A DNA stretch of 64,000 nt from a virus: IMG/VR virus record IMGVR_UViG_3300017743_000005, positions 1-64,000 of that record; one strand, given 5' to 3'. Both the position numbers and the translations under genes were made by a program. Under the pieces are notes generated by a model that saw only the letters and a program-made list of their open reading frames with translations, made no database searches and had not been told where the DNA came from. This document shows, piece after piece, positions 1 to 64,000 of this stretch (the first letter of the stretch is position 1; the number at the start of each line of letters is the position of its first letter).

Positions 1-3000
1 CAATCGAACTTCCAAGTCCACCAACAGATTGTGCAATTTGTGCCAATGACAATGCCGTCAATGCACCTGCAAGTGAGTATATAGCAATGGATGCCATTCC
101 AAGTTGTCCTGCCATTCCAGCCAATTGACCAAGATATTCAACTGATGATTCTAATCCTCCACCGAGAACTTCAAGTCCAAGACCTGCTATTAATGCAGCC
201 GCACCAAATGCAATCAACGAACTTGCCATGATTGCCAAACTAATTGCTCCGATAATGATGAAAGGTAGTAAAGGTCCCAATGCAGCCACGGCAAGGCCAA
301 CTGCAAACAAGTTCTCAACTGCGTTACCAGATAAATCATTCAATGCGTCAGCAGTTAAACTCAAACCAAGACCAAATAATGCCATCCCCACACCTGCAGC
401 TAGTAGTGCTATTGAAAATGGAATCAATGCAACTGTCATAATACCTATTGCAATTGCACCGAGTGCTATAAATGGGATCATTAGTCCCACAAGTGAAACT
501 GCCATTGCTAGATCAATCAATAATTCAGGTGCTTTTGCATCACGAAGCATTTTAAATCCAAGTCCAACCAACGCAACTCCAGCACCAAATGCCAACATTG
601 CGATAGATAGTGGTATTAATGCTACACCTAAAATTGCCAATGCGGCTGCAGTAGTTAATATCAACGGAGTTAATGGAGCAATTAGTGCCATAGCACCTGC
701 GAACAATAATAATCCCATAGCTGCTTCAGGTAACTCTCGTAATGTATCCATAACCAAACTCATTCCAATGCCAAATAATGCGACTCCTGCACCGGCAATT
801 GCTATACCAATTCCAAACGGAATTAATGCTAAACTAAATATTGCCAATCCAATTGCAGCCATTGCCATTATTGGTGCAAGCATTGCCATTATACCAATAA
901 ACATTCCAAATCCAAGTGCAGCCGCAGGAAGTTCTCCTGAGATGTCTACAAGTTGTTTTACTCCAAATGCGAATATTGAAATACCAATACCAGCTGCGAG
1001 CAGACCCACCGAAAACGGAATCAATGCAATTCCAAGAACTCCAATTGCGATTGCAGCTGCCAAAAGTAACGGAGACATAATTCCAATGAATGCAAATGCT
1101 GACCCAAGTGCATATATCATGCCTATATCACCCATAGACATTGATTGTATTGTTTCTATTACTTTACCAAACGCAGATGCTATAATATTAACTGCCGTGG
1201 CAAATGCCATAGCTGCCAATCCAAATACAAGCATAGCACCACCAACTGCAGCTAATGCTCCTGCACCAGCAAGAATAAGAGGAGAAAATTTACCAAGTAG
1301 TCCGGCAACAACTGCAAGTGCCGTGATAGCACCGATTCCAAGCAATACTGCCGAAAACGGAACATTTGCAAACATTTGAAAAGCAAATGCAGCCGGAATT
1401 AACGCAGCTCCTAATATAGCAACCGAGGCAGCCCCACGTATCATATCAGCACTTCCTTTGCTTAATGATTTTGATATAAATACCAATGCACCAATTGCAA
1501 CAAGGCCTTTGACAACTCCACCCCATGTTACTTCACCAAATTCTTGAAATGCTTTAGCAGATATATACAACGCACCAGCTAATATTGCCAATGCTCCGGC
1601 TGCTTTTAGCAAACCAGTTGTATCTATTTTCGCAAATTTATCAGCAAATCCAGGTCCTTTATTTGCACCAGGTGTTGCTTTTGGTGTTGCTGATTTAACA
1701 GGATCTCTTCCAAATGCACCTGTGCCACTTGGTGTTGGACCACTTGGTGCTGGTGTTCCCGAACCACCAAACATTCCTTTTACTTTATCACCGAGTCCAC
1801 CCATTAAATTCAATGCACCCTTTGCCATTGTTGATAATCCACCAAAAAAAGCAGATGCAGCTTTACCTGCTCCACCGAATGCTAATGCAGCCACCACCCC
1901 AATTGTTCCGATTATCGTAATTGCCGTACTTCCAAAGTTACTGAATCGTTCTTTTAAACGATCTGTATCTCCTGTTATAGCAGCTATTAAATCACCGATT
2001 AATGCAAATGGAGCAACAATAAACTTTAATAAAAATCCAATTGCTTTTAATATAGGTACGAGTGCCGACATAAATCCATTTATCACAGGCAACAATGCTT
2101 CTCCTAATTCAACCATCATTTGATTAAATTGATTTTGTAAAGCATTCATTTTTTCTTGTTGAATTTCACGTGCCATTCGTTCTTCGGCACTTTTTGCTAA
2201 ACTTTTTTCTTCACCTCCACGAAGTGCTTCAAGTTGTTTTTGGTATTTTGCCGCCAGTTCTGGATTTTCACGTGCAAACTCAGCATTTTCTTTTTCAATT
2301 TTGTTCATTTTGGTGAGTTCTTCAACACTCGTTCCAAGTGCTTCTGCCAATGCTTGCTTTTGCCAACGATTCATTTTATCGTATCCACCCATCTCTTTCA
2401 TGATACGAAGTTGTTCTTTTTGCATACCTGCCAAGTCACCCTCCATTGCAAGTTGTCGCATCTTTCCAAAATTCACATGACGTCCCATCATGCTTGCTAA
2501 TTTCATTTCCGATGAAATACTGCTTTCAAAATCAAGTAAATGACTTGCAGTTTTGGCAGCCGAATCTAAACTACTTCCCATTCTTCTTGCTTCTACGGCT
2601 GCGGCTGCCAAGTTTCTTGGCATATTACCAATTGCTAATATTGCATCTTCACTTGCATTTGCAACATCTTCCATAACTTTTCCAGCCGGAACTCCTGCCA
2701 AATTACTTAATTCAGCAGTTGCTAATGTTAAATTCTTTGCTACTTCATCACTAGGAGCCCCCATTTCCATAAACTTAACTAATGCACCGGCAGCTGCGTC
2801 TTGACTTATTCCAAGTCCTGCACTTAATTTTGAAACTAATTCTATTTGTCCACGGGTAACATGATTAACATTTCCAAATTCTTCTACCAATGCTTTTGCC
2901 GATCCAACTGCATCTTCTATACTTACTCCAAAATATGCCAATTCTTTATTTACCGATATTGCATCTTTTTGAATTTGTTCCATTGCTCCATACGATAAAC

Positions 3001-4126
3001 CAAGTTCATCACGAAATTCTGCGGTAGTTTTTTCAAGTGCCTGAAATCTTGAAAATGCCAATGCCAATAATGCTACTATACTTCCAATTATTAACACAGG
3101 ACCTGTAAGTACCGACGAAATCATTCCACCGATACCACTCATAGCACCCACGAAATCGTCTGCACCTGCTTTTAATGAATCTGATAGAGTTGCACCGGGT
3201 TTGGCAGCCTCTTGTTGCATTTTTAGAAAACCGTGTGTGAATTTTTCTTTTACTATCTTGGTTGCTTCTTCTAAAGGTTTTTGTACACTTGTTGCTAGTA
3301 TTCCTCCTATAAGTGGAATTTTTTTAATTGTATTTAAAATTCCACTTTGCATTGCATCTATTTCACTGTGAAATTCTTTAATTAAATCTTTGTTATCCTC
3401 AAGAAGTTCTTTCATATTATCCCCAAGTCCTTCTATAATATTTTCTAAATCAGAAGTTACATCGAGATGTTCTTTTGCAGTTTTTATTAATTCACGTGAA
3501 TTTTTAGTTATTTCCATTCGCATATCATATATGCTTTTATCCTGACCCAGTAAATCAGTTGCTTTGGATAGTTCTTCGTCTCTTAATTTAACAAGTGCTG
3601 TTTGTTGTCCTGCTATATCTGCAATCCGTGTTTTTTCTAGTTCAATAGAGTAACCTATTTCTCTGACTATATTTAATTGATCTGCATATCCTGCATCTGT
3701 TTTTTCCATCAAAGAAAGTTTTGTTTGTGAATTTACTAGTTCACTTTGCAAATTTGGTATAAGTTTCTCATGTGATTCTGCTATCAAATTTTGTGCATTT
3801 GCAATTCTGTCATTTAATGAAAACATTTGTTGCAGAATTTTTTCTTCAAGTTCGTGTTCGGTATTTGCTTTCGTTAATTCACGTGTAATTGATAATGACT
3901 CATTTTTTATTTTTTCATACATAGCAGCCGATGTAGTAAGCTGCGTGGATAATTGTTTTACTTTATCACCTCCTACAATATTTATAGCAGAATCTATTTC
4001 ACCTGAATTTAAATTTTCAGTAATTTGCTTTGTAATATCGTTAATTTCAGATTGGGTGGGTAATAACCCACCTTCAATTGATTTTTGAAGTTGTGAAGCA
4101 AAACTATGTATGTCACTATCTTCCAT
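1..4126 (-). CDS. Tail tape measure protein (partial, C-terminus beyond left edge)
   Basis: A frame opens at ATG 4126 (MEDSDIHSF) and stays open to base 1, so at least 1375 residues are encoded and the stop lies outside the window. Residues ~1-240 are polar and helical, typical of a coiled coil. A hydrophobic stretch near 285-310 precedes a region resembling the phage tail tape-measure core (~320-600). A Gly/Pro-rich linker sits near 780-830, followed by very hydrophobic tandem repeats of about 66 residues. Tape measure proteins set tail length and line the tube before DNA ejection. The place fits: it is the last gene after sheath, tube and tail chaperone, starting 3 nt after the 85-residue gene. 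T4 gp29 is 590 residues, so the tail should be much longer than that of T4. Identity is from architecture and context. Confidence 0.85.
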   Translation of the reverse strand, partial: MEDSDIHSFASQLQKSIEGGLLPTQSEINDITKQITENLNSGEIDSAINIVGGDKVKQLSTQLTTSAAMYEKIKNESLSITRELTKANTEHELEEKILQQMFSLNDRIANAQNLIAESHEKLIPNLQSELVNSQTKLSLMEKTDAGYADQLNIVREIGYSIELEKTRIADIAGQQTALVKLRDEELSKATDLLGQDKSIYDMRMEITKNSRELIKTAKEHLDVTSDLENIIEGLGDNMKELLEDNKDLIKEFHSEIDAMQSGILNTIKKIPLIGGILATSVQKPLEEATKIVKEKFTHGFLKMQQEAAKPGATLSDSLKAGADDFVGAMSGIGGMISSVLTGPVLIIGSIVALLALAFSRFQALEKTTAEFRDELGLSYGAMEQIQKDAISVNKELAYFGVSIEDAVGSAKALVEEFGNVNHVTRGQIELVSKLSAGLGISQDAAAGALVKFMEMGAPSDEVAKNLTLATAELSNLAGVPAGKVMEDVANASEDAILAIGNMPRNLAAAAVEARRMGSSLDSAAKTASHLLDFESSISSEMKLASMMGRHVNFGKMRQLAMEGDLAGMQKEQLRIMKEMGGYDKMNRWQKQALAEALGTSVEELTKMNKIEKENAEFARENPELAAKYQKQLEALRGGEEKSLAKSAEERMAREIQQEKMNALQNQFNQMMVELGEALLPVINGFMSALVPILKAIGFLLKFIVAPFALIGDLIAAITGDTDRLKERFSNFGSTAITIIGTIGVVAALAFGGAGKAASAFFGGLSTMAKGALNLMGGLGDKVKGMFGGSGTPAPSGPTPSGTGAFGRDPVKSATPKATPGANKGPGFADKFAKIDTTGLLKAAGALAILAGALYISAKAFQEFGEVTWGGVVKGLVAIGALVFISKSLSKGSADMIRGAASVAILGAALIPAAFAFQMFANVPFSAVLLGIGAITALAVVAGLLGKFSPLILAGAGALAAVGGAMLVFGLAAMAFATAVNIIASAFGKVIETIQSMSMGDIGMIYALGSAFAFIGIMSPLLLAAAIAIGVLGIALIPFSVGLLAAGIGISIFAFGVKQLVDISGELPAAALGFGMFIGIMAMLAPIMAMAAIGLAIFSLALIPFGIGIAIAGAGVALFGIGMSLVMDTLRELPEAAMGLLLFAGAMALIAPLTPLILTTAAALAILGVALIPLSIAMLAFGAGVALVGLGFKMLRDAKAPELLIDLAMAVSLVGLMIPFIALGAIAIGIMTVALIPFSIALLAAGVGMALFGLGLSLTADALNDLSGNAVENLFAVGLAVAALGPLLPFIIIGAISLAIMASSLIAFGAAALIAGLGLEVLGGGLESSVEYLGQLAGMAGQLGMASIAIYSLAGALTALSLAQIAQSVGGLGSSI
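210..1110 (-). repeat. Tandem ~66-residue hydrophobic repeats in tape measure
   Basis: On the minus strand the pattern ALIPFSI/ALIPFGI/ALIPLSI followed by a Gly/Ala-rich helix returns at about 415, 607, 815 and 1014 (plus coordinates). Spacing is about 200 nt. A weaker copy lies near 213 and a divergent one near 1350. The copies differ in sequence, so this is an old protein-level repeat. Confidence 0.7.
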
Positions 4127-4129
4127 ATA

Positions 4130-4387
4130 TTAAATTTCGATATAATCTTTTACGTTTGGGTCTTTTGCTAATGCTTTTTTTAAATCTTCTTTACTTGACA
4201 ATCCAATTCTTTTTAGTTCTTGACGAAATTTTTCAGTATTATCGATATACTTTTGTAAAGAATTTGCCAAACGAGGATCTTCTAATTTGCTTTTTCCGAT
4301 TTTTCTTGCTTTGCCTTTAAAAACTGCATTTACCAACCCACCTATAAATTCATTTAATTGTTGTTCTTGTTCTGTTATATTTTTCAT
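4130..4387 (-). CDS. Small unknown tail protein (85 aa)
   Basis: This 85-residue, lysine-rich, mostly helical protein (starts MKNITEQEQQLNEF, ends DYIEI) lies between the gp26-like chaperone gene and the tape measure gene, with only 3 nt to the tape measure start. I do not recognise the family. Its place suggests a tail assembly role such as a helper of tape-measure folding. A hairpin and a TATAAATA octamer lie in the 95 nt upstream, so it may be transcribed together with the tape measure. Confidence 0.7.
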   Translation of the reverse strand: MKNITEQEQQLNEFIGGLVNAVFKGKARKIGKSKLEDPRLANSLQKYIDNTEKFRQELKRIGLSSKEDLKKALAKDPNVKDYIEI

Positions 4388-4406
4388 GTCGTTTTTTATT
4401 TTATGT

Positions 4407-4414
4407 TATAAATA
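4407..4414. promoter_or_regulatory. AT-rich octamer upstream of 85-aa gene
   Basis: TATAAATA on the plus strand (TATTTATA in gene sense), 20 nt before the ATG at 4387. It is one of a set of such octamers placed just before late genes. A promoter role is inferred only. Confidence 0.3.
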
Positions 4415-4447
4415 CAAAAAGTCGTATATATTGATAAATATACGACT
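4415..4447 (-). terminator. Probable rho-independent terminator after tail chaperone
   Basis: Inverted repeat 4420-4428 / 4439-4447 (arms AGTCGTATA / TATACGACT) with a T-rich tract on the gene-sense 3' side (CTTTTTG). It lies between the end of the frameshifted chaperone frame (4483) and the next gene (4387). Confidence 0.5.
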
Positions 4448-4482
4448 CCTGTAAATTAAGTTAAACGATTAACTAAATAATT

Positions 4483-4731
4483 TTACCTAAATTTGCTTGG
4501 CATATTTGACTTACTTGGCATACTACCTGGTGACTTAGATTTTGCCGATGCCTGTGCTTTTTCAACTTGTTCATTTTCTTTGTTGCGAATGTCGACAAGT
4601 TTTCTGATATAGAATCTGCGAAGGTAAATTGGTAGATTATACACAACATCTTGTGTAAAACCTCCTTGACTATAATATGCGAGGTTAAATACCTCTTCGT
4701 GTAGTTGAATTCTATATTCGGGTGGAAGGGT
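4483..4731 (-). CDS. Frameshift extension of the tail chaperone (gp51-like position)
   Basis: This open frame is in the +1 frame relative to the 311-residue gene and directly overlaps its end. It reads TLPPEYRIQLHEEVFNLAYY onward for 82 residues, ending PSKFR with TAA at 4485-4483. It has coding character: acidic-aromatic start, a YIRKLVDIRN helix, then a Lys/Ser/Pro tail. The frame opens after TGA at 4761-4759 and has no ATG, GTG or TTG until GTG at 4644-4642, which would discard about 30 coding-like residues. The likely route of translation is slippage at the T7 run at 4732-4738, giving a product of about 387 residues. In T4-like phages gp51 is the partner of gp26, and its identity here is by position and pattern only. 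Confidence 0.65.
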   Translation of the reverse strand, partial: TLPPEYRIQLHEEVFNLAYYSQGGFTQDVVYNLPIYLRRFYIRKLVDIRNKENEQVEKAQASAKSKSPGSMPSKSNMPSKFR

Positions 4732-5647
4732 AAAAAAAGTCGACCCCCAATGGGATCGTCATCCTTTCTTCGTATCCAGTATCCTCTGATTCAAAATTAA
4801 ACGTCATATCCAAATCAGGAGTATTTTCCTTGATATGTTCACGAAATGCCAAACTATCACGTGCAAGTAGTTCACGATCAACAAATTGTTTGATAGAATT
4901 ACGATCATCGTTTCCATCAATTGCTTTAATTACATACTTCAATCGTGTAGTAACCTCACTTGTTTCGTTTTTGTTTTTTGTAAACTTTTTCATTGCTTTC
5001 AGTTCGGCATCAATGTTTTGTTCATCTTTATGTGACAACAAACTCCAATGAACTTTCTTTTTGCAAAATGGAAGTTCAAACTCAAACAAATTAGATCCAC
5101 GTTCGTGATTACCAAATTCAAATTCTTTTGCTTCAATTTTAGATAAATCAATTACATCTTGCACATCTTCGTTCGTAGATGGGTCTTTAAACTTGATATT
5201 ATAGTCTTTTCCGTATGCAAGAATACGAGCAGCTATAAAAATAGCATTTTTATCACCAACCAATACATCATTAAGATTGACACCAGGAGTTGCGATTAGT
5301 GCTTCTAGAAGTTTATCAAGAACGACTCCTTTTTTAATTAAATTCTGACTTGTAAGAATATCTTCCTCACGTGCAGTCATGTATTTAATATCAATTTTAC
5401 CAGAAGCAAGTGGAGAAGTTGATTCATAGAACCACCCCTTACTTGGTAGATCAACAACTTCAGTTGGGTATTCTACCTTCTGAACAACATCCGTTGACTT
5501 ACTTGCAGTTGAAGAATGTGTCTGTTGTGTATTTTCAGTTGCCGTGTTGGTCGTTGCACTTTTAGTTGCACCCGATGCGTTATTGTTTCGTTGTAATGCC
5601 TCTCTTACTTCCTGAGGAATATCTACTTTATCATTTTCGTTTGCCAT
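4712..5647 (-). CDS. 26: gp26-like baseplate hub/tail chaperone protein
   Basis: This 311-residue protein has a Ser/Thr/Asn-rich N-terminal ~60 residues. A core follows with VDLPSKGWFYE, KYMTAREEDILTSQNLIKKG and GDKNAIFIAARILAYGKDY, the pattern I know from the T4 gp26 family (T4_baseplate). gp26 acts in assembly of the hub/tape-measure initiation complex and is not an enzyme. The gene lies after the tail tube gene and before the tape measure gene, where tail assembly chaperones lie in long-tailed phages. The last codons GAC TTT TTT TAC carry a T7 run, and an 82-codon coding-like frame continues beyond the stop in the +1 frame. This protein may therefore be the short form of a pair. Confidence 0.75.
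   Translation of the reverse strand: MANENDKVDIPQEVREALQRNNNASGATKSATTNTATENTQQTHSSTASKSTDVVQKVEYPTEVVDLPSKGWFYESTSPLASGKIDIKYMTAREEDILTSQNLIKKGVVLDKLLEALIATPGVNLNDVLVGDKNAIFIAARILAYGKDYNIKFKDPSTNEDVQDVIDLSKIEAKEFEFGNHERGSNLFEFELPFCKKKVHWSLLSHKDEQNIDAELKAMKKFTKNKNETSEVTTRLKYVIKAIDGNDDRNSIKQFVDRELLARDSLAFREHIKENTPDLDMTFNFESEDTGYEERMTIPLGVDFFYPSTRI
4732..4738 (-). promoter_or_regulatory. Candidate ribosomal slippery site (T7 run)
   Basis: Gene-sense GAC TTT TTT TAC CCT at the end of the gp26-like gene (codons for D303, F304, F305, Y306). A +1 (or -2) slip on the seven Ts joins F305 to the downstream TLPPEY frame. The hexa/hepta-T run and the absence of a downstream start codon are direct observations. 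Slippage is inferred. Confidence 0.55.
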
Positions 5648-5684
5648 AATTTGTAACCTTTTAAATTGTATAATTTATATATAC

Positions 5685-5692
5685 TATAAATA
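5685..5692. promoter_or_regulatory. AT-rich octamer upstream of gp26-like gene
   Basis: TATAAATA on the plus strand, gene-sense TATATTTATAGT, 38 nt before the ATG at 5647. Same motif as before the tube gene and others. Promoter role inferred. Confidence 0.3.
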
Positions 5693-5727
5693 TACATATA
5701 TACAATGGCAAGTTTTTTTTGCAATGT

Positions 5728-6072
5728 TTATGATTTTAATGCAAACTTTAAGATATCTGCGTGTTCACTGTAATCAAAAAATTCTTTGTCTTTTTTATTT
5801 TTCCAAGACTTGTATAAAAGTATTCCAAGTTTAGCATCACTAATTACAATTTCCTTGCCACCCTTGGTTACAAATTTCATTCTACCCGATGTAGTGTCTA
5901 CATCATAGTTTCTTTGTAATGTTCCTTTTCTAACATGACTCAATAAAAACTTAAGCAGTGAATTCATAGCAGAATTCAAGCCTTCGTTGATATCATGTTC
6001 TTTGTATTCACTTTTAATTTCGCAAAAAAGTTCATTTACTATTTTATTAAAGTTATTTGTATTCATGATCAT
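5728..6072 (-). CDS. Unknown protein (114 aa) between tube and chaperone
   Basis: This 114-residue protein begins MIMNTNNFNKIVNELF and ends KFALKS. Residues ~60-90 (GRMKFVTKGGKEIVISDAK) look like a short beta hairpin, and the rest is helical and charged. There is a second ATG at 6066, and no clear Shine-Dalgarno distinguishes the two. It follows the tube-gene terminator (6088-6119) and so probably has its own promoter in the AT-rich stretch before it. The family is not recognised. Position suggests a late tail protein. Confidence 0.65.
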   Translation of the reverse strand: MIMNTNNFNKIVNELFCEIKSEYKEHDINEGLNSAMNSLLKFLLSHVRKGTLQRNYDVDTTSGRMKFVTKGGKEIVISDAKLGILLYKSWKNKKDKEFFDYSEHADILKFALKS

Positions 6073-6087
6073 AAATATATATTTATA

Positions 6088-6119
6088 AAAAAAAAACTTC
6101 CCATTTGGGAAGTTTTTTT
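6088..6119 (-). terminator. Rho-independent terminator after tail tube gene
   Basis: Perfect stem ACTTCCC (6096-6102) with GGGAAGT (6107-6113), loop of 4, followed in gene sense by a run of about 10 T. It sits 28 nt downstream of the gp19 stop. Confidence 0.85.
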
Positions 6120-6146
6120 AAGTTTAAAAAACTGGAAAGTTTTTTT

Positions 6147-6638
6147 TTAGTATTGGAGAATTGCGTAATCGTATGAAAGAGTAAGTTCAACCGTTGAAAA
6201 CTCACCAGTTGCCCAATCAAGTGTACCTGGATTCATTGCGTTAACAAACGCACCTTTTATTGTCCATTCTTCTACGTAGTCACCAACGGGTCCTAGAACA
6301 TTAATTGTGAGGTCTTTTTTATAGAAGTCGGCATAACCATTTCTTCCTGTTACCGATTCATGTGAAAGACGAATCCATTCCATTGCAGCCTGTGCTCCAG
6401 ATGGAACTACCGGATCATAAAGTGTTATTGAGATGTCCTGCCACTCTGCTTTACCTGCTCTAAGTTTTCTTTTGATATTGATATGATCAATTGTTTGAAC
6501 ATCAATATTAAGATTCGGTCTTGCCGTTGCTTTAATAAGATAAGATGGAAGACCATCGATATACATGATAAAACGATTTTGTGTCTTCGGTTCAAATGCC
6601 GTAAAGAACATTTCCTGTGTTTCAACTACTTGTGCCAT
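6147..6638 (-). CDS. 19: Tail tube protein gp19
   Basis: A 163-residue protein, the same size as T4 gp19 (163). Features of the tube family are visible: the N-terminal strand NRFIMYIDGLPSYLIKATARP, a central INIKRKLRAGKAEWQDISITLYDP loop-strand, and the C-terminal VELTLSYDYAILQY. Hexamer rings of this protein stack to form the inner tube through which the DNA passes. The ATG at 6638 has a GGAG Shine-Dalgarno site. The gene has its own terminator, as expected for a protein made in very high copy. Confidence 0.93.
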   Translation of the reverse strand: MAQVVETQEMFFTAFEPKTQNRFIMYIDGLPSYLIKATARPNLNIDVQTIDHINIKRKLRAGKAEWQDISITLYDPVVPSGAQAAMEWIRLSHESVTGRNGYADFYKKDLTINVLGPVGDYVEEWTIKGAFVNAMNPGTLDWATGEFSTVELTLSYDYAILQY

Positions 6639-6676
6639 AATTTTATTTCTCCAGTTTTTGTGTTTAAATTATATTC

Positions 6677-6684
6677 TATAAATA
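6677..6684. promoter_or_regulatory. AT-rich octamer upstream of tube gene
   Basis: TATAAATA on the plus strand, gene-sense AATATATTTATAGA, 39 nt before the gp19 ATG. Candidate late promoter element, inferred from recurrence. Confidence 0.35.
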
Positions 6685-6756
6685 TATTACTAATTTTTGA
6701 AAAGTTGTTTTTTTCCTTTAATAATAATTATTTACAACATACAAAAATATATGTAT

Positions 6757-7449
6757 TTATTTTTCTTTTCTTAGTTTTTGACCAACTATTTTTGCTGACC
6801 CATATAAAACTGCCCCAACGAACTGCATATGTTGTGGTCCTGGCCAAGGAAATGATAATCCTATAACTCCCGTTGCGAACAATGTTAATAGTGCCATACC
6901 CTCTGGTCCTGCAAACAATTTACTTAATGTAAAACCCCCACCGAGAGCAAGAATCATATCAGTCATATCAAAATCATAATCTGCGTTGCCTGTGAATGTC
7001 ATGTTTAACCAAATATAAATTAGTATTCCAGCAACTGCCATACCTGCAATTCGTTTTGTCTTTGGGTGTTTTGCTAAAAACTCATCTAGTTCTTTTAGTT
7101 TTTGCTCTGTCCATTTACCAACCTTTGTACTTGCGATATATTCACCAATTGCTTTAATAACTTCTTTATATGCCTTGAATCCTGCTTTTACAATGGAGAA
7201 TAACTTGGACATACTAAATTTTATTTTAGCAAAAAACTTGAATACAATTTTATTTTTAAACAATTTTATTAAATCGAGTAATTTTACTTTAACTAAAGAT
7301 TTTAATTCAGATATAAACGACCATATTTTTTTCAACGAAGACGGAATAACCACTTCGTTTAATTTAGTTTCATTTGTAATTTGAATAGAGTCTACAAATT
7401 TGCAAAATTCAGTATATTGAATTTCGGATACGATTTCTGTTAAATTCAT
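6757..7449 (-). CDS. Predicted membrane protein between sheath and tube genes
   Basis: From ATG 7449 (MNLTEIVSEIQYTEF) this encodes 230 residues. The longer frame back to 7494 would start inside the sheath-gene terminator hairpin, so I prefer 7449. The N-terminal ~130 residues are helical and lysine-rich. The C-terminal part has three hydrophobic segments (KRIAGMAVAGILIYIWLNMTF; MILALGGGFTLSKLFAG; MALLTLFATGVIGLSF) and a basic end (KLRKEK). It could insert in the host inner membrane or act in tail assembly. No family is recognised, and the place between two major tail structural genes suggests late expression. Confidence 0.65.
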   Translation of the reverse strand: MNLTEIVSEIQYTEFCKFVDSIQITNETKLNEVVIPSSLKKIWSFISELKSLVKVKLLDLIKLFKNKIVFKFFAKIKFSMSKLFSIVKAGFKAYKEVIKAIGEYIASTKVGKWTEQKLKELDEFLAKHPKTKRIAGMAVAGILIYIWLNMTFTGNADYDFDMTDMILALGGGFTLSKLFAGPEGMALLTLFATGVIGLSFPWPGPQHMQFVGAVLYGSAKIVGQKLRKEK

Positions 7450-7458
7450 TTCCACGAC

Positions 7459-7466
7459 TATAAATA
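7459..7466. promoter_or_regulatory. AT-rich octamer upstream of membrane protein gene
   Basis: TATAAATA on the plus strand, gene-sense TATATATTTATAGT, only 10 nt before the ATG at 7449 and just downstream of the sheath-gene terminator. The leader would be very short if this is a promoter. Confidence 0.25.
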
Positions 7467-7477
7467 TATACCAATGC

Positions 7478-7511
7478 AAAAAAAGACCCTCCATTCGGAG
7501 GGTCTTTTTTT
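7478..7511 (-). terminator. Rho-independent terminator after sheath gene
   Basis: Stem GACCCTCC (7485-7492) with GGAGGGTC (7497-7504), 4-nt loop, A-run and T-run on the two sides. It begins about 22 nt after the sheath stop. Confidence 0.9.
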
Positions 7512-7532
7512 ATTTTTATTTATAATTACAAA

Positions 7533-10199
7533 TTATGCACCAAACGTAGCACCAGTTGACTGAACATTAAAATCAAGTACAATGTACTCAACAGAACGTG
7601 CAGGTTGGATAAAAATTTGACCATACATGATGTTTCTGTCAACCATCTCGGGAGTATTATTGCTATCGTCCATGATTACACGGAAAGCATATAAACCAAG
7701 TCTTTGTTGAACATTTTCAAGATAAGGATTAACTATACCCAAGAAACGATTACGAGTTGCAGTTACATTTTGCTCGAAAATTAAGAATCGTGCAGAACTT
7801 GCAATGAACTTCTTAAGATTGATAAGCAAACGTCTAACATTAATTCTGTCTAATGCACTTGCATTTCTTTGCAATGTCTTTTGTCCGAAAGCAACAATTC
7901 CTTGACCAGGAAACGCAGCGATTGGATTAACCTTACCTTCGTATAATGTGTCTCTTTCTGCAAAATTTAATCTATCCATTACAGATACCGCAGATTCAAT
8001 TCCACCACGGTTAAGACCTGCAGGTGCAAACCATTCAGCAGAACGTTGATCGTTTGATGCAAAAACTGCCATCATCAACGCACTTGGTGGATAAGGAACT
8101 ATACGATTTGTAGCAGGATCAATGATCTTAACCCAAGGATAGTAAGTAGCTGCATAGTTAGAATCGAGAGTAGATGCTTGTGATACTGCATCATCGACAC
8201 GACCTGGTTGATTATGAGCACTTACACAATCAAGAATATAAAAACAATCTTCTCGTGTTTCACAAAGATCAACACCACGATTGATTACAGTTCTATGTAA
8301 GTCTAGTGATAAACCTGGAGTAACAATAAGGTTTATATCAAATTCGTCTTGGTTGCTTAATGCTTGAAACGCACGGATATATCCCTGAGTTCCTGGAGAA
8401 AAACGACCAGAGCAATCAAGTCCCTGAACATTAGAAGCACTGATGTTTTTTCCTGTTCTAATTGGATGCCCAGGAGCATGACCATCAAAACCTTGTTGAA
8501 AACCAACGAGGAATCTTCTAAGTTTACTTGTTTCAATTTCTTCCGCAACCGATGGACTTGTGTCAATAGCACTTACTGCATATTCTTCCACAACACCGTC
8601 AACTTCTTCTTTATATGATCCAGGACGATCCATGTAATAACCAAGTCCTGCTTCACCTGCGTCGTTAGGAATTGGAGCAAATAATTCAAGTGTATCTTTT
8701 TGTGACCTTGGCAAATCGAGAATTCCATCAGGAGTATCTTCGGTAAATATTGTACCGTTGAAGTAACGACCAGGATTTCTTTCATATTGTGAAACATGAC
8801 TAAAAATAGGTTGTGGAACTTCAAGACCACCAACTGGAGACATATATGATCCATGTCCGTATGGCATAGCATTTGCAGGAGCAACCATGTCAGGATTCAT
8901 TTCAATACGAATCCAACGACTTGAATTTCCATAATCTCCATGCTCTGTTACCTTACCACGTGAGTCAATTGTTGTGAAACGATCACCAATTACACGTGCT
9001 ATGAAGTTAGGACTATTTGGATTAAGTGTTACTGCGTCATAATTTTCAATAACATTTTGTGTTTTATCGTTGTCAAGAAAACCACGTACAACCAAACTGA
9101 ATGTTCCGTAGTCTGTACCTGCTATACTTCCTGGTGTTCTAACATTATAGATACCAATTTTAATTTCACGATTGGCACTTGTTCCCATGTTACGTGTATA
9201 AACTCTAAATAAATCGTATCTACGACCACTTATTTCCTGAGATTGAATGAATGGAGTCACGGCAGGACGACAAGCAAACTCACCACCTTCACCGAATGTT
9301 GACAAATCAACTTCTTCTTCACCTTCTGCATTAAGAATTGTGTTTTGGAATTGCATTGTTTCTCCTGCACCAATTGCAGTTTCTACATCACAACTCAAAC
9401 GATATGTAACACCTGCGTAGGTGTTTGCATATAAACGTTCTTGTTCATTTTCAAAATAAGAATGAAAGTAAGCAGGTTCTACATTCTTTTTTGCAGCTCT
9501 ACCAAAAATATTATTTAAACTATCAGGATCACGTGGATCGAGTGAGAACGAGTAATCACTTGGAATTTCGTTACCGTTTTCGTCTTCTTTATCACCTACA
9601 TTTTGAACAACTCCGTCTGAGTCTGTTGTTCTAAGTTTAATAGTAGAACGCAAATTAGAACTTACAACACTATTTCCGTCGGCATCTTCAGTTTCTGTAT
9701 AAAACATTAAGTCTGTAAGTGAATCAACTTCCGAACCACGGAAACCACTGAGGTCTACAATTGATTCTCCGGATGGAGATGTTATCAATGCGTTTGCTAA
9801 CACACCGATTACACTATCGTCTCCGACTTCTACTGGACAACTTCCACTTTCAAGTCCGTGATATGCTTCGTATTTTTCGTCATCGACTGACTCAACGGTT
9901 GCTTTAATGATAAGAGCATCTTTTTGTTCGTATCCTCCAAGAGAACCAACACGAACAATCGTTACGACTCCTTGTTGCTTTAAATATTCTGATGCTGTAA
10001 ATGGTTGGTAATATTCACCATCTGCCGTTCCGAATAAATCTTCAAGTTCTGCACCTGAAGTGATGATCGTTGGTGCGTATGCCGGACCTCTATTAAAAGG
10101 ACCTACGACTGCTCCTCCGATTTGTTGAACTCCTTGGGAAAGAAGTGATGAATCAATTTCATTCGTGAAAACTGCTGGACTAATTGTTCGTTCTGCCAT
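7533..10199 (-). CDS. 18: Tail sheath protein gp18
   Basis: An 888-residue contractile sheath subunit (T4 gp18 is 659). The N-terminus has the family start (AERTISPAVFTNEIDSSLL, then GAVVGPFNRGPAYAP). The C-terminal third has the conserved sheath core: YPPSALMMAVFASNDQRS, FGQKTLQRNASALDRINVRR and the end domain NIMYGQIFIQPARSVEYIVL. Sheath rings wrap the tube and contract to drive it through the envelope. The extra ~230 residues lie in the middle (about 130-400), likely surface-exposed insertion domains. The gene has its own strong terminator. Start ATG 10199 follows GGAGATCCAGCA, a Shine-Dalgarno of GGAG type. Confidence 0.95.
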   Translation of the reverse strand: MAERTISPAVFTNEIDSSLLSQGVQQIGGAVVGPFNRGPAYAPTIITSGAELEDLFGTADGEYYQPFTASEYLKQQGVVTIVRVGSLGGYEQKDALIIKATVESVDDEKYEAYHGLESGSCPVEVGDDSVIGVLANALITSPSGESIVDLSGFRGSEVDSLTDLMFYTETEDADGNSVVSSNLRSTIKLRTTDSDGVVQNVGDKEDENGNEIPSDYSFSLDPRDPDSLNNIFGRAAKKNVEPAYFHSYFENEQERLYANTYAGVTYRLSCDVETAIGAGETMQFQNTILNAEGEEEVDLSTFGEGGEFACRPAVTPFIQSQEISGRRYDLFRVYTRNMGTSANREIKIGIYNVRTPGSIAGTDYGTFSLVVRGFLDNDKTQNVIENYDAVTLNPNSPNFIARVIGDRFTTIDSRGKVTEHGDYGNSSRWIRIEMNPDMVAPANAMPYGHGSYMSPVGGLEVPQPIFSHVSQYERNPGRYFNGTIFTEDTPDGILDLPRSQKDTLELFAPIPNDAGEAGLGYYMDRPGSYKEEVDGVVEEYAVSAIDTSPSVAEEIETSKLRRFLVGFQQGFDGHAPGHPIRTGKNISASNVQGLDCSGRFSPGTQGYIRAFQALSNQDEFDINLIVTPGLSLDLHRTVINRGVDLCETREDCFYILDCVSAHNQPGRVDDAVSQASTLDSNYAATYYPWVKIIDPATNRIVPYPPSALMMAVFASNDQRSAEWFAPAGLNRGGIESAVSVMDRLNFAERDTLYEGKVNPIAAFPGQGIVAFGQKTLQRNASALDRINVRRLLINLKKFIASSARFLIFEQNVTATRNRFLGIVNPYLENVQQRLGLYAFRVIMDDSNNTPEMVDRNIMYGQIFIQPARSVEYIVLDFNVQSTGATFGA

Positions 10200-10291
10200 T
10201 GCTGGATCTCCTATTTGGGTTGTTGTATTGTGTAATAATTAAAGTTTGACCTTTTTTAGAATAAATATTCTTGAAAATTTTCAAAGTTTAA

Positions 10292-10299
10292 TATTTATA
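10292..10299 (-). promoter_or_regulatory. T4-late-like octamer upstream of sheath gene
   Basis: Gene-sense TATAAATATTAAAC, 92 nt before the sheath ATG. It matches the TATAAATA consensus of T4 late promoters in the correct orientation, and the 112-nt gap it sits in holds no gene. Use as a promoter is inferred. Confidence 0.4.
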
Positions 10300-10311
10300 G
10301 ACAAATAGTAA

Positions 10312-10584
10312 TTATTTTTTAATATATACCCCAAATTGTACATCAATCTCACCTTCACCGTATTTTTCGTGTAATCTTTCTTTGAACAAAACCTCTCGTT
10401 TGGTTATGTCACTAAAATCAGAGTGAGCATTGGTTTTCATGTCTGCAATTTCAGTTAAACGAACTTTAATTTGCTTTTCTTCAATTTCATATTCACCAAG
10501 TGATAATACAATTTTTTGGTAATCGGAGTTTAATCTCGATATTTCGGATATTTCATCTTTACTTAATTCTATTTTATTTTCCAT
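10312..10584 (-). CDS. Small coiled-coil protein (90 aa), unknown
   Basis: From ATG 10584 (MENKIELSKDEISEI) this gives 90 residues. The longer frame from 10620 adds a hydrophobic N-terminus without a plausible ribosome site. The protein is a charged heptad-like helix (LNSDYQKIVLSLGEYEIEEKQ) followed by a conserved-looking C-terminal KYGEGEIDVQFGVYIKK. I recall similar small proteins in marine T4-like phages but know no function. Confidence 0.6.
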   Translation of the reverse strand: MENKIELSKDEISEISRLNSDYQKIVLSLGEYEIEEKQIKVRLTEIADMKTNAHSDFSDITKREVLFKERLHEKYGEGEIDVQFGVYIKK

Positions 10585-10632
10585 TATGATAATGATACGC
10601 AATTTATGAAATAAAATCAAGTAAATTAAATA

Positions 10633-11871
10633 TTATATTTTAACTATATTTAATTTTACGATTTCAACAGACGATTCATGAATCTGTATATTTAAAGTAA
10701 ATTCACCGTCAAGTTTTTGTTCAAATACATCTCCGGTATAAAGTTCAATTTCGTTGCCAAGATAATCCCATATAAAAACCTCTTCGTTACTTTCATTTAT
10801 TTTGGTAGAAATATTATACTTTGCCAACTCAGTTTCAATGGTATAAAATTCTTCATCCATGAGAAGTCTAATTTCATAATTGGACTCTACAGTTTCTATA
10901 AAAATACTTTGTTTTTTTCTATCAAGTGTTATATTTTTATTATCAGAATTGGATACTGGATTAGTTTCGTGTTTGAAACTTGTACTATTAATATCATACT
11001 CAACTCCCCATACTATCTTTCTTGGTGTAAGTGCCAATTTTGTTGTGCTTTTATTATCAAAAATCTCTGGTAATAAAAACGCGTTTACAGTTGCACTAAA
11101 TGTAGTAGTTACACTTCGGTCTTCTCCATCTGAAGATTCTACTACGTTTGAAAAACTATCAATTTTCGTTCTAAATTTAAATCCACTTGGATCTCCCCAG
11201 TAATCATCACTTGCAAACGTAATCTTTTCTACAAGTGTATTCATTTGCTCTACATATTCTGTGGACATTGTAAAATCATATGTCAGTATAACTCTATCTG
11301 GAAATGTTACATTGTGAACTTGGTAAACACGATTTACATCATTTAGTAAACTAAACCTGTCATACATATTCTTAGAATCAAACTTTTTAACAAACGGTAC
11401 ACTTAAATGATTATTTATTGGAGAAAAATCATCATCTTTTGTAACACTGGTTCTTATGAAAATAATCATCGGACGTTGTACCTGTCCTTTTTTGTCACGG
11501 AAATATCCATCGTTTTGAATCGCACTCCATCTTTCTGGAGATGCGTGTCTAACTGGTACATTTACAAGAGAACCACCTGCATCCACGACCTCAGGACGAA
11601 TTACTTTTACAAAATATTCATATAAAATATTATCTATATCAATGAGTGTTATTGAATAATCATCAAATGACTTATCATCAATTGTGTCAGTTCGTAACTT
11701 GGTTGCACGATTGTCATCATAATTACTTGATTTAGATTTTTTTAAATTAGATAATTGTTGTGAGTTATCTAAATTGGGTGGTAATTTGCCCAAAGAACTT
11801 GTAAACGAATCTTTATTGGTAGATAAATTTCGCAGAGTAACGAACGGATTATTTACAGATTCATATCCCAT
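10633..11871 (-). CDS. 15: Tail sheath stabiliser/completion protein, gp15-like
   Basis: A 412-residue protein. The middle part carries a pattern I associate with T4-like gp15: LTYDFTMSTEYVEQMNTLVE, DDYWGDPSGFKFRTKIDSFS, then DRSVTTTFSATVNAFLLPE. gp15 caps the tail and stabilises the sheath so that heads can join. Order supports this, since it follows the gp13- and gp14-like genes as in T4 (13-14-15). It is longer than T4 gp15 (272), with an extra polar N-terminus (~70 residues) and a beta-rich C-terminal domain (~300-412). Its ATG touches the stop of the preceding gene (TAATG-type overlap at 11871). Confidence 0.6.
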   Translation of the reverse strand: MGYESVNNPFVTLRNLSTNKDSFTSSLGKLPPNLDNSQQLSNLKKSKSSNYDDNRATKLRTDTIDDKSFDDYSITLIDIDNILYEYFVKVIRPEVVDAGGSLVNVPVRHASPERWSAIQNDGYFRDKKGQVQRPMIIFIRTSVTKDDDFSPINNHLSVPFVKKFDSKNMYDRFSLLNDVNRVYQVHNVTFPDRVILTYDFTMSTEYVEQMNTLVEKITFASDDYWGDPSGFKFRTKIDSFSNVVESSDGEDRSVTTTFSATVNAFLLPEIFDNKSTTKLALTPRKIVWGVEYDINSTSFKHETNPVSNSDNKNITLDRKKQSIFIETVESNYEIRLLMDEEFYTIETELAKYNISTKINESNEEVFIWDYLGNEIELYTGDVFEQKLDGEFTLNIQIHESSVEIVKLNIVKI

Positions 11872-12338
11872 TATAGTGTCCTATCAGAGATATTTAATTT
11901 ACTTAGTCTTGATAAATGTGCGTTGCACAATAAACTAAAGTTTTTTTCAGGTTGTCCACCAAGGAATTGGTTTTCTACAATTGCACTTATTTCAAAATAC
12001 GAATTTTCCCAAAAAATTATATCTCCATTTTCTGGATAAAATTCTTTTATTTCACACAATTTTTGATGAAATCTAAATATAACACCTTTTTTTACATCTG
12101 GTCCAAATCCCTCATAATTAGTAGTTTCTGGATCAGAATCAACAAAGCAAGATGTCTCAATTCCAGGATAATAGAATTTATTTATACTCTCACCATATAC
12201 ATTCTCGTTTGTTTTATCAGAATCTACTTTAAATAAAATTATTATTTGCTCTACTATATCTAACATTAGTTCACCTGCAAGACTATTCATTAATCTTACA
12301 TCTCTTTTTGAATAATACCTACCTCGGGATCTTGACAT
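11871..12338 (-). CDS. 14: Neck protein gp14-like
   Basis: A 155-residue protein. The pattern YGESINKFYYPGIETSCFVD, then FRFHQKLCEIKEFYPENGDIIFWENSYFEIS and VENQFLGGQPEKNF, resembles the gp14 neck family (a GD-I-W-YEI-VENQ signature in T4-like phages). gp13 and gp14 form the neck on the portal vertex and provide the site to which the tail binds. The gene lies 5 nt after the gp13-like gene and overlaps the next gene by one base, so the three are co-translated. It is shorter than T4 gp14 (256). Confidence 0.6.
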   Translation of the reverse strand: MSRSRGRYYSKRDVRLMNSLAGELMLDIVEQIIILFKVDSDKTNENVYGESINKFYYPGIETSCFVDSDPETTNYEGFGPDVKKGVIFRFHQKLCEIKEFYPENGDIIFWENSYFEISAIVENQFLGGQPEKNFSLLCNAHLSRLSKLNISDRTL

Positions 12339-12343
12339 ATCTT

Positions 12344-13741
12344 TTATCCTATATACAAAAAATTTGGAACTTTTCGCAAATTTTCTTGTAAATTATCAGA
12401 AATTTGATTCAAAGATTCACTCGTAGTGCTACGACTTGTTACCTCTAAATCTTCTCTTAGTTCAGTAATAAGTTGCTCTTTTTCAGACGATGCTTCTGAC
12501 CTCAGTGCATCACCATCAAGTGAGGTTTCTCCACCTGGAATAGGTAAACTTTGATATTTTGAACGAATTGAACCGAGAAGTTCTTTACACAACGCAAGAT
12601 AATATTTCATAATCCATCGTTTTCCTACATCATTTATTGTTGCAAAACTATGAAACTGATATGGAACATTACTGACATCTGTTATGGAGTCAGTTGAAGA
12701 TGTAAATGACACATCATCGGATATGTTGCTTTTTTGCAATACGGATTTTGCAGTTCCATCGTTTAGTCCTGTGGTTGAGTTGTCAACTACAACTTGTTCT
12801 GTTGTTTCTTCCGTGACATCAGTTTGATTTTTAGGCATTACATTAAATTCATCTGCATCAACATACCCCTGTACAGCTGCTATATCTCTTTCTCGTTTAA
12901 ATACATAATCAAAATACAAAGTATAATCTTTAGTTGGAATTGGAAAAATTGTTAACTTATTATTAATAAGTTCAAAACTATACGCACTTCTTCGTATTTG
13001 TTCATTGAATTCAATTGCCTGTAATCTTAGTAAATCTTCATTAATAGGACGGAGTAGAAATTGTGTTCCTCTTGGTGACATCCCACTCCACCCAAACTCA
13101 CTTAGCATATTAGAAGCAGACATTCCCGAATTTGACATTGGGTCGTAAATTTTATTTATACTAGGTGGTGGTTCGTGAAATACTCGTTTTACTTCTATTT
13201 TTTCAAGTTTTCTTTCACCTGTACGTGGGTCTTCATAATAATAATTAAACAAACCCTGTAAATCATATGTTTGTACCCCATTTTTGACATCAAGACCTGC
13301 CCGTCTCCAATCAACATTACCACCTGTACCAACTTCTGCTCCGTATGCCTCGGATAGTTTTAAATAAAATGGAAGTGGTTGTGTCTGTAAAACCGATGTA
13401 GTTAAATTAACACTCGTTGATGTGCCACGCAAACTATACAAATTTTGCTTGATTGAAAATTGATTAATTTGTGCACTGTATTCAGTAACTGCCTCTTCAT
13501 AACAAGCATAAAACTGCACATCTACCATCTCAATATCAACTATTGGATATCCAAGTCGTGTAGCTGCCCACGAAGCAGACTTTTGAGCAAATGAAACGAA
13601 TTCCGGATCATTATCAAAAAAACCAAAAGGAGTTTTTCCCACAGGAGAAGTGGTCTGCCCATCCCAACGAACTCTTTCTAGTTCATGTAACTGATCATTG
13701 GGACTTTGACTTTCTTCCTCGTATTGTTCGTTATCTTCCAT
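12344..13741 (-). CDS. 13: Neck protein gp13-like
   Basis: A 465-residue protein with an N-terminal signature RVRWDGQTTSPVGKTPFGFFD, then WAATRLGYPIVDIEMVDVQFY and CYEEAVTEYSAQIN. I associate this with the large neck protein of marine T4-like phages. The C-terminal part (KRWIMKYYLALCKELLGSIR...SLPIPGG) is also typical, and the last ~80 residues are a charged helix. The region ~285-370 is a Ser/Thr/Asp-rich insertion. It is the first gene after the capsid-gene terminator and leads the tight 13-14-15 group. T4 gp13 is 309 residues. Confidence 0.65.
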   Translation of the reverse strand: MEDNEQYEEESQSPNDQLHELERVRWDGQTTSPVGKTPFGFFDNDPEFVSFAQKSASWAATRLGYPIVDIEMVDVQFYACYEEAVTEYSAQINQFSIKQNLYSLRGTSTSVNLTTSVLQTQPLPFYLKLSEAYGAEVGTGGNVDWRRAGLDVKNGVQTYDLQGLFNYYYEDPRTGERKLEKIEVKRVFHEPPPSINKIYDPMSNSGMSASNMLSEFGWSGMSPRGTQFLLRPINEDLLRLQAIEFNEQIRRSAYSFELINNKLTIFPIPTKDYTLYFDYVFKRERDIAAVQGYVDADEFNVMPKNQTDVTEETTEQVVVDNSTTGLNDGTAKSVLQKSNISDDVSFTSSTDSITDVSNVPYQFHSFATINDVGKRWIMKYYLALCKELLGSIRSKYQSLPIPGGETSLDGDALRSEASSEKEQLITELREDLEVTSRSTTSESLNQISDNLQENLRKVPNFLYIG

Positions 13742-13801
13742 GTCAATAAATATTAGATAGAAATATATTACCTCGTAAAAATAAATTATATAAACATATA
13801 C

Positions 13802-13833
13802 AAAAAAAGAGAGGTCCCGAAGGACCTCTCTTT
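13802..13833 (-). terminator. Rho-independent terminator after major capsid gene
   Basis: Nine-base-pair stem GAGAGGTCC (13809-13817) with GGACCTCTC (13822-13830). In gene sense the loop is TTCG, the very stable UUCG tetraloop, followed by seven T. It lies 25 nt after the capsid stop. Confidence 0.93.
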
Positions 13834-13857
13834 AAATTTTGATCGTTTGCTCTAAGA

Positions 13858-15285
13858 TTAAACTTGATCTGCGTTTTCAACAGAGAGTTTACCGTAGAAT
13901 TCAGGACGAACCATCTTCTTAGCATAACGAGTCATTACACCACGACGTGGAGTAAAGTTGACTGGATCGTATACTAATGGAGTTTGGATCAACGGAATAT
14001 ACGGAGCATAAACTGCACCAGTTTCAAGGAAGTTTGCACCTCTGAAACCTACGAGAACGTCACCACTTGTCATGTATGGGTTCTTGTAAACTTGGAAACG
14101 GTTGTTTAATGCACCGACTTTAGTAACACCCATTGCAAACTGAGACTGATTTCCGTCTGTGTCAGCAGCGTATCCTGGAATACTTTCAAGAATTGTAGCA
14201 ACTTGTGGAGAACAAACCAAAAAGTTTGCACCACCACGAAGAGTCAACTGATGAATTGTGTTACTCATCTTTTGAATCTTTGTTCCTAATTTTTGAAACA
14301 TAGTTCCTTGTGTTTCACCACCTGCGAGTGCTTGTGCAGCGTTAAACGCAGTTGTGTCCACTGTTCCTGCTTGTGTGATAAGCATATCAAGAATTTCCAA
14401 ATCAATTTCCATTGAAACGTACTCGGAAAGAAGAGAAGTCAATTCTGCTTCTGCGTCAATACTATGATAAGCATTAAGGTCTTGTGCCAACTCAGGTGTC
14501 CACACTGCTTTCAACTTACGTGTCTTTGCAACGATTGGATCACTTTTAAGTTCCAAGTTAACTTCAGGAATACCAGCATCTTGTGATCCTGTTACTGCAC
14601 CTTCAGTTGCATCTTCAGCTGCTTCAAAGTCACCACGTGTGATATCTGTTGTTTCAACATGATAGTGAAGTGTTCCGTCAGCAGTTGCTTTGTTGTCTGC
14701 GTCAAGAGCAGACTCTGCTCCTCCACCGTCTACAACCTTAAATGCACGAACACCATCAAGGTCTGCGTCTGTTGCTACGTCAACTCCAACTTCTTGACCA
14801 GTTGTAATAGCAACTTTTTGATCATTAAGAGAGTAACCATGACGACCTCCTCCGTAAAGACCACCTTCTGCTTTATCGGTGGACTTAGTTGCTCCAGAAC
14901 CACCGAACAAACTACCACTTGATTGACGTGATTGTGCTGTTCCGTATTTGAAGTCTAAATAGAAAATCAATCCTGATGGAAGATTCATTGGTTGAACCGA
15001 AACGAATTCCTTCGCTGCGATTTCTGCAAATACACGACGAACAAGAGGAAGTGCCACTCCACTCCATTCTTCTGATCCATTGGATGTTCCTGTACGTGAA
15101 CCCTCATCGATCAATTGCTTTGCCTGATTTTCGAGTAGAATTGCCATTCCACTTTTTTCTGTATCTGTACCGATACCTTCTAATAAACCAGTCTTTTCCC
15201 ACTTTGAAACTAAACCACGGGTTTCCGCCATAAGTTTTTGTTGAGGATTCTGACTGTCCTTTAATAATTTACTAATCTCGCTCAT
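13858..15285 (-). CDS. 23: Major capsid protein gp23
   Basis: A 475-residue T4-type (HK97 fold) capsid protein. Recognisable parts are EEWSGVALPLVRRVFAEIAA and VSVQPMNLPSGLIFYLDFKY near residues 72-115, KSDPIVAKTRKLKAVWTPEL, and the C-terminal YAPYIPLIQTPLVYDP and TRYAKKMVRPEFYGKL. An (L/I)xE site such as LLE-G in the first ~65 residues could be cut by the gp21-like protease during maturation; this is inferred. The start ATG 15285 has an AAAGGA Shine-Dalgarno. The gene lies directly after the scaffold gene, as gp22-gp23 in T4, and ends in a strong UUCG-loop terminator. Confidence 0.95.
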   Translation of the reverse strand: MSEISKLLKDSQNPQQKLMAETRGLVSKWEKTGLLEGIGTDTEKSGMAILLENQAKQLIDEGSRTGTSNGSEEWSGVALPLVRRVFAEIAAKEFVSVQPMNLPSGLIFYLDFKYGTAQSRQSSGSLFGGSGATKSTDKAEGGLYGGGRHGYSLNDQKVAITTGQEVGVDVATDADLDGVRAFKVVDGGGAESALDADNKATADGTLHYHVETTDITRGDFEAAEDATEGAVTGSQDAGIPEVNLELKSDPIVAKTRKLKAVWTPELAQDLNAYHSIDAEAELTSLLSEYVSMEIDLEILDMLITQAGTVDTTAFNAAQALAGGETQGTMFQKLGTKIQKMSNTIHQLTLRGGANFLVCSPQVATILESIPGYAADTDGNQSQFAMGVTKVGALNNRFQVYKNPYMTSGDVLVGFRGANFLETGAVYAPYIPLIQTPLVYDPVNFTPRRGVMTRYAKKMVRPEFYGKLSVENADQV

Positions 15286-15329
15286 TTTATTATTCCTTTT
15301 GAATTATGTTTTGTTTTTAACAGTTTAAA

Positions 15330-16691
15330 TTAAACTATCCCTGCAAGTTTTTTGAATCGGTTAGCAAGTTCATTGCCTTCTGATAAAATCTGCTTGGATG
15401 GTTTAGTTGATTTGATTGCCTTTGAAGCCATTCCTTCTGAAATAGACTTGGTCTCATTATGCTTAGTACGTTGTGTACGTTTAGCACGTGATTCCACGAC
15501 TTGCTCGGAACGTTCATTTATTGAACGGAACGACTCACCAAGGGTTGCATAGACAAGTTTTGCTTCACGAACGTTTTTCGTTAAGTCGAAACTTTCTACT
15601 ACTTTTAATTTTTGTGATTCCACTAATACAAACTCTTTAAACAATTTATTTGTATAAAGAAGTTTTGCATTCAACAAATTCACTTCATTCAACTTACCAC
15701 GCAAATATTTGTAGACCTTGCGGTATTCTTCGTTTTCTTTTTGAAGTTTGTCATTTTCAGTTTTCAGTTCTGATAAATCTGAATCGTCAATCTCTTCTTC
15801 AATATTAGACTCTTCTTCGAGTTCTTTGAGAATTTCTTCAAGATTGATTTCTTCGTCTTCTTCTTCATCGTCTTCTGAACATGAACTTTCTTCAAGTGAC
15901 TCTTCTTCAGATTCTTCTTCGGTTTCTTCTTCATCGGATTCTTCTACAATCTCGATGTCGATTTCTTCGTCAAGTTCTTCTGATTCTTCGTCTTCTGATT
16001 CGTCCGAATCTTCAACTTCTTCTTCTTCGGTTAGACTTGAACCCTGTGGATCATCGCAGTCTTTACAATCTGCTACGTCAACATGGTTTTCGGTTTTTCC
16101 GATTTCGGAAGAGTCAGATTGTTCTTCAACTGATTCGTCTGATTCGTCTTCTTCGTCTGATAGTTCAACTTCGTCTTCTTCACTAATTTCAAGTTCTCTT
16201 TCGAGTTCTTTAATGATATTTTCGAGATTGATTTCGTCGTCAGATTCTTCATCTTCACTTTCATCGTCTAAGTCAAGCTCCTCTTCGTCTGCACTAGCAA
16301 CTTCTTCAGATTCTTCTTCAGATTCTTCGGATTCAAGTTCTTCTTCGGATTCTTCGGATTCAAGTTCGTCTTCAACAGAGTCTTCAACAGAGTCTTCGTC
16401 GTCTTCGGAATAACTTCCTTCTTCAACTTCTTCTTCTGCGTCTTCACTTGCTTCAACTTCTTCGTCCTCAGATTCTTCAGAAACTTCAAGTTCTTCAGTT
16501 TCTTCTGATTCTTCTGCGTTCTCTTCTTCGGATTCTTCGGCATCTAAATCCTCGTCTTCTCTTAACTTTTTCGTAAGCATACTCTGTAATCTTGGAGCGA
16601 ATGCTTCTTCTAGAGCAAGACGAGCATTTGCCAATGCCGTTTCACGGACTGCTTTTGCATCTGCGATTGCTTCTTGTAATAATTTACTCAT
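15330..16691 (-). CDS. Acidic prohead core/scaffold protein (gp22-like position)
   Basis: A 453-residue protein in three parts. An Ala/Leu-rich amphipathic N-terminus (LLQEAIADAKAVRETALANA, to ~45) comes first. Then comes a very acidic Glu/Asp/Ser low-complexity middle (~45-310), and last a helical, basic C-terminus (~320-453) with a coiled coil (LKTENDKLQKENEEYRKVYK). The C-terminal end NELANRFKKLAGIV resembles endings of T4-like core proteins. gp22 is the main scaffold in T4 and lies directly before gp23, as here. Glu-rich (L/I)xE sites would allow destruction by gp21. The acidic middle is far longer than in T4 gp22 (269 residues). Confidence 0.75.
   Translation of the reverse strand: MSKLLQEAIADAKAVRETALANARLALEEAFAPRLQSMLTKKLREDEDLDAEESEEENAEESEETEELEVSEESEDEEVEASEDAEEEVEEGSYSEDDEDSVEDSVEDELESEESEEELESEESEEESEEVASADEEELDLDDESEDEESDDEINLENIIKELERELEISEEDEVELSDEEDESDESVEEQSDSSEIGKTENHVDVADCKDCDDPQGSSLTEEEEVEDSDESEDEESEELDEEIDIEIVEESDEEETEEESEEESLEESSCSEDDEEEDEEINLEEILKELEEESNIEEEIDDSDLSELKTENDKLQKENEEYRKVYKYLRGKLNEVNLLNAKLLYTNKLFKEFVLVESQKLKVVESFDLTKNVREAKLVYATLGESFRSINERSEQVVESRAKRTQRTKHNETKSISEGMASKAIKSTKPSKQILSEGNELANRFKKLAGIV
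15761..16556 (-). repeat. Glu/Asp/Ser low-complexity tract in scaffold
   Basis: Gene-sense GAAGAA/GATGAA/TCTGAA triplets with imperfect short repeats of ESEE and SEDE units. The reverse strand therefore shows a long Ser-rich open frame that is not a gene. Confidence 0.8.
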
Positions 16692-16849
16692 TTTTTTTGT
16701 TTTTCCTATTTTTTCTAAAGTTATTATTAAACTTTAATCGATGAAACCTTTTTATGACGTGTTTCCAATAGTGTGGAAGCATTTGTAAGATAAATATATA
16801 CTTACGTATGAAAATATTTTAAAATATATAAAAAAATTTAAAAAATTTA

Positions 16850-16880
16850 AAAAAAAAGAGAAGAAATCTTCTCTTTTTTA
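16850..16880 (-). terminator. Rho-independent terminator before scaffold gene
   Basis: Stem GAGAAG (16858-16863) with CTTCTC (16868-16873), extended by A/T pairs, followed in gene sense by a long T run. It separates the 228-residue core gene from the scaffold gene. The remaining 16692-16849 is AT-rich and holds no gene. It includes gene-sense GTATATATTTATCTTAC near 16790-16806, which resembles the octamer set. Confidence 0.75.
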
Positions 16881-16906
16881 ATTTTTATTTCTAAATTTAA
16901 TAGATA

Positions 16907-17593
16907 TTATAGAACTTTTCGGGTACCCGCTATACGACTTAGTCGTTCGGACAATGTAAGTTTTGACCAGTCATTTGAGATTGTGTATGTTTTACCTGCA
17001 ATTTCGATTTTAGAATCATCTTCATTGGATTCCTTTACCTTATATGACTTACCATCTACTTCAAACTCATCGTCACCGTCTTCCTTTGCCTTAGTAACAG
17101 CTGCACCAAATGCGTTGCCCTCTTCAACATCTTCATCACTTTCTGCATCAGACTCTTCTTCACCGACAAATTCTTCCGTGTCTTCTTGCTCTGTGATTTC
17201 TTTTTTTTCTTTTAACTTATATTTTTTACCACCCACTTCAAATTCGTTTTCGTTGTTTTCACGTGCAGCCTTTACTGCGGCCCCAAATGCGTTGCCTTCT
17301 TCTATTTTTTCATCATCGTCAGATGAATCATCAGAGTCTGTTTCATTTTTTTGCTTTTTAAGAATTGCTTTCTTGAGTGGTTCAGGAAGTTTTTCTTGTG
17401 CTTTAGTGAGTCCTTCATCAACACCCTCGTCAGATGAGTCATCAGAGTCTGTTTCATTTTTTTGCTTTTTAAGAATTGCTTTCTTGAGTGGTTCAGGAAG
17501 TTTTTCTTGTGCTTTAGTGAGACCTTCGAATAATTCTAATTCAGAAATTACTTCTTTGATAATTTTTTTTAGTTCGGTTCGTGTGATTTTCAT
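16907..17593 (-). CDS. Repeat-containing acidic head/core protein
   Basis: A 228-residue acidic protein with an N-terminal helix (MKITRTELKKIIKEVISELE). Two near-identical 37-residue units (GLTKAQEKLPEPLKKAILKK plus an acidic Ser tail) follow. Then come two copies of another unit, (E)EGNAFGAAV + KA + EFEV-GKKYK-KE. The C-terminal WSKLTLSERLSRIAGTRKVL resembles the ends of other core proteins in this cluster. It sits between the protease group and the scaffold, so an internal core or head protein is likely. I do not recognise a named family. Confidence 0.65.
   Translation of the reverse strand: MKITRTELKKIIKEVISELELFEGLTKAQEKLPEPLKKAILKKQKNETDSDDSSDEGVDEGLTKAQEKLPEPLKKAILKKQKNETDSDDSSDDDEKIEEGNAFGAAVKAARENNENEFEVGGKKYKLKEKKEITEQEDTEEFVGEEESDAESDEDVEEGNAFGAAVTKAKEDGDDEFEVDGKSYKVKESNEDDSKIEIAGKTYTISNDWSKLTLSERLSRIAGTRKVL
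17320..17527 (-). repeat. 111-nt direct duplication inside core gene
   Basis: Bases 17320-17416 and 17431-17527 are the same apart from two substitutions, offset 111 nt (37 codons). Such identity marks a recent duplication, in contrast to the second, diverged repeat pair in the same gene. Confidence 0.9.
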
Positions 17594-17618
17594 AATAAAT
17601 TATAGTTTATATTGGTTT

Positions 17619-18311
17619 TTAGAAATTTTTGCTCAAAAATAGTTTATTGTAGTTTTTAAGTAAAGATTGATCATCGTGTTCAAATTCGGTTGTGTGGGAG
17701 CAAGTCTGCTCAGTCAAAAACTTAATTAATAGTGTTTCTACTTGATGAAGTTCATCTGTTTTTAATTCATATAAGTTTGAATTTTTATTTTGGGCATCTT
17801 TCACTATTATTTTTGAAAACTTAGTAAATAAACCTGGATCAAACATAGAACTTTTTCTTTTATTTTTTATATTTTCTAGTATAGGTTGAATTGTGTTTTC
17901 ATTTATGTCAACTGATTCAATAATAGATGTTACACTTTCAGAAATTAATTGTTCATTTAAATTAGTTAAAATCTTATGGTTGTTTCCACGGATTCTACTT
18001 AATGAATCTGACACAGACATTGTATATTCCATCAACTCTCCATAAAATTCAGCAGATGGACAGAACTCATATATTTCTACTTGACTTCTATAATGTCCAC
18101 CGAACCTAGATTCTAAACATGGATTGAATTCTAAATTATTGTTTTTTGCGTAATCGTTTGCATCCGATGTAGTTCCAGTTAAAATTGTTTCAGTTACATA
18201 TCCGTTGAATCCTAAACTTTTTTTGTTTAACTTTCCAATGATAGTATCTTCAAACTCAATATTTTCAAGCAAATGCTTTTGTACAAGATTCTTAATTTGT
18301 TGTTTCTTCAT
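17619..18311 (-). CDS. Unknown head-cluster protein (230 aa)
   Basis: Start chosen at ATG 18311 (MKKQQIKNLVQKHLLENIEF), which has an AGGAA Shine-Dalgarno 9 nt upstream. The longer frame to 18368 runs far into the preceding gene. The protein has an N-terminal amphipathic helix, a central part with YRSQVEIYEFCPSAEFYGEL, and a helical C-terminus. It overlaps the preceding gene by 20 nt. No family is recognised. The N-terminus is of the same type as in the neighbouring core proteins. Confidence 0.6.
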   Translation of the reverse strand: MKKQQIKNLVQKHLLENIEFEDTIIGKLNKKSLGFNGYVTETILTGTTSDANDYAKNNNLEFNPCLESRFGGHYRSQVEIYEFCPSAEFYGELMEYTMSVSDSLSRIRGNNHKILTNLNEQLISESVTSIIESVDINENTIQPILENIKNKRKSSMFDPGLFTKFSKIIVKDAQNKNSNLYELKTDELHQVETLLIKFLTEQTCSHTTEFEHDDQSLLKNYNKLFLSKNF

Positions 18312-18753
18312 TTTTTGTTTCCTGTGATATTTCAAAGTAACGATTGAGAATATTACCCATATCCTCATATAGACCTTGCATACGTTGTGTAAAAATTTGT
18401 CGTTCGTTTGCAGTTTTGTGAAACTGCTTTGCCAGTGACTTTAGTTCATTTAAGTTTCTCTTTACACTAACTGCATCGAACCAATCATCAGTTTCACTCA
18501 ACATATACTTAGATGCAGACGAAACAATATTGCATAAATCTTCTGCAATATCTATGTCACTTATATTTGTATTTATGTATTTTTGGTAATTAGTAAATTT
18601 ATTTACCTTTTCTCCAGTTTCTTGTTTCTCTCCAGTAGACAATGTTTCATCAGAAAACAAAGACTCAGTTAAGATGTCATCAGAAACTTTTATTGATTTT
18701 AACTCGTCTACTAAAACTTCTTCTATTATTTTTACAAGTTCTTGTTTTTTCAT
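18292..18753 (-). CDS. Unknown head-cluster protein (153 aa), possible core protein
   Basis: A 153-residue, mostly helical protein starting MKKQELVKIIEEVLVDELKS. Residues ~75-140 form a long charged helix (VKRNLNELKSLAKQFHKTAN). Its ATG overlaps the stop of the protease gene (ATGA-type, 18750-18753), so translation is coupled to the protease. Neighbours suggest a minor prohead core protein like gp67/gp68 of T4, but I see no sequence signature for either. Confidence 0.6.
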   Translation of the reverse strand: MKKQELVKIIEEVLVDELKSIKVSDDILTESLFSDETLSTGEKQETGEKVNKFTNYQKYINTNISDIDIAEDLCNIVSSASKYMLSETDDWFDAVSVKRNLNELKSLAKQFHKTANERQIFTQRMQGLYEDMGNILNRYFEISQETKNEETTN

Positions 18754-19382
18754 TTTGAAGACTCTCCAATTTCCCCGAGGATTTCATGTATTATAGATTC
18801 AACATTGCAAAATTTAGTACAAACTCTACCAGATGTTATTGTTTGTTCTTGGTTTACAGATTCATTCATAGCAACGGGTTCTAAAAACGCACCCCGTGTT
18901 GACGGGTTACTTACAAAGTCAAATGCAACCAACTCAAAGTCATCGTTAACAAGTGTCTTGCCCTCGGATTCACGTGTAGTTCCCATACCACGTGAACTTA
19001 TTCCAAGTGTAATTCCTGACTTAAAAAGTTCTTTTAATATATTTCCTGCTGGTGTACTCAAAACTTCTACTTTTCCAAGAAGACTATCACCGTCCCACCA
19101 CATCTTAGTAACATTGTGACTTACATTCTGTAGATTAACCACACTGCTTTCTGGGTGGTCTAATTCTCCAAGTGCCCGTTTGTCGTTAATTAGTTCTTGG
19201 TACTTAGTTGCTTCTCTCTCAAGTAAATTTCTTCCATACACACGACCATTTTGATTTTGCTCTTTTGCTTTTTGCAGAATACCTTGCACAACAAGGTTTC
19301 CGTTGTTTTCATTTATACTCTCGTTTATTTGAGTTCTATTAAACTCAAATGGCATGGTTGATACTAAAACTTGCTTTGTCAT
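18750..19382 (-). CDS. 21: Prohead core protease gp21
   Basis: A 210-residue serine protease of the T4 gp21 (U9/S80-type) prohead family. The His box is LGELDHPESS (about residues 71-80) and the Ser box is GITLGISSRGMGT (~122-134). The following FELVAFDFVSNPSTRGAFLE is the typical downstream block. It cleaves the scaffold, core and capsid proteins after (L/I)xE during head maturation. T4 gp21 is 212 residues, a close match in size. The C-terminal ~30 residues are probably an autocleavable tail. A gene-sense TATAAATATTTATTT lies 29 nt upstream. Confidence 0.93.
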   Translation of the reverse strand: MTKQVLVSTMPFEFNRTQINESINENNGNLVVQGILQKAKEQNQNGRVYGRNLLEREATKYQELINDKRALGELDHPESSVVNLQNVSHNVTKMWWDGDSLLGKVEVLSTPAGNILKELFKSGITLGISSRGMGTTRESEGKTLVNDDFELVAFDFVSNPSTRGAFLEPVAMNESVNQEQTITSGRVCTKFCNVESIIHEILGEIGESSK

Positions 19383-19410
19383 ATTATATAAGTATATATC
19401 TAAAAATAAA

Positions 19411-19418
19411 TATTTATA
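19411..19418 (-). promoter_or_regulatory. T4-late-like octamer upstream of protease gene
   Basis: Gene-sense TATAAATA at 19418-19411, 29 nt before the gp21 ATG, inside an 80-nt gap without a gene. Promoter role is inferred. Confidence 0.4.
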
Positions 19419-19463
19419 TCTATTTAAGATAAAGTTTTAATATATACTAAAATCAAATTTATA

Positions 19464-19955
19464 TTAAATAGACGAATTGCTTATATCATCCAAGGAAATA
19501 TGTTCTTCAAGAGTATTATTTGTTTTAATTTCGTTAGAAGATTCGTTTGATATTGCTTTGTTTTTTATCAAATTTATTTCATGCGTACAAGATAAACTTG
19601 CAGATGTTAATGACTTAATAACCTGATCAATGCTTGATTTAACACCTTCGAGGGTTTTTGTAAGATCGTTTGAACTAAAACCAACACCCTCTTTTATAGT
19701 ATTACAACTAATTGAATATCCATATAGATTTGTTTCTGTATTTTTTTTCAATGTTACACTTAGTTTAGAACTATCACACGATGTAGTATAATTCACACCG
19801 TTTGCTTTTTCAGTCCAATTTGATGACAACGAGTTTTTAAGTTCTGTTGTCCATGCATCTGATTTAGTTTTTTTGGGTTCTGCTGATTTCTTTGATGAAA
19901 ATTTTCTTTCTAAATTACCCGCATTTATTATATCTAGTCTTGTGCAATCTTCCAT
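19464..19955 (-). CDS. Unknown protein (163 aa)
   Basis: A 163-residue Ser/Thr/Lys/Asn-rich protein (starts MEDCTRLDIINAGN). Four cysteines lie in short contexts (EDCTR, TSCDSS, ISCNTI, LSCTHE). Alternating strand-like segments at ~50-90 (VNYTTSCDSSKLSVTLKK; LYGYSISCNT) suggest a small beta sheet. The ATG at 19955 has a clear GAGGT ribosome site. It follows the 154-residue gene by 4 nt. No family is recognised. Context is the portal-protease interval, where T4 has gp67 and gp68. Confidence 0.6.
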   Translation of the reverse strand: MEDCTRLDIINAGNLERKFSSKKSAEPKKTKSDAWTTELKNSLSSNWTEKANGVNYTTSCDSSKLSVTLKKNTETNLYGYSISCNTIKEGVGFSSNDLTKTLEGVKSSIDQVIKSLTSASLSCTHEINLIKNKAISNESSNEIKTNNTLEEHISLDDISNSSI

Positions 19956-19959
19956 TTTA

Positions 19960-20424
19960 TTACCTCATATTTCTAAGTTTATCGGTTATCTTAAATATTC
20001 TTTCTTCCATACGACCAATAAACTTACTTGTTGTTTTCCAATATTTTTTACTATCGGTTTTTGTTTCGTTTTTAAACTTCTCTGCAACAACAATTAGTTT
20101 TTCAATTTCTCTTAAATTTTTATTTATCTCACGAATAGTTACACCAATTTTTTGCACAGGAGTATAATCCGGATGATCTCTAAATAAATGAAATAGACTT
20201 TTACCTTCACTTATTGTATTGTTGTTATCTTCATCCGTAATTTCATAATCAAAAACTTCAGCACGATTCTTTATATTTTTTTTATGTACATCCTCGTCAG
20301 ATGATTTATCAAATGCAAATGGTGTAGAATATCCGTCAACATTAGATGTTGAATTTAGTTCACTTACTTGTTTTTTTATATAAAGACGAATTAAATCTCT
20401 AAATTTTTTTTCAACTAGATTCAT
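19960..20424 (-). CDS. Unknown helical protein (154 aa)
   Basis: A 154-residue charged protein. The N-terminus (NLVEKKFRDLIRLYIKKQVS) is helical and ~60 acidic residues follow. The C-terminal half has the block HPDYTPVQKIGVTIREINKN and a long basic helix to the end (EERIFKITDKLRNMR). It overlaps the 289-residue gene by 14 nt. Function unknown. It probably belongs to the prohead assembly group by position. Confidence 0.6.
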   Translation of the reverse strand: MNLVEKKFRDLIRLYIKKQVSELNSTSNVDGYSTPFAFDKSSDEDVHKKNIKNRAEVFDYEITDEDNNNTISEGKSLFHLFRDHPDYTPVQKIGVTIREINKNLREIEKLIVVAEKFKNETKTDSKKYWKTTSKFIGRMEERIFKITDKLRNMR

Positions 20425-21280
20425 GCTTCTTTAATTCTTTAATTAATTCGTATGACATAAGTAATGTAGTTACCTGAGAATCTTTTACCACACGACCTTC
20501 ACGAATATTATCTAACTGAGTTACTACTTCGTCTAATTTGATGGAAACAACTTTATCATCGATAATTTTATTTTTAAGAGAAACTAATTCTTTTTTAACT
20601 TTTGGAATTTCTTTGTTTATGTACTCTCTCAAACTATTTGTATTTGAAATATTATTGATATAGTTTTTTAGTAAAGTTTGTTGACTTTCATCTAAACTAC
20701 TATATTTTTTATTGAAATTATTAACAAGTAACTTATAACTGATAAGTCGTAGATCTTCATTTTGCTTTTCGTACATTTCAACCACTTCTTCATTTTTAAC
20801 CGAACTTGTTTTTTGATTTAGTATGTTTCGTACAATTGTATTTTTTGATTCATATATCTCTTTTGGGTCACAAAATACAGTGGGTGTCTTACTTTCAAAT
20901 AACTTGTATATACTTGCATAGGTCTTATAATTTCTTATCTTAGAACGAAGAAAGTCATCCATTGGATAACTACTCTTCATCTCTTTAACGAGATTGTATC
21001 TAGCATTGCTTAATTCAGATGAATTTAGTTTAGAGTGAGATTGTACAACTACATCAAGGAACTTCTCTGCCGATGATTCGTCTGAAAAAGTTTCTTCCAT
21101 TAGAAGTTGATATAATCGTTGCTCTTGACCTAGTACCGATTCTTCGGAAAAGTAATTACGCATAAGTTCATTGGCATATGACTTTTTGTTATCGTTTAAT
21201 ATATCCGCAGTAATTTGTCTTACTAATAACTCAAATAATATGCCGGTATTTTTAAATTTGCTATGTTTTAATTTTTTCAC
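20411..21280 (-). CDS. Conserved phage protein between portal and protease (289 aa)
   Basis: A 289-residue, almost wholly helical protein. It starts with GTG at 21280 (KKLKHSKFKNTGILFELLVR), followed by a conserved-looking QITADILNDN block and KIRNYKTYASIYKLFE near residue 120. I recall this N-terminal pattern from marine T4-like phages, where it is annotated only as a structural or hypothetical protein. The C-terminal ~100 residues form a coiled coil. It directly follows the portal gene, so a head assembly role is likely. Confidence 0.65.
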   Translation of the reverse strand: MKKLKHSKFKNTGILFELLVRQITADILNDNKKSYANELMRNYFSEESVLGQEQRLYQLLMEETFSDESSAEKFLDVVVQSHSKLNSSELSNARYNLVKEMKSSYPMDDFLRSKIRNYKTYASIYKLFESKTPTVFCDPKEIYESKNTIVRNILNQKTSSVKNEEVVEMYEKQNEDLRLISYKLLVNNFNKKYSSLDESQQTLLKNYINNISNTNSLREYINKEIPKVKKELVSLKNKIIDDKVVSIKLDEVVTQLDNIREGRVVKDSQVTTLLMSYELIKELKKHESS

Positions 21281-21303
21281 GTGAACTTTATGATAATAAT
21301 GTA

Positions 21304-21311
21304 TATAAATA
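21304..21311. promoter_or_regulatory. AT-rich octamer after portal gene
   Basis: TATAAATA on the plus strand, partly repeated (ATATAAATATAAATAT), 24 nt before the GTG at 21280. The 78-nt gap after the portal gene holds no gene. Confidence 0.25.
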
Positions 21312-21359
21312 TAAATATAGTTAATATTTCTTAAATTTAATTATCATGCTAATTTTATT

Positions 21360-23177
21360 TTAATCTAACTTAACTTCTTTTTCTAAATTTTCCACAAAAT
21401 TTTTAACAGATTCTTCTGTTTCTACAAGTAGTTTTTGTGTATCTCCTGTATGCTCTGATTGTTTTCTTGTAAGAAAATCATCTAACTTTCTTAAATCAGA
21501 TTCTAATTTTAGTGGACTTTCAGTTGTTCTTCCTGATATGTGTCTTTCATCTGCCCCAAGTGGATCACGTCCCATTGGTTTGTCATCTGGATGATCGTAT
21601 TTTTTGTTTTTGTTTTTTCGTTTCTTTTCTTCTTTTCGTTTTTGATGCACTTTGTCATCTATATCAGATTCACCAAAATTAAATGAATTGTCATTGTCTT
21701 CGGAGTCTTCATCATCTGCTTTATTATCTTCTGCCGCTGGATCAGTTCCTTCGTTTTGAATACTCTCTAATCTAAAAAATTCTTTCGCATCATCAACAAA
21801 ATCTTTGCGAATTTCTGCAACTTCATCTTCAGCAAGTCCAAATATTTTATCATAAACCCACTCTTTTGAAAACATTTTAGCATCAATCATATCACGGGCA
21901 GTATTTAGTTTTTCTGATAATATTCTGACTCGTTCTTCTTCAAATATAGTAGACGGATTGGTAAGTGATAAATTAAAATCAACCAATTTACTGTCTTTAT
22001 ATCCCTGTGAATATAAGTGAACTACTGCAATTTTAGTTAATTCACTTAGTAATATTCGTTGCACTCGTTCAATTGTTCGTGCAAATCGAATATCCTCGGC
22101 CGCAAGTGTTGCTTTACCTGTTATACCTTCTTCGTACCCTAGAAATGCTTTTGGTACTTTAAGTGCCGCCATCATTTTGTTTTTAACATATTCAATATCT
22201 TCTGTTCCATCATATGTCATTCCACCCAGACTTTCTATGCGTGTCCCACTGTCACCACCCCGTACAGGTAAAAAGAAATCCTCGGTCATATTTTGTAAAT
22301 TGAATTTAAGGTTATAGTCACCTGTTTGTTGATCTACGTATGGAACTTTTTTCATTTTATTGATCACCTTCTGCATAAAGTTATCAACTTCATTCGGAGG
22401 AATGTTACCAATATCAATGTAAAACATTCGTTTTTCAGGTGCTCGCATTATTCTGTGAATAAGCATGGCATCTTCCATCAATTGAAGTTGTTTCCATGAA
22501 CGACGTGCCGATTCAATCATACTTTTTCCATATGGTAAGAAGTTTGTATCACCGAGTAGTCTGAAGTGAGCAATTTCGTAATTTTCATACGATGCTTTAT
22601 TTGCACCCTCTTGTTTGAAACATACATACGCAGGATTTTCAGGATCCAAATCTTCAATTCTTGTCATTTCATATGTAGAAATTGGTTTAACATTCAAGAC
22701 TCCGTAGTCAGGTTCAATTTCTAAATGCAGATAAAAATCTCCATATTTACACATATTCCTAGTCCACCCCCATAAATTAAATTCGATATTTAATATTTCA
22801 TAAAATAAATTTTCAAGTATACCTTTTACGTTGGAATCTTGACTTGATATTTTTAAAACTTCACCAAATTCACTTTTAGTAGTACATTCATCGGAATAAA
22901 TATCCAATGCACTTGATAAAATTGGATCGTTGTCCATTACATCATAATCATTGAATAATTCAAGTCTTGCTGTTTGAAATCCTATATTGTTGTGCATACT
23001 TACATAATCACTATACATTGTATGCATTCTATTATACTTATCACGTACACTACTAGAGTGTTGAATATCATCAGTATCAACTACTTTTAATTTTTTTCCA
23101 CCTACATTTCTAACTATAACATCAGAAGAAAATAAACGTTTAAGTCCGGCAAATAATTTGTTTTTTGGTTTAGCCAT
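21360..23177 (-). CDS. 20: Portal protein gp20
   Basis: A 605-residue portal (T4 gp20 is 524). Typical blocks are DPILSSALDIYSDECTT near 78-95, FNLWGWTRNMCKYGDFYLHLE, LPYGKSMIESARRSWKQLQLMEDAM, RAPEKRMFYIDIGNIPPNEVD, and VPKAFLGYEEGITGKATLAAEDIRFA. It forms the dodecameric ring at one head vertex through which DNA enters and leaves, and to which terminase and neck bind. The C-terminal ~130 residues are a charged extension (DDEDSEDNDNSF, then KRKEEKKRKNKNKKYD) that is longer than in T4. Confidence 0.95.
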   Translation of the reverse strand: MAKPKNKLFAGLKRLFSSDVIVRNVGGKKLKVVDTDDIQHSSSVRDKYNRMHTMYSDYVSMHNNIGFQTARLELFNDYDVMDNDPILSSALDIYSDECTTKSEFGEVLKISSQDSNVKGILENLFYEILNIEFNLWGWTRNMCKYGDFYLHLEIEPDYGVLNVKPISTYEMTRIEDLDPENPAYVCFKQEGANKASYENYEIAHFRLLGDTNFLPYGKSMIESARRSWKQLQLMEDAMLIHRIMRAPEKRMFYIDIGNIPPNEVDNFMQKVINKMKKVPYVDQQTGDYNLKFNLQNMTEDFFLPVRGGDSGTRIESLGGMTYDGTEDIEYVKNKMMAALKVPKAFLGYEEGITGKATLAAEDIRFARTIERVQRILLSELTKIAVVHLYSQGYKDSKLVDFNLSLTNPSTIFEEERVRILSEKLNTARDMIDAKMFSKEWVYDKIFGLAEDEVAEIRKDFVDDAKEFFRLESIQNEGTDPAAEDNKADDEDSEDNDNSFNFGESDIDDKVHQKRKEEKKRKNKNKKYDHPDDKPMGRDPLGADERHISGRTTESPLKLESDLRKLDDFLTRKQSEHTGDTQKLLVETEESVKNFVENLEKEVKLD

Positions 23178-23237
23178 TTTTTTTACTTATAAGATTATCA
23201 TCTTAGATTATACAATTGAGTATGTCAAGTTTATACA

Positions 23238-23843
23238 TCAATTAAACTCACTTGCAGCTCCTATGATGTCACCTCCATCAAATCCTTGGAATGGTCCAAG
23301 TGGATTCTTTTCTTTTTCTAAACGATCAATATTTTTTTCACCTGAATATAAAACATATTCAACGGTGTCATCCACTATCAAAATTAAGACACTTATATTC
23401 CAACCTGTTGTATGTATGGTTTTTCTAAAATTCAGTATATCCAGAAATACACTTCCTTCTCTTTTGTTTTTTATTCGTTCCAAATTTATTTCATACGCAA
23501 GTCCATCTTCTCTTGCAGATAGCATCTTTAATACACCAACCGGAAGTTCTATTTTGTTGAATAATGTATATCGTGATGGACTATCTAACTTAAACTTGGT
23601 CATAACATCAAGATATGTTAAACGTTTAACATTAGGCATATTTTCTAAATCAAGACCCATTGAAACCAGGTATTCATACTTGGTTTCACCTGGAACAATA
23701 CCGTCAACTAAATCTTCAACTTGCATATATGTTTGAAATGCAGATTCTGTGTATACTCCCTTGGTCGGTAGAAGTGATTGCGTTGTACATCCTCCTGTTA
23801 ATAATATTCCGATAGTTATGAGTATATTCTGCGTTTTTTTCAT
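23238..23843 (-). CDS. Phage-encoded lipoprotein-like protein
   Basis: Start taken at ATG 23843, which has AGGAA 8 nt upstream and lies just after the terminase stop. A start at 23879 would put residues before the signal sequence. The N-terminus (KKTQNILITIGILLTGGC) has two Lys, a hydrophobic core and a Cys at position 19 in a near-lipobox LTGGC; the -3 residue is Thr, not ideal. Mature residues ~30-70 contain VDGIVPGETKYEYLVSMG, recalling the SmpA/BamE pattern of a start motif with G-T-K. Export to the envelope is likely. In some phages such lipoproteins block superinfection, but here this is inferred. It sits in the head operon between gp17 and gp20. Confidence 0.65.
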   Translation of the reverse strand: MKKTQNILITIGILLTGGCTTQSLLPTKGVYTESAFQTYMQVEDLVDGIVPGETKYEYLVSMGLDLENMPNVKRLTYLDVMTKFKLDSPSRYTLFNKIELPVGVLKMLSAREDGLAYEINLERIKNKREGSVFLDILNFRKTIHTTGWNISVLILIVDDTVEYVLYSGEKNIDRLEKEKNPLGPFQGFDGGDIIGAASEFN

Positions 23844-23866
23844 ATTTGTGTTTCCTGTTGATTTTA

Positions 23867-25453
23867 CTAAAATAGCCAATTTATATTTTCTTTTTTGCCA
23901 TGTGCTGTATTAATTTCATATGGATTTGTAGATAATCCCGATTGACCGAATGGTGTAGAGTCAAGTTGAGTTGAACTTCCCATGTAATCAAATAAAGACT
24001 TTTGTGTTTGAACATTTTCACTTCTAAACCTCAATGCAGTATCTCTAACCCACAAACCCATACACAAACTAAGTGTTAAGTCATCGTTGTATCCTTGCAT
24101 TGCCTCTGCACGTTGACCGTTCCAAACGAAAGTAAATAATTCTTCTACCATTCTCTCCGAGAAAATTTCCACTTCTTTCTCACGTATGTAACTTTCCATT
24201 TTAGAAATTATAAGTGGTCTTGTTTTAATTGAAGTAGTAAATCCAGGAACTTGCTTTTTTTCCATACGATTTATTTTGTTTGTGTGTTGTGTCAACTCAT
24301 CAATATACTGATAATCTCTCTGCGTGTAGTACAAATTAGCATATCCTTTATCAATAATCTGTTGTAATACTGCCCATCCTATATTTGCATTTTCAACTAC
24401 AAGTAACGCATTATTAAACTCACTGGCAACTGCTACTAATAAGTTTCCATAATCTTTTGTCTCAATGTCTCCCTTAAATTCTGCTACTTGTCTCACATTA
24501 TCTACATCAAAAACATGAAATGCACTTTTATCACGACCATCACCTCTTGCAACATCAGCCGCAACCACATAGTGCTTTGCGTGATTTGGATACTCCCACA
24601 TCCAATATTCTTTGTTTGCTCCTCGTTTTTCAATTGGTTCTTTTGTCATGTTATTTTTGTACCAATCAAGAACCGAAGCATCCACTACCGAACGACCACT
24701 GCTAATAAAGTCGCAATCACATTCTTGAGCAGCGTCTTTTTCACCGAGATTTTTTGTTTGTAAATCTCTCCAAGTTTGATCTCTATCCGGATGCAATGAC
24801 CAATGCAAATTGATAGGATTAAATTCATTTGATGCGTCTTGTGTCCCAACCCAAGTTTTATGGAAAAAATTACCAATTCCGTTTGGAGTTGATAATAATA
24901 TAGACCTACCACCAGTTGTAATTGTTGATTGTGATGCAGTCCATATTTCTTCCATGTTCGTAATAAACGCACACTCGTCAACGATAAGCAAACTCAATGA
25001 AGATGAACGAGATGCATCAACACTGCTTGAAGCTGCACGTATGTTACTTCCATTTTTGAAACGCATACTGAGTTTATTCTTTTCAGTACACTCACTGCGT
25101 AACCAAGATGGTAGAAAATCTGCCATATGAGTCACCTTGGTAACAATGTTCTTTGCCGTTTCTTGATTGATCGCAATACACAATATAGATTTATCGGTGA
25201 AGAATGTCATCAACCACAAAGCATATCCAGATACAAGTGTGGATATCCCCATTTGTCGTGCTTTTAGAACAATGTTAAATTGCTCATCACGAAAACTTTC
25301 AAGAGTTTTAGTTTGAAAGTCGTATAAATTAAATGGAATTGTACCCAACGTTGGATGTTGAATTTTACAATACTTCTTCATAAAATATGCAGGTGACTTT
25401 AAGCACTCGGCATATTCTTGTTTTATTAATTCTCTTAATGGTAATTTGCCCAT
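23867..25453 (-). CDS. 17: Terminase large subunit gp17
   Basis: A 528-residue packaging motor. N-terminal ATPase: deviant Walker A LKARQMGIST (about residues 61-70) and Walker B LLIVDEC (~153-159) with an adjacent AFI. A coupling-motif-like LLSTPNG follows near 190. C-terminal nuclease of RNase H fold: AADVARGDG (~297), VVENANIGW (~352) and an acidic NDDLTLSLCMG (~455). It cuts concatemeric DNA and pumps it into the head through the portal. The Walker A lysine lies at the start of the loop (K62), as in lambda-type terminases, not in the GK(T/S) place used by T4. Confidence 0.95.
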   Translation of the reverse strand: MGKLPLRELIKQEYAECLKSPAYFMKKYCKIQHPTLGTIPFNLYDFQTKTLESFRDEQFNIVLKARQMGISTLVSGYALWLMTFFTDKSILCIAINQETAKNIVTKVTHMADFLPSWLRSECTEKNKLSMRFKNGSNIRAASSSVDASRSSSLSLLIVDECAFITNMEEIWTASQSTITTGGRSILLSTPNGIGNFFHKTWVGTQDASNEFNPINLHWSLHPDRDQTWRDLQTKNLGEKDAAQECDCDFISSGRSVVDASVLDWYKNNMTKEPIEKRGANKEYWMWEYPNHAKHYVVAADVARGDGRDKSAFHVFDVDNVRQVAEFKGDIETKDYGNLLVAVASEFNNALLVVENANIGWAVLQQIIDKGYANLYYTQRDYQYIDELTQHTNKINRMEKKQVPGFTTSIKTRPLIISKMESYIREKEVEIFSERMVEELFTFVWNGQRAEAMQGYNDDLTLSLCMGLWVRDTALRFRSENVQTQKSLFDYMGSSTQLDSTPFGQSGLSTNPYEINTAHGKKENINWLF

Positions 25454-25530
25454 TAAAGATAAATATGTATATATTTAATTTTCTATAATATAAAAGTTAA
25501 AGGTATCGTCGAAACTTTTATATTTAAGTA

Positions 25531-26145
25531 TCAACAAAATTCAAGTAATTCAGAATCTACCTTTTCTAAACGGTCATCTAGTTCCTTTAAATCAGACTCA
25601 AGTTCGTTTAATAATTCTTCTTTGTTTGGTAGATTCCATCTTTCAAATGATCCGTCTTCGTTTAGAAAGTCTGAATCTTTAGTAATATGTTCTTTTGATT
25701 CAACGAGTCTAATACGAGTTTCTGTTAAAAAACTTTTTTCATTTTCTAACATAGTTTTTTTCTCGTATGCTTCGTATGTTCCTGCTTCTTTTAATTTTTG
25801 TTCGTATTCTTGTACACAATCAAAGCACATTCCTTTCATTGCAAGCATTCTTTTGTCTAAATTCTTAGTAGGATCAACAGTACAAAGTTTTTTTGGGCAG
25901 TTAGGTGCTTCTCTTAAACTTTTACGAACCGTGTCCATTATAGTCTCAGTTCTTACTTTTGAGTTACTTCCAACCTGCTTCCATTCTTTTCCATCTTTGT
26001 CAGTCCAAACTTCTCCTGGTTGACGAATAACAAGTTCTTCAACTTCTCCTTCATATCCATGTACTTTTGGAAGTTCCTCACCCTCAAATAATTTACGTGA
26101 TCTACCAATCACATATTTCAAATCGTCTTTATCCATTTTAGCCAT
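25531..26145 (-). CDS. Unknown protein with CxxxxC/CxxC pairs upstream of terminase
   Basis: Start at ATG 26145 (MAKMDKDDLKYVIGRSRKLF) preferred over a TTG at 26181. The product is about 204 residues. Mid part: EVWTDKDGKEWKQVGSNSK, then cysteines in NCPKKLCT and GMCFDCVQEYE about 25 residues apart, which together could bind zinc. The C-terminal ~80 residues are a coiled coil. The position directly before the large terminase would fit a small terminase (gp16), but no gp16 signature is visible and a zinc site would be unusual for it. I keep it as unknown. Confidence 0.6.
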   Translation of the reverse strand: MAKMDKDDLKYVIGRSRKLFEGEELPKVHGYEGEVEELVIRQPGEVWTDKDGKEWKQVGSNSKVRTETIMDTVRKSLREAPNCPKKLCTVDPTKNLDKRMLAMKGMCFDCVQEYEQKLKEAGTYEAYEKKTMLENEKSFLTETRIRLVESKEHITKDSDFLNEDGSFERWNLPNKEELLNELESDLKELDDRLEKVDSELLEFC

Positions 26146-26184
26146 AACACTTATTATTCCACTTTTATTTAGTTTTGTCAAATA

Positions 26185-26586
26185 CTAATATAAATTTTTA
26201 AACTTTTTGATACATTCATCTAAGAAAATATTTATTAAAAAATTTTCATAACGAAACCGATGTTTCTTTCTTTGTGTATCTGTTAAATCATACTGCATAA
26301 AATATAATTTTTCACAACAATCTTCTTTTTTCCTAAGTCGGTCTGATATTGCTATTGTTATTTTTTTAATAGAAGCATATTCTTCACCATACCCATACAA
26401 ATAATAAACACATAATGAAACATTTTTAGCTTCATCGTTTATTGCATGAACAAATTCTCTATCAAGATATGTTATCGGTTGTGGAAGAATTGTCTTCTGT
26501 GATGTACGAAATCGTCTAGAAACATCACTAACAAGTTTCTCAATTTCCATTTCTTTCAGATAAATGTTTCCATTCAACTTGATCAC
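26185..26586 (-). CDS. Unknown protein (133 aa), GTG start
   Basis: A 133-residue protein starting with GTG at 26586, with a good AGGAG site 8 nt upstream. It is helical, with VSDVSRRFRTSQKTILPQPI, a Cys pair (DCCEKLYF) and a basic-aromatic C-terminus (RFRYENFLINIFLDECIKKF). It lies before the CxxC protein and terminase. No family is recognised. A small terminase or a transcription accessory factor are possible by position only. Confidence 0.55.
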   Translation of the reverse strand: MIKLNGNIYLKEMEIEKLVSDVSRRFRTSQKTILPQPITYLDREFVHAINDEAKNVSLCVYYLYGYGEEYASIKKITIAISDRLRKKEDCCEKLYFMQYDLTDTQRKKHRFRYENFLINIFLDECIKKFKNLY

Positions 26587-26597
26587 GATAAAATCTC

Positions 26598-26687
26598 CTA
26601 TATAATAATCGTATATGTACCCTGCTTTGCTACAAAGTTTGACTTTAACATAACATTTCCGATTACCACATCTATGAGTTTAATCAT
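26598..26687 (-). CDS. Possible 29-aa peptide in the gap
   Basis: A short frame ATG 26687 to TAG 26598 (MIKLIDVVIGNVMLKSNFVA...) overlaps the last codons of the DUF3008-containing gene and fills the gap before the GTG-started gene. AAGGG lies 5 nt upstream of its ATG, though that sequence also codes for the end of the previous protein. It could be a real small gene, or a leader that couples translation. Confidence 0.25.
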   Translation of the reverse strand: MIKLIDVVIGNVMLKSNFVAKQGTYTIII

Positions 26688-27942
26688 ATTTACCCTTCTT
26701 AAAATCTTTTCTATCGTATGATTTCTTACTCTTCATTGGTCTACTTTTGGGTAAGGTTTCTTTTCGTACTTTTTTATATGCGTCCAGTTTTGTCATCAAC
26801 TTTTTCTTTTTAGACTCCGACAATTTTTTTATTTTATGAACAAGCATTTTGATGTATTCTTTTTTACTACCACGACCTTTAAAATATGGACTTTGATCAC
26901 TAAGCATTTGTGCAATATCAAGCATTGCTTTTAATTCTTTTACATCTTCTTCATTTTCTTTGTTTTCATTCATTTCAGTCCATCCTGTTTTTGGTACAAA
27001 TTGATATCTTTCAAGTTCAACACCCTTTGGAGATAATACCATCAAAAATTCGTTTCCTTTAGCACGAACTTTTTTGAAAGTAAATTTGTCGTTTGGGTAT
27101 TCTTGCTTCCACTGTTTCTTTATTTCGTTTGCAGTTTTGTAACTAATCTGCTCCGATATGGTTGATTCCGTTGGTACTTTTTCAGGTAAGTCATCGTGTT
27201 TTGTTTTTGCTAGTTTTTTGGCATCCTTTTTGGTCATCCCACTTGCGATTTTCTCAATCTTTGCGTATAAACCACTACCTACATCAGTCTTTTCCAATTC
27301 ACCATTATTGTATGCGTGTACCATTCCGAATAATCTCTGTTGTGATTTAGAATTTGCTTTTTCATTTATTGGTCCATCGAGTTTTGTGAATTCTACATAG
27401 TACAAATCTTTTTTTGGTAAATGAAAAATCTTGCCACCAACTTTATCTGTGTGATTTAAGGCTTCTTTTTTATCTTTGAAGCAAAATGGTTTTAGTTTTC
27501 CGTTAACATAACGTGCAGATACTTCTAATTTAGAATCGTTAACACTTAATGTATAAACTCCGTGTTTTTTCAGTACACTTGACTCATTTACCTTTTCATT
27601 TTCCTTGTTTCGTACTCTCTTTAGTCTTTCTTTTTCTTTAAGTTTTACCACCGGCATAAGTTTTCTTGAAATCTTATTAAGAACTGCCTTTTTAGATACG
27701 AGTTTCTTATCAATCATTTCTTTCTGACTCAATGACAAATTAGAATATTTTTTTCCTCCTGTCATTTTTTTTACGATTATATTTTTTGCAGTTTTATCTG
27801 CCACTTTTTTAAGTTGATCGGTAGTCTTCATTCGTTTTGCACGAATTCTTTTTTTAATGGCACGTTTCCGTGCAGTTCGTTTTGCAGATCTTGCTAATTT
27901 AATTCTAGCTGCTCTTGACAATCTTTTCTCGGATACACTCAC
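26680..27942 (-). CDS. Basic protein with DUF3008-like domain
   Basis: A 420-residue, very lysine/arginine-rich protein with GTG start at 27942 and a GAGG site 9 nt upstream. Residues 1-110 are extremely basic (SRAARIKLARSAKRTARKRA). A central block, residues ~200-250, matches the DUF3008 pattern: KSQQRLFGMVHAYNNGE, then SGMTKKDAKKLAKTKHDDLP. The end is again basic (RPMKSKKSYDRKDFKKGKYD). A DNA- or RNA-binding role, or a protein packed with the genome, is plausible from charge; function is not known. It starts 3 nt after the ligase-fusion gene. Confidence 0.7.
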   Translation of the reverse strand: MSVSEKRLSRAARIKLARSAKRTARKRAIKKRIRAKRMKTTDQLKKVADKTAKNIIVKKMTGGKKYSNLSLSQKEMIDKKLVSKKAVLNKISRKLMPVVKLKEKERLKRVRNKENEKVNESSVLKKHGVYTLSVNDSKLEVSARYVNGKLKPFCFKDKKEALNHTDKVGGKIFHLPKKDLYYVEFTKLDGPINEKANSKSQQRLFGMVHAYNNGELEKTDVGSGLYAKIEKIASGMTKKDAKKLAKTKHDDLPEKVPTESTISEQISYKTANEIKKQWKQEYPNDKFTFKKVRAKGNEFLMVLSPKGVELERYQFVPKTGWTEMNENKENEEDVKELKAMLDIAQMLSDQSPYFKGRGSKKEYIKMLVHKIKKLSESKKKKLMTKLDAYKKVRKETLPKSRPMKSKKSYDRKDFKKGKYD

Positions 27943-27945
27943 AAT

Positions 27946-30444
27946 TTAAAACCTCATTATTCCCATAATTTGATTTATAGGAGCAAATGTTCCCGTGAGT
28001 TTATATGTTCCACCTTTATATTGAAATACAACTCCTTCACTTGGTGCGATTACTTTTGCTCCACCAATCGCAGTTAATCTATCAAGATTTTTGAAAAGTT
28101 TTGCTATATCTTTTTTAAACTTATCAGGTGATTCCACCGAACTAATCTTTTTTGCTTTTAAAGTTTTAGTGTGTGCATCGAGTGCCTTTGCTATATCATC
28201 ACTTCCACCAGCAGCCACAAATCCTTTAACATTTTGCAGAACTTCTGCTCCGAGTTTTAAAAATATGAATTGGAAAGGCCACATATTTGCTTCAAATTGC
28301 TTTACCGTGTCTTCTTTTTCAAACTTGGTAACCCAAGCAAGCAACTTGGGTTGTTCAGATAATTCTTTTTTAATTGTAGTAATTTTATTAGACTTATCGT
28401 TATATGCCCAACGACCAATAAGTGCTTCGTATACTTTTGCAGGAAATATCTCTTTTAATTTGCTTTGTTGCTTATTCAAAAGATTTCTCCACCACGCATC
28501 GTGATACTTCATTACTTTATCGTTGTCTTTTAATTTAAATTCTTTTTTAAGTTTGTCAATCATCGCAGAATATTTTTTAAACGAATCACCAAATGTTTTG
28601 CTTTTAGGAAGTTCCACTACAATTGGTGCATTCAACGAATACCGACTTTGAACATCTGCATTGATTTGTTTGAGCATTCCACTTAACATACGAGCAGAAT
28701 CTTTTAATTCACTTGTTATGTCGTTTCCATCAGAATCTTCTGAAACTGGTTTTCCTGCGGAATTGTATGCTTGTGTTCCGTGAAAAACCAACATATCTAC
28801 ATTTTGAGGAATAACATTCTGTGTAGCAGGTGTCATAACCTCTATGTTCATAAATCGTTCACCTTCTTTAAATACTTTATTTTTTTGTGCATCGGATAAC
28901 TTTGAAATTGCTGATTCTAAATCTTTAACTGCACTTACGAACGCATCACGAATGTTTTCAGGACGATCCGCAAAAATGTTTTCAAACTGAGTAACATCAG
29001 GTGCAGCTGCACCTGCGTTTTTCAAATGACCTTGGTTTCTCGCCGAGACCAACTTTCCATCTTTCCAAGAGAACATCAAATTTTGACCATCAAGTTTTTC
29101 AGTAACTTCCTTTTCAACATTAAGTTCACCTGCAAGTGACCTACGAATCATTTCTTTTAAATCGGCAAACGTTAAATCTTTATCATCAAATGGGTGACTC
29201 ATATGACCAGCTGCACCACCTTCACTTAAAAGTTTTCCTTCACTTACCTGCCCATGAACTCCTATCTTTATCTTATCTTGCTTTTCGTTTTTTTCTATAT
29301 CAATGACGTTATCTGTTTTTAAATTTTCATCACCTTGTTCATCTTTTTTACGTATAGAATCTTCCGCACCAATGAAATCAACGAGTTTAAATCCTGCGGT
29401 TTCTGCGACTTCTTTAATAAAATTAAACCAAGCATTATATGCTTTTAATGTTTCTTCAATATTAATTTGATTAGTAGGTGAACCTACATCAATGGCACCT
29501 GCTGGATAATAAGAAACCGCCGGAACGGGTCCAGAATATTCACCAAAATGACGATAGTCTCTATCTTGACCTACATTGTTTTTTCCAAGTAAGTAATTTA
29601 ATACATCATAACCAATATCAGTTGCATCATTATTAGCAAACTTTCTGTAATTACCCGAAGTATAAAATCCACTTGGTCCATCATCAACCATTGATTTACC
29701 CTGTGAAGATATTGAACTTATTTCATTTAATATACTTGGAAGTGTTTCAACAAGTTTTTCAAACTTTGGATATTCATTTAGAAAATTTTCAAAAATTTCT
29801 TCGTTTTCAAATAATGTTCCGAACTTCTTAGTGAGATACTTAAATATTTTTTCGTCATACCAACCGAACAATTCTTTAAATGCAGTTTTTTTAGTATCCT
29901 GATCAAATGTAGTTTTTCCAAGTAATTCTCGTATCCTAGTTCCACTTACTTCTTTTCCTAAAACTTTTATGCTTACATGGGGTGCGATCATTAAGTATGC
30001 ACCATCACGATAACCCACTTCTGCTTTTCCTTCCCACGGACGGAAGAACTTTCCTTTGCTTAATCTATCTGCATCTTTTTTTCCAACTAAAAAAACAGCA
30101 GATGTGGTTTTTTCATCGTGTCGTTTCAATATCTCTTCTGCTTTATATGGATTTTTAACTTTGGAAATGTTTCGCACACCGTGCTTTGCCCATATTAATT
30201 TCTTTGCATTATAATCCAACGGACTATCAATAGAATTCGTTTTATCACTTGTTGCAACCCATGCTTCATCGAATTGCTTTTCAAACCATTTATATGTCTT
30301 ATAGTGATGCAATCCAGCAGGTTGAAATCTACCAGAATATATTCCAATTACTTTTTGTATGCTTGATTCTTCTGTGAGAATATCATTTACCATATACTCG
30401 GTTAACTTACATACATAAGAAGATTTGTTGTCAATCGGGTTCAT
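27946..30444 (-). CDS. Nucleotidyltransferase-ligase fusion protein
   Basis: An 832-residue protein with two catalytic parts. Residues ~30-200 form an HxGH-type adenylyl/cytidylyltransferase domain: GRFQPAGLHHYKTY (38-51), VFLVGKKDADRLS, and EVSGTRIRELL (~167-177, the ISSTxxR-type motif). The HxGH box reads GLHH. Residues ~400-832 carry covalent nucleotidyltransferase (ligase) motifs: EKLDGQN with K450 (motif I), SARNQGHLKN (Ia), FMNIEVM (III-like), SEGVV with E803 (IV) and TYKLTG with K815 (V). An NMN-adenylyltransferase-like domain and an RNA/DNA-ligase-like domain in one chain suggest nucleotide-linked nucleic-acid repair, but the substrate is unknown. It overlaps the preceding gene by one base. 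Confidence 0.75.
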   Translation of the reverse strand: MNPIDNKSSYVCKLTEYMVNDILTEESSIQKVIGIYSGRFQPAGLHHYKTYKWFEKQFDEAWVATSDKTNSIDSPLDYNAKKLIWAKHGVRNISKVKNPYKAEEILKRHDEKTTSAVFLVGKKDADRLSKGKFFRPWEGKAEVGYRDGAYLMIAPHVSIKVLGKEVSGTRIRELLGKTTFDQDTKKTAFKELFGWYDEKIFKYLTKKFGTLFENEEIFENFLNEYPKFEKLVETLPSILNEISSISSQGKSMVDDGPSGFYTSGNYRKFANNDATDIGYDVLNYLLGKNNVGQDRDYRHFGEYSGPVPAVSYYPAGAIDVGSPTNQINIEETLKAYNAWFNFIKEVAETAGFKLVDFIGAEDSIRKKDEQGDENLKTDNVIDIEKNEKQDKIKIGVHGQVSEGKLLSEGGAAGHMSHPFDDKDLTFADLKEMIRRSLAGELNVEKEVTEKLDGQNLMFSWKDGKLVSARNQGHLKNAGAAAPDVTQFENIFADRPENIRDAFVSAVKDLESAISKLSDAQKNKVFKEGERFMNIEVMTPATQNVIPQNVDMLVFHGTQAYNSAGKPVSEDSDGNDITSELKDSARMLSGMLKQINADVQSRYSLNAPIVVELPKSKTFGDSFKKYSAMIDKLKKEFKLKDNDKVMKYHDAWWRNLLNKQQSKLKEIFPAKVYEALIGRWAYNDKSNKITTIKKELSEQPKLLAWVTKFEKEDTVKQFEANMWPFQFIFLKLGAEVLQNVKGFVAAGGSDDIAKALDAHTKTLKAKKISSVESPDKFKKDIAKLFKNLDRLTAIGGAKVIAPSEGVVFQYKGGTYKLTGTFAPINQIMGIMRF

Positions 30445-30971
30445 TACTTTTTAACTATCTCAGATAATATATTACGAATTTGTTTTCTAAGTTTTTGTTC
30501 GTACACTTTTCGTGTAACGAAGTTGTTAAATTCACCTTTTGTCATATTTGCAAGTTCATCTGCCATTTCTTCAAATCCTTTTCTTTTCAAAAACTTAATA
30601 ACCTTGTCTTTTGCTTTAAGTATGCTTGTATGTAATCCAGACATAAAATTAAGTGCTTTTTTGTATTCAGGACTTGTTAGTTTTATTTCATTTGTTTTTT
30701 TCATTTTTGATTCCTCGTATTGAGACATATAAAAATCTTCATCAGATGCAGCTGCTTGAAAATCACGATATGCTTGTTCTGCCTTTTTTCCGACTAATAT
30801 TACTTTTCCTTTTGGGTAATAAAGTATTTCATCACCCTTCTTAAATTTTACTTCACCTTTACGCAATCTTCGTTGAACTGGTAATCTTTGTTCACCTGAA
30901 ACCCCATCGTACTTTGACTTCATCCAAAACGGATCGTCTTTATATCGGTTATACTCAAATACATTACTCAT
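30444..30971 (-). CDS. Unknown basic protein (175 aa)
   Basis: A 175-residue protein. The N-terminal half has FEYNRYKDDPFWMKSKYDG and a KKGDEILYYPKGKVILVGKK beta segment, like a small SH3-like barrel. The C-terminal half is helical and basic, ending YEQKLRKQIRNILSEIVKK. This tail resembles the N-terminal helices of several core proteins in this window. Its stop overlaps the ATG of the ligase-fusion gene by one base, so the two are coupled. No family is recognised. Confidence 0.6.
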   Translation of the reverse strand: MSNVFEYNRYKDDPFWMKSKYDGVSGEQRLPVQRRLRKGEVKFKKGDEILYYPKGKVILVGKKAEQAYRDFQAAASDEDFYMSQYEESKMKKTNEIKLTSPEYKKALNFMSGLHTSILKAKDKVIKFLKRKGFEEMADELANMTKGEFNNFVTRKVYEQKLRKQIRNILSEIVKK

Positions 30972-30974
30972 AGT

Positions 30975-31301
30975 TTATCCTTCTATATAATCCTCAGGTT
31001 TTTTACTTTTTATATTCTTCTTACACGCTTCTTTTTTTTCAAAATACATATATGGTGCATTTTTTAAATACCAAGAAGTACAATGATATATCGTACCACT
31101 TAATATAGGACCTTCGGATGATGGTGACTCGGTAAATGATCCAATGAATTCATAGTCATCTTTGTTATTCATAAATTTTTTTGATATCTTAATTGACCAC
31201 GATTCATTTCCACTTGTTCGTGTTTCATAACTCAACTTGTCTCCTGACTTTGCCAATTCAAGTTGATATCTTTCACCTAAACTTTCTGTTGTTTGTTTCA
31301 T
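30975..31301 (-). CDS. Unknown small protein (108 aa)
   Basis: A 108-residue protein (MKQTTESLGERYQLELAKSG to PEDYIEG). The centre is beta-like (NESWSIKISKKFMNNK; YEFIGSFTE), with cysteines in YHCTSWYL and EACKK. It starts on the last base of the kinase gene and ends 3 nt before the next gene. It belongs to the kinase-ligase group by spacing only. Confidence 0.55.
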   Translation of the reverse strand: MKQTTESLGERYQLELAKSGDKLSYETRTSGNESWSIKISKKFMNNKDDYEFIGSFTESPSSEGPILSGTIYHCTSWYLKNAPYMYFEKKEACKKNIKSKKPEDYIEG

Positions 31302-32335
31302 TAATCAAATTTTTCAGACTTAATTTTCATGTAAAAACGAGTAAATTCATCACTATCAAGTTCCAAACTCTCAACAAGTCTAGATAATACGGCAAGATTT
31401 CTTTGTGGAGATAAATTAAACTTTTCTATAATAAAAATTGTTCTACTTAAATATCTTTCTAAATCGGCAGGTAACATTGCTTTATCGATTTCTGCTATTA
31501 ACTCTTCTCGTAGACGATTTTTTCTGTCACCACTCTTGCTCATTTTATCATGCTTCATCATCAAAGTAATCCATTGTTTACCAATAGGATTTCTAATCGG
31601 GTTTCCGATAAATTTCGCAGTTGCTTTTAATATAAAAGGAGCAAGATTAAGTTTACCTGGTTTTGTTTTGCTTCTTAAATCTTCAGAGTTATCAATGATC
31701 GTGAAATTTTGCTTGAATACACTTTGAAATTTTCCCATATTCTTTTGAACATCTTTCCATATAACATCCACAATTTTACGTGGAAGTTTTCTTGCACGAA
31801 AAGCATTTCGTTGTTGTGCAACTTCAAGTGTTGTATTAACGAATACCATGTAACAATCATATCCAAGTTTTTCCAACTCTTTCTTTTGCTTGGATATTTT
31901 AGCATAATCATCACCTGTTCCATCAACAATAACACCCAACCTACCATTTTTGTAATGCTCGTATTGTTTGAGCATAATGTTTTTGGCACGTGAACGAATT
32001 GAGTTTGGATCATCACTTGTTATTTGTTGAAACACATCATCATCAAGTGAACCCAAATCTAAACTATGTCCTGCTTTTTTCAACAAATGCTCAAACGAAC
32101 TATCACTATTTACTATTTTTAATCCAGTTGAAGTTAATGACTTTACTTCGGGTGTTGTATTAAAAACGGTATCTACAACTGCTGATTTGCCTGCACCAGG
32201 ACCACCTGCTAAAAACACTGCTTTTAAAATACCAGGATCATATACACCCTCAACGAGTGTAAAATATCCCTTGCGAAGACCGGCCTTGATAAGACTTTCT
32301 TCTTGGACTTCTTGATTTTCTTCGGAATTGCTCAT
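31301..32335 (-). CDS. P-loop kinase (polynucleotide kinase/zeta-toxin-like)
   Basis: A 344-residue protein. The N-terminal kinase domain has AGGPGAGKSAV (Walker A, ~45-55), an acceptor-site-like KIVNSDSSFEHLL, VIVDGTGDD (Walker B, ~133-141), FVNTTLEVAQQRNAFRARKL with a lid Arg pair, and a C-terminal helical region (~230-344) of unknown role. The arrangement matches the Pnkp 5'-kinase/zeta-toxin/AAA_33 group, which phosphorylate nucleic acid 5' ends, sugars or amino-sugars. Position near a ligase-like gene makes a nucleic acid substrate attractive, but this is an inference. A zeta-type toxin without visible antitoxin is the alternative. Confidence 0.7.
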   Translation of the reverse strand: MSNSEENQEVQEESLIKAGLRKGYFTLVEGVYDPGILKAVFLAGGPGAGKSAVVDTVFNTTPEVKSLTSTGLKIVNSDSSFEHLLKKAGHSLDLGSLDDDVFQQITSDDPNSIRSRAKNIMLKQYEHYKNGRLGVIVDGTGDDYAKISKQKKELEKLGYDCYMVFVNTTLEVAQQRNAFRARKLPRKIVDVIWKDVQKNMGKFQSVFKQNFTIIDNSEDLRSKTKPGKLNLAPFILKATAKFIGNPIRNPIGKQWITLMMKHDKMSKSGDRKNRLREELIAEIDKAMLPADLERYLSRTIFIIEKFNLSPQRNLAVLSRLVESLELDSDEFTRFYMKIKSEKFD

Positions 32336-32378
32336 AAATACACTTCAGGTACATAATAAATATATATCTAAATATGTT

Positions 32379-34982
32379 TTATGATGTGTATTTTATCTTA
32401 CTAAAAGAACCTTCTTTTTGAATTTCAATAATTTCGTCCACCATATCTCTCATTACGTCCAAATGACTTATAACCATTACGAACTCAAACTGCCCCTTTA
32501 AATAGGTAAACAGGTTAAATACACTACTTATGTTGTCTCCGTCCAACGAACCCCATCCTTCGTCAATAACAAGGAAATTGGAACGAGGAAGACTACTTAC
32601 GTTGATAAGTGCCACTCGCATTGCGATACTACTGATGAAACGCTCCATGCCACTGCACATTTCTAATGGCCAATGACGGTCTTCATATGTAATCTTTGAA
32701 TAGATATGCTTTCCGTCCATTTCAAGTTGCATTCCAAAATCAACGATTTGAGATAGAATATTATTAACTTCACTTTCAATGCTTGGAATTGTCTTGGATA
32801 TAAGTTCATATGAAATGCCATCTCGTTTTACTGCATCAAGATATAACTCGTAACCACGTTTTTTTCGTTCGTAACTTTTTGCTTCTTCAATAGATGCTAA
32901 AATGTCTTCGTGTTCTTTTTCAGCAATTTTAACTTCACCAAATAAAGTTTGTAGTTTTTCTGTTTCTTCACCAACTGTATTATTTATATAAACCAACTTT
33001 GACTGAACTTCATCAACTTCAGTTTGTATTTTCTTGTTAAAAATTATAATGTCTTTGCATTCATAATATTCTGATATACTTTTCTTGTTTATCACTATAT
33101 CCTTTTCAAGTGACTCTATCATACTTGATAACGCAATAACCTTGGAGTCTGATTCGTTTATTTCATAATTAAGTTGAGTTGCTTCTGATTTTAATGTATT
33201 GAGCAGTTCGTAATCTGATTCTACATTGGACAATTCTTCCAGTTTTCTTGAGAGTATATTTTTCTCTGTAACGAGATCATCGGCATCTGATTTATCTTTA
33301 TCAAGTTCTGTTTTTGTTTGCTCTGCACTTTCTATTAAACTCTTTGAATTGTTTACACAAAATTTACACTCAGGATCATACTCATGACTATCATAGTGTT
33401 TTAATTTATCAAGTTTAGCATTTACTGATGTTCTAAGTACTGCCAAATCTTTATCCACTCTACTTATATCAGAATGTATATCCAAAACCAAGTCATACTT
33501 TTCTTCTATACCGTTTAAGTCTGATATCTGTTTTATTTTTTTAATTCTCGTTTCGGATAATCTGCTTTTCTTGTCAGTTTCTAATGAACGATTGTCATTT
33601 GCCACACCGAGTCTTTCATCTAAATTCTTTCTATCAAATTCAAGATGATCTATATCAACCGATGATTCGTCAAAGGAACAATTTTTAAATTGTGAATTTT
33701 TGTCAGCAAGTGCTTTGTTTAATTTCTTTTGCTCCAACAATGCAATGTTAGTCTTACTATCCTGTTCTTTATATTTATCTTGTATGATTTCAAGTTTCTC
33801 TTGAACATCTGACAATGTTTCATCGAAATTCTCACGATTAAATCTTTTTAGCAAAGCATTTATTTCCTTGATGTCTTCCGATGCAGTTGTATGGAGTTGG
33901 TCGAATGTATCAATCCCCATAAATTGTGCCAATAAATCTTTTCGTTCACTTTGACTTTTATCTATGAATATTGCGTTGTTATTTTGTAAACTAAGTGTTG
34001 TTAAAACAAAGTCATCATATGAACCAACATGATCACGTATCATCGCATTGGTTCCTGCCCGTTGCTCACCGTTCAAAGATATCTGTTTTCCATGTTCATC
34101 GTGTTTCCAAAAATCAACAACAACGGTTACATCACCATTTTTCTTGGTGGTTGCAGTTCTTTCAATAAAATAATCTACACCTGATATTTCAAAATTTAGA
34201 TTGCAATAAAATGACTCCGTTTGTGTATTCAATACGTGTGAGGCTTTAAATGCACGATCACATTTATCAAATAAACAAAAACTCAATGCACTCATTACAC
34301 TACTTTTACCACTTGCATTTGATGCAAATAATCCCATGACACTTTTCATGTTGGTGAAATCTACCACATTTCCATCACCATAACTAAACATATTTCCAAA
34401 TTCAAACTTTTTTGGTTTCCATATACAATTCCTAAGAACTTCTTTTACTACAAGTTTGTCATTTACTTCTTTATTAATATCAAGAGCAGTTTTAATTTGT
34501 TCATCATCCACTACGAAGTTTCTTTGTAAATAGTCTTCAATTAAGTCGTTTTGAACTTGTACAAGTGATATATCACCAAAGTCAAATTTGTTATCACGAT
34601 CATATTTTTTTGCTTCTGAAATTGCATCGCATCTAGTAACATTAAGATCACTTATATTAGTTTTCTTTCTTATTTCTGCTATTACCTCTTTTGTTTCAGT
34701 TGCAGTTGTGTTATATACCTTGACACGCAACCTTGCCTTTTTTGGTAGTGTATCTAGATCACTAACACATTTTCCGTCACGAACAACAACTGTATAATAT
34801 CCATAATCATTATGAACTTCTTTGTGGGTATGTTGTCTGTTTGGCAAGTCCCATAAAACATATCCATGTCCAAGTGGTTTCTCTCCGTGGTTTTGTTGAA
34901 TCATACTTCCTGAATAAACCACCACAGGTTTATTTTGGTTATGCCTTTTTACTTTTACATATTTTTCTTTAACTTCGTCCAT
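32379..34982 (-). CDS. 46: Rad50-like gp46 with N-terminal Mre11 C-domain fused
   Basis: An 867-residue protein. Residues ~1-170 are not Rad50 but the missing C-terminal part of Mre11/gp47: VVVYSGSMIQQNHGE, GHGYVLWDL, then NDYGYYTVVV. The ATPase follows: Walker A ASNASGKSS (~221-229), a long coiled coil with a zinc hook CKFC (~537-540), LEMCSGMERF signature (~780) and Walker B NFLVIDEGWGSLD (~802). gp46 with gp47 resects DNA ends in recombination-dependent replication. The start ATG overlaps the stop of the glycosyltransferase gene by 14 nt. The first Gly of Walker A is Ala, and T4 gp46 has 560 residues. Confidence 0.9.
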   Translation of the reverse strand: MDEVKEKYVKVKRHNQNKPVVVYSGSMIQQNHGEKPLGHGYVLWDLPNRQHTHKEVHNDYGYYTVVVRDGKCVSDLDTLPKKARLRVKVYNTTATETKEVIAEIRKKTNISDLNVTRCDAISEAKKYDRDNKFDFGDISLVQVQNDLIEDYLQRNFVVDDEQIKTALDINKEVNDKLVVKEVLRNCIWKPKKFEFGNMFSYGDGNVVDFTNMKSVMGLFASNASGKSSVMSALSFCLFDKCDRAFKASHVLNTQTESFYCNLNFEISGVDYFIERTATTKKNGDVTVVVDFWKHDEHGKQISLNGEQRAGTNAMIRDHVGSYDDFVLTTLSLQNNNAIFIDKSQSERKDLLAQFMGIDTFDQLHTTASEDIKEINALLKRFNRENFDETLSDVQEKLEIIQDKYKEQDSKTNIALLEQKKLNKALADKNSQFKNCSFDESSVDIDHLEFDRKNLDERLGVANDNRSLETDKKSRLSETRIKKIKQISDLNGIEEKYDLVLDIHSDISRVDKDLAVLRTSVNAKLDKLKHYDSHEYDPECKFCVNNSKSLIESAEQTKTELDKDKSDADDLVTEKNILSRKLEELSNVESDYELLNTLKSEATQLNYEINESDSKVIALSSMIESLEKDIVINKKSISEYYECKDIIIFNKKIQTEVDEVQSKLVYINNTVGEETEKLQTLFGEVKIAEKEHEDILASIEEAKSYERKKRGYELYLDAVKRDGISYELISKTIPSIESEVNNILSQIVDFGMQLEMDGKHIYSKITYEDRHWPLEMCSGMERFISSIAMRVALINVSSLPRSNFLVIDEGWGSLDGDNISSVFNLFTYLKGQFEFVMVISHLDVMRDMVDEIIEIQKEGSFSKIKYTS

Positions 34983-35910
34983 TTAATGCGATTTCTAAAA
35001 TTTGTTCTCCTACTTCAGAATCAGTCAAAAACGGATTCAGATGAACATGATTATTATTATTTGGAAAGTATTTACAAGGTCCTAAATATGGAGTTCTTGA
35101 TTCTAAATTATTTATATTCCCACCAGATTGTTGCCAATGTATTCCTTTCGGCCCGAACATTTGATAAATGTAATCAGTAGTTATTATTGTATTCGTACCA
35201 AGTGCAGAAGATATATTAGTAAGACACCCCTCACCACCCACTACATAATCGCAGTTTTTCATCAAACTCGTGGTAAATGAAAATTTACTTGCCGAGTTTA
35301 AGCATGGATAGTTTTTTGAAATTGTGTCTTCTATACCAAGAGCAAATAACATAACTTTCGGTGAAAGTTCCATGCACTTTATTATATCAAAAATATTTCT
35401 TTTTCCATTCCCGTATCCTGTTCCGTCTTCCCCACCCTCGGCACGATTATACTGATCTTCTGTAAATAAAAAACTTTTTCTATCCCAATCAACTTGGTAA
35501 CCTATTTTTACCAGGTCGGTTTCCCAGTCTCCTATTTTTATTAATTCTTCCATACTTCTTTGTATAGAATAGTCAAGTTGTGGGTTTGTGAAAACTTCAA
35601 AGGTATCGTCTAAATTTTCAATTCCACACATATGTTGAAACTGAGATACCGTAGACTCATATGGATTTAATGTAGATACATCGTCATTCATTATATTATG
35701 TATAATATCATAATCTATATTTGCATCTTCTTTATAGAAAACATCATCGATGTGTGGGTTGTTTATTAACAATTCGATAGGTTGTAAATAATTAACATCA
35801 AAATGAACAACACAATTAGGATTTTTTTCCTTTAATTTTTTTGCAACACTACTGCAAAAAATAACATCACCTATGTGGATGTTTCTGCATCTGATTAATA
35901 TATTAGTCAT
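34969..35910 (-). CDS. GT9-like glycosyltransferase inserted in the gp47/gp46 locus
   Basis: A 313-residue protein resembling the heptosyltransferase family (GT9). The N-terminus RNIHIGDVIFCSSVAKKL corresponds to the family's start loop, with INNPHIDDVFYKE in the first Rossmann half. The second half has DYVVGGEGCLTNISSALGT, then TTDYIYQMFGPKG, matching the DTG-H-A-A-LG block of GT9. Such enzymes transfer a sugar from a nucleotide donor. In a phage this could modify host surface sugar or phage DNA/protein. The gene overlaps both Mre11 pieces (8 nt with gp47N, 14 nt with the gp46 fusion) and so occupies the break exactly. Confidence 0.65.
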   Translation of the reverse strand: MTNILIRCRNIHIGDVIFCSSVAKKLKEKNPNCVVHFDVNYLQPIELLINNPHIDDVFYKEDANIDYDIIHNIMNDDVSTLNPYESTVSQFQHMCGIENLDDTFEVFTNPQLDYSIQRSMEELIKIGDWETDLVKIGYQVDWDRKSFLFTEDQYNRAEGGEDGTGYGNGKRNIFDIIKCMELSPKVMLFALGIEDTISKNYPCLNSASKFSFTTSLMKNCDYVVGGEGCLTNISSALGTNTIITTDYIYQMFGPKGIHWQQSGGNINNLESRTPYLGPCKYFPNNNNHVHLNPFLTDSEVGEQILEIALNGRS

Positions 35911-36607
35911 CCGACAAGCACCATCCTTTTAGTTTGTATTCCCCCACTTTATCTTCTGGAATAAATTTATGCTCAGATTGATATTCTTGCAATATTTGAT
36001 ATTTATGAATATCACCGAGCATTACTATGTCATATCCGTTGAACATAGATAAGTCAATATCTCCACCCATTACAACATATCCGATATCTGTCATACTTCG
36101 TCTTACTGCTCCGTGGTAAACTGCTATCTTTGTTTTTATATCTCCATCTTCAATATCAAGACCGGATATATAGTTTTCTGGATCGTCCAATATACTAAAC
36201 ACACCCACAGCAACATCTCCTATTTTATACACTCCACTATTTTTTAAATAAAAAAGGTTTTCATCGTCCATCATATCCATAATTGGAGACAGAACATCTA
36301 GTCTATCAGGATTATTCAAATTGCAATCGTGGTTTCCTGCAATAACAAGTGTTGGGTGTAATTTAGAACACTCACGTAGAAAACTTGATATTTGATGAAT
36401 TAGTTCTGGACTCATTTCCGTTTTGGCATGAGCAATGTCTCCACCTATAAAAATAATTGCGTTATCATAGTTGTCTTCTTTTACCTGTTTATAGAAGTTT
36501 TCAAACACCTGTGAGTATTCGGTGTGTCGTTTAACATTTCGTATATGAATATCTGCTAAATGATAAACTTTTTCAATATTTTTTAAATTGGAATTTAATT
36601 TATACAT
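35903..36607 (-). CDS. 47: Mre11-like nuclease gp47, N-terminal catalytic part only
   Basis: A 234-residue protein. All five phosphoesterase motifs are present: LADIHIR, IFIGGDIAH, VIAGNHDCN, AVYHGAV and MLGDIHKYQILQEY. The complete enzyme continues within ~15 residues into a YxGSxIQQNHGE block and a C-terminal domain of ~120 residues (T4 gp47: 339). Here it ends with SEHKFIPEDKVGEYKLKGW and a stop, and the continuation is found at the N-terminus of the gp46 protein about 1 kb downstream. The catalytic centre is intact, so the enzyme may work as a two-piece Mre11. It overlaps the primase gene by 13 nt. Confidence 0.88.
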   Translation of the reverse strand: MYKLNSNLKNIEKVYHLADIHIRNVKRHTEYSQVFENFYKQVKEDNYDNAIIFIGGDIAHAKTEMSPELIHQISSFLRECSKLHPTLVIAGNHDCNLNNPDRLDVLSPIMDMMDDENLFYLKNSGVYKIGDVAVGVFSILDDPENYISGLDIEDGDIKTKIAVYHGAVRRSMTDIGYVVMGGDIDLSMFNGYDIVMLGDIHKYQILQEYQSEHKFIPEDKVGEYKLKGWCLSDD

Positions 36608-37521
36608 AACTTATGTTGCATCAACATTCCAAAATCTAAAATATCGGTTGAGTTGATTCTTTCTATAACTTTTCTAAAACCCAAGTCGGCTGCATCTTCA
36701 CTTCCCATTCTTACCAATTTTACTTTTATATTATCGTTCATTAAAGTTTCCGATATATACAAAGCATTTTTATATGCATCATTATCTAATACAATGCTAA
36801 CTTCCTTTACGTTGTGTTCCACCAAACGCATTTTAAGTTTGTTTGGAATATTTTTTCCAAGTAAAGCAATCGCATTTCTACGAATTGCCATTGCATCAAA
36901 AACACCTTCACACAAAATAAGTGGTTCGGAGAAATCAATTTGATTTTCAAATACCACTACATCTTTGCTTACTGGTGGATTTTTATACTTCAAATAAGCA
37001 TTACCCGTAAAATCTCTTGCAAGAAAGTAATTTAGTTTATTGTCTACGTCAAATGATGGAACAATGATACGACCTGCATAATCTCCTTTATCACAATATC
37101 CTATATCGTATCTTTCAATGTCATATGATTTAATTCCACGATTTTTTAAATACTTCATTGCTTTAGAGTAAGAAAAATCAGTATGTGTTTCGGTCAATCT
37201 TCTAAATTCATAAGGCAACGATACAAATTGCTCCTCGGTATCTGCAAGTTTGGTGTTTTTTGGAAGTTTAACAATCTTGGATAGCTCTGCAAAATAATTG
37301 CTTGGAACTTGCATTCTTTTGAATAACGAAAAAATGCTACGACCTTTGGCATTTGTATCAATCCAACTTTGCCAACGTTGTGTTGTAAGATTAACTGCCA
37401 ACTTTGGTTTATGGTGGTGAGAAAACGGACACACAAACATTGCTTCGTCTTTAGAGACTATTTTGCCTTCACCTAACACCTTCTGCAACAAGGCATATAA
37501 CTTTTGTTCGGAAATCCCCAT
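36595..37521 (-). CDS. DnaG-type primase with degenerate zinc site
   Basis: A 308-residue primase. The N-terminal zinc-finger region keeps its frame (VCPFSHHHKPKLAVN, RWQSWIDTNAKGRSIFSLF) but only C31 of the expected Cys ligands remains; S34, S52 and D55 stand where Cys would be. The middle part DIERYDIGYCDKGDYAGRII and FLARDFTGNAYLKYKNP is typical of phage primases. The TOPRIM domain has LCEGVFDAMAI (~204) and SIVLDNDAY (~245), the Glu and DxD metal ligands. It makes RNA primers for lagging-strand synthesis, like T4 gp61. It overlaps the RuvC-like gene by TAATG. Confidence 0.85.
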   Translation of the reverse strand: MGISEQKLYALLQKVLGEGKIVSKDEAMFVCPFSHHHKPKLAVNLTTQRWQSWIDTNAKGRSIFSLFKRMQVPSNYFAELSKIVKLPKNTKLADTEEQFVSLPYEFRRLTETHTDFSYSKAMKYLKNRGIKSYDIERYDIGYCDKGDYAGRIIVPSFDVDNKLNYFLARDFTGNAYLKYKNPPVSKDVVVFENQIDFSEPLILCEGVFDAMAIRRNAIALLGKNIPNKLKMRLVEHNVKEVSIVLDNDAYKNALYISETLMNDNIKVKLVRMGSEDAADLGFRKVIERINSTDILDFGMLMQHKLCIN

Positions 37522-38051
37522 TAATTGTCAATAGTATACCAATGATACAGTGATGCTACCGTTGCGTCCAACATATCGTAGTTTCTTTTATCATAATTTT
37601 TTCTACTATTATAGACAACAAATTCATTTAAATCAATCTTTTTTTCAAGTTGTTCACGTACAAAAGTTTTACTATCAACTCCCTGTTCACGACTTTTTCC
37701 GAATACAGCCTTACGAAGAGAAGACACATTTACGTGTTCTACATCTAATTCATACAATGCTTCTATTACATAACTTATTACTGCATTGCACTTTGCAAGT
37801 TTTACAATCGTTTGTTGACTTGTTCTACCCCCACCAAATCCACTTAAAGTATCTTCTACTATAATTACAGATGGTTCTATTTCTAGATTATCAAGTATTC
37901 TTGCTACATTGTGAGCCTTCTGTCTAATGCTCTTTTCTTTACGAATATCTATATATCCTGCACTAATTACATTACTTGACGAACACGAATAACAATACCC
38001 AACTACCGTTGAACTAACGTCTAAACCTAGACATATATCTTTTTTTGACAT
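37521..38051 (-). CDS. RuvC-like Holliday junction resolvase
   Basis: A 176-residue RNase H-fold nuclease. Catalytic acids fit RuvC: D11 in GLDVSSTVVGY, E66 in VIIVEDTLSGFGGG, and D159/D162 in NYDMLDATVAS. RuvC-type enzymes cut four-way junctions. In T4 this role is filled by gp49 (endonuclease VII), so here a different family appears to do the work, likely debranching DNA before packaging. It is first in the tight RuvC-primase-gp47-GT-gp46 operon. Confidence 0.85.
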   Translation of the reverse strand: MSKKDICLGLDVSSTVVGYCYSCSSSNVISAGYIDIRKEKSIRQKAHNVARILDNLEIEPSVIIVEDTLSGFGGGRTSQQTIVKLAKCNAVISYVIEALYELDVEHVNVSSLRKAVFGKSREQGVDSKTFVREQLEKKIDLNEFVVYNSRKNYDKRNYDMLDATVASLYHWYTIDN

Positions 38052-38092
38052 ATATTATACTATATGCCAACTTTATATTTAAAGCAAGTTAA

Positions 38093-38686
38093 TTATGCAC
38101 GGGACTTACCACCTTGTTCCGATCCTGCATTTTGACCACCATCATATCCACCGTTTCTTGCATTAAATGTATTATCATTACCACGTGAGTCTGTGAATGC
38201 AACTTGATCACCATAACGATCAACATTCATGTTTTGACGATAAAAACTTGCATCCGCTGCACTTGCTGGATTTCCAGAACCGAAATCTGAGTTATCTAAA
38301 CTATAGTTCAAAATCTTACCACACATAAATCCACGATTGTTTGGTTTACCTACTGATCCTGCGATTTTATTGTTGTTACCTGCAGCTGATCTTGCTTGGT
38401 TTGTAAAAGCATTTGATCCATTACCCGCACCACGTCCTGCACTTCCGAAGAAATCTACACCCACACGATTGTAATCTTTTAATCCAGTTTCTGGAATTCC
38501 AGGTGAACCATTCAAGTTACCATGTGTTGGTGCAGCTTGACGATACAATGTGCTTGCAGTGTTGAGTCTTCCTAGTAATCCTGTCGCACCTGCAGGTCCT
38601 CCATATTTACTACCCATTGATGCACGTGTCAATCCGTTTTTAAATTCTACTGCTGGTGTTGCTTTGTATTGTTTTACAGTTGCCAT
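38093..38686 (-). CDS. Gly/Asn/Ala-rich structural-type protein (197 aa)
   Basis: A 197-residue protein rich in Gly, Asn, Ser and Ala, with few charged residues. Segments such as TRASMGSKYGGPAGATGLLGRLNT and FMCGKILNYSLDNSDFGSGN look like an extended or disordered virion protein. The start ATG 38686 has a GGAG ribosome site and an AT-rich octamer 28 nt upstream. No family is recognised. It lies after the tail fibre-type genes, so a virion decoration is the simplest reading. Confidence 0.65.
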   Translation of the reverse strand: MATVKQYKATPAVEFKNGLTRASMGSKYGGPAGATGLLGRLNTASTLYRQAAPTHGNLNGSPGIPETGLKDYNRVGVDFFGSAGRGAGNGSNAFTNQARSAAGNNNKIAGSVGKPNNRGFMCGKILNYSLDNSDFGSGNPASAADASFYRQNMNVDRYGDQVAFTDSRGNDNTFNARNGGYDGGQNAGSEQGGKSRA

Positions 38687-38713
38687 ATTTTCTTTCTCCG
38701 TTGAGTTGTTTAG

Positions 38714-38721
38714 TATAAATA
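38714..38721. promoter_or_regulatory. AT-rich octamer upstream of 197-aa gene
   Basis: TATAAATA on the plus strand, gene-sense GTTTATATTTATACT, 28 nt before the ATG at 38686. Promoter role inferred. Confidence 0.3.
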
Positions 38722-38735
38722 TAAACTAAAAAATG

Positions 38736-41700
38736 TTAAGTGTCATATTTTATTAAAAAATTTATTGGATAGTTTGGTATAATCTTAACAGGTCTTCCTA
38801 ATTTAGCAACCATTGCAAGTTCTGCACCTTGATATAGACCGATGGTTGTTGCATATGGTGCTAAATAACTACCTTTTCTATCTTTTGACGCATTTTCACG
38901 AAAATCTACAAAATCTTGATTTATTTTTCTACCATAGTTTTTTCCAGTTTTTTCGTCAAGATATTTTATAATTTCAAACGATGTTGAACGGGTCGCCTTT
39001 GAATTTTCATTTATTAAATTTTTTGTAAGTTCTGTTCCTCGTCTTCCCACAAAATATCTAGCAAGTAGGTGAGCATCAATAGAACTAACCACACCATCAC
39101 CATCTATATCCAAACCATCACTTCCTAGTGATTTAAGATAATCAAGATTATTTATTATTTTTTGATACTCACTTTCTCTCATTTCTACCGAAGATGTTCC
39201 TGCGAATAAAGATGTTATTAACAAGACATCTTCTGACTCAGTCATTATTATGTCATCATTTGGTGTATTTATATTTTGTCCTTCTTGCAATTTAATTGCT
39301 CCCACCGTATCTCCACCCGAGGGTATCGTTAGAACTTGACCCACGTATAGACTCAGGTCACTTCTAAGATTGTTTTCTCGTCTCAATACCTCGGTAGTTA
39401 CTCCTGTTACCAATGATATGTGAACCATTGACTCCACTCGTTTAACAATGTGTTTAATTCGGTTATTAATTAACACTAACATACCCACTTTGAAGGTCTG
39501 TTCTGTGACCTGGTTTCCTGATATATCAGTTATATTTGTTACACCAACTTCATATTGTCTTGCTATTGTTTGTAAAGTTTCACGACTTACAACATATTTC
39601 TCTATTGATGTATCGGTTTTAGTTGGATCTACCAACGATCCCATTATATATTTGTATATATTTGCTACATCTTTTATATCAAACAAAGAATCCTCATTAA
39701 CATCAAACTCTATTTTATCATAACTAAGTGATGTCGGATTTGTACTTACATTAAATTCATATGGTTCTACTCTGCATAATATTTCATTTTCGTAAATTGT
39801 ATGTGACCCCTCAAATTCAACCTCAAATCCACGATCACCTGTGCCAGAAAATAATTCACCGAATTGCTCAAACACATCTGATATAACTGCCACACCGTTC
39901 TTGTAAAAGACATTTCCTACATAAGTCTTTTTGTTATCACGGATTGAAGTTGATTCGTATGCAATCACCTTACCACCTATATTGTAGTTCATATAATCAA
40001 GTTCGTTTATTGAAAAGTTTCCAAAACTAGTAGCAACCGTTCCAACTTCGTTGAACAAATAAATTTCATCTTCTTGCATAGTAAATAATCCTGAAACAGG
40101 GAATTTACCTTCAACCGGACAACCACAAAAAATAAAATCAGAACTCAGTGCAACAGATGTACATGATTGTTTTCTGATACTATAACTTTTTTTATGGGTT
40201 TTTATTGAGTTTCTAATCTGTGGTTGGTCGTTAAATAATGTGTAGTAATATAATACACCTTCGATAGAGTTCTTTTTTGCATAATATACAAAATTAATTT
40301 CCTGAATGTCGTTCGTGTTAGAAACTACAAGTGAATCTACATTATCTTGGTCAACTGCTATATAAAAATCAACAAACATAACATCACCTTCGTATACAAT
40401 CTCAGTTTTGTCTCTGTATACACCTGAATTAACAAATCCAGTTTGTGGTGAATATCCATTAAGAGATGTATCGATGAAGTTTGCATATATTTCGTAGTCT
40501 TTTAGAAACTCAAGTTCCATTACTAGGTTGGTAATGTTTATTCGTATTTTACAATCCATTGGTGTATCGTCACCAAGTAACTCATATGTGAAGTTAGTTT
40601 TTATTGATGTATTTGTTATGTAAAAATCACTACCTGAGTAGTCGTAACCCTGTATGTAGTCAGAGATACTTACTGATTGTTGTTCACTATTTATTTCTAT
40701 TGAACTCGCATCCTCACACGGTGAACCTACTATAAAACTAGAACCAAGAACAGAAACATCGTTTCCAAATTTACTATTATACAACAACTCATCATCAACC
40801 TCTCCGTATATTTTATCTATAAAAGATGCTTTTTTATTATCAATTTTGTAAATATACACAGCACCACCCGTGTAAATAGACGAATCGTTTCTCTGATTAT
40901 ATTTACGATCATTGGTATTACCTATTATTAAATGAGATTCGGTTGCATCAAAAGAACACATAAAATTACCACTTACACTAAAATCGTACTCATATAATGT
41001 TTTTACTTGGTTAGCACGACTTTCTAAGGTATAAAGTGTGGTACCTGTAGAAACTGATATAACTGATTCTTTTCCATACAACAATCCACCACTTTCAAGT
41101 CCAACATAAATTTTACTAACACCTTGATTAAGTTCATTAAAACTCAGTGTATGTGTGTAAATTTTCCCTCCAAATGCACTAACAGAGTTTACAAACGTCC
41201 CACCGTGAGATACAACTCCATCTAGGTTTTTATTAAGTGGTGAGTTTAATCTATAAATGAATCCATCTGTTATATCTTGTTCGTCACCTTCATTATCAAA
41301 TCGTGGGTCTGTGATCGTAAAAGAAACCGTTTCTGCCTGATAATCAACACTGAATGTGGTGTCAAAGTTTGGTGATTGTACAATGTCTTCCAGATTATAC
41401 TCAGAAATTCCATCAACCGATATTGTCTGCTCGTGTGTATACGAAAACTCGTCATTGATCATTTCCCAGGAAATAACTGCACATAAATTATTAGTGTGCG
41501 ATCCAACAAATATATTAGATTCTGTCATTTTCACCGACTCACCGAATCTATTAAATGATTTGAACTCGTCACTTTTTATTGTAATTACACCCACCAAGTC
41601 ATAAGTGGGATCTCCTATTGCAAAGTCGGGTGTATTTTGATATTCACCTTGAGTTGCTATGACCTTACCCCCAAATGTAGTTATATCAAGAGTTGAATTG

Positions 41701-43190
41701 TCAAAATAAGAAATGGGTTCGTCTCGTTCCGAAATTACATTTTCTATTTTCCAACGACTTATGCTTTTGTTTACACTTGCAAGTTGATCTTCATCAGTTG
41801 GATATGTTCCTGTGTGTGTATTACTCTCTTCATTAAATGAATATTCGTCATAAACATTTGATACTCTTACCCACGGATGGTTTTCAGTTCTATTGCTTTT
41901 TTTAAAAATATACACAGCACCAAAATTGTTATCATGTGCAGGTGATCCCACTAAAAGGTAGTCTTGGAACAAAGAAACCGATGCGCCAAATTCTGAACCA
42001 GGTTCACCCTCAAGTATATTTATCAAACCCCAATTGTCTACACCACCTTTTTCTTTATCATATACAAAAACGTGACCATGTGCGTGTATTTCATTTTGAC
42101 CACGTATATGGGAATGTGACGAACCAATTACACAAGTTTGTCTGTCTATATCAACAGAACATCCGAATTTATCATTTATTGTATAATTATCGTGTATAAG
42201 TAAGTTACCAAGTTGGTCTGTGAGTAAATCACACGAATCTCCACTAACTTCCTGAGAAACTCCATTTTGAGTAAATGGACAATAAAATTCTTTTAATATA
42301 CTAAAACCACTTGGTCTATTATATGCAACATTCTCGTTTGAATACAACAATAGTTCTGCTTTACCGGTTTTTATGTCAGATGGAACATCCTCTGATACAG
42401 GACACCCCACGATTAAATATTTTTGAAATGATGAAGTTTCTTTTCCGAAACTTAAATTATTAAAATCAAAATTACCATCAGAACTTGTTTCTCTTGATAT
42501 TTCCCGTGAGTTTGATGAAATTCCATATGAATCTCCAGAACTCAATGATGAGTCACTTATTATTAAATTAGTTGACCCATCGTCTATTATTTTTATAGAA
42601 CCTAGATCAGAACTTTTATCTTTAATGATCAGTGTATTCGGTGAAACCTTGTCACCCATTTTATTTTTTGAAAAGTCGATCACCCACGCAGTATCGCCTA
42701 GTTTTCGTATTTCCTGTTTTAAATTTTGTTGTGAGTTTACCGAATCAAACTCAGATGGTTGCTTTCCGAAATACCCTGTCTCAGAACCAAACACCATCAA
42801 TGGGTTTGTGGTATTATCTGAATCCTCTGATATACCGTAACTATTGTAGAATAAGTGATTAATAGAATCATATACAGTTCTACAATATGTTCCGTCTTTG
42901 TTGATGAGTTCGGTTTCTCGGTCAAAGTTGGGGTGGTTTTTTGGAAAGAAAGTTCCTTTGATTTTTTTTGCAAATCGTATTTGAACATTTGGGGTTGTCT
43001 CCGACTGCTCAAGTGATATTCTGTTATTTATATCTGAAAATAAAGGAACCTGTTCACGTTTAGTATTGTCTGTATATATTTCCTGTTCAAGAACCAACTC
43101 ATTGGTTGACTCCATAGAAGAGTATGACCACTTTCGTTTCGCACGAAACTTCCTCACATTCTTATCGGAAAGTTTTATATTTTTTATCAT
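38736..43190 (-). CDS. Large tail protein: FG-GAP propeller, LysM and dockerin-like repeats
   Basis: A 1484-residue protein. Residues ~330-1020 hold FG-GAP-type propeller blades, for example FGCSVDIDRQTCVIGSSHSH (~342), FGASVSLFQDYLLVGSPAHD (~400), FGESVKMTESNIFVGSHTNN (~550) and FGNDVSVLGSSFIVGSPCED (~805). Near 1160 is a dockerin-like DVNEDSLFDIKDVANIYKYI. Two LysM-like units follow at ~1195-1241 (KYVVSRETLQTIARQYEVGV) and ~1245-1288. A second dockerin-like DIDGDGVVSSIDAHLLARYF is at ~1360. The C-terminus ends with a TTIGLY-VAK block shared with the next gene. It is likely a tail or baseplate appendage binding sugar or peptidoglycan. Confidence 0.8.
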   Translation of the reverse strand: MIKNIKLSDKNVRKFRAKRKWSYSSMESTNELVLEQEIYTDNTKREQVPLFSDINNRISLEQSETTPNVQIRFAKKIKGTFFPKNHPNFDRETELINKDGTYCRTVYDSINHLFYNSYGISEDSDNTTNPLMVFGSETGYFGKQPSEFDSVNSQQNLKQEIRKLGDTAWVIDFSKNKMGDKVSPNTLIIKDKSSDLGSIKIIDDGSTNLIISDSSLSSGDSYGISSNSREISRETSSDGNFDFNNLSFGKETSSFQKYLIVGCPVSEDVPSDIKTGKAELLLYSNENVAYNRPSGFSILKEFYCPFTQNGVSQEVSGDSCDLLTDQLGNLLIHDNYTINDKFGCSVDIDRQTCVIGSSHSHIRGQNEIHAHGHVFVYDKEKGGVDNWGLINILEGEPGSEFGASVSLFQDYLLVGSPAHDNNFGAVYIFKKSNRTENHPWVRVSNVYDEYSFNEESNTHTGTYPTDEDQLASVNKSISRWKIENVISERDEPISYFDNSTLDITTFGGKVIATQGEYQNTPDFAIGDPTYDLVGVITIKSDEFKSFNRFGESVKMTESNIFVGSHTNNLCAVISWEMINDEFSYTHEQTISVDGISEYNLEDIVQSPNFDTTFSVDYQAETVSFTITDPRFDNEGDEQDITDGFIYRLNSPLNKNLDGVVSHGGTFVNSVSAFGGKIYTHTLSFNELNQGVSKIYVGLESGGLLYGKESVISVSTGTTLYTLESRANQVKTLYEYDFSVSGNFMCSFDATESHLIIGNTNDRKYNQRNDSSIYTGGAVYIYKIDNKKASFIDKIYGEVDDELLYNSKFGNDVSVLGSSFIVGSPCEDASSIEINSEQQSVSISDYIQGYDYSGSDFYITNTSIKTNFTYELLGDDTPMDCKIRINITNLVMELEFLKDYEIYANFIDTSLNGYSPQTGFVNSGVYRDKTEIVYEGDVMFVDFYIAVDQDNVDSLVVSNTNDIQEINFVYYAKKNSIEGVLYYYTLFNDQPQIRNSIKTHKKSYSIRKQSCTSVALSSDFIFCGCPVEGKFPVSGLFTMQEDEIYLFNEVGTVATSFGNFSINELDYMNYNIGGKVIAYESTSIRDNKKTYVGNVFYKNGVAVISDVFEQFGELFSGTGDRGFEVEFEGSHTIYENEILCRVEPYEFNVSTNPTSLSYDKIEFDVNEDSLFDIKDVANIYKYIMGSLVDPTKTDTSIEKYVVSRETLQTIARQYEVGVTNITDISGNQVTEQTFKVGMLVLINNRIKHIVKRVESMVHISLVTGVTTEVLRRENNLRSDLSLYVGQVLTIPSGGDTVGAIKLQEGQNINTPNDDIIMTESEDVLLITSLFAGTSSVEMRESEYQKIINNLDYLKSLGSDGLDIDGDGVVSSIDAHLLARYFVGRRGTELTKNLINENSKATRSTSFEIIKYLDEKTGKNYGRKINQDFVDFRENASKDRKGSYLAPYATTIGLYQGAELAMVAKLGRPVKIIPNYPINFLIKYDT

Positions 43191-43214
43191 AAATATAACA
43201 CTTACAACAAATTA

Positions 43215-44645
43215 TTAAAAATCCAACTTTACTTTAATTAGTGTTTCTGAATCAAAACTTTTTAAAACCGGTGAACTTACCTTGGCAACTGCAACTAGTT
43301 CATTGTTTTCTGTGTACAAACCTATAGTTGTTATATATGTACGTGGGTCAGATATAAAGTCCTCGTGCCTAACTCTTCCATACCAATAATCTTTTGATAT
43401 ACCAGTTTCTACATTTTTTTGCCTTGCTTCATCTGACTGATAAACATAGGTGGGATTATTACTATAATTAAAATCTGTATTTCTTATACGAATAAAGTAA
43501 TGTTTGGATGGGATGTTTTCCGTACTGCGACACTTTATATTTCTACCATCCTGAAGTGCGTAAAATAATTTCATGAAGTTTTGGTGATTTCTCTCTGTAC
43601 CATATCTGAAACTACTATCCGATCCTTCTGCGTTTTCTACATCACCACACCAAGCAAAAAATGTACCCGTGTTGAAACTATTATCACGTGTTGAGTATTC
43701 AGGAATTGCGTTAAGTTCTGACCTGAAGAAGTTGCCTGCGTCCGATGCAACTGCATATGGATTTATAATTACAATCCCAAGGTCTGGATAGAATAAACCG
43801 AAACCTTCACCGTCACCATCCAATCCACCTCCATCAGAATAATAGTCTTCTGTTTGTGGTGAAACATCGGTTAATGATCCTTTTATTATATTAAAAACTT
43901 TACCTATTCTTGATTGGCCTGCTTCGATTTGTGTATCGTTTTGATAACGACTATCGTCACGAAAAGTTTGCTCGTATATAAATTCTTTTAGTTCATTGGT
44001 TTCAGGATCTACATATGGATGCTTTAGTTTTAATGTAAACTCAAGATTTCCTTCATCGAGTTTTTCTCTTATTCGGTTTGCAGAGAAATTTAGTATATAA
44101 ATTGACTCTCTATCTGCAACTTCGTTACCTATCTTCGGAAATGTAAAAAAGGAGTCACCTGGTCCAAGTAAAATGTTTTTATACTGATTATATATAGCTT
44201 TAGTGACCGATGCCGAACGTTCTCCGACACGTGATCCGTATCCATTTTTGTCACCATACGAAACGCTAAATTGAGTTTCTGAATTTTCTTCTTCAACAGG
44301 TAGATTATACACATTGGCATAATAGTCACCAGATTTAACATCTGTCCAATTATCTGAGTGAAATAATGTAGTTTCTGCTATGTTTACATTTTGAGAATAG
44401 TTTTCGTTATATAGAGGTGGTTCGTTTTCTGTTATGAAACTTGGTTTCGTAATATCATATTGTCCGTTTAAATCAGAATCTTGATTTGTTAGATAATAAG
44501 ACATAGGTGTGTCGAGGTCTCCTCCAGACGAATTGTCAACGAACATATCCACCAACTGAAAGTCATCATTTGAAAATGCTCCAGATGAAATTTTTAAAGT
44601 TCGTCCTGTTACTTTATCAGTATCTTCTAATTGTTTGTATATCAT
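43215..44645 (-). CDS. Tail/baseplate structural protein with TTIGLY C-terminal block
   Basis: A 476-residue protein. The N-terminus (YKQLEDTDKVTGRTLKISSG) and middle (IREKLDEGNLEFTLKLKHPY; FGLFYPDLGIVIINPYAVAS) look beta-rich and structural. The last ~50 residues, RHEDFISDPRTYITTIGLYT then ELVAVAKVSSPVLKSF, form a block I recall at the ends of structural proteins in marine T4-like phages. The same block ends the 1484-residue neighbour. It is likely part of the distal tail or baseplate. No named family. Confidence 0.7.
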   Translation of the reverse strand: MIYKQLEDTDKVTGRTLKISSGAFSNDDFQLVDMFVDNSSGGDLDTPMSYYLTNQDSDLNGQYDITKPSFITENEPPLYNENYSQNVNIAETTLFHSDNWTDVKSGDYYANVYNLPVEEENSETQFSVSYGDKNGYGSRVGERSASVTKAIYNQYKNILLGPGDSFFTFPKIGNEVADRESIYILNFSANRIREKLDEGNLEFTLKLKHPYVDPETNELKEFIYEQTFRDDSRYQNDTQIEAGQSRIGKVFNIIKGSLTDVSPQTEDYYSDGGGLDGDGEGFGLFYPDLGIVIINPYAVASDAGNFFRSELNAIPEYSTRDNSFNTGTFFAWCGDVENAEGSDSSFRYGTERNHQNFMKLFYALQDGRNIKCRSTENIPSKHYFIRIRNTDFNYSNNPTYVYQSDEARQKNVETGISKDYWYGRVRHEDFISDPRTYITTIGLYTENNELVAVAKVSSPVLKSFDSETLIKVKLDF

Positions 44646-44646
44646 C

Positions 44647-45312
44647 TTAGTAGTTAATTGCGTTTATTAATTCAGTTTCAGACTGAGCCTCTGTAAATAC
44701 ACGAACCGGGATAGTTATTGACCCACCTGTTTCATTTCCTATAATAGTGAGTGTAGTAACCACACTTCTTGTAAGTGATGCGTTGGGTCTAAATGTGAAC
44801 GATAAACCAACGGCAGTTGTTGATTGTTCACTTGACGTATCACCTATGAACAAGGATGTTGTTTGAGATACCGAAGCATCTACTCCAGAACCCTCTAGGG
44901 TTCCTGCATCACTATTTGATAATACGGCCGTGTAACCAAGAGTTGTGTTATACACAGGATCAGTTGTTGGTGTAATGGAAATGTATCCCTGGTAATCCGT
45001 ATCAAGTGTTATACTTTGTTGTCCGAGTTTTATCTTCGGGACCATTTGAGTTCCTGATGGTAATGTGACAAGTTTGTATTTAAGTGCCTGCGTTTCGTCT
45101 GTAAGTGGTTCAAAGACTGGCATTGTTCGTAAAGCCGCATCGTAATATTGTGAACCCTCGGGATGCGTTGTATCGTATAGTGTATAATCTATCTCATCAT
45201 CTGCAAGTGCAAAACTTGTAATATTTAATCCGTTTTCAGAAGCCAGTAGTTCTCTTCCACGTTTTGTAAGCACAGCTTCAACTGTAATTGTTTCGTTATT
45301 TAGGTATCCCAT
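44647..45312 (-). CDS. Conserved phage structural protein (221 aa)
   Basis: A 221-residue protein starting MGYLNNETITVEAVLTKRGR, then NGLNITSFALADDEIDYTLY and a TMPVFEPLTDETQALKYKLV block. This N-terminal signature is common in large marine phages and is usually annotated as a structural protein. The C-terminal ~90 residues form an Ig-like beta domain (LSFTFRPNASLTRSVVTTLT, ending in SITIPVRVFTE). It starts a group of three adjacent genes with 1-3 nt spacing and has an AT-rich octamer 23 nt upstream. Confidence 0.7.
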   Translation of the reverse strand: MGYLNNETITVEAVLTKRGRELLASENGLNITSFALADDEIDYTLYDTTHPEGSQYYDAALRTMPVFEPLTDETQALKYKLVTLPSGTQMVPKIKLGQQSITLDTDYQGYISITPTTDPVYNTTLGYTAVLSNSDAGTLEGSGVDASVSQTTSLFIGDTSSEQSTTAVGLSFTFRPNASLTRSVVTTLTIIGNETGGSITIPVRVFTEAQSETELINAINY

Positions 45313-45334
45313 GACTAATATATATATTTTACAC

Positions 45335-45342
45335 TATAAATA
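45335..45342. promoter_or_regulatory. Palindromic AT-rich octamer upstream of 221-aa gene
   Basis: Plus-strand TATAAATATTTATA at 45335-45348 reads TATAAATA on both strands, 23 nt before the ATG at 45312. It is the only gap (46 nt) in this gene group. Promoter role inferred. Confidence 0.35.
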
Positions 45343-45358
45343 TTTATATACAATATTT

Positions 45359-46312
45359 TTATGTACTTATTATTCTTCCTTTAATTTTTCTGAATTTTCC
45401 GTTAGCTATTTTTCTCACACCAACATTACTCCCACCTTCAATTTTAAACTTTTGCATTTCTTGTTGCTCTGTGTTTTGCATATCAAAAGCTTCTTTTTCG
45501 GTAAAGCCCATATTAATTTTATCAAGTGTATAGTCTGCGTAGTTTTTAAAAGCACTAACAAATTCATCAGGTTGACGATAATAATAATCTAACCCACCAT
45601 TGTATCGTAGATATTCATCGTTTGTTATTGGTTGTCGTTGTGATTCTTCAAGATAAACACTCGTTTGCTCAGTCCGACCTTCATGGTAGAAGTAAGATAC
45701 TTCAGATGTCACACGTTCTCCAACTGAAACATTTCCATAATCTAAAGTATCTGAGTAAAACATTACATTGTCAATCATTCCACAAAATCTACCAATCTCT
45801 ATGTTGTCAAAATTTACAAATGGACGAGTAAATCCAATATCATGCGAACCAGAATAAACATTGTCAACAAACAATCTCGAAATTCCACTTGGATAAAAAT
45901 TTACCACCACACAATGCCACGTTTCTTTATTTAATTTTACAAAAAAACTATAATCTTCACCTGATTCAGACGTGTTCCAGTTTGTTCCAATTTCCAATGA
46001 TTGTTCATTTGCGTTTATTACAACTCCACTTAAATTATCATCAGTAATTGATCTATTTAAAACTATTCCTGATGATGGTGAACTTGTTTGTTCTAAATAT
46101 ACCCAAAAAGCAATACACACAGAGTTTGTATAAATTGTATTTGATTTTATTACTTTTATATATTCGTTTGTGTTACTTTCATCCTCACTTGTGTTATTTT
46201 TTAAACGGACAATATTTCTATACTCACGATCTTGTCCACCTGTTAGTAAATCTGCTCCGTATAAAACTCCGTAAGCATCCGTATCACTTGAATTTATTAT
46301 TTTTGTTGCCAT
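45359..46312 (-). CDS. LamG/ConA-like tail protein (317 aa)
   Basis: A 317-residue protein. Residues ~50-175 resemble a concanavalin/LamG-like jelly roll: SVCIAFWVYLEQTSSP, LEIGTNWNTSESGEDYSFFV, KETWHCVVVNFYPSGISRLF and IEIGRFCGMIDNVMFYSDTL. Such domains bind sugars or serve as structural spacers in phage tails. The C-terminal ~120 residues (NGGLDYYYRQPDEFVSAFKN, then a helix and a Lys/Gly-rich tail) are of unknown fold. It lies 2 nt after the giant tail protein, which has a similar LamG-like domain. Confidence 0.7.
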   Translation of the reverse strand: MATKIINSSDTDAYGVLYGADLLTGGQDREYRNIVRLKNNTSEDESNTNEYIKVIKSNTIYTNSVCIAFWVYLEQTSSPSSGIVLNRSITDDNLSGVVINANEQSLEIGTNWNTSESGEDYSFFVKLNKETWHCVVVNFYPSGISRLFVDNVYSGSHDIGFTRPFVNFDNIEIGRFCGMIDNVMFYSDTLDYGNVSVGERVTSEVSYFYHEGRTEQTSVYLEESQRQPITNDEYLRYNGGLDYYYRQPDEFVSAFKNYADYTLDKINMGFTEKEAFDMQNTEQQEMQKFKIEGGSNVGVRKIANGKFRKIKGRIIST

Positions 46313-46314
46313 TT

Positions 46315-49300
46315 TTATGTATTGTCTGGATTATTTATAATATCTAACACACACCCACTTTTACTGTATGGTGGAAGTCTAGTCTCATAGCAGGTTCCGT
46401 TTTCATGCAAAAATCTTATAACTTCAAAATCCGAACTCCATTCGTTTGTATTCCCGTAGTAAGTAATTGACAAACCACCTTTGCTAAAATCTTCCAATTC
46501 AAACGGACATGAGTAAGACACATGAACACCCCCAGTACCACCTGGTAAGTTGTGGCAAACTTCACCATTTTCAGATGAAATTATTCTTAATTTATCGGAT
46601 TGTACACTTTCTTCCTTGGTTACGAGTTGTGTCTGTGAATAATTCTCACAACACTCGGTCACCGGAGTTGGTGTAAATTCAGTAACCGGAGTTAACGTGG
46701 GTGTAGGGGTAAGTGTGGGGGTTGGTGTTTGAGTGGGGGTTGAGGTTGGTGTTGGGGTTTGTGTGGGTGTTTGTGTGGGTGTTTGCGTGGGTGTGGGTGT
46801 TTCTGTGGGTGTGGGTGTTTCTGTGGGTGTGGGTGTTTCTGTGGAAGTTGGTGTTTCTGTGGGAGTTGGTGTTTCTGTGTCAGTTGGAGTTGAGGTGGGG
46901 GTTTCTGTGGGAGTTGGTGTTTCAAATGTAAATGGAGTTGATGTGTCAGTTGGGGTTGAGGTTGGTGTTGGTGTTGGTGTTAACTCTATTACATCAGTTT
47001 CCTCAAACTTAAAATAAAATTCAGGTTTCTTATCAAGAGAAGACATAGATGGATACACATTCATCTCATTTTCATTTGTGTAAACAACATTCTCAGTTGG
47101 AGTATCGTCTATAAACCAAAACGAATCCATGCTTTCACCTTTGTTGGTTGTGTTTGGTCTTGTTCTCACTACACACGGTTTATAGTTAACATTACCATTG
47201 GAATCAACCGTTGTCCTTGGGGAATTTGTGGATATTTTTGAAAATTTAGACTTTCTATTATTATCTCGTATTTTTGGTTTTCCAGATACAATAAATTCAC
47301 CACGATTTCCAATGTCTACTAAATTATATTTTTTAAAATCTGTGATGATTGAGTGTATTACATTATTGGTTGTTGCATGAGAACTCAGATCATAATTTTC
47401 GTTAAAATCTTCAATTACAAACTTTTCATTTATAGGCAGAGTATATGTGGATTCATTATCATAATCATCATCTCGTCTAACACCAAATTCAAATTTTATA
47501 CTATATTCTACTTCATTGATATATCGTGGAATGTGTATTTTAGAATTATGTGTGGTAATTGTATCAGAGATTTCCCATGTTTTTTTATCATAATTTATAT
47601 TTCTCCAGTTAACCGATTTATTTATGTTATTAATTCTATTACTAACAGATATAGTAAGTGGTGGTACGAAGTTATCACCACGATTAAAATTATCGTTAAA
47701 GTTAAATTCGTAGTTTAAAAGGTTTCTAATATCAGATGAAAACAATTCAGTCGTATGAGAAGATGATAATGGACATATTATTGTTTTCTTATTTTCATAT
47801 GTATTTTTAATGTAAACTAAATCGGCAAGTTTTGTTCTATGAATTGTGTTTGATCCCGTGTCTGTGAATGTTTCAAGTAGGAAGTCCTCTCCAAGAAAAT
47901 AATTCTCATCATATGACCAAAACACATCAAGTGAACTCATGTCTATATTTTTAATTAGATTCTTAATTTGCTCTTCGTTTTCTTCATTTGTGTCTAAATT
48001 AGTTAATATTGTTTCTGTAAAATACTCACTCCGTTGATCTACGAGTGGGTGGGGTTTTATGTGGTTTTGTATATATCCAGTTGGTTCTCCATACAAATCT
48101 CGTTTGATATTATACCTATAGATGGCAACAGGCAAATATGGTCTTTTATATGATGTATATGGTAAAACTTGGGTATTTGTTGTATGTACACTGTATATGG
48201 GTTGTCGTTCACCTACACATCCATCACACACATTGTCTACAATATATCCAAATTGTATAGTCTCACTTTCTGAATTTCTAATACTTGAGTTTTCCCACGC
48301 AAAGGAGTTTGGTTTTGATTCATCAAAATTGTCAGTATTTGAGTTGGTATTTGAGTACCCAATTCTCATATTTAACAGACGGTTTTCACAATTTGAAGAT
48401 GAGTTTTCCATTAACACGAAATAACTATCCTCAATTTGTGGGTCACCGTTTACAACTTTCCATGAAATTGTTATATTGTCGTAGTATATATACCAATCAT
48501 TTACATTCTTGTATACAGGATATTCATTTAAAAGGTTGCTAGTTTTTGCATAAAATCCACCAATTCCATCGTACCTACCTCTTATGTTTTTATTTGAAAT
48601 TGTTATATAAGGTAATATCTTTTCTTCATTCAACTTACGATTTGTTAAAATACAAAAAACACTTGTTTTATTGTCGTAATACTCTCCATATGCAGGTAAA
48701 ACTAAATTCAGAGATCTAACTGACACAACCCATGCAAGGTTCTTATTACTTATTTTCTGAAACGATTTAAATAATCGTTTGTTTGGTATCAAAACGAATG
48801 AATCACCAGTTGCTATGTAATTTGTTTTCGATGCAATGTTTATATCCTGCCCTTCTTGGTACAAATCCCTAATGTGTATTACATCTGACTCATAAACAGA
48901 TTCATTTTTAGGGGAATAATTAACTATACCTTTTTGAAAATCAAACTCATTATTACTCTCATTTATCGAAGAATCAAAAATATCAGTTATGTTACTTGAA
49001 TTGTTTCGTATCCACATTTTGTTTCTTGTTCTACCTGCATTACTAATAACCCACTGCCACCCATCTTTGTATATTATCCAGTCACCAACTGGTTTTTGAG
49101 TATAATATAATTCGTTATTTATTGTTTTCTTTTCATATTGCCCATTTGCACTCACCACTTCACCTGAAAACCCACTAACCTCTATATCACCATCTGCATT
49201 AAATACATTTGTATTTTTTGGAAAAAAGAAACCCCCTCCACCACCGTTAGTTGTACTAAATTTAGTGGGAAATTCAGATTCACTCACTTCATCGTAAATA

Positions 49301-52300
49301 AAAACAACATCCTCTGATTTAAAAAACTCAGATTCTGTTCCTGTGAAGGTCAACGGGTCTTTATTTATTAACACCCATTTATTAAATAGAGTGCTGTAAA
49401 ATATATACCAGTGTGTATTTTTAGAATTAGTATAAACCTGGTGGTTGTTAACCTCTTCGTACCCACGCAAATATGTTCCATTTGCCGAAAACATAATTCC
49501 ATGAAACGAGTTTATGTTAAAACCAGAGTATTCTCGTTCATTTAATATAACAAAGAAGTTTTCTACACTTCGTTGGGTGTATGTATAACTATCATTATTT
49601 AATTCCTTTAATTCTATCTTATAGTTAGTATACTCATCATTCATGTTTATCATAAGATTACTATCAAGTACATCTTCTGAATAAATTGCTAACTTTTCAC
49701 TCATCTGACTCTCTGATCCTAGATATTCTTTTATTATTCCCATATCATAGAACAAAGAATGTTTGCCACGAATCGCAAAATATACAAATTGATTTGATTT
49801 AGACGAAGTTGCTTTTATTATTTCTAAAAAATCACTTTCATTGTTTTGTTTGAATAATAATTTATCAGACTCAACATCCATCTTAGTTTTCTTCCAGTGT
49901 GAGTTACAATTTGATAGAAAATCTTCACTTTTTCCGGATTCAATTGAACTTCGTATTTCGTCAAGATAGCAGATAAAGTAAAACTTATTCTCATGCACCG
50001 TTCCAGCATCTACATAAGAATTTGTGGTAAATTCAAAATAACAAACATTTAAATTATCTAATGAAGTTAGATTATTCATAGCATCACTTATTGCCAACTC
50101 ATTTAATATTAAATTTTCGGTCGGTGGTGATGTGTTAAGTAAATCTAAAAGTTCACCTCCTTCAATTCCAACTGAAATTGGTAGATTAGTAGGAAGAATA
50201 TAATCGTTCATACTATTTTTAGACAATGGAACAAACCCACTTCCGTATTCAACCTTTTCACTTGTTAATTTGTTTTGTGTGTTTTGTATATTAAATTTAT
50301 ATAATCTATTCGATGATAGGGTGTTCACAAAAGCATTATCAACCACAACCGAGTGGTCGGTTAGTGTTCCTAGTTTAGTCAAATTAATTTTTATATCTAC
50401 CACATCCACACTTGGAATTGTAGTATCAACCTCTTCAAGTTGACCTACCTTGTATATCATGTGAATTTCATTTTTTATATTAATTGCTTTGGAATCAAGC
50501 AACAATTGCTCAGAACACGCAAGTAGTCTTATGTCCCGTATCGTGTTTGTTTTCAACTTTACAGTGCTTGTTATTTTATAGTCTAATAAAAACGGATTTT
50601 TTATTTTGTCGTTTATTTTTATATCATACGAAGACTGATACATACCAGATGACCTTCGTATTCCATTTTCATAGTATATAATATAATTGTTTTTATCTAT
50701 ATATGTTTCAAGTTGGTCTGTTTCGGTTATCTGTACATTTTCTGAGTTGTTATTTGGTATAGGAATGAAATCATAATAATAAAAATCAGAAAACCTACCC
50801 GTATTATCAGTTTGTTGAAATGTAGAAGAAGGAACTAGGTTTGTGGTCCGATAACCTAGATTGTGGTCAACTACATCATTTATACTCAACTCACCTGTGG
50901 TATTTACTCCATCTGATGCTACGTACGGGTAATTGCAGTCATAATATTGCTTCTCACCAAAAATCTTACCAAGAACTACTAGATTTGATATATATCCCGT
51001 AAAAATTCTGCCTAAAAAATTTCCATCTTGTATGTTTATATTAACGAAAGATCCGTCAAATACTTTTTGGTTATCTTGTGTATATTCATGGAAACTTCCA
51101 TTGTCATTTAGGTCTATATATCTACCGTAGAAACTACCATAAACTCTACAATTTAAAGTTCCTCTTATATACCCACCACCTTGACGATTTATATCCCCAA
51201 CTAAGGTGTTTATTTGAAATATTCTATCGTTTTTAATATTTGTTGTTACCAATGCCCCACCGTCACTATTTCTATAATATGAACTTATTGAAGATGAAAC
51301 TTCCAAAGATTGTAGAGGTGTTTTCAAACATCCACCGTCAAACTCACTACACATATTAGAAAACATAACAGGTAAATCAATTGTTTTATCCGTATTAGTT
51401 GTATCACGACTTTCTTTTATCCAGTATTCAGCCTGTTCAAATATATCAGGTTCACTATTATATTCAGGATCTTCGGTTATTAAAACCCAACAATTATATA
51501 ACTTACTGAAAAATATAAACCATGTTTTGGATTTATTTTTAAATAGTGGGTTTTTGTTTATATTTTTACTTGAATAATATTCACCATTTGCCGAATAAAA
51601 TCCTATGTAAAGATTGCCAACTTTTGTATTTTCTAAAAAACCAGATACACTCAATACAATAGAGTTAAATTCAAGGTTGTTACCTCCGATATTTTTATTT
51701 GAGTTATATAAGTGTAGTTTTTTTGAAATTTTTTCTACTTTATATTCACGACCATCTATTGTATATGTTCCATTGTCTACCATAGTACCAAATGCACGAT
51801 TGTCAAGATTTGGGTCAGGTATTATATTTCCTGTATAATTGTCGTTTTGTGAGGTTCCTGTGATGCGATGTAACGAAAGTTGTGAGTGGAAACTTAATAT
51901 ATTTTTGTCACCCATATTAAACTTTACACGTGAATCTGCGTTTGCGAAATTTGCTATATTTTTTCTAAGTGAACTTCTTGATCTCAAACTTATATGTTTC
52001 AACCTCTCAATTGTATTGTCGGTTTTTGTTCCATCTATTATCGTGGTTTCGATTACGTTTTTTACACGTGGAGACTTTATTTTGTGTCGTTCAAGCATAC
52101 TTGGTTCTATTAAAAGTCCTGCTATTAAACGAGTTCTTGCCGGTACGAGTTTTTCTATATTCTCGAAAAAAGAAGCATCCACATATGTTTTTAAAATATT
52201 AAGATACGATTGCCAGTCAACTTTTCCAAAACCTTCTTTGTAAAATATTTTTTTAAATTCGTTAAATTTTTTATATTCCGACCTATACATATCTTGGGGA

Positions 52301-55300
52301 TCACCTATATATTCACCAATATCATAGTTTCCAAGGAATCTTATTATTTCTCTGTTTAATATATCCGTGGGACTAATTGTACACATTACAGTATTACTAT
52401 CTACACTAACTCTGTCCAATGTTTTTCTAGTGACACTTCTTCGTGGGTTCAATACTCCAGTTTTTGTTTGTTCCTCGTGTCGTATCTTTGCGTTACTAAA
52501 TGAATGAGACCCAAAACTTGGCATCCTTGCATATTGAGTGGTTCGTGTACCTAGAAAATCATACGGATACTCATTTTCAGTAAAGTTGAATGCTTTTATT
52601 TTATCAACACCAGATTGCATAATAGATGTGTTTTCAATTTCACCATAATCAAACTCAGAGTTATCCGTACTTATGTTTTCCGGTAAATCAAAGTTTAGTT
52701 TTACATACAATGAATTAGATATATCCTTTGGATTTTTTAAGTTATATCCTTGATCGTAAAATATGTGATCATTAAATTCATCCGATGATATTTGCGACTT
52801 ATATAGTCTAACTTTATCTAAAATACCACAAAATATAGAAGATGAATAGTTTCCTATATATAAACTATTTGTATCTTCTTCTTGCAAATTACGACAAAAA
52901 TTTTCATATTCATAATTTGTTATCTTGGTGGAGGTTGATTCAGACAGTGAAAGTTTACCATCAAGTTGCTTTCTTATATATGTTTCCATAAAATAAGAAG
53001 ATATTTTTGTTGAGTCTTTCTTAAAACTCAAAAGTATATGTAGAAAATTTTCTGTAAAAACTGAGATTGGTGGTTCATTTTTTGCCGGTGTGTATATTTT
53101 ATCTGTAAGAACTAAAGATGTCCCAATGTTTTTAAATTTAAAATAAAATCTTCCGTATTCGAATCCAGATGATGTGTCAAATTCTACACAAAACTTCCAG
53201 GTATCTGTTTCACATAAAGTTATATCAGGTGTTTCATTTACATTTTCAGTTGATTTGTACTCACCGATAGCAGATTCAACTTTTTGCTTATTTAACTTGA
53301 TAGATAATTCTAATGTCTTAATATCATGTGAATTCCAAGGTATTTCTATATATTTTGATGATTGTTCACGTGAAGAATCCGGTGACATAACCAAACCAAA
53401 ACTGTATGTGTCAAATTCAAACCAATTATCTATATCCTCATCCATGCTAAATGATAGGCCACCAAATTCTTTTATACTTAGAAAGTGGTCAGGAAGTCCG
53501 TAACACCTCATAAGTGAAGTTATTGATTTTTCAGTTCCTATATTTTTTATAATATTTGGTAAGTTATTTAGTATCCTTCTCCAAATTACTGCTCTTCTTG
53601 ATTTGATAAGTTCTGATTTATTTGTAGTTGCAAGAGAGGCATCGTCACCTGCATCATCTTCTCCTGTGAAGTTTAAACCAAGTGATGATAACATATATTG
53701 AACAAGACTGTTTGGTATTCCTCTTTCTTCGTGGTTTTCAGAATTTTTAACTTTTCCCATATTATCTATGTAAGATACCAATGTGTCAAATTGTACTCCA
53801 ACAGAGTTCAGAAAAATTAAAAAATCTTTATTATCCTCGTTTCTTGATAAAAACTCAGGTATACTATTTAAAAGTGAAGCATCGTTTTGTTCATCGTATT
53901 TACTTGCCTCATTTGATTGAAACAAATACCACTGATATACTCCGGTTGTTGTAAATTCATCAATATTCTCAGGTAGTATCTCTGGCATTCGTTTTATTGT
54001 ACCAGAGTTATCGTTGATGTTGTCGTATGTAACTGAAACCTGCGTGTCTAGAAAATTATCACTGCAATTATTTTTTATGTTTAGTGATTGTTTTATGTAA
54101 CCAAGACTGCTAATTTTGAACCAGTTTGCATTGGTGGTTGTTCTTCGTTTACTCGATAGAACCCAACGATGTTCCGTTGTATCGGACGCACCATCATATA
54201 AAACTTCGTAAAATACATAATAGTCAGATACACGATTCTTGAATTCACGTTGATTATTAAAAAACCCAATTTGTTCATAAACTCCGTTTACCCAACCGTT
54301 TGATTCGTAATTGTCGGCAGGTTCCTGTATTCCTGTTATTTTTAGGTCGTTTGTTTTTGGCCAAGTTGTTGAAACCTCTGAAATATAAGTTGTATATGCA
54401 ATAGATGATTGATCCGGGTTTTCATCATCTGTCCACAATAACTTAGAAACAATGGGTGTACTGCTATCTGTAAAAGCATCCTCATTTATACCTGTTAGTC
54501 TTACTACGAGTTTATTTGCAACTACAAACGAAAAGTATGGATTTGTTGTATCACTTTTGGTTGAACTTGATTTATCGTGTTTTCGTTTAAACCAACGACC
54601 AACTTCATTACTCAATTCCGACACAAGTACACTCGGTTGCATTCCTTCGTACAAACTAATTTGTCCATAGTTTGGTGTCTTTTTTGAAGTGAATTTTATT
54701 AAAATATGATAATCGTTTGGAAGTTGTATTTCAATTCCGTATATTTGTGATACTCCTTCTCTTCGGTTCACGGAGCTAGTTTCGTTCGGATCGGTTGTTA
54801 TATTATCAAGATTATTAATTTCTATTATCGCAGTTGCATCGTTACTTTTGTTTTCATAAAAAAGATATCTCTCGTAACCATCTAGTTTTCCTAGAATTTC
54901 GGTTTGCTTTCTTCTTTCTTTTGCAATTTCTAAATCTCGTAAAAGTTTTACAGACTTGGATGATACACTTTGCTCGATATTACCAGCACTTGTTTCATAT
55001 AACAATTTGTATATTTCTTTTTCAAGTGCTATAATTTTGTGGGTAATGACCGAATAGTTTGTTATTTTAAATAAAAACGAATCAATTCTAGATTTAGCAG
55101 ACGAATATTTTACGAAGTTATTGAAATTTGAAAAATCTATATTTAAACCAAGGTCAGTTGTTGATGTTGTATTGAAGTAGGATGCCAAATCCTCTCCTAT
55201 ATTTTCAACTAAATCTTCTTGATTATATTCTTTTGTACCACGTGATGTACTTATCGTTCTTAAATCTGGTTGTTTTAATTTTTTTGTATTAAGTTTATTT

Positions 55301-56493
55301 GTTTGATTTAAAATTGTGGTGAAAAATAAATCATCAGAATAATATAAACCACTTATATACATCCGTGTGTTTATCTGTATATCTTGGTCAAGTGGAGTTG
55401 CTAATTTTATTATAATTGGGGTATATAATCCATCACCCACAGGTTCTGTTGATTTTGCATATCTTACAATTGGTATACCGTTTCCATAACCTAGATTTAT
55501 AATATTATTTAGGTAAGTATCAAATCTAACCGAAAAGACCTCGTTGACATATGATGAGTCGTATGAATATAAAAGAAGTTCACGATAAAAAGATACATTT
55601 TGATCAGAAGTTGCAAGTAAACTAAGTTTTGAGTGTTTAGAAATAATGTAATCTACAACCAGAGAATATTCTTCTAGAAAATTCGATTGTGTAAATACAT
55701 TTGTGTATTTCGAAGCAATAATATTTCTATATAAATCCTTACACTCTTTATACGATTCATTTAAATCAATTAGCAAATCGTTTGAACTTAAATTCACGGA
55801 GTTGGATAGTAAATCAAAGTCTTCCGTGTAGTTTTCAAAAGAAACTTCTAACTCATTAATAATTAGTTGTGATGAGTAGTTTAGTGTTTTTACAAATTTT
55901 TCTGTTTCATAAAATATATTAGATACAACCACACGTCTATTTGAGAAATTCTCAAATTCAAAACCAAGTGCTATATCCTCTGCTTTACCCGAAACTCTTG
56001 AAGATTCCGGAATTACTTTTATTTCATCACGACCTGGTGATATTTCTTTAATTATTAAAAACGATGAGGAGTCAGATGATCCCACTATATCGTTTCTCAT
56101 TGATATTCCAACCTTATATGCACCAGGTGCAGTTGCACCTACTTTTTTTAACTGATCTGTAAATGACAATATTAGGTTTCCATTTTTTACCAAATATCTT
56201 GTTCCTACGATATCAACACTTCCCTGTACATAATCGTCGTTATAGTCTTTAAAATTAAAATTTATTTTAGAAAATTCATCTTCACCTTGAATTGTAGACC
56301 AAAACAACAGATCATCAGATAAAGAAAATACAGAAAACTCAACAACGTCTTTCATTGACTTTCCGAAATCTAGTTTCGTTGTTTCTTCTTCCAAAACTAT
56401 CGAGGATAATGTTTCATCAACAATAAACCCACGACTAAAAAATTCTTCTTTTTTAATATCAGGAGTTTTAATATATTGTATAAGTGAATTCAT
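46315..56493 (-). CDS. Giant modular tail/baseplate protein (3392 aa)
   Basis: This 10.2-kb gene is the largest in the window. Residues ~850-1000 resemble tail protein I/wedge proteins: LLNSIPEFLSRNEDNKDF, then NNLPNIIKNIGTEKSITSLM. A ConA/LamG-like domain follows (~1050-1235: WKFCVEFDTSSGF, SLYIGNYSSSIFCGILDKVR). At least five W/Y-rich modules lie near 718, 1634, 2334, 2448 and 2640, each with a pattern NG-Y...Y...W-IYY...W-L. Near the C-terminus is a ~100-residue Thr-Pro repeat, then a small Cys-containing end domain (~3270-3392). The likely role is a baseplate-attached host-binding fibre. Function is inferred from modules and from its place between the gp6 group and fibre-type genes. Confidence 0.8.
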   Translation of the reverse strand: MNSLIQYIKTPDIKKEEFFSRGFIVDETLSSIVLEEETTKLDFGKSMKDVVEFSVFSLSDDLLFWSTIQGEDEFSKINFNFKDYNDDYVQGSVDIVGTRYLVKNGNLILSFTDQLKKVGATAPGAYKVGISMRNDIVGSSDSSSFLIIKEISPGRDEIKVIPESSRVSGKAEDIALGFEFENFSNRRVVVSNIFYETEKFVKTLNYSSQLIINELEVSFENYTEDFDLLSNSVNLSSNDLLIDLNESYKECKDLYRNIIASKYTNVFTQSNFLEEYSLVVDYIISKHSKLSLLATSDQNVSFYRELLLYSYDSSYVNEVFSVRFDTYLNNIINLGYGNGIPIVRYAKSTEPVGDGLYTPIIIKLATPLDQDIQINTRMYISGLYYSDDLFFTTILNQTNKLNTKKLKQPDLRTISTSRGTKEYNQEDLVENIGEDLASYFNTTSTTDLGLNIDFSNFNNFVKYSSAKSRIDSFLFKITNYSVITHKIIALEKEIYKLLYETSAGNIEQSVSSKSVKLLRDLEIAKERRKQTEILGKLDGYERYLFYENKSNDATAIIEINNLDNITTDPNETSSVNRREGVSQIYGIEIQLPNDYHILIKFTSKKTPNYGQISLYEGMQPSVLVSELSNEVGRWFKRKHDKSSSTKSDTTNPYFSFVVANKLVVRLTGINEDAFTDSSTPIVSKLLWTDDENPDQSSIAYTTYISEVSTTWPKTNDLKITGIQEPADNYESNGWVNGVYEQIGFFNNQREFKNRVSDYYVFYEVLYDGASDTTEHRWVLSSKRRTTTNANWFKISSLGYIKQSLNIKNNCSDNFLDTQVSVTYDNINDNSGTIKRMPEILPENIDEFTTTGVYQWYLFQSNEASKYDEQNDASLLNSIPEFLSRNEDNKDFLIFLNSVGVQFDTLVSYIDNMGKVKNSENHEERGIPNSLVQYMLSSLGLNFTGEDDAGDDASLATTNKSELIKSRRAVIWRRILNNLPNIIKNIGTEKSITSLMRCYGLPDHFLSIKEFGGLSFSMDEDIDNWFEFDTYSFGLVMSPDSSREQSSKYIEIPWNSHDIKTLELSIKLNKQKVESAIGEYKSTENVNETPDITLCETDTWKFCVEFDTSSGFEYGRFYFKFKNIGTSLVLTDKIYTPAKNEPPISVFTENFLHILLSFKKDSTKISSYFMETYIRKQLDGKLSLSESTSTKITNYEYENFCRNLQEEDTNSLYIGNYSSSIFCGILDKVRLYKSQISSDEFNDHIFYDQGYNLKNPKDISNSLYVKLNFDLPENISTDNSEFDYGEIENTSIMQSGVDKIKAFNFTENEYPYDFLGTRTTQYARMPSFGSHSFSNAKIRHEEQTKTGVLNPRRSVTRKTLDRVSVDSNTVMCTISPTDILNREIIRFLGNYDIGEYIGDPQDMYRSEYKKFNEFKKIFYKEGFGKVDWQSYLNILKTYVDASFFENIEKLVPARTRLIAGLLIEPSMLERHKIKSPRVKNVIETTIIDGTKTDNTIERLKHISLRSRSSLRKNIANFANADSRVKFNMGDKNILSFHSQLSLHRITGTSQNDNYTGNIIPDPNLDNRAFGTMVDNGTYTIDGREYKVEKISKKLHLYNSNKNIGGNNLEFNSIVLSVSGFLENTKVGNLYIGFYSANGEYYSSKNINKNPLFKNKSKTWFIFFSKLYNCWVLITEDPEYNSEPDIFEQAEYWIKESRDTTNTDKTIDLPVMFSNMCSEFDGGCLKTPLQSLEVSSSISSYYRNSDGGALVTTNIKNDRIFQINTLVGDINRQGGGYIRGTLNCRVYGSFYGRYIDLNDNGSFHEYTQDNQKVFDGSFVNINIQDGNFLGRIFTGYISNLVVLGKIFGEKQYYDCNYPYVASDGVNTTGELSINDVVDHNLGYRTTNLVPSSTFQQTDNTGRFSDFYYYDFIPIPNNNSENVQITETDQLETYIDKNNYIIYYENGIRRSSGMYQSSYDIKINDKIKNPFLLDYKITSTVKLKTNTIRDIRLLACSEQLLLDSKAINIKNEIHMIYKVGQLEEVDTTIPSVDVVDIKINLTKLGTLTDHSVVVDNAFVNTLSSNRLYKFNIQNTQNKLTSEKVEYGSGFVPLSKNSMNDYILPTNLPISVGIEGGELLDLLNTSPPTENLILNELAISDAMNNLTSLDNLNVCYFEFTTNSYVDAGTVHENKFYFICYLDEIRSSIESGKSEDFLSNCNSHWKKTKMDVESDKLLFKQNNESDFLEIIKATSSKSNQFVYFAIRGKHSLFYDMGIIKEYLGSESQMSEKLAIYSEDVLDSNLMINMNDEYTNYKIELKELNNDSYTYTQRSVENFFVILNEREYSGFNINSFHGIMFSANGTYLRGYEEVNNHQVYTNSKNTHWYIFYSTLFNKWVLINKDPLTFTGTESEFFKSEDVVFIYDEVSESEFPTKFSTTNGGGGGFFFPKNTNVFNADGDIEVSGFSGEVVSANGQYEKKTINNELYYTQKPVGDWIIYKDGWQWVISNAGRTRNKMWIRNNSSNITDIFDSSINESNNEFDFQKGIVNYSPKNESVYESDVIHIRDLYQEGQDINIASKTNYIATGDSFVLIPNKRLFKSFQKISNKNLAWVVSVRSLNLVLPAYGEYYDNKTSVFCILTNRKLNEEKILPYITISNKNIRGRYDGIGGFYAKTSNLLNEYPVYKNVNDWYIYYDNITISWKVVNGDPQIEDSYFVLMENSSSNCENRLLNMRIGYSNTNSNTDNFDESKPNSFAWENSSIRNSESETIQFGYIVDNVCDGCVGERQPIYSVHTTNTQVLPYTSYKRPYLPVAIYRYNIKRDLYGEPTGYIQNHIKPHPLVDQRSEYFTETILTNLDTNEENEEQIKNLIKNIDMSSLDVFWSYDENYFLGEDFLLETFTDTGSNTIHRTKLADLVYIKNTYENKKTIICPLSSSHTTELFSSDIRNLLNYEFNFNDNFNRGDNFVPPLTISVSNRINNINKSVNWRNINYDKKTWEISDTITTHNSKIHIPRYINEVEYSIKFEFGVRRDDDYDNESTYTLPINEKFVIEDFNENYDLSSHATTNNVIHSIITDFKKYNLVDIGNRGEFIVSGKPKIRDNNRKSKFSKISTNSPRTTVDSNGNVNYKPCVVRTRPNTTNKGESMDSFWFIDDTPTENVVYTNENEMNVYPSMSSLDKKPEFYFKFEETDVIELTPTPTPTSTPTDTSTPFTFETPTPTETPTSTPTDTETPTPTETPTSTETPTPTETPTPTETPTPTQTPTQTPTQTPTPTSTPTQTPTPTLTPTPTLTPVTEFTPTPVTECCENYSQTQLVTKEESVQSDKLRIISSENGEVCHNLPGGTGGVHVSYSCPFELEDFSKGGLSITYYGNTNEWSSDFEVIRFLHENGTCYETRLPPYSKSGCVLDIINNPDNT
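46680..46985 (-). repeat. Thr-Pro (TETPTP/TPTQ) codon repeat, one strand almost only G and T
   Basis: Gene-sense ACACCCAC/ACTCCAAC units encode TPT, TETPTP and TQTPTP repeats. The plus strand is nearly pure G and T with many GGG triplets, several spaced by 3 to 9 nt. Such hexamer repeats change length readily by slippage. Confidence 0.9.
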
Positions 56494-56511
56494 TGCTGAT
56501 TTATATTTAGA

Positions 56512-57099
56512 TTACTGCTCAAGAAAAGGAAACTGATCAACATCTCCATCACGACCATTTTCAAGTTGCTCTGCCGTTAGTGGTAAAAATGGAAACTTTG
56601 CACTGAAGTCTGCCTTTGCCGTTCCTTCTCCGTTTTTTATCCGTTGACTTATTATTAAATCTTTTGAAGCAGTATACATCTCAGATGCATCTTCTTTGAA
56701 TTTTACGTTTCGTTCCATTTCTTTATCAAGAATGCTACTAAGTTCATCTATCTGTGCTTGAAGTAGTTGTTCTTCTTCAATACGGTCTTGCTCTCTATCA
56801 ACAACATCTGAATACAGATTATCTACATCATCGTCTCTATCCACACCCTCTATTGTTGTAAACTCTTCAAACTCTGTATTATAAAAAGTAGATATTTGCT
56901 CTTGTTTCTGTTGTGTCTTCTCGATTGGTATACTAATAAGGTAGTTTCCAAGTTTACTTTCGTCGGTAATTTTATCAAATGATAAGTTATAATTTCCAGA
57001 CGTATCTACGATACTTCCAACCTCACCTGAATTAAGCATTTTCTGTATGCCATCTTTGCTGAATTCTTCTTCAGAAATATATTTAGGAAGTTTGTACAT
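56512..57099 (-). CDS. Unknown baseplate-cluster protein (195 aa)
   Basis: A 195-residue acidic protein. The N-terminus has YISEEEFSKDGIQKMLNSGE and GSIVDTSGNYNLSFDKITDE. The centre (~95-150) is a long coiled coil (DREQDRIEEEQLLQAQIDEL). The C-terminus has AKFPFLPLTAEQLENG and ends QFPFLEQ. It lies 2 nt after the pentapeptide-repeat protein and 19 nt before the giant gene. It may be a fibre or wedge connector. No family is recognised. Confidence 0.6.
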   Translation of the reverse strand: MYKLPKYISEEEFSKDGIQKMLNSGEVGSIVDTSGNYNLSFDKITDESKLGNYLISIPIEKTQQKQEQISTFYNTEFEEFTTIEGVDRDDDVDNLYSDVVDREQDRIEEEQLLQAQIDELSSILDKEMERNVKFKEDASEMYTASKDLIISQRIKNGEGTAKADFSAKFPFLPLTAEQLENGRDGDVDQFPFLEQ

Positions 57100-57100
57100 A

Positions 57101-58543
57101 TTATGACCTTATTCTAAAGTTTCTAGTATCTTCATAAACCTCAATCTCAGAGTCTACTTCGGTTTGTATTGCAAACCTATAAAACCTTCCAACAGCAAGG
57201 CAACCAAAGTCAAAGTTAAAGTAGTGGCCACGTGAGTCACAGGATATTTTCGTATACTCACAGAAGTCAATTATTGTTTCCTGTGTTTCCGCATCACTAA
57301 TTGAGTAATACATATCATGTGTAACAAAGTTATCAAGTGAATAGTCTGATTTGGATGAAAATGTTTTAATTGGTCTTTGGTTTCTAACACCAACTCTAAT
57401 TTTCTTTCTCTCCGTTTGTTTATACTCACTTTTTATTGTTTTTATAGTAGGTATAAAATTATCGGCAAAAAGTTGATTTATGTTTGATTTTTTAACGAGA
57501 ATATTTTCTTTTTTTACTCTATATGTTCCACTTGTATTATTTTCGTTGGAACATTGTAAATTTTCATTGGTTATTTCACCTAAACTAGCAGACTCAAGTG
57601 TATCCAATAAATCAAGACTTGTAGACTCAAGTGTTCCAGATTGTAAGTTACCCGATTCAAGTGATCCCGATTCAAGTGATCCATACTCCGTGGAACCTGA
57701 TGTTATACTTCCAGACTCTATGCTCCATGACTCAATTGATCCTGAAGTTAGACTTCCTGATTCAAATGTATTCAGTTCTTCGGTTACTACATCACCACAA
57801 ATGTGGGTTTCGCACTCAATTGTTTTGTAGTATACATTTTCACATGGTTCAAACTTGTAGTCGTTGTATAAAACCTCAAGATACGGATAATATATTGTAT
57901 TGGTATCTTTTGAAAAAAATTGAATCGATGAGTGGGTATCACTTGTCTCCCGTATGAACTTTATCAATATACCATTATTTTGTATATCTCCTGACAACCA
58001 CGACTTTACTATACTTGTTATATTTATTTTTACATCAGAGAACGACCGTTGAAACTTAAAAATCAATTCATCCGTGTTTGGTGAGTTAGTTTTGTGTGGT
58101 ATCTCTTCGTGTTCATAATAATCACCACCACCCACATAGTTATCATCAGTTGCATCCTGTTTCCAATAATTTTTTTTTGAATCTGCAAACCTCCAACTTG
58201 CTCCTTCATAGTAAAATGCAGAATCTTCTGAATCGTGGAATCTACCAACACCCTCATCCCAATATTTCTTAATTGGATAAACTGCAAGTTCATCATTCAT
58301 AGATAACTCAGATGAATTTGCTACTTTTAAATTTAAATGGAATTCCGAACTAAGTAATTTTTCTTGGTTCTTTTCAAAAAATTTATTATCAAACTCTAGT
58401 AAGATTCTACTTAACACGACACCATCGGAATCTGTGTTTATTTTTTTTATTTCAAGAATTTCGTCATAACCTGTGTTTAATTCAAGTAAATTTCTTTGCT
58501 TGTATAATGTAGTGTCTTTAGATGGATATATAAAATAGATCAT
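57101..58543 (-). CDS. Baseplate/fibre protein with pentapeptide-like repeats
   Basis: A 480-residue protein. Residues 1-230 resemble a DNRLRE-type jelly roll: FIYPSKDTTLYKQRN, NTGYDEILEIKK, SRILLEFDNKFF, then INITSIVKSWLSG and a YPYLEVLYNDYKF end. Residues ~255-320 hold about ten consecutive five-residue units of type S(L/I)xSG, consistent with a short right-handed beta helix. The C-terminal ~100 residues have beta segments (KKIRVGVRNQRPIKTFSSKS, then FNFDFGCLAVGRFYRFAIQT). It overlaps the gp6 stop by 4 nt. A virion spike or fibre part is likely. Confidence 0.65.
   Translation of the reverse strand: MIYFIYPSKDTTLYKQRNLLELNTGYDEILEIKKINTDSDGVVLSRILLEFDNKFFEKNQEKLLSSEFHLNLKVANSSELSMNDELAVYPIKKYWDEGVGRFHDSEDSAFYYEGASWRFADSKKNYWKQDATDDNYVGGGDYYEHEEIPHKTNSPNTDELIFKFQRSFSDVKINITSIVKSWLSGDIQNNGILIKFIRETSDTHSSIQFFSKDTNTIYYPYLEVLYNDYKFEPCENVYYKTIECETHICGDVVTEELNTFESGSLTSGSIESWSIESGSITSGSTEYGSLESGSLESGNLQSGTLESTSLDLLDTLESASLGEITNENLQCSNENNTSGTYRVKKENILVKKSNINQLFADNFIPTIKTIKSEYKQTERKKIRVGVRNQRPIKTFSSKSDYSLDNFVTHDMYYSISDAETQETIIDFCEYTKISCDSRGHYFNFDFGCLAVGRFYRFAIQTEVDSEIEVYEDTRNFRIRS
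57585..57770 (-). repeat. 15-nt period pentapeptide-like repeat
   Basis: About ten units of GS(L/I)xS on the minus strand (GSLTS, GSIES, GSITS, GSTEY, GSLES, GNLQS, GTLES). DNA units differ mainly in third positions. Confidence 0.85.
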
Positions 58544-60504
58544 AATACTCGTCCGGTTATATCTCTGTTTGGGTATTTAAGTTCAAATATAGATGGGTCT
58601 TTTGATGGATATATAGTTTTATTAATTGTTGCAGCCTGTATATCATATTCGTTTTCTGAATAGTTTCCATCGTTTATGTTTAGGTTTTTTACTTCTAGTT
58701 TAGTTACATTTTTTACTCCTGTAATCTGTGACATCTCTACTTCAAGTGTTCCTATATCAATTGGTTGAGATATCTGCCACTTGTCTATATTAAAGAAATC
58801 AGATATTTTTTCATTTAGTTCAAACAATATTTCTTTTTTGTTGAAATTCATATAAGAAGTGACTTCGTATGTAATTCCTATGTTAATAATAAACGCATTT
58901 GTTAGATTTACTCCGTCAGTTAACATACGATAATTGGTTAGGTATTTTGTCAGATTTCGATAAACCAATTCATTTGGTGAGGTTAACTTCTTTTCTTCAT
59001 CGTAACTAAGAATATATAGGTTTATTGCAAATGGATTGTTTATTTCTCCATATACACGATTTAATTCTTCAGGTTGAACTTCGTCTTTAATCATGTACGA
59101 GTTCTTTACTATGTCAGTCTGTGTGAAAGAATCTAATGTACCATCTTTACTAACATATGCCTTTGCAATGCTTCCCAGTCTAGGTGGCATACTATATGCA
59201 CGAATTACATAGTCTTCACGTGTAACTGCCCTATTTTGTGATGAAAAACTAGCAAGACCCTTGATTCTAATTTCATCAATAGATTCTTCACCACGTCCAC
59301 CCAGTGCAGGATCAGGATTATCTACTCCAACCGTATTCTTTATAGTTTCAATTACACTTTCATCACCATCGGTTAAAAATGAATTGGTTTCATTGTACTT
59401 TATTTGAGTTATAGTAGTAAGTGAATTTGATTTTAAATTAGAACTAACTCCTCCACCTGAATAATACTCTATGGTTAGTGTTGTGTTTGCCGGTGCTTCT
59501 CCGTAGGTATCCGATTTTAAAAAATTTGCTGGATCATACGAGGACTCAAAGTTCTTTGTTGCTTTTAACGAAGAACCAACAGTATTTAATGATGGAATTA
59601 CTATTTCTTCATCTATTTTATCTTTACCAGCACCAAACTCTAATGTTGTTGTGTTATCACTATTAACCTTAGTAGTAAATCTCTTTGATGTTTTTATGTA
59701 TCTAAGTAAGTAAGGAACACTTGCAGAAAGACTACTTGTTTTTGGACTAATTCTATCTGTATTTTGCTCTTCGATTAATATAGTGTCCTGTGATAGATAA
59801 TCTACTTCATAGTATTTATGTCCTGACGAATCCACAACTGAGACTACTTCGAGTACATCTGTATCAGGAATTTCTACTTGAAAAAACTCACTTGATTCTC
59901 CTACAGTAACAGTTAAGGTTTTTCTTGAACCAGCAGATGCCATAACTTGTTTTTTGAATAAGTAAAATTGAGGTTGTCCTAGTTTATCACGTTGAAATAC
60001 ACTTATCTCAGTTGGTGAACTAGCTTCATCTACACTGAAATTCACAGGTTCTGTTGTTCTGAATATAGTTGCCGAACCAGTTGATGATACCACCTCAAGT
60101 CCTTCGTCTATATTTAGTGTAAATTTTAAATCGGGTGCAACCGTTCCATCTTCTGATATTTTGGAGGGTACAAGTTGAAAAACATCGAGAAGTGTTGTTG
60201 CGGCCACACTTGCTTTCGGTTTGTATCCAAGATAGTTGGCAAGAGTAATTACATTTTTACGTTCACTTGCATATTGCAAAAAACCCTCCTTAAATTGATA
60301 GTCTATATAGTATGATAGAACATCACCCACATAACTAACAAGGTCTACAAACATCATACCAGTTGAATTTTCACTAAAGTCTTTGTATGTTTTAGAATAA
60401 TAAGTTTTAATATAATCAACTAAACTTGACTTGAAACTATCAAAATCTTTGCTAATATAGTTTATCTCTTTTTTTCCACCCTTTATTGTATTTAAATTAT
60501 CCAT
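58540..60504 (-). CDS. 6: Baseplate wedge protein gp6
   Basis: A 654-residue protein (T4 gp6: 660). The N-terminus YISKDFDSFKSSLVDYIKTY, then MMFVDLVSYVGDVLSYYIDY and ERKNVITLANYLGYKPKASV, is the conserved baseplate wedge/J-type start. Later blocks are SSQNRAVTREDYVIRAYSMP and the C-terminal INIGITYEVTSYMNFNKKEI. gp6 dimers form the ring that holds the baseplate wedges together and rearranges on contraction. It lies 4 nt downstream of gp25, as these two are usually adjacent. Confidence 0.92.
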   Translation of the reverse strand: MDNLNTIKGGKKEINYISKDFDSFKSSLVDYIKTYYSKTYKDFSENSTGMMFVDLVSYVGDVLSYYIDYQFKEGFLQYASERKNVITLANYLGYKPKASVAATTLLDVFQLVPSKISEDGTVAPDLKFTLNIDEGLEVVSSTGSATIFRTTEPVNFSVDEASSPTEISVFQRDKLGQPQFYLFKKQVMASAGSRKTLTVTVGESSEFFQVEIPDTDVLEVVSVVDSSGHKYYEVDYLSQDTILIEEQNTDRISPKTSSLSASVPYLLRYIKTSKRFTTKVNSDNTTTLEFGAGKDKIDEEIVIPSLNTVGSSLKATKNFESSYDPANFLKSDTYGEAPANTTLTIEYYSGGGVSSNLKSNSLTTITQIKYNETNSFLTDGDESVIETIKNTVGVDNPDPALGGRGEESIDEIRIKGLASFSSQNRAVTREDYVIRAYSMPPRLGSIAKAYVSKDGTLDSFTQTDIVKNSYMIKDEVQPEELNRVYGEINNPFAINLYILSYDEEKKLTSPNELVYRNLTKYLTNYRMLTDGVNLTNAFIINIGITYEVTSYMNFNKKEILFELNEKISDFFNIDKWQISQPIDIGTLEVEMSQITGVKNVTKLEVKNLNINDGNYSENEYDIQAATINKTIYPSKDPSIFELKYPNRDITGRVL

Positions 60505-60508
60505 TTAT

Positions 60509-60913
60509 TTATCCTGCATCTATTGTTAGACTTAGTTCATTTTCTGTGTTTGGTATGCTTGCCAACGAATATGTAATTTTTAAATCTACACGATGGGGTT
60601 GGTTGTCATAATCAGTTTCAACATCAACCGACTCTATTGTAACTTCCGGCATCCACACTTCGGTTGTTTCTTTTATCTCGTCATAAAAAACTTTATCTAT
60701 ATATTCGTTGATATTTGGATCAAATAATATTTCTCTCAGATTACTTCCATATTCAGGCATCATTGGTCGTTCACCCCTTGCCGTCATTAATAGCATCATT
60801 AAGTTGTATCGTGACCTCTCTATAACAGAACTTGTTTGTGCAAAAAAACCATCATGCTCACCACGTGAATATGGTATTTTAATGCCAACTGGTATATTGA
60901 GATCCTCGTACAC
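60509..60913 (-). CDS. 25: Baseplate wedge protein gp25
   Basis: A 134-residue protein (T4 gp25: 132). Conserved lines are VIERSRYNLMMLLMTARGER, MPEYGSNLREILFDPNINEY and the C-terminal VDLKITYSLASIPNTENELS. The E-R-G-E-R loop and GSNLRE motif mark the gp25/W family, which seeds sheath assembly at the baseplate. The start is GTG 60913, overlapping the stop of the preceding gene. Confidence 0.93.
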   Translation of the reverse strand: MYEDLNIPVGIKIPYSRGEHDGFFAQTSSVIERSRYNLMMLLMTARGERPMMPEYGSNLREILFDPNINEYIDKVFYDEIKETTEVWMPEVTIESVDVETDYDNQPHRVDLKITYSLASIPNTENELSLTIDAG

Positions 60914-61311
60914 TACTTACTTCCCTTTTTTTTGTCAATTGCGTTTAATAAAGAAGAATAGTCACGTGTAAGTGCAGATGCTAGATTTTCAGGAAGATCA
61001 TCAACATTAAGTTCATTTCCATTAAAATCTACTTGTTTATTCGGTGAAAAGTTACTATTAGAAGAAACTAAACTACCCTCCTGTGGTACTCCCCCTACGG
61101 TTTGACGCAAAGCTTCATTTATCTTGTCATTGCGTGAATAAATTTTATCAGAAAGTTTTGGTGTTTTTTTAACACTTACTTCTGTTTTTTCCACATTTAC
61201 TTTATTTTCTGTTACACCCCCAAGTACTTCTGACAATACCTTTGGAAGTGTTGTTTTTAGTTCTTCACGAACTGCTGATTTTATTATTGATATTAATTCA
61301 CTTTTCTTCAT
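60913..61311 (-). CDS. Unknown small protein of the baseplate cluster (132 aa)
   Basis: A 132-residue protein. The N-terminal helix MKKSELISIIKSAVREELKT resembles the starts of three genes in the head core cluster. The middle is polar and probably disordered (NVEKTEVSVKKTPKLSDKIY), and the C-terminus has DLPENLASALTRDYSSLLNA. It overlaps gp25 (TAGTG) and follows the spike-like gene by 41 nt. Function unknown. Confidence 0.6.
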   Translation of the reverse strand: MKKSELISIIKSAVREELKTTLPKVLSEVLGGVTENKVNVEKTEVSVKKTPKLSDKIYSRNDKINEALRQTVGGVPQEGSLVSSNSNFSPNKQVDFNGNELNVDDLPENLASALTRDYSSLLNAIDKKKGSK

Positions 61312-61335
61312 AACATTGTTTTCATATAATATATA

Positions 61336-61355
61336 TTTATTTATTTATTTATTTA
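61336..61355. repeat. TTTA tetranucleotide tract (5 units)
   Basis: TTTA x5 on the plus strand spans the gap and the stop codon of the spike-like gene. In gene sense it is (TAAA)n, which ensures a stop in any slipped frame. Confidence 0.7.
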
Positions 61356-64000
61356 TCCATCTATAAATACTCTGGTACTTAATAATGTTGGCAATCTTGA
61401 TCGTAAATTTGCCAAACTTCCCTGTTGTGCAGGTCTAGATGTTGTAATATATGGATCATGGTGTACATGACTTGATAACCAACCACACAAAGCACTTAAC
61501 CAATCAACTGTATTATTACCCTTCAAGACCGGGTGCCTCCGTGTGATATATGCACCAAGATGTATTGTAGGAGAAATTACAGAAGTGTGAGTTTTGGTTT
61601 CTGTAACGAACCTATCGATACAATTCATTGTTATCTCATCATCAGTTGCTACAAAGAATTTCTTTTTTGCGTAAATACCAGTTTCTTGTGTTTTGGAAGA
61701 AATCAATATTCTTTCTGAATTGATAATTATTTGATTTCCTGTTAGTGCTGGTAGTTGCTTTCCAAAAATAACCTTTGCCTCCGATGCCTCTTTGAGAACT
61801 TTTTTTTCAAGTTTTGATAAATTAGAATTTAGATTTTTCTTTTTTGCCTGCTTTGCCTGTTGGATGGAGTTGTTAACCTTATCAGTATCTTTTAATGTGT
61901 CTAAATCTTCCGGATGGAGTAGTGAAACTGCATTCATGTCTGCATTTTCTATGGGTGTTCCCTTTAACGACTCACGTGTAATTGTTTCACCTGTGTGGAA
62001 TGACTTTACTTCATCTGGATCTTGTGGAGTCGGTGTTACATTGTTAGGTTTTGTAGTTTGTGTTTTCTTAGACCTAACCCCACTACTTACCGAATCGTTG
62101 TTTTTTGAAAACTCAGAGTCTTCTCCACCAAGTTGTTCTTCAGTTTTGTTGGATTTTGATCTATCGTTGTCATCTACACCGTCTGTATTATATTCTACAC
62201 CCGAAGTATCTGTCTCATACGACACTCCTTTTTTTGAACTTGTCTGATTTGGGTTGGTTATCTCAGTCTTCTCTGAAGTTTTTATTGTTGAAGATTCTTT
62301 TAAGGTTTCTGTCTTACCAGAAGGTGTTTCTATTTTAGATCCTGGTGTTGCAGTTACCTGTGTTCCTGCAGGAACACTTAGTGTTGCTGGATTATTTCCG
62401 TTTTTAATATCTTGTCTAGTTTCAAGTGTTGATCCGGATGCAAGAGTTACTGATGAGTTTGCCTGTACTTGTGTTGTTTTCGTTGAGTTGGTTATTGTTG
62501 ACCCGTGTGAAGTTGTGAGTTGTGTCCCACTCTGTAGTTCAACACTCTTTGTGGGGATTCCGTTGCTATTGATTGTTGTTGGTTTTGATCCACCCCCACT
62601 TATAGTTCCACCGAAACTCGCACCAAGTTTACCCACTCCACCTTGATTGTACTGAATACCAGATGACGAGTCAGTTTGGTAACTTATTCCAGACGAACCA
62701 ATGTTACCAGAATTTGATGATTGTTGCAGTGTTCCATTTCCTGAACTCTGTGAAGTTCCGTCTTTGTCTCTATATAATCCTGTCATTGGATCAAATGTCA
62801 TGGTTGCTACTTCTTCGTTGCCCTTTTGTAAGGATGCAAATCCCGATACCCCCCCTCCACCTTTAAGTGATGCACCAAGATCGTCAAAATCAGAACCAAG
62901 AGCAGAAAATTGCTGATCAAAGTCAGTATGATTTTTAGCATATGCACCGTATGTTCCATCGTTTTTCATTTGCGAACCCAGTTGCTGAGTTGCGAGTTTA
63001 CTGAGTTCTGTATCTAAGGTTCCTGTTAGTGAGTTTCCCCACTCTATTTGGTTAACGAAATCACACAAATCAAACAAAAAATCCTTTAAACTGAATCCAA
63101 GTAAAAAACCAAGTGCAAATTTTAAGTTTCTAAGTTTATCAAAAATTGACATTAATATTCCAAGCAATGCAATGTTAATTCCAAATGATAATAACCAACC
63201 AAGAGATTCTTCTGTTTTTGATCCGTGTGTTCCTTTCTTTTTATCAAGAAGTCCACATATCGCAAGAATTCCCATTGACGCAAGTTTAAAAATTTTAAAC
63301 ATAAAACTATCTTCAGACTTTATTCCAATGTCACTTAGTCCAGGAACATCTATACCAAGAGATGAAGCAGCTGAGAGTGCTGATCCTGCTGGTGTTCCAC
63401 CCAATACATTTTGTGCAACTTTATTTGATCCCGCAACCGATCCTATGATACCTGTCTCGAATGTTTGGTTGAGTTTAAAGTTACCCGAACCGATGTCTCC
63501 GAGAAAGTTTGCACGTTTTATTGAAGATGAAGAAACCGAACTTCCACCGGTCTTGGTTAAACCTCCACTTATTGCAATACCTGCTCCCAACAAAGCACCA
63601 GTTCCGAGTGATCCTTTCTTACTCCCCCCCGTACTTGCCATGTTTGTTTCAACACTCACTCCACTGTTTGCAGATCCAGAAACTAAGTTTGTTCCATTAT
63701 TAGAGTTTGGTGTTTCTACAAATTTACTCGCAGTTTCAGAATCCATCTTTCCGAGTCTACCACCAACAACCCCACCATCCTCATCACCAATTGCCTCCTG
63801 TAGACCAGATGTCATTGCCGATCCATGATCTCCTTTTGATGCGTGTTCTGCCATTTTTTGTTGTGTTGCATGACTTTCGTCAGGTACCACCAAATCATTC
63901 GTATTATTTACTTCTTTTATATCCTCAGTTTTCTTATTACTTGGTGAACTTTTGGATTTTATTTTCTTTGTTCCAATTGATGAATTGGACAAACTTCCGA
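61353..64000 (-). CDS. Baseplate hub/spike-like protein, gp5-type C-terminus (partial, start beyond right edge)
   Basis: The frame is open to the right edge; the only start near it is a TTG at 63992 without support, so the N-terminus lies outside. About 880 residues are visible. The first ~150 are Ser/Gly-rich. Two long hydrophobic segments lie near residues 221-311 (FKIFKLASMGILAICGLL; WLLSFGINIALLGILMSIF). A Thr/Ser/Gly beta-repeat region lies at ~470-600. The C-terminal ~150 residues (GNQIIINSERILISSKTQET, TIHLGAYITRRHPVLKG, WLSSHVHHDP) look like the beta-helix/needle end of gp5/gpV spikes. Its place before gp25 and gp6 fits a baseplate hub. The identification as spike is moderate. Confidence 0.55.
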   Translation of the reverse strand, partial: GSLSNSSIGTKKIKSKSSPSNKKTEDIKEVNNTNDLVVPDESHATQQKMAEHASKGDHGSAMTSGLQEAIGDEDGGVVGGRLGKMDSETASKFVETPNSNNGTNLVSGSANSGVSVETNMASTGGSKKGSLGTGALLGAGIAISGGLTKTGGSSVSSSSIKRANFLGDIGSGNFKLNQTFETGIIGSVAGSNKVAQNVLGGTPAGSALSAASSLGIDVPGLSDIGIKSEDSFMFKIFKLASMGILAICGLLDKKKGTHGSKTEESLGWLLSFGINIALLGILMSIFDKLRNLKFALGFLLGFSLKDFLFDLCDFVNQIEWGNSLTGTLDTELSKLATQQLGSQMKNDGTYGAYAKNHTDFDQQFSALGSDFDDLGASLKGGGGVSGFASLQKGNEEVATMTFDPMTGLYRDKDGTSQSSGNGTLQQSSNSGNIGSSGISYQTDSSSGIQYNQGGVGKLGASFGGTISGGGSKPTTINSNGIPTKSVELQSGTQLTTSHGSTITNSTKTTQVQANSSVTLASGSTLETRQDIKNGNNPATLSVPAGTQVTATPGSKIETPSGKTETLKESSTIKTSEKTEITNPNQTSSKKGVSYETDTSGVEYNTDGVDDNDRSKSNKTEEQLGGEDSEFSKNNDSVSSGVRSKKTQTTKPNNVTPTPQDPDEVKSFHTGETITRESLKGTPIENADMNAVSLLHPEDLDTLKDTDKVNNSIQQAKQAKKKNLNSNLSKLEKKVLKEASEAKVIFGKQLPALTGNQIIINSERILISSKTQETGIYAKKKFFVATDDEITMNCIDRFVTETKTHTSVISPTIHLGAYITRRHPVLKGNNTVDWLSALCGWLSSHVHHDPYITTSRPAQQGSLANLRSRLPTLLSTRVFIDG

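Follow-up and report, generated by a model that had tools for sequence, protein, structure and literature searches.

The window analysed here is a 64-kb stretch out of a 66.8-kb virus record, and all features described below lie on its minus strand. A gp19-like tail tube gene (6147–6638; PF06841, E 1.1e-7; phrog_4542, E 5.9e-23) is followed by a gp26-like ORF (4712–5647) of 311 codons, which encodes the G domain of a tail chaperone in its short form (311 aa) and ends in TAG at 4714–4712. The run TTT TTT T (4732–4738), read as GAC TTT TTT TAC in the zero frame, lies close to this stop. The +1 frame holds a further domain, T (4483–4731), with 82 codons (4731–4486) closed by TAA (4485–4483). A small ORF of 85 aa and unknown function (4130–4387), with a weak match to phrog_6435 (E 0.023), is located between the T domain and the tape measure gene (2–4129), a 1376-codon open frame that is incomplete at the window end. 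The G/T pair is thus situated between the tail tube and tape measure genes, the gene order of a G/GT chaperone pair, and the annotation of Flavobacterium phage immuto has the same order of sheath, tube, gp26, small ORF and tape measure. An inverted repeat, GTCGTATATT...AATATATACGAC followed by T5, is found just past the T domain (4417–4447) and may act as a terminator that separates the chaperone gene from the small ORF.

The 3′ end of the gp26-like ORF reads CCA TTG GGG GTC GAC TTT TTT TAC CCT TCC ACC CGA ATA TAG, and from the slip the +1 frame reads ACC CTT CCA CCC GAA TAT AGA ATT CAA; the predicted fusion of the gp26-like protein with the T frame is 387 aa long. The +1 frame is open from 4758, before the slip. 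In the window no start codon is present in it between the upstream stop and the slip, and the first one after the slip, GTG 4644, is 29 codons in and inside the conserved domain. The T domain of the window is reached solely through the shift. A second frame that overlaps the first, is coding and lacks a start of its own is the frame arrangement of a G/GT pair. Substitutions in the +1 frame are in excess at the third position (0.43, vs 0.25 at position 1 and 0.17 at position 2), nearly to the same degree as in the gp26 frame itself. An earlier sequence-only reading had described the end of the gp26-like gene, the 82-codon +1 frame and the lack of a start codon before GTG 4644; renewed reading of the minus strand bore out its coordinates, and the absence of a start stands for the window.

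The nearest cultured relatives are Flavobacterium phages, and close genes are also present in Flavobacteriales metagenome-assembled genome (MAG) contigs; a Bacteroidota host is therefore inferred to be likely.

The G part matches Pfam PF12322 T4_baseplate (E 2e-7, 31.4 bits vs a cut-off of 24.5) and phrog_150 baseplate hub (E 1.4e-8). A structure predicted from the single 311-aa sequence was too poor to use (pLDDT 34.5); the alignment-based AlphaFold model of G has a pLDDT of 80.7. The top three of 441 chains compared with this model are 3klu YqbN (Z 5.8), 2ob9 HK97 tail assembly chaperone (Z 4.9) and 5ir0 PICI-like (Z 4.5), with the next, unrelated chain at Z 3.0. Only 2ob9 is titled as such; YqbN and the PICI protein are tail-chaperone-like. 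All Z values for G are below 8, which is modest and alone not decisive; a Foldseek search with the model gave no significant E value, and no solved structure matching G by sequence was found. Family membership is a direct result; the likely fold is suggestive, the modelled G being best matched by tail assembly chaperones at modest Z. The record of an Acinetobacter phage already names gp26 a ‘tape measure protein assembly chaperone’. Pfam DUF6760 was considered for the T segment and rejected as below cut-off (16.8 vs 27 bits).

Conservation of the slip site and direction of the shift

A search of viral contigs with the window gp26-like protein yielded 63 loci, and a second search with the protein of Flavobacterium phage immuto yielded 80 more. 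The +1 arrangement is present in 137 loci including the window, 87 of them non-redundant after removal of near-copies; as these loci are related, counts do not represent independent events. Among the loci of the first search with readable junctions, the position of TTT TTT T, followed by the T frame in +1, is unchanged over an identity range of 93 % to 44 %, with two exceptions (L042 and L043, described below). The T7 run is invariably present in the close and mid groups (37/37). The same site, with the T frame in +1, is found in seven further contigs from bacterial genomes (MAGs). The first Phe codon is TTT, followed by T or C, in 87/87 of the non-redundant +1 relatives, all with the T extension in +1. 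The coding strand has few T7 runs, only 12 in 64 kb. Elsewhere in the +1 genes TTT makes up only 74–86 % of Phe codons, so composition alone would leave some TTC at the slip codon. Recurrence of this slip codon together with the frame change, in 137 loci, is far above chance. The frame arrangement and its conservation are observed; production of the fusion is inferred.

The second codon of the site is TTT in the window group and TTT, CTT or CTA in the immuto-like group. The slip site is TTT TTT C in Bacillus phage SP-15, TTT TTT A in Listeria phage LIS04, TTT C in LR756508, TTT TTT T in Rhodothermus phage RM378 and TTC TTT C in Streptococcus phage GXN1. One rule, tRNA-Phe on UUU moving one base to UUU or UUC, fits nearly all relatives; in GXN1 it holds only for the second Phe codon. 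The proposed slip codon in the window is the first UUU (4738–4736), with tRNA-Phe in the P site and a pyrimidine next. The variable second codon fits a +1 shift on UUU-Y and, for those variants, excludes both a -2 shift and RNA-polymerase slippage. A relative from a Winogradskyella MAG (L267:2501–3220) has eight T's at the site (TTT TTT TTC), although its T frame is still in +1.

The -1 slippery heptamer X XXY YYZ (T TTT TTN) was sought in the window and is absent, as C precedes the run. A -1 reading is interrupted by stops in most relatives; it is open in the window and in a few of them. The base before the slip codon is T in 0/87 of the +1 group, although T makes up 37–41 % of third bases and most codons at this position could end in T; in the -1 clade described below the base before the run is T in 43/43. 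A T before the slip codon would produce a -1 heptamer, and absence of one of the commonest third bases suggests that this heptamer is avoided in the +1 group.

The upstream hairpin and the proposed slippage

Among 26 non-redundant close relatives, synonymous identity is 1.00 at GAA AGG ATG ACG ATC and at GGG GTC GAC, against a gene mean of 0.61. These codons (-10 to -6 and -3 to -1 relative to the slip site) form a conserved block over the hairpin stem and spacer (4739–4768). TTT TTT is also synonymously invariant, whereas the Pro and Leu codons between the invariant blocks vary. The invariant parts pair as CGATCCC/GGGGTCG, giving an RNA hairpin of 7 bp with a 4-nt loop (CGATCCC-ATTG-GGGGTCG, 4741–4758), a proposed stimulator that ends 2 nt upstream of the slip site. 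No other 30-nt segment of the window gene folds as strongly (z -5.3, rank 0/263), and an equally strong fold arises in just 0.3 % of synonymous recodings (P 0.003). The hairpin of the close relatives has a median z of -4.3, with z below -2 in 26/26. Many members of the immuto-like group have a weak hairpin or none, with z under -2 in only 18/50, and in L160, L169 and L063 the hairpin was not significant by the synonymous recoding test. Hairpins of unrelated sequence occupy this position in other clades: GTACCG-ATGA-CGGTAC, GTCC-CTATA-GGAC as part of a longer stem, and CGCATCC-CGTT-GGATGCG before TTTC. In L071 the hairpin ahead of TTTC has the geometry of that in the window. The synonymous constraint and the potential to form a hairpin are observed, and the role of the hairpin is inferred. 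In prfB, a tightly spaced Shine–Dalgarno sequence pushes the ribosome forward; by analogy, a duplex so near behind the P site could plausibly do the same.

The locus would thus encode a lambda G/GT-type chaperone pair on the T4 gp26 fold. Most ribosomes would stop at TAG 4714–4712 and produce the 311-aa G form. Some would slip one base forward with tRNA-Phe on the first UUU of UUU UUU U, a move permitted by the pairing of tRNA-Phe with both UUU and UUC, and continue in +1 to produce the 387-aa GT form, with the small, probably helical T domain as its tail. The hairpin would probably help by forming again behind the ribosome and so driving it forward. By analogy with lambda, G would coat the tape measure protein, and GT, the less abundant form, would recruit tube subunits, a division of labour that is inferred. 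The locus qualifies for the G/GT group by its gene order, by the arrangement of its frames and by the conservation of its slip site; the fold is suggestive, and product formation is inferred. That a fusion is made at all, by any mechanism, is very likely, albeit without protein or mRNA data; that it arises by +1 ribosomal slippage at UUU-Y and serves as a G/GT pair in the window phage is considered probable, with no product measured and the ribosomal nature of the shift an inference.

The same fusion could come from a shortened mRNA if RNA polymerase, with the hairpin in its exit channel, dropped one of the seven U's. Such stem-loop-mediated transcriptional slippage has a direct precedent in Roseiflexus IS630, where a hairpin beside T5C5 in a transposase is associated with a one-base deletion (PMC5009743). 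The hairpin likewise adjoins the U7 tract in the window clade and the mid group, in which the run is strict, and hairpin plus U7 also resembles the anatomy of an intrinsic terminator. However, transcriptional slippage calls for the run to be kept wherever the frame change is kept, and this is not met: relatives with TTTCTTT, TTTCTAT, TTTTTTC and TTCTTTC, unlike Roseiflexus IS630, retain the frame change without a homopolymer, and L071 retains its hairpin before TTTCTATTC. Seven T's are also fewer than the nine reported to slip efficiently unaided in bacteria. Slippage by RNA polymerase is thus held to be unlikely overall; given the likeness to a terminator and to Roseiflexus IS630 it is kept for the window alone, where it remains possible and is not excluded. 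A -2 ribosomal slip on the U run, adding one extra Phe, would follow the tail chaperone precedent of phage Mu (PMC5009743), and T4–T6 of the run can re-pair with T2–T4, but re-pairing would be poor in the TTT CTT T and TTT CTA T relatives and there is very little to recommend it.

Separate translation of T by re-initiation or from an internal start, without any fusion, draws support from start codons at or just after the gp26 stop in cyanophage, Dickeya and Pseudomonas relatives. A possible +1-frame start, usually TTG at -11, also occurs shortly before the slip in 8/26 close relatives and 40/50 of the immuto-like group. The window and the other 18/26 close relatives have no upstream start, however, and the first GTG of the window falls within the conserved domain; neither the strict TTT-Y and T-TTT-TTC sites nor the in-frame fusions of L042 and T4 gp51 would be explained, and separate translation is judged improbable. 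Relatives with a start codon of their own for the T segment had been named beforehand as grounds for refuting a frameshift. As a rule no ATG is present at the +1 junction, which favours the frameshift; the cyanophages do have an ATG, behind a strict -1 heptamer. Finally, homopolymers are error-prone and an assembly indel in the T run had to be considered, but the same site and frame change are conserved in 137 loci, among them independent contigs, named isolates and bacterial MAG contigs, with synonymous constraint around the site, and an indel can be regarded as refuted. Programmed frameshifting that extends a gp26-family tail chaperone, as put forward by the sequence-only reading, remains the best-supported interpretation, given that slip site and frame are conserved in relatives. 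Its placement at the T7 run is supported and can be refined to a +1 shift at UUU-Y with an upstream hairpin, which that reading had missed.

Relatives with a -1 shift and the link to gp51

In all 78 cyanophage loci examined (43 non-redundant), gp26 is immediately followed by a short gp51 that lies in the -1 frame after T TTT TTC. As in the window, T succeeds G in a different frame, at the same Phe-Phe codons; unlike the window, the shift is -1, often with GGAGGG upstream, and an ATG comes soon after the stop. GGAGGG is located ~11 nt upstream of T TTT TTC in most cyanophages, a spacing at which this motif stimulates -1 shifting. An ATG lies three codons past the slip in the 43 non-redundant contigs from cyanophages, and re-initiation may therefore play a part in these phages. 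In KVP40-like, Aeromonas and Rhizobium phages the same domain is likewise in the -1 frame, preceded by T TTT TTC or T TTT TTG; the latter is found in Rhizobium phage Y68 and is the P2 heptamer. No ATG precedes the domain core in S-RIM8, Aeromonas phage Aswh_1 or Rhizobium phage IC12. In Pseudomonas phage Cygsa01 and Dickeya phage RC-2014 the frames are coupled by TAATG, and a clear slip is lacking.

In cyanophage S-RIM8 (L256, 1611–1799) gp51 is annotated from an internal ATG and the domain is cut off, and in Aswh_1 (L263, 1605–1770) gp51 is unannotated; a -1 shift at T TTT TTC would account for both. In Salmonella phage PhiSH19 (L259, 1713 onward) a T-like domain in the -1 frame has neither an ATG close to its start nor a clear slippery heptamer (GAG ATT TTC ATT TAA), and its expression is unexplained.

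Cyanophage gp51 has been described as ~20 % of the usual length and as matching only the C-terminal end of T4 gp51 (Sullivan et al. 2010; PMC3037559). With HHalign, cyanophage T and the T4 gp51 tail match at 97.7 % (E 1.8e-12). T of the window group matches cyanophage T at 62 %, or 81 % with widened sets (controls 4 % or less), and matches T4 gp51 directly at only 1.4 %. By profile comparison, the link between T domain and gp51 is strong for the cyanophages and moderate for the window group. The relationship to gp51 suggested in the sequence-only reading is real but indirect, as the tail matches only the C-terminal domain of T4 gp51 and gp51 is itself a gp26 paralogue. Paralogy follows from the match of both T4 proteins to PF12322 (E 8.8e-64 for gp26 and 3.9e-52 for gp51); only gp51 extends past the domain.

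Gene duplication and the T4 exception

L042 and L043 belong to the +1 clade, but the run is gone (TTC TTC TGG) and the +1 frame has no T domain. Both have tandem gp26-like ORFs (L042:3001–4724), the second of which carries the T domain in frame. These loci are a natural replacement of frameshifting by duplication, and T4 gp51 has the same architecture as their second ORF. The two T4 genes belong to the same PF12322 family as the window gene, with the gp51 C-terminal domain in place of the T extension; unlike the window, they are separate, divergently transcribed and without a frameshift. In two pseudo-T-even phages (L077, 2001–3294; L253, 1501–2795) gp51 and gp26 are in tandem on one strand, unlike the divergent genes of T4.

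A tree of 54 G domains places gp26 and gp51 of the T4 group in one clade (100/98), which adjoins the -1 shifting VH7D and Aswh_1 (96/89). A branch with 100/100 support separates these from all +1 genes and the L042 pair. The tree is midpoint-rooted, with weak support at some inner forks and several long rows. The sequences are most simply explained by two lineages that shift in opposite directions, each with one duplication.

Lambda gpG/gpGT and P2 gpE/E′ resemble the window locus in that two frames overlap between the tail tube gene and the tape measure gene, with a slip near the end of the first frame and a small C-terminal domain, and the window G has chaperone-like fold matches. Lambda and P2 shift by -1, in contrast to the +1 shift at UUU-Y with an upstream hairpin proposed here, and the window G is longer than its counterparts and of the gp26 family. 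Tail chaperone shifts other than -1 are known at other sites in other phages: -2 in Mu and a probable +1 in the haloarchaeal myovirus HSTV-2 (Atkins et al. 2016; PMC5009743). The same authors describe G/GT frameshifting as widely conserved ‘except T4’ (PMC5009743). In a review of the T4 tail, gp26 and gp51 are hub assembly chaperones and the function of gp51 is unknown (PMC3004832). No paper linking frameshifting to the gp26/gp51 family was found in the open-access literature; subscription papers and bioRxiv were outside the scope, and absence is not proof.

These comparisons raise the possibility, on balance slightly favoured, that T4-type contractile tails as a whole carry G/GT, in a +1 UUU-Y lineage, a -1 T TTT TTC lineage, and a frameshift-free duplication in T4 with gp26 as G and gp51 as GT. 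The +1 lineage is proposed to comprise the window, Flavobacterium, Bacillus and Rhodothermus phages, with the shift partly driven by the push of a hairpin, and the -1 lineage is proposed to comprise the cyanophages and the KVP40-like, Aeromonas and Rhizobium phages, using the same Phe-Phe codons. T4, the listed exception to G/GT frameshifting, looks like the gene-duplication version of G/GT.

Many phage genomes miss or mis-start the chaperone fusion protein. The homologous codons provide a natural series of +1 shift, -1 shift, in-frame fusion after duplication and coupled re-initiation, which is useful for determining how shift direction is set, whether by the base before the Phe codons or by a hairpin or Shine–Dalgarno-like element. 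The data suggest why T4 looks exceptional and predict roles for gp26 as G and gp51 as GT; if true, the G/GT reading of the whole group would end the status of T4 as an exception and give gp51 a function.
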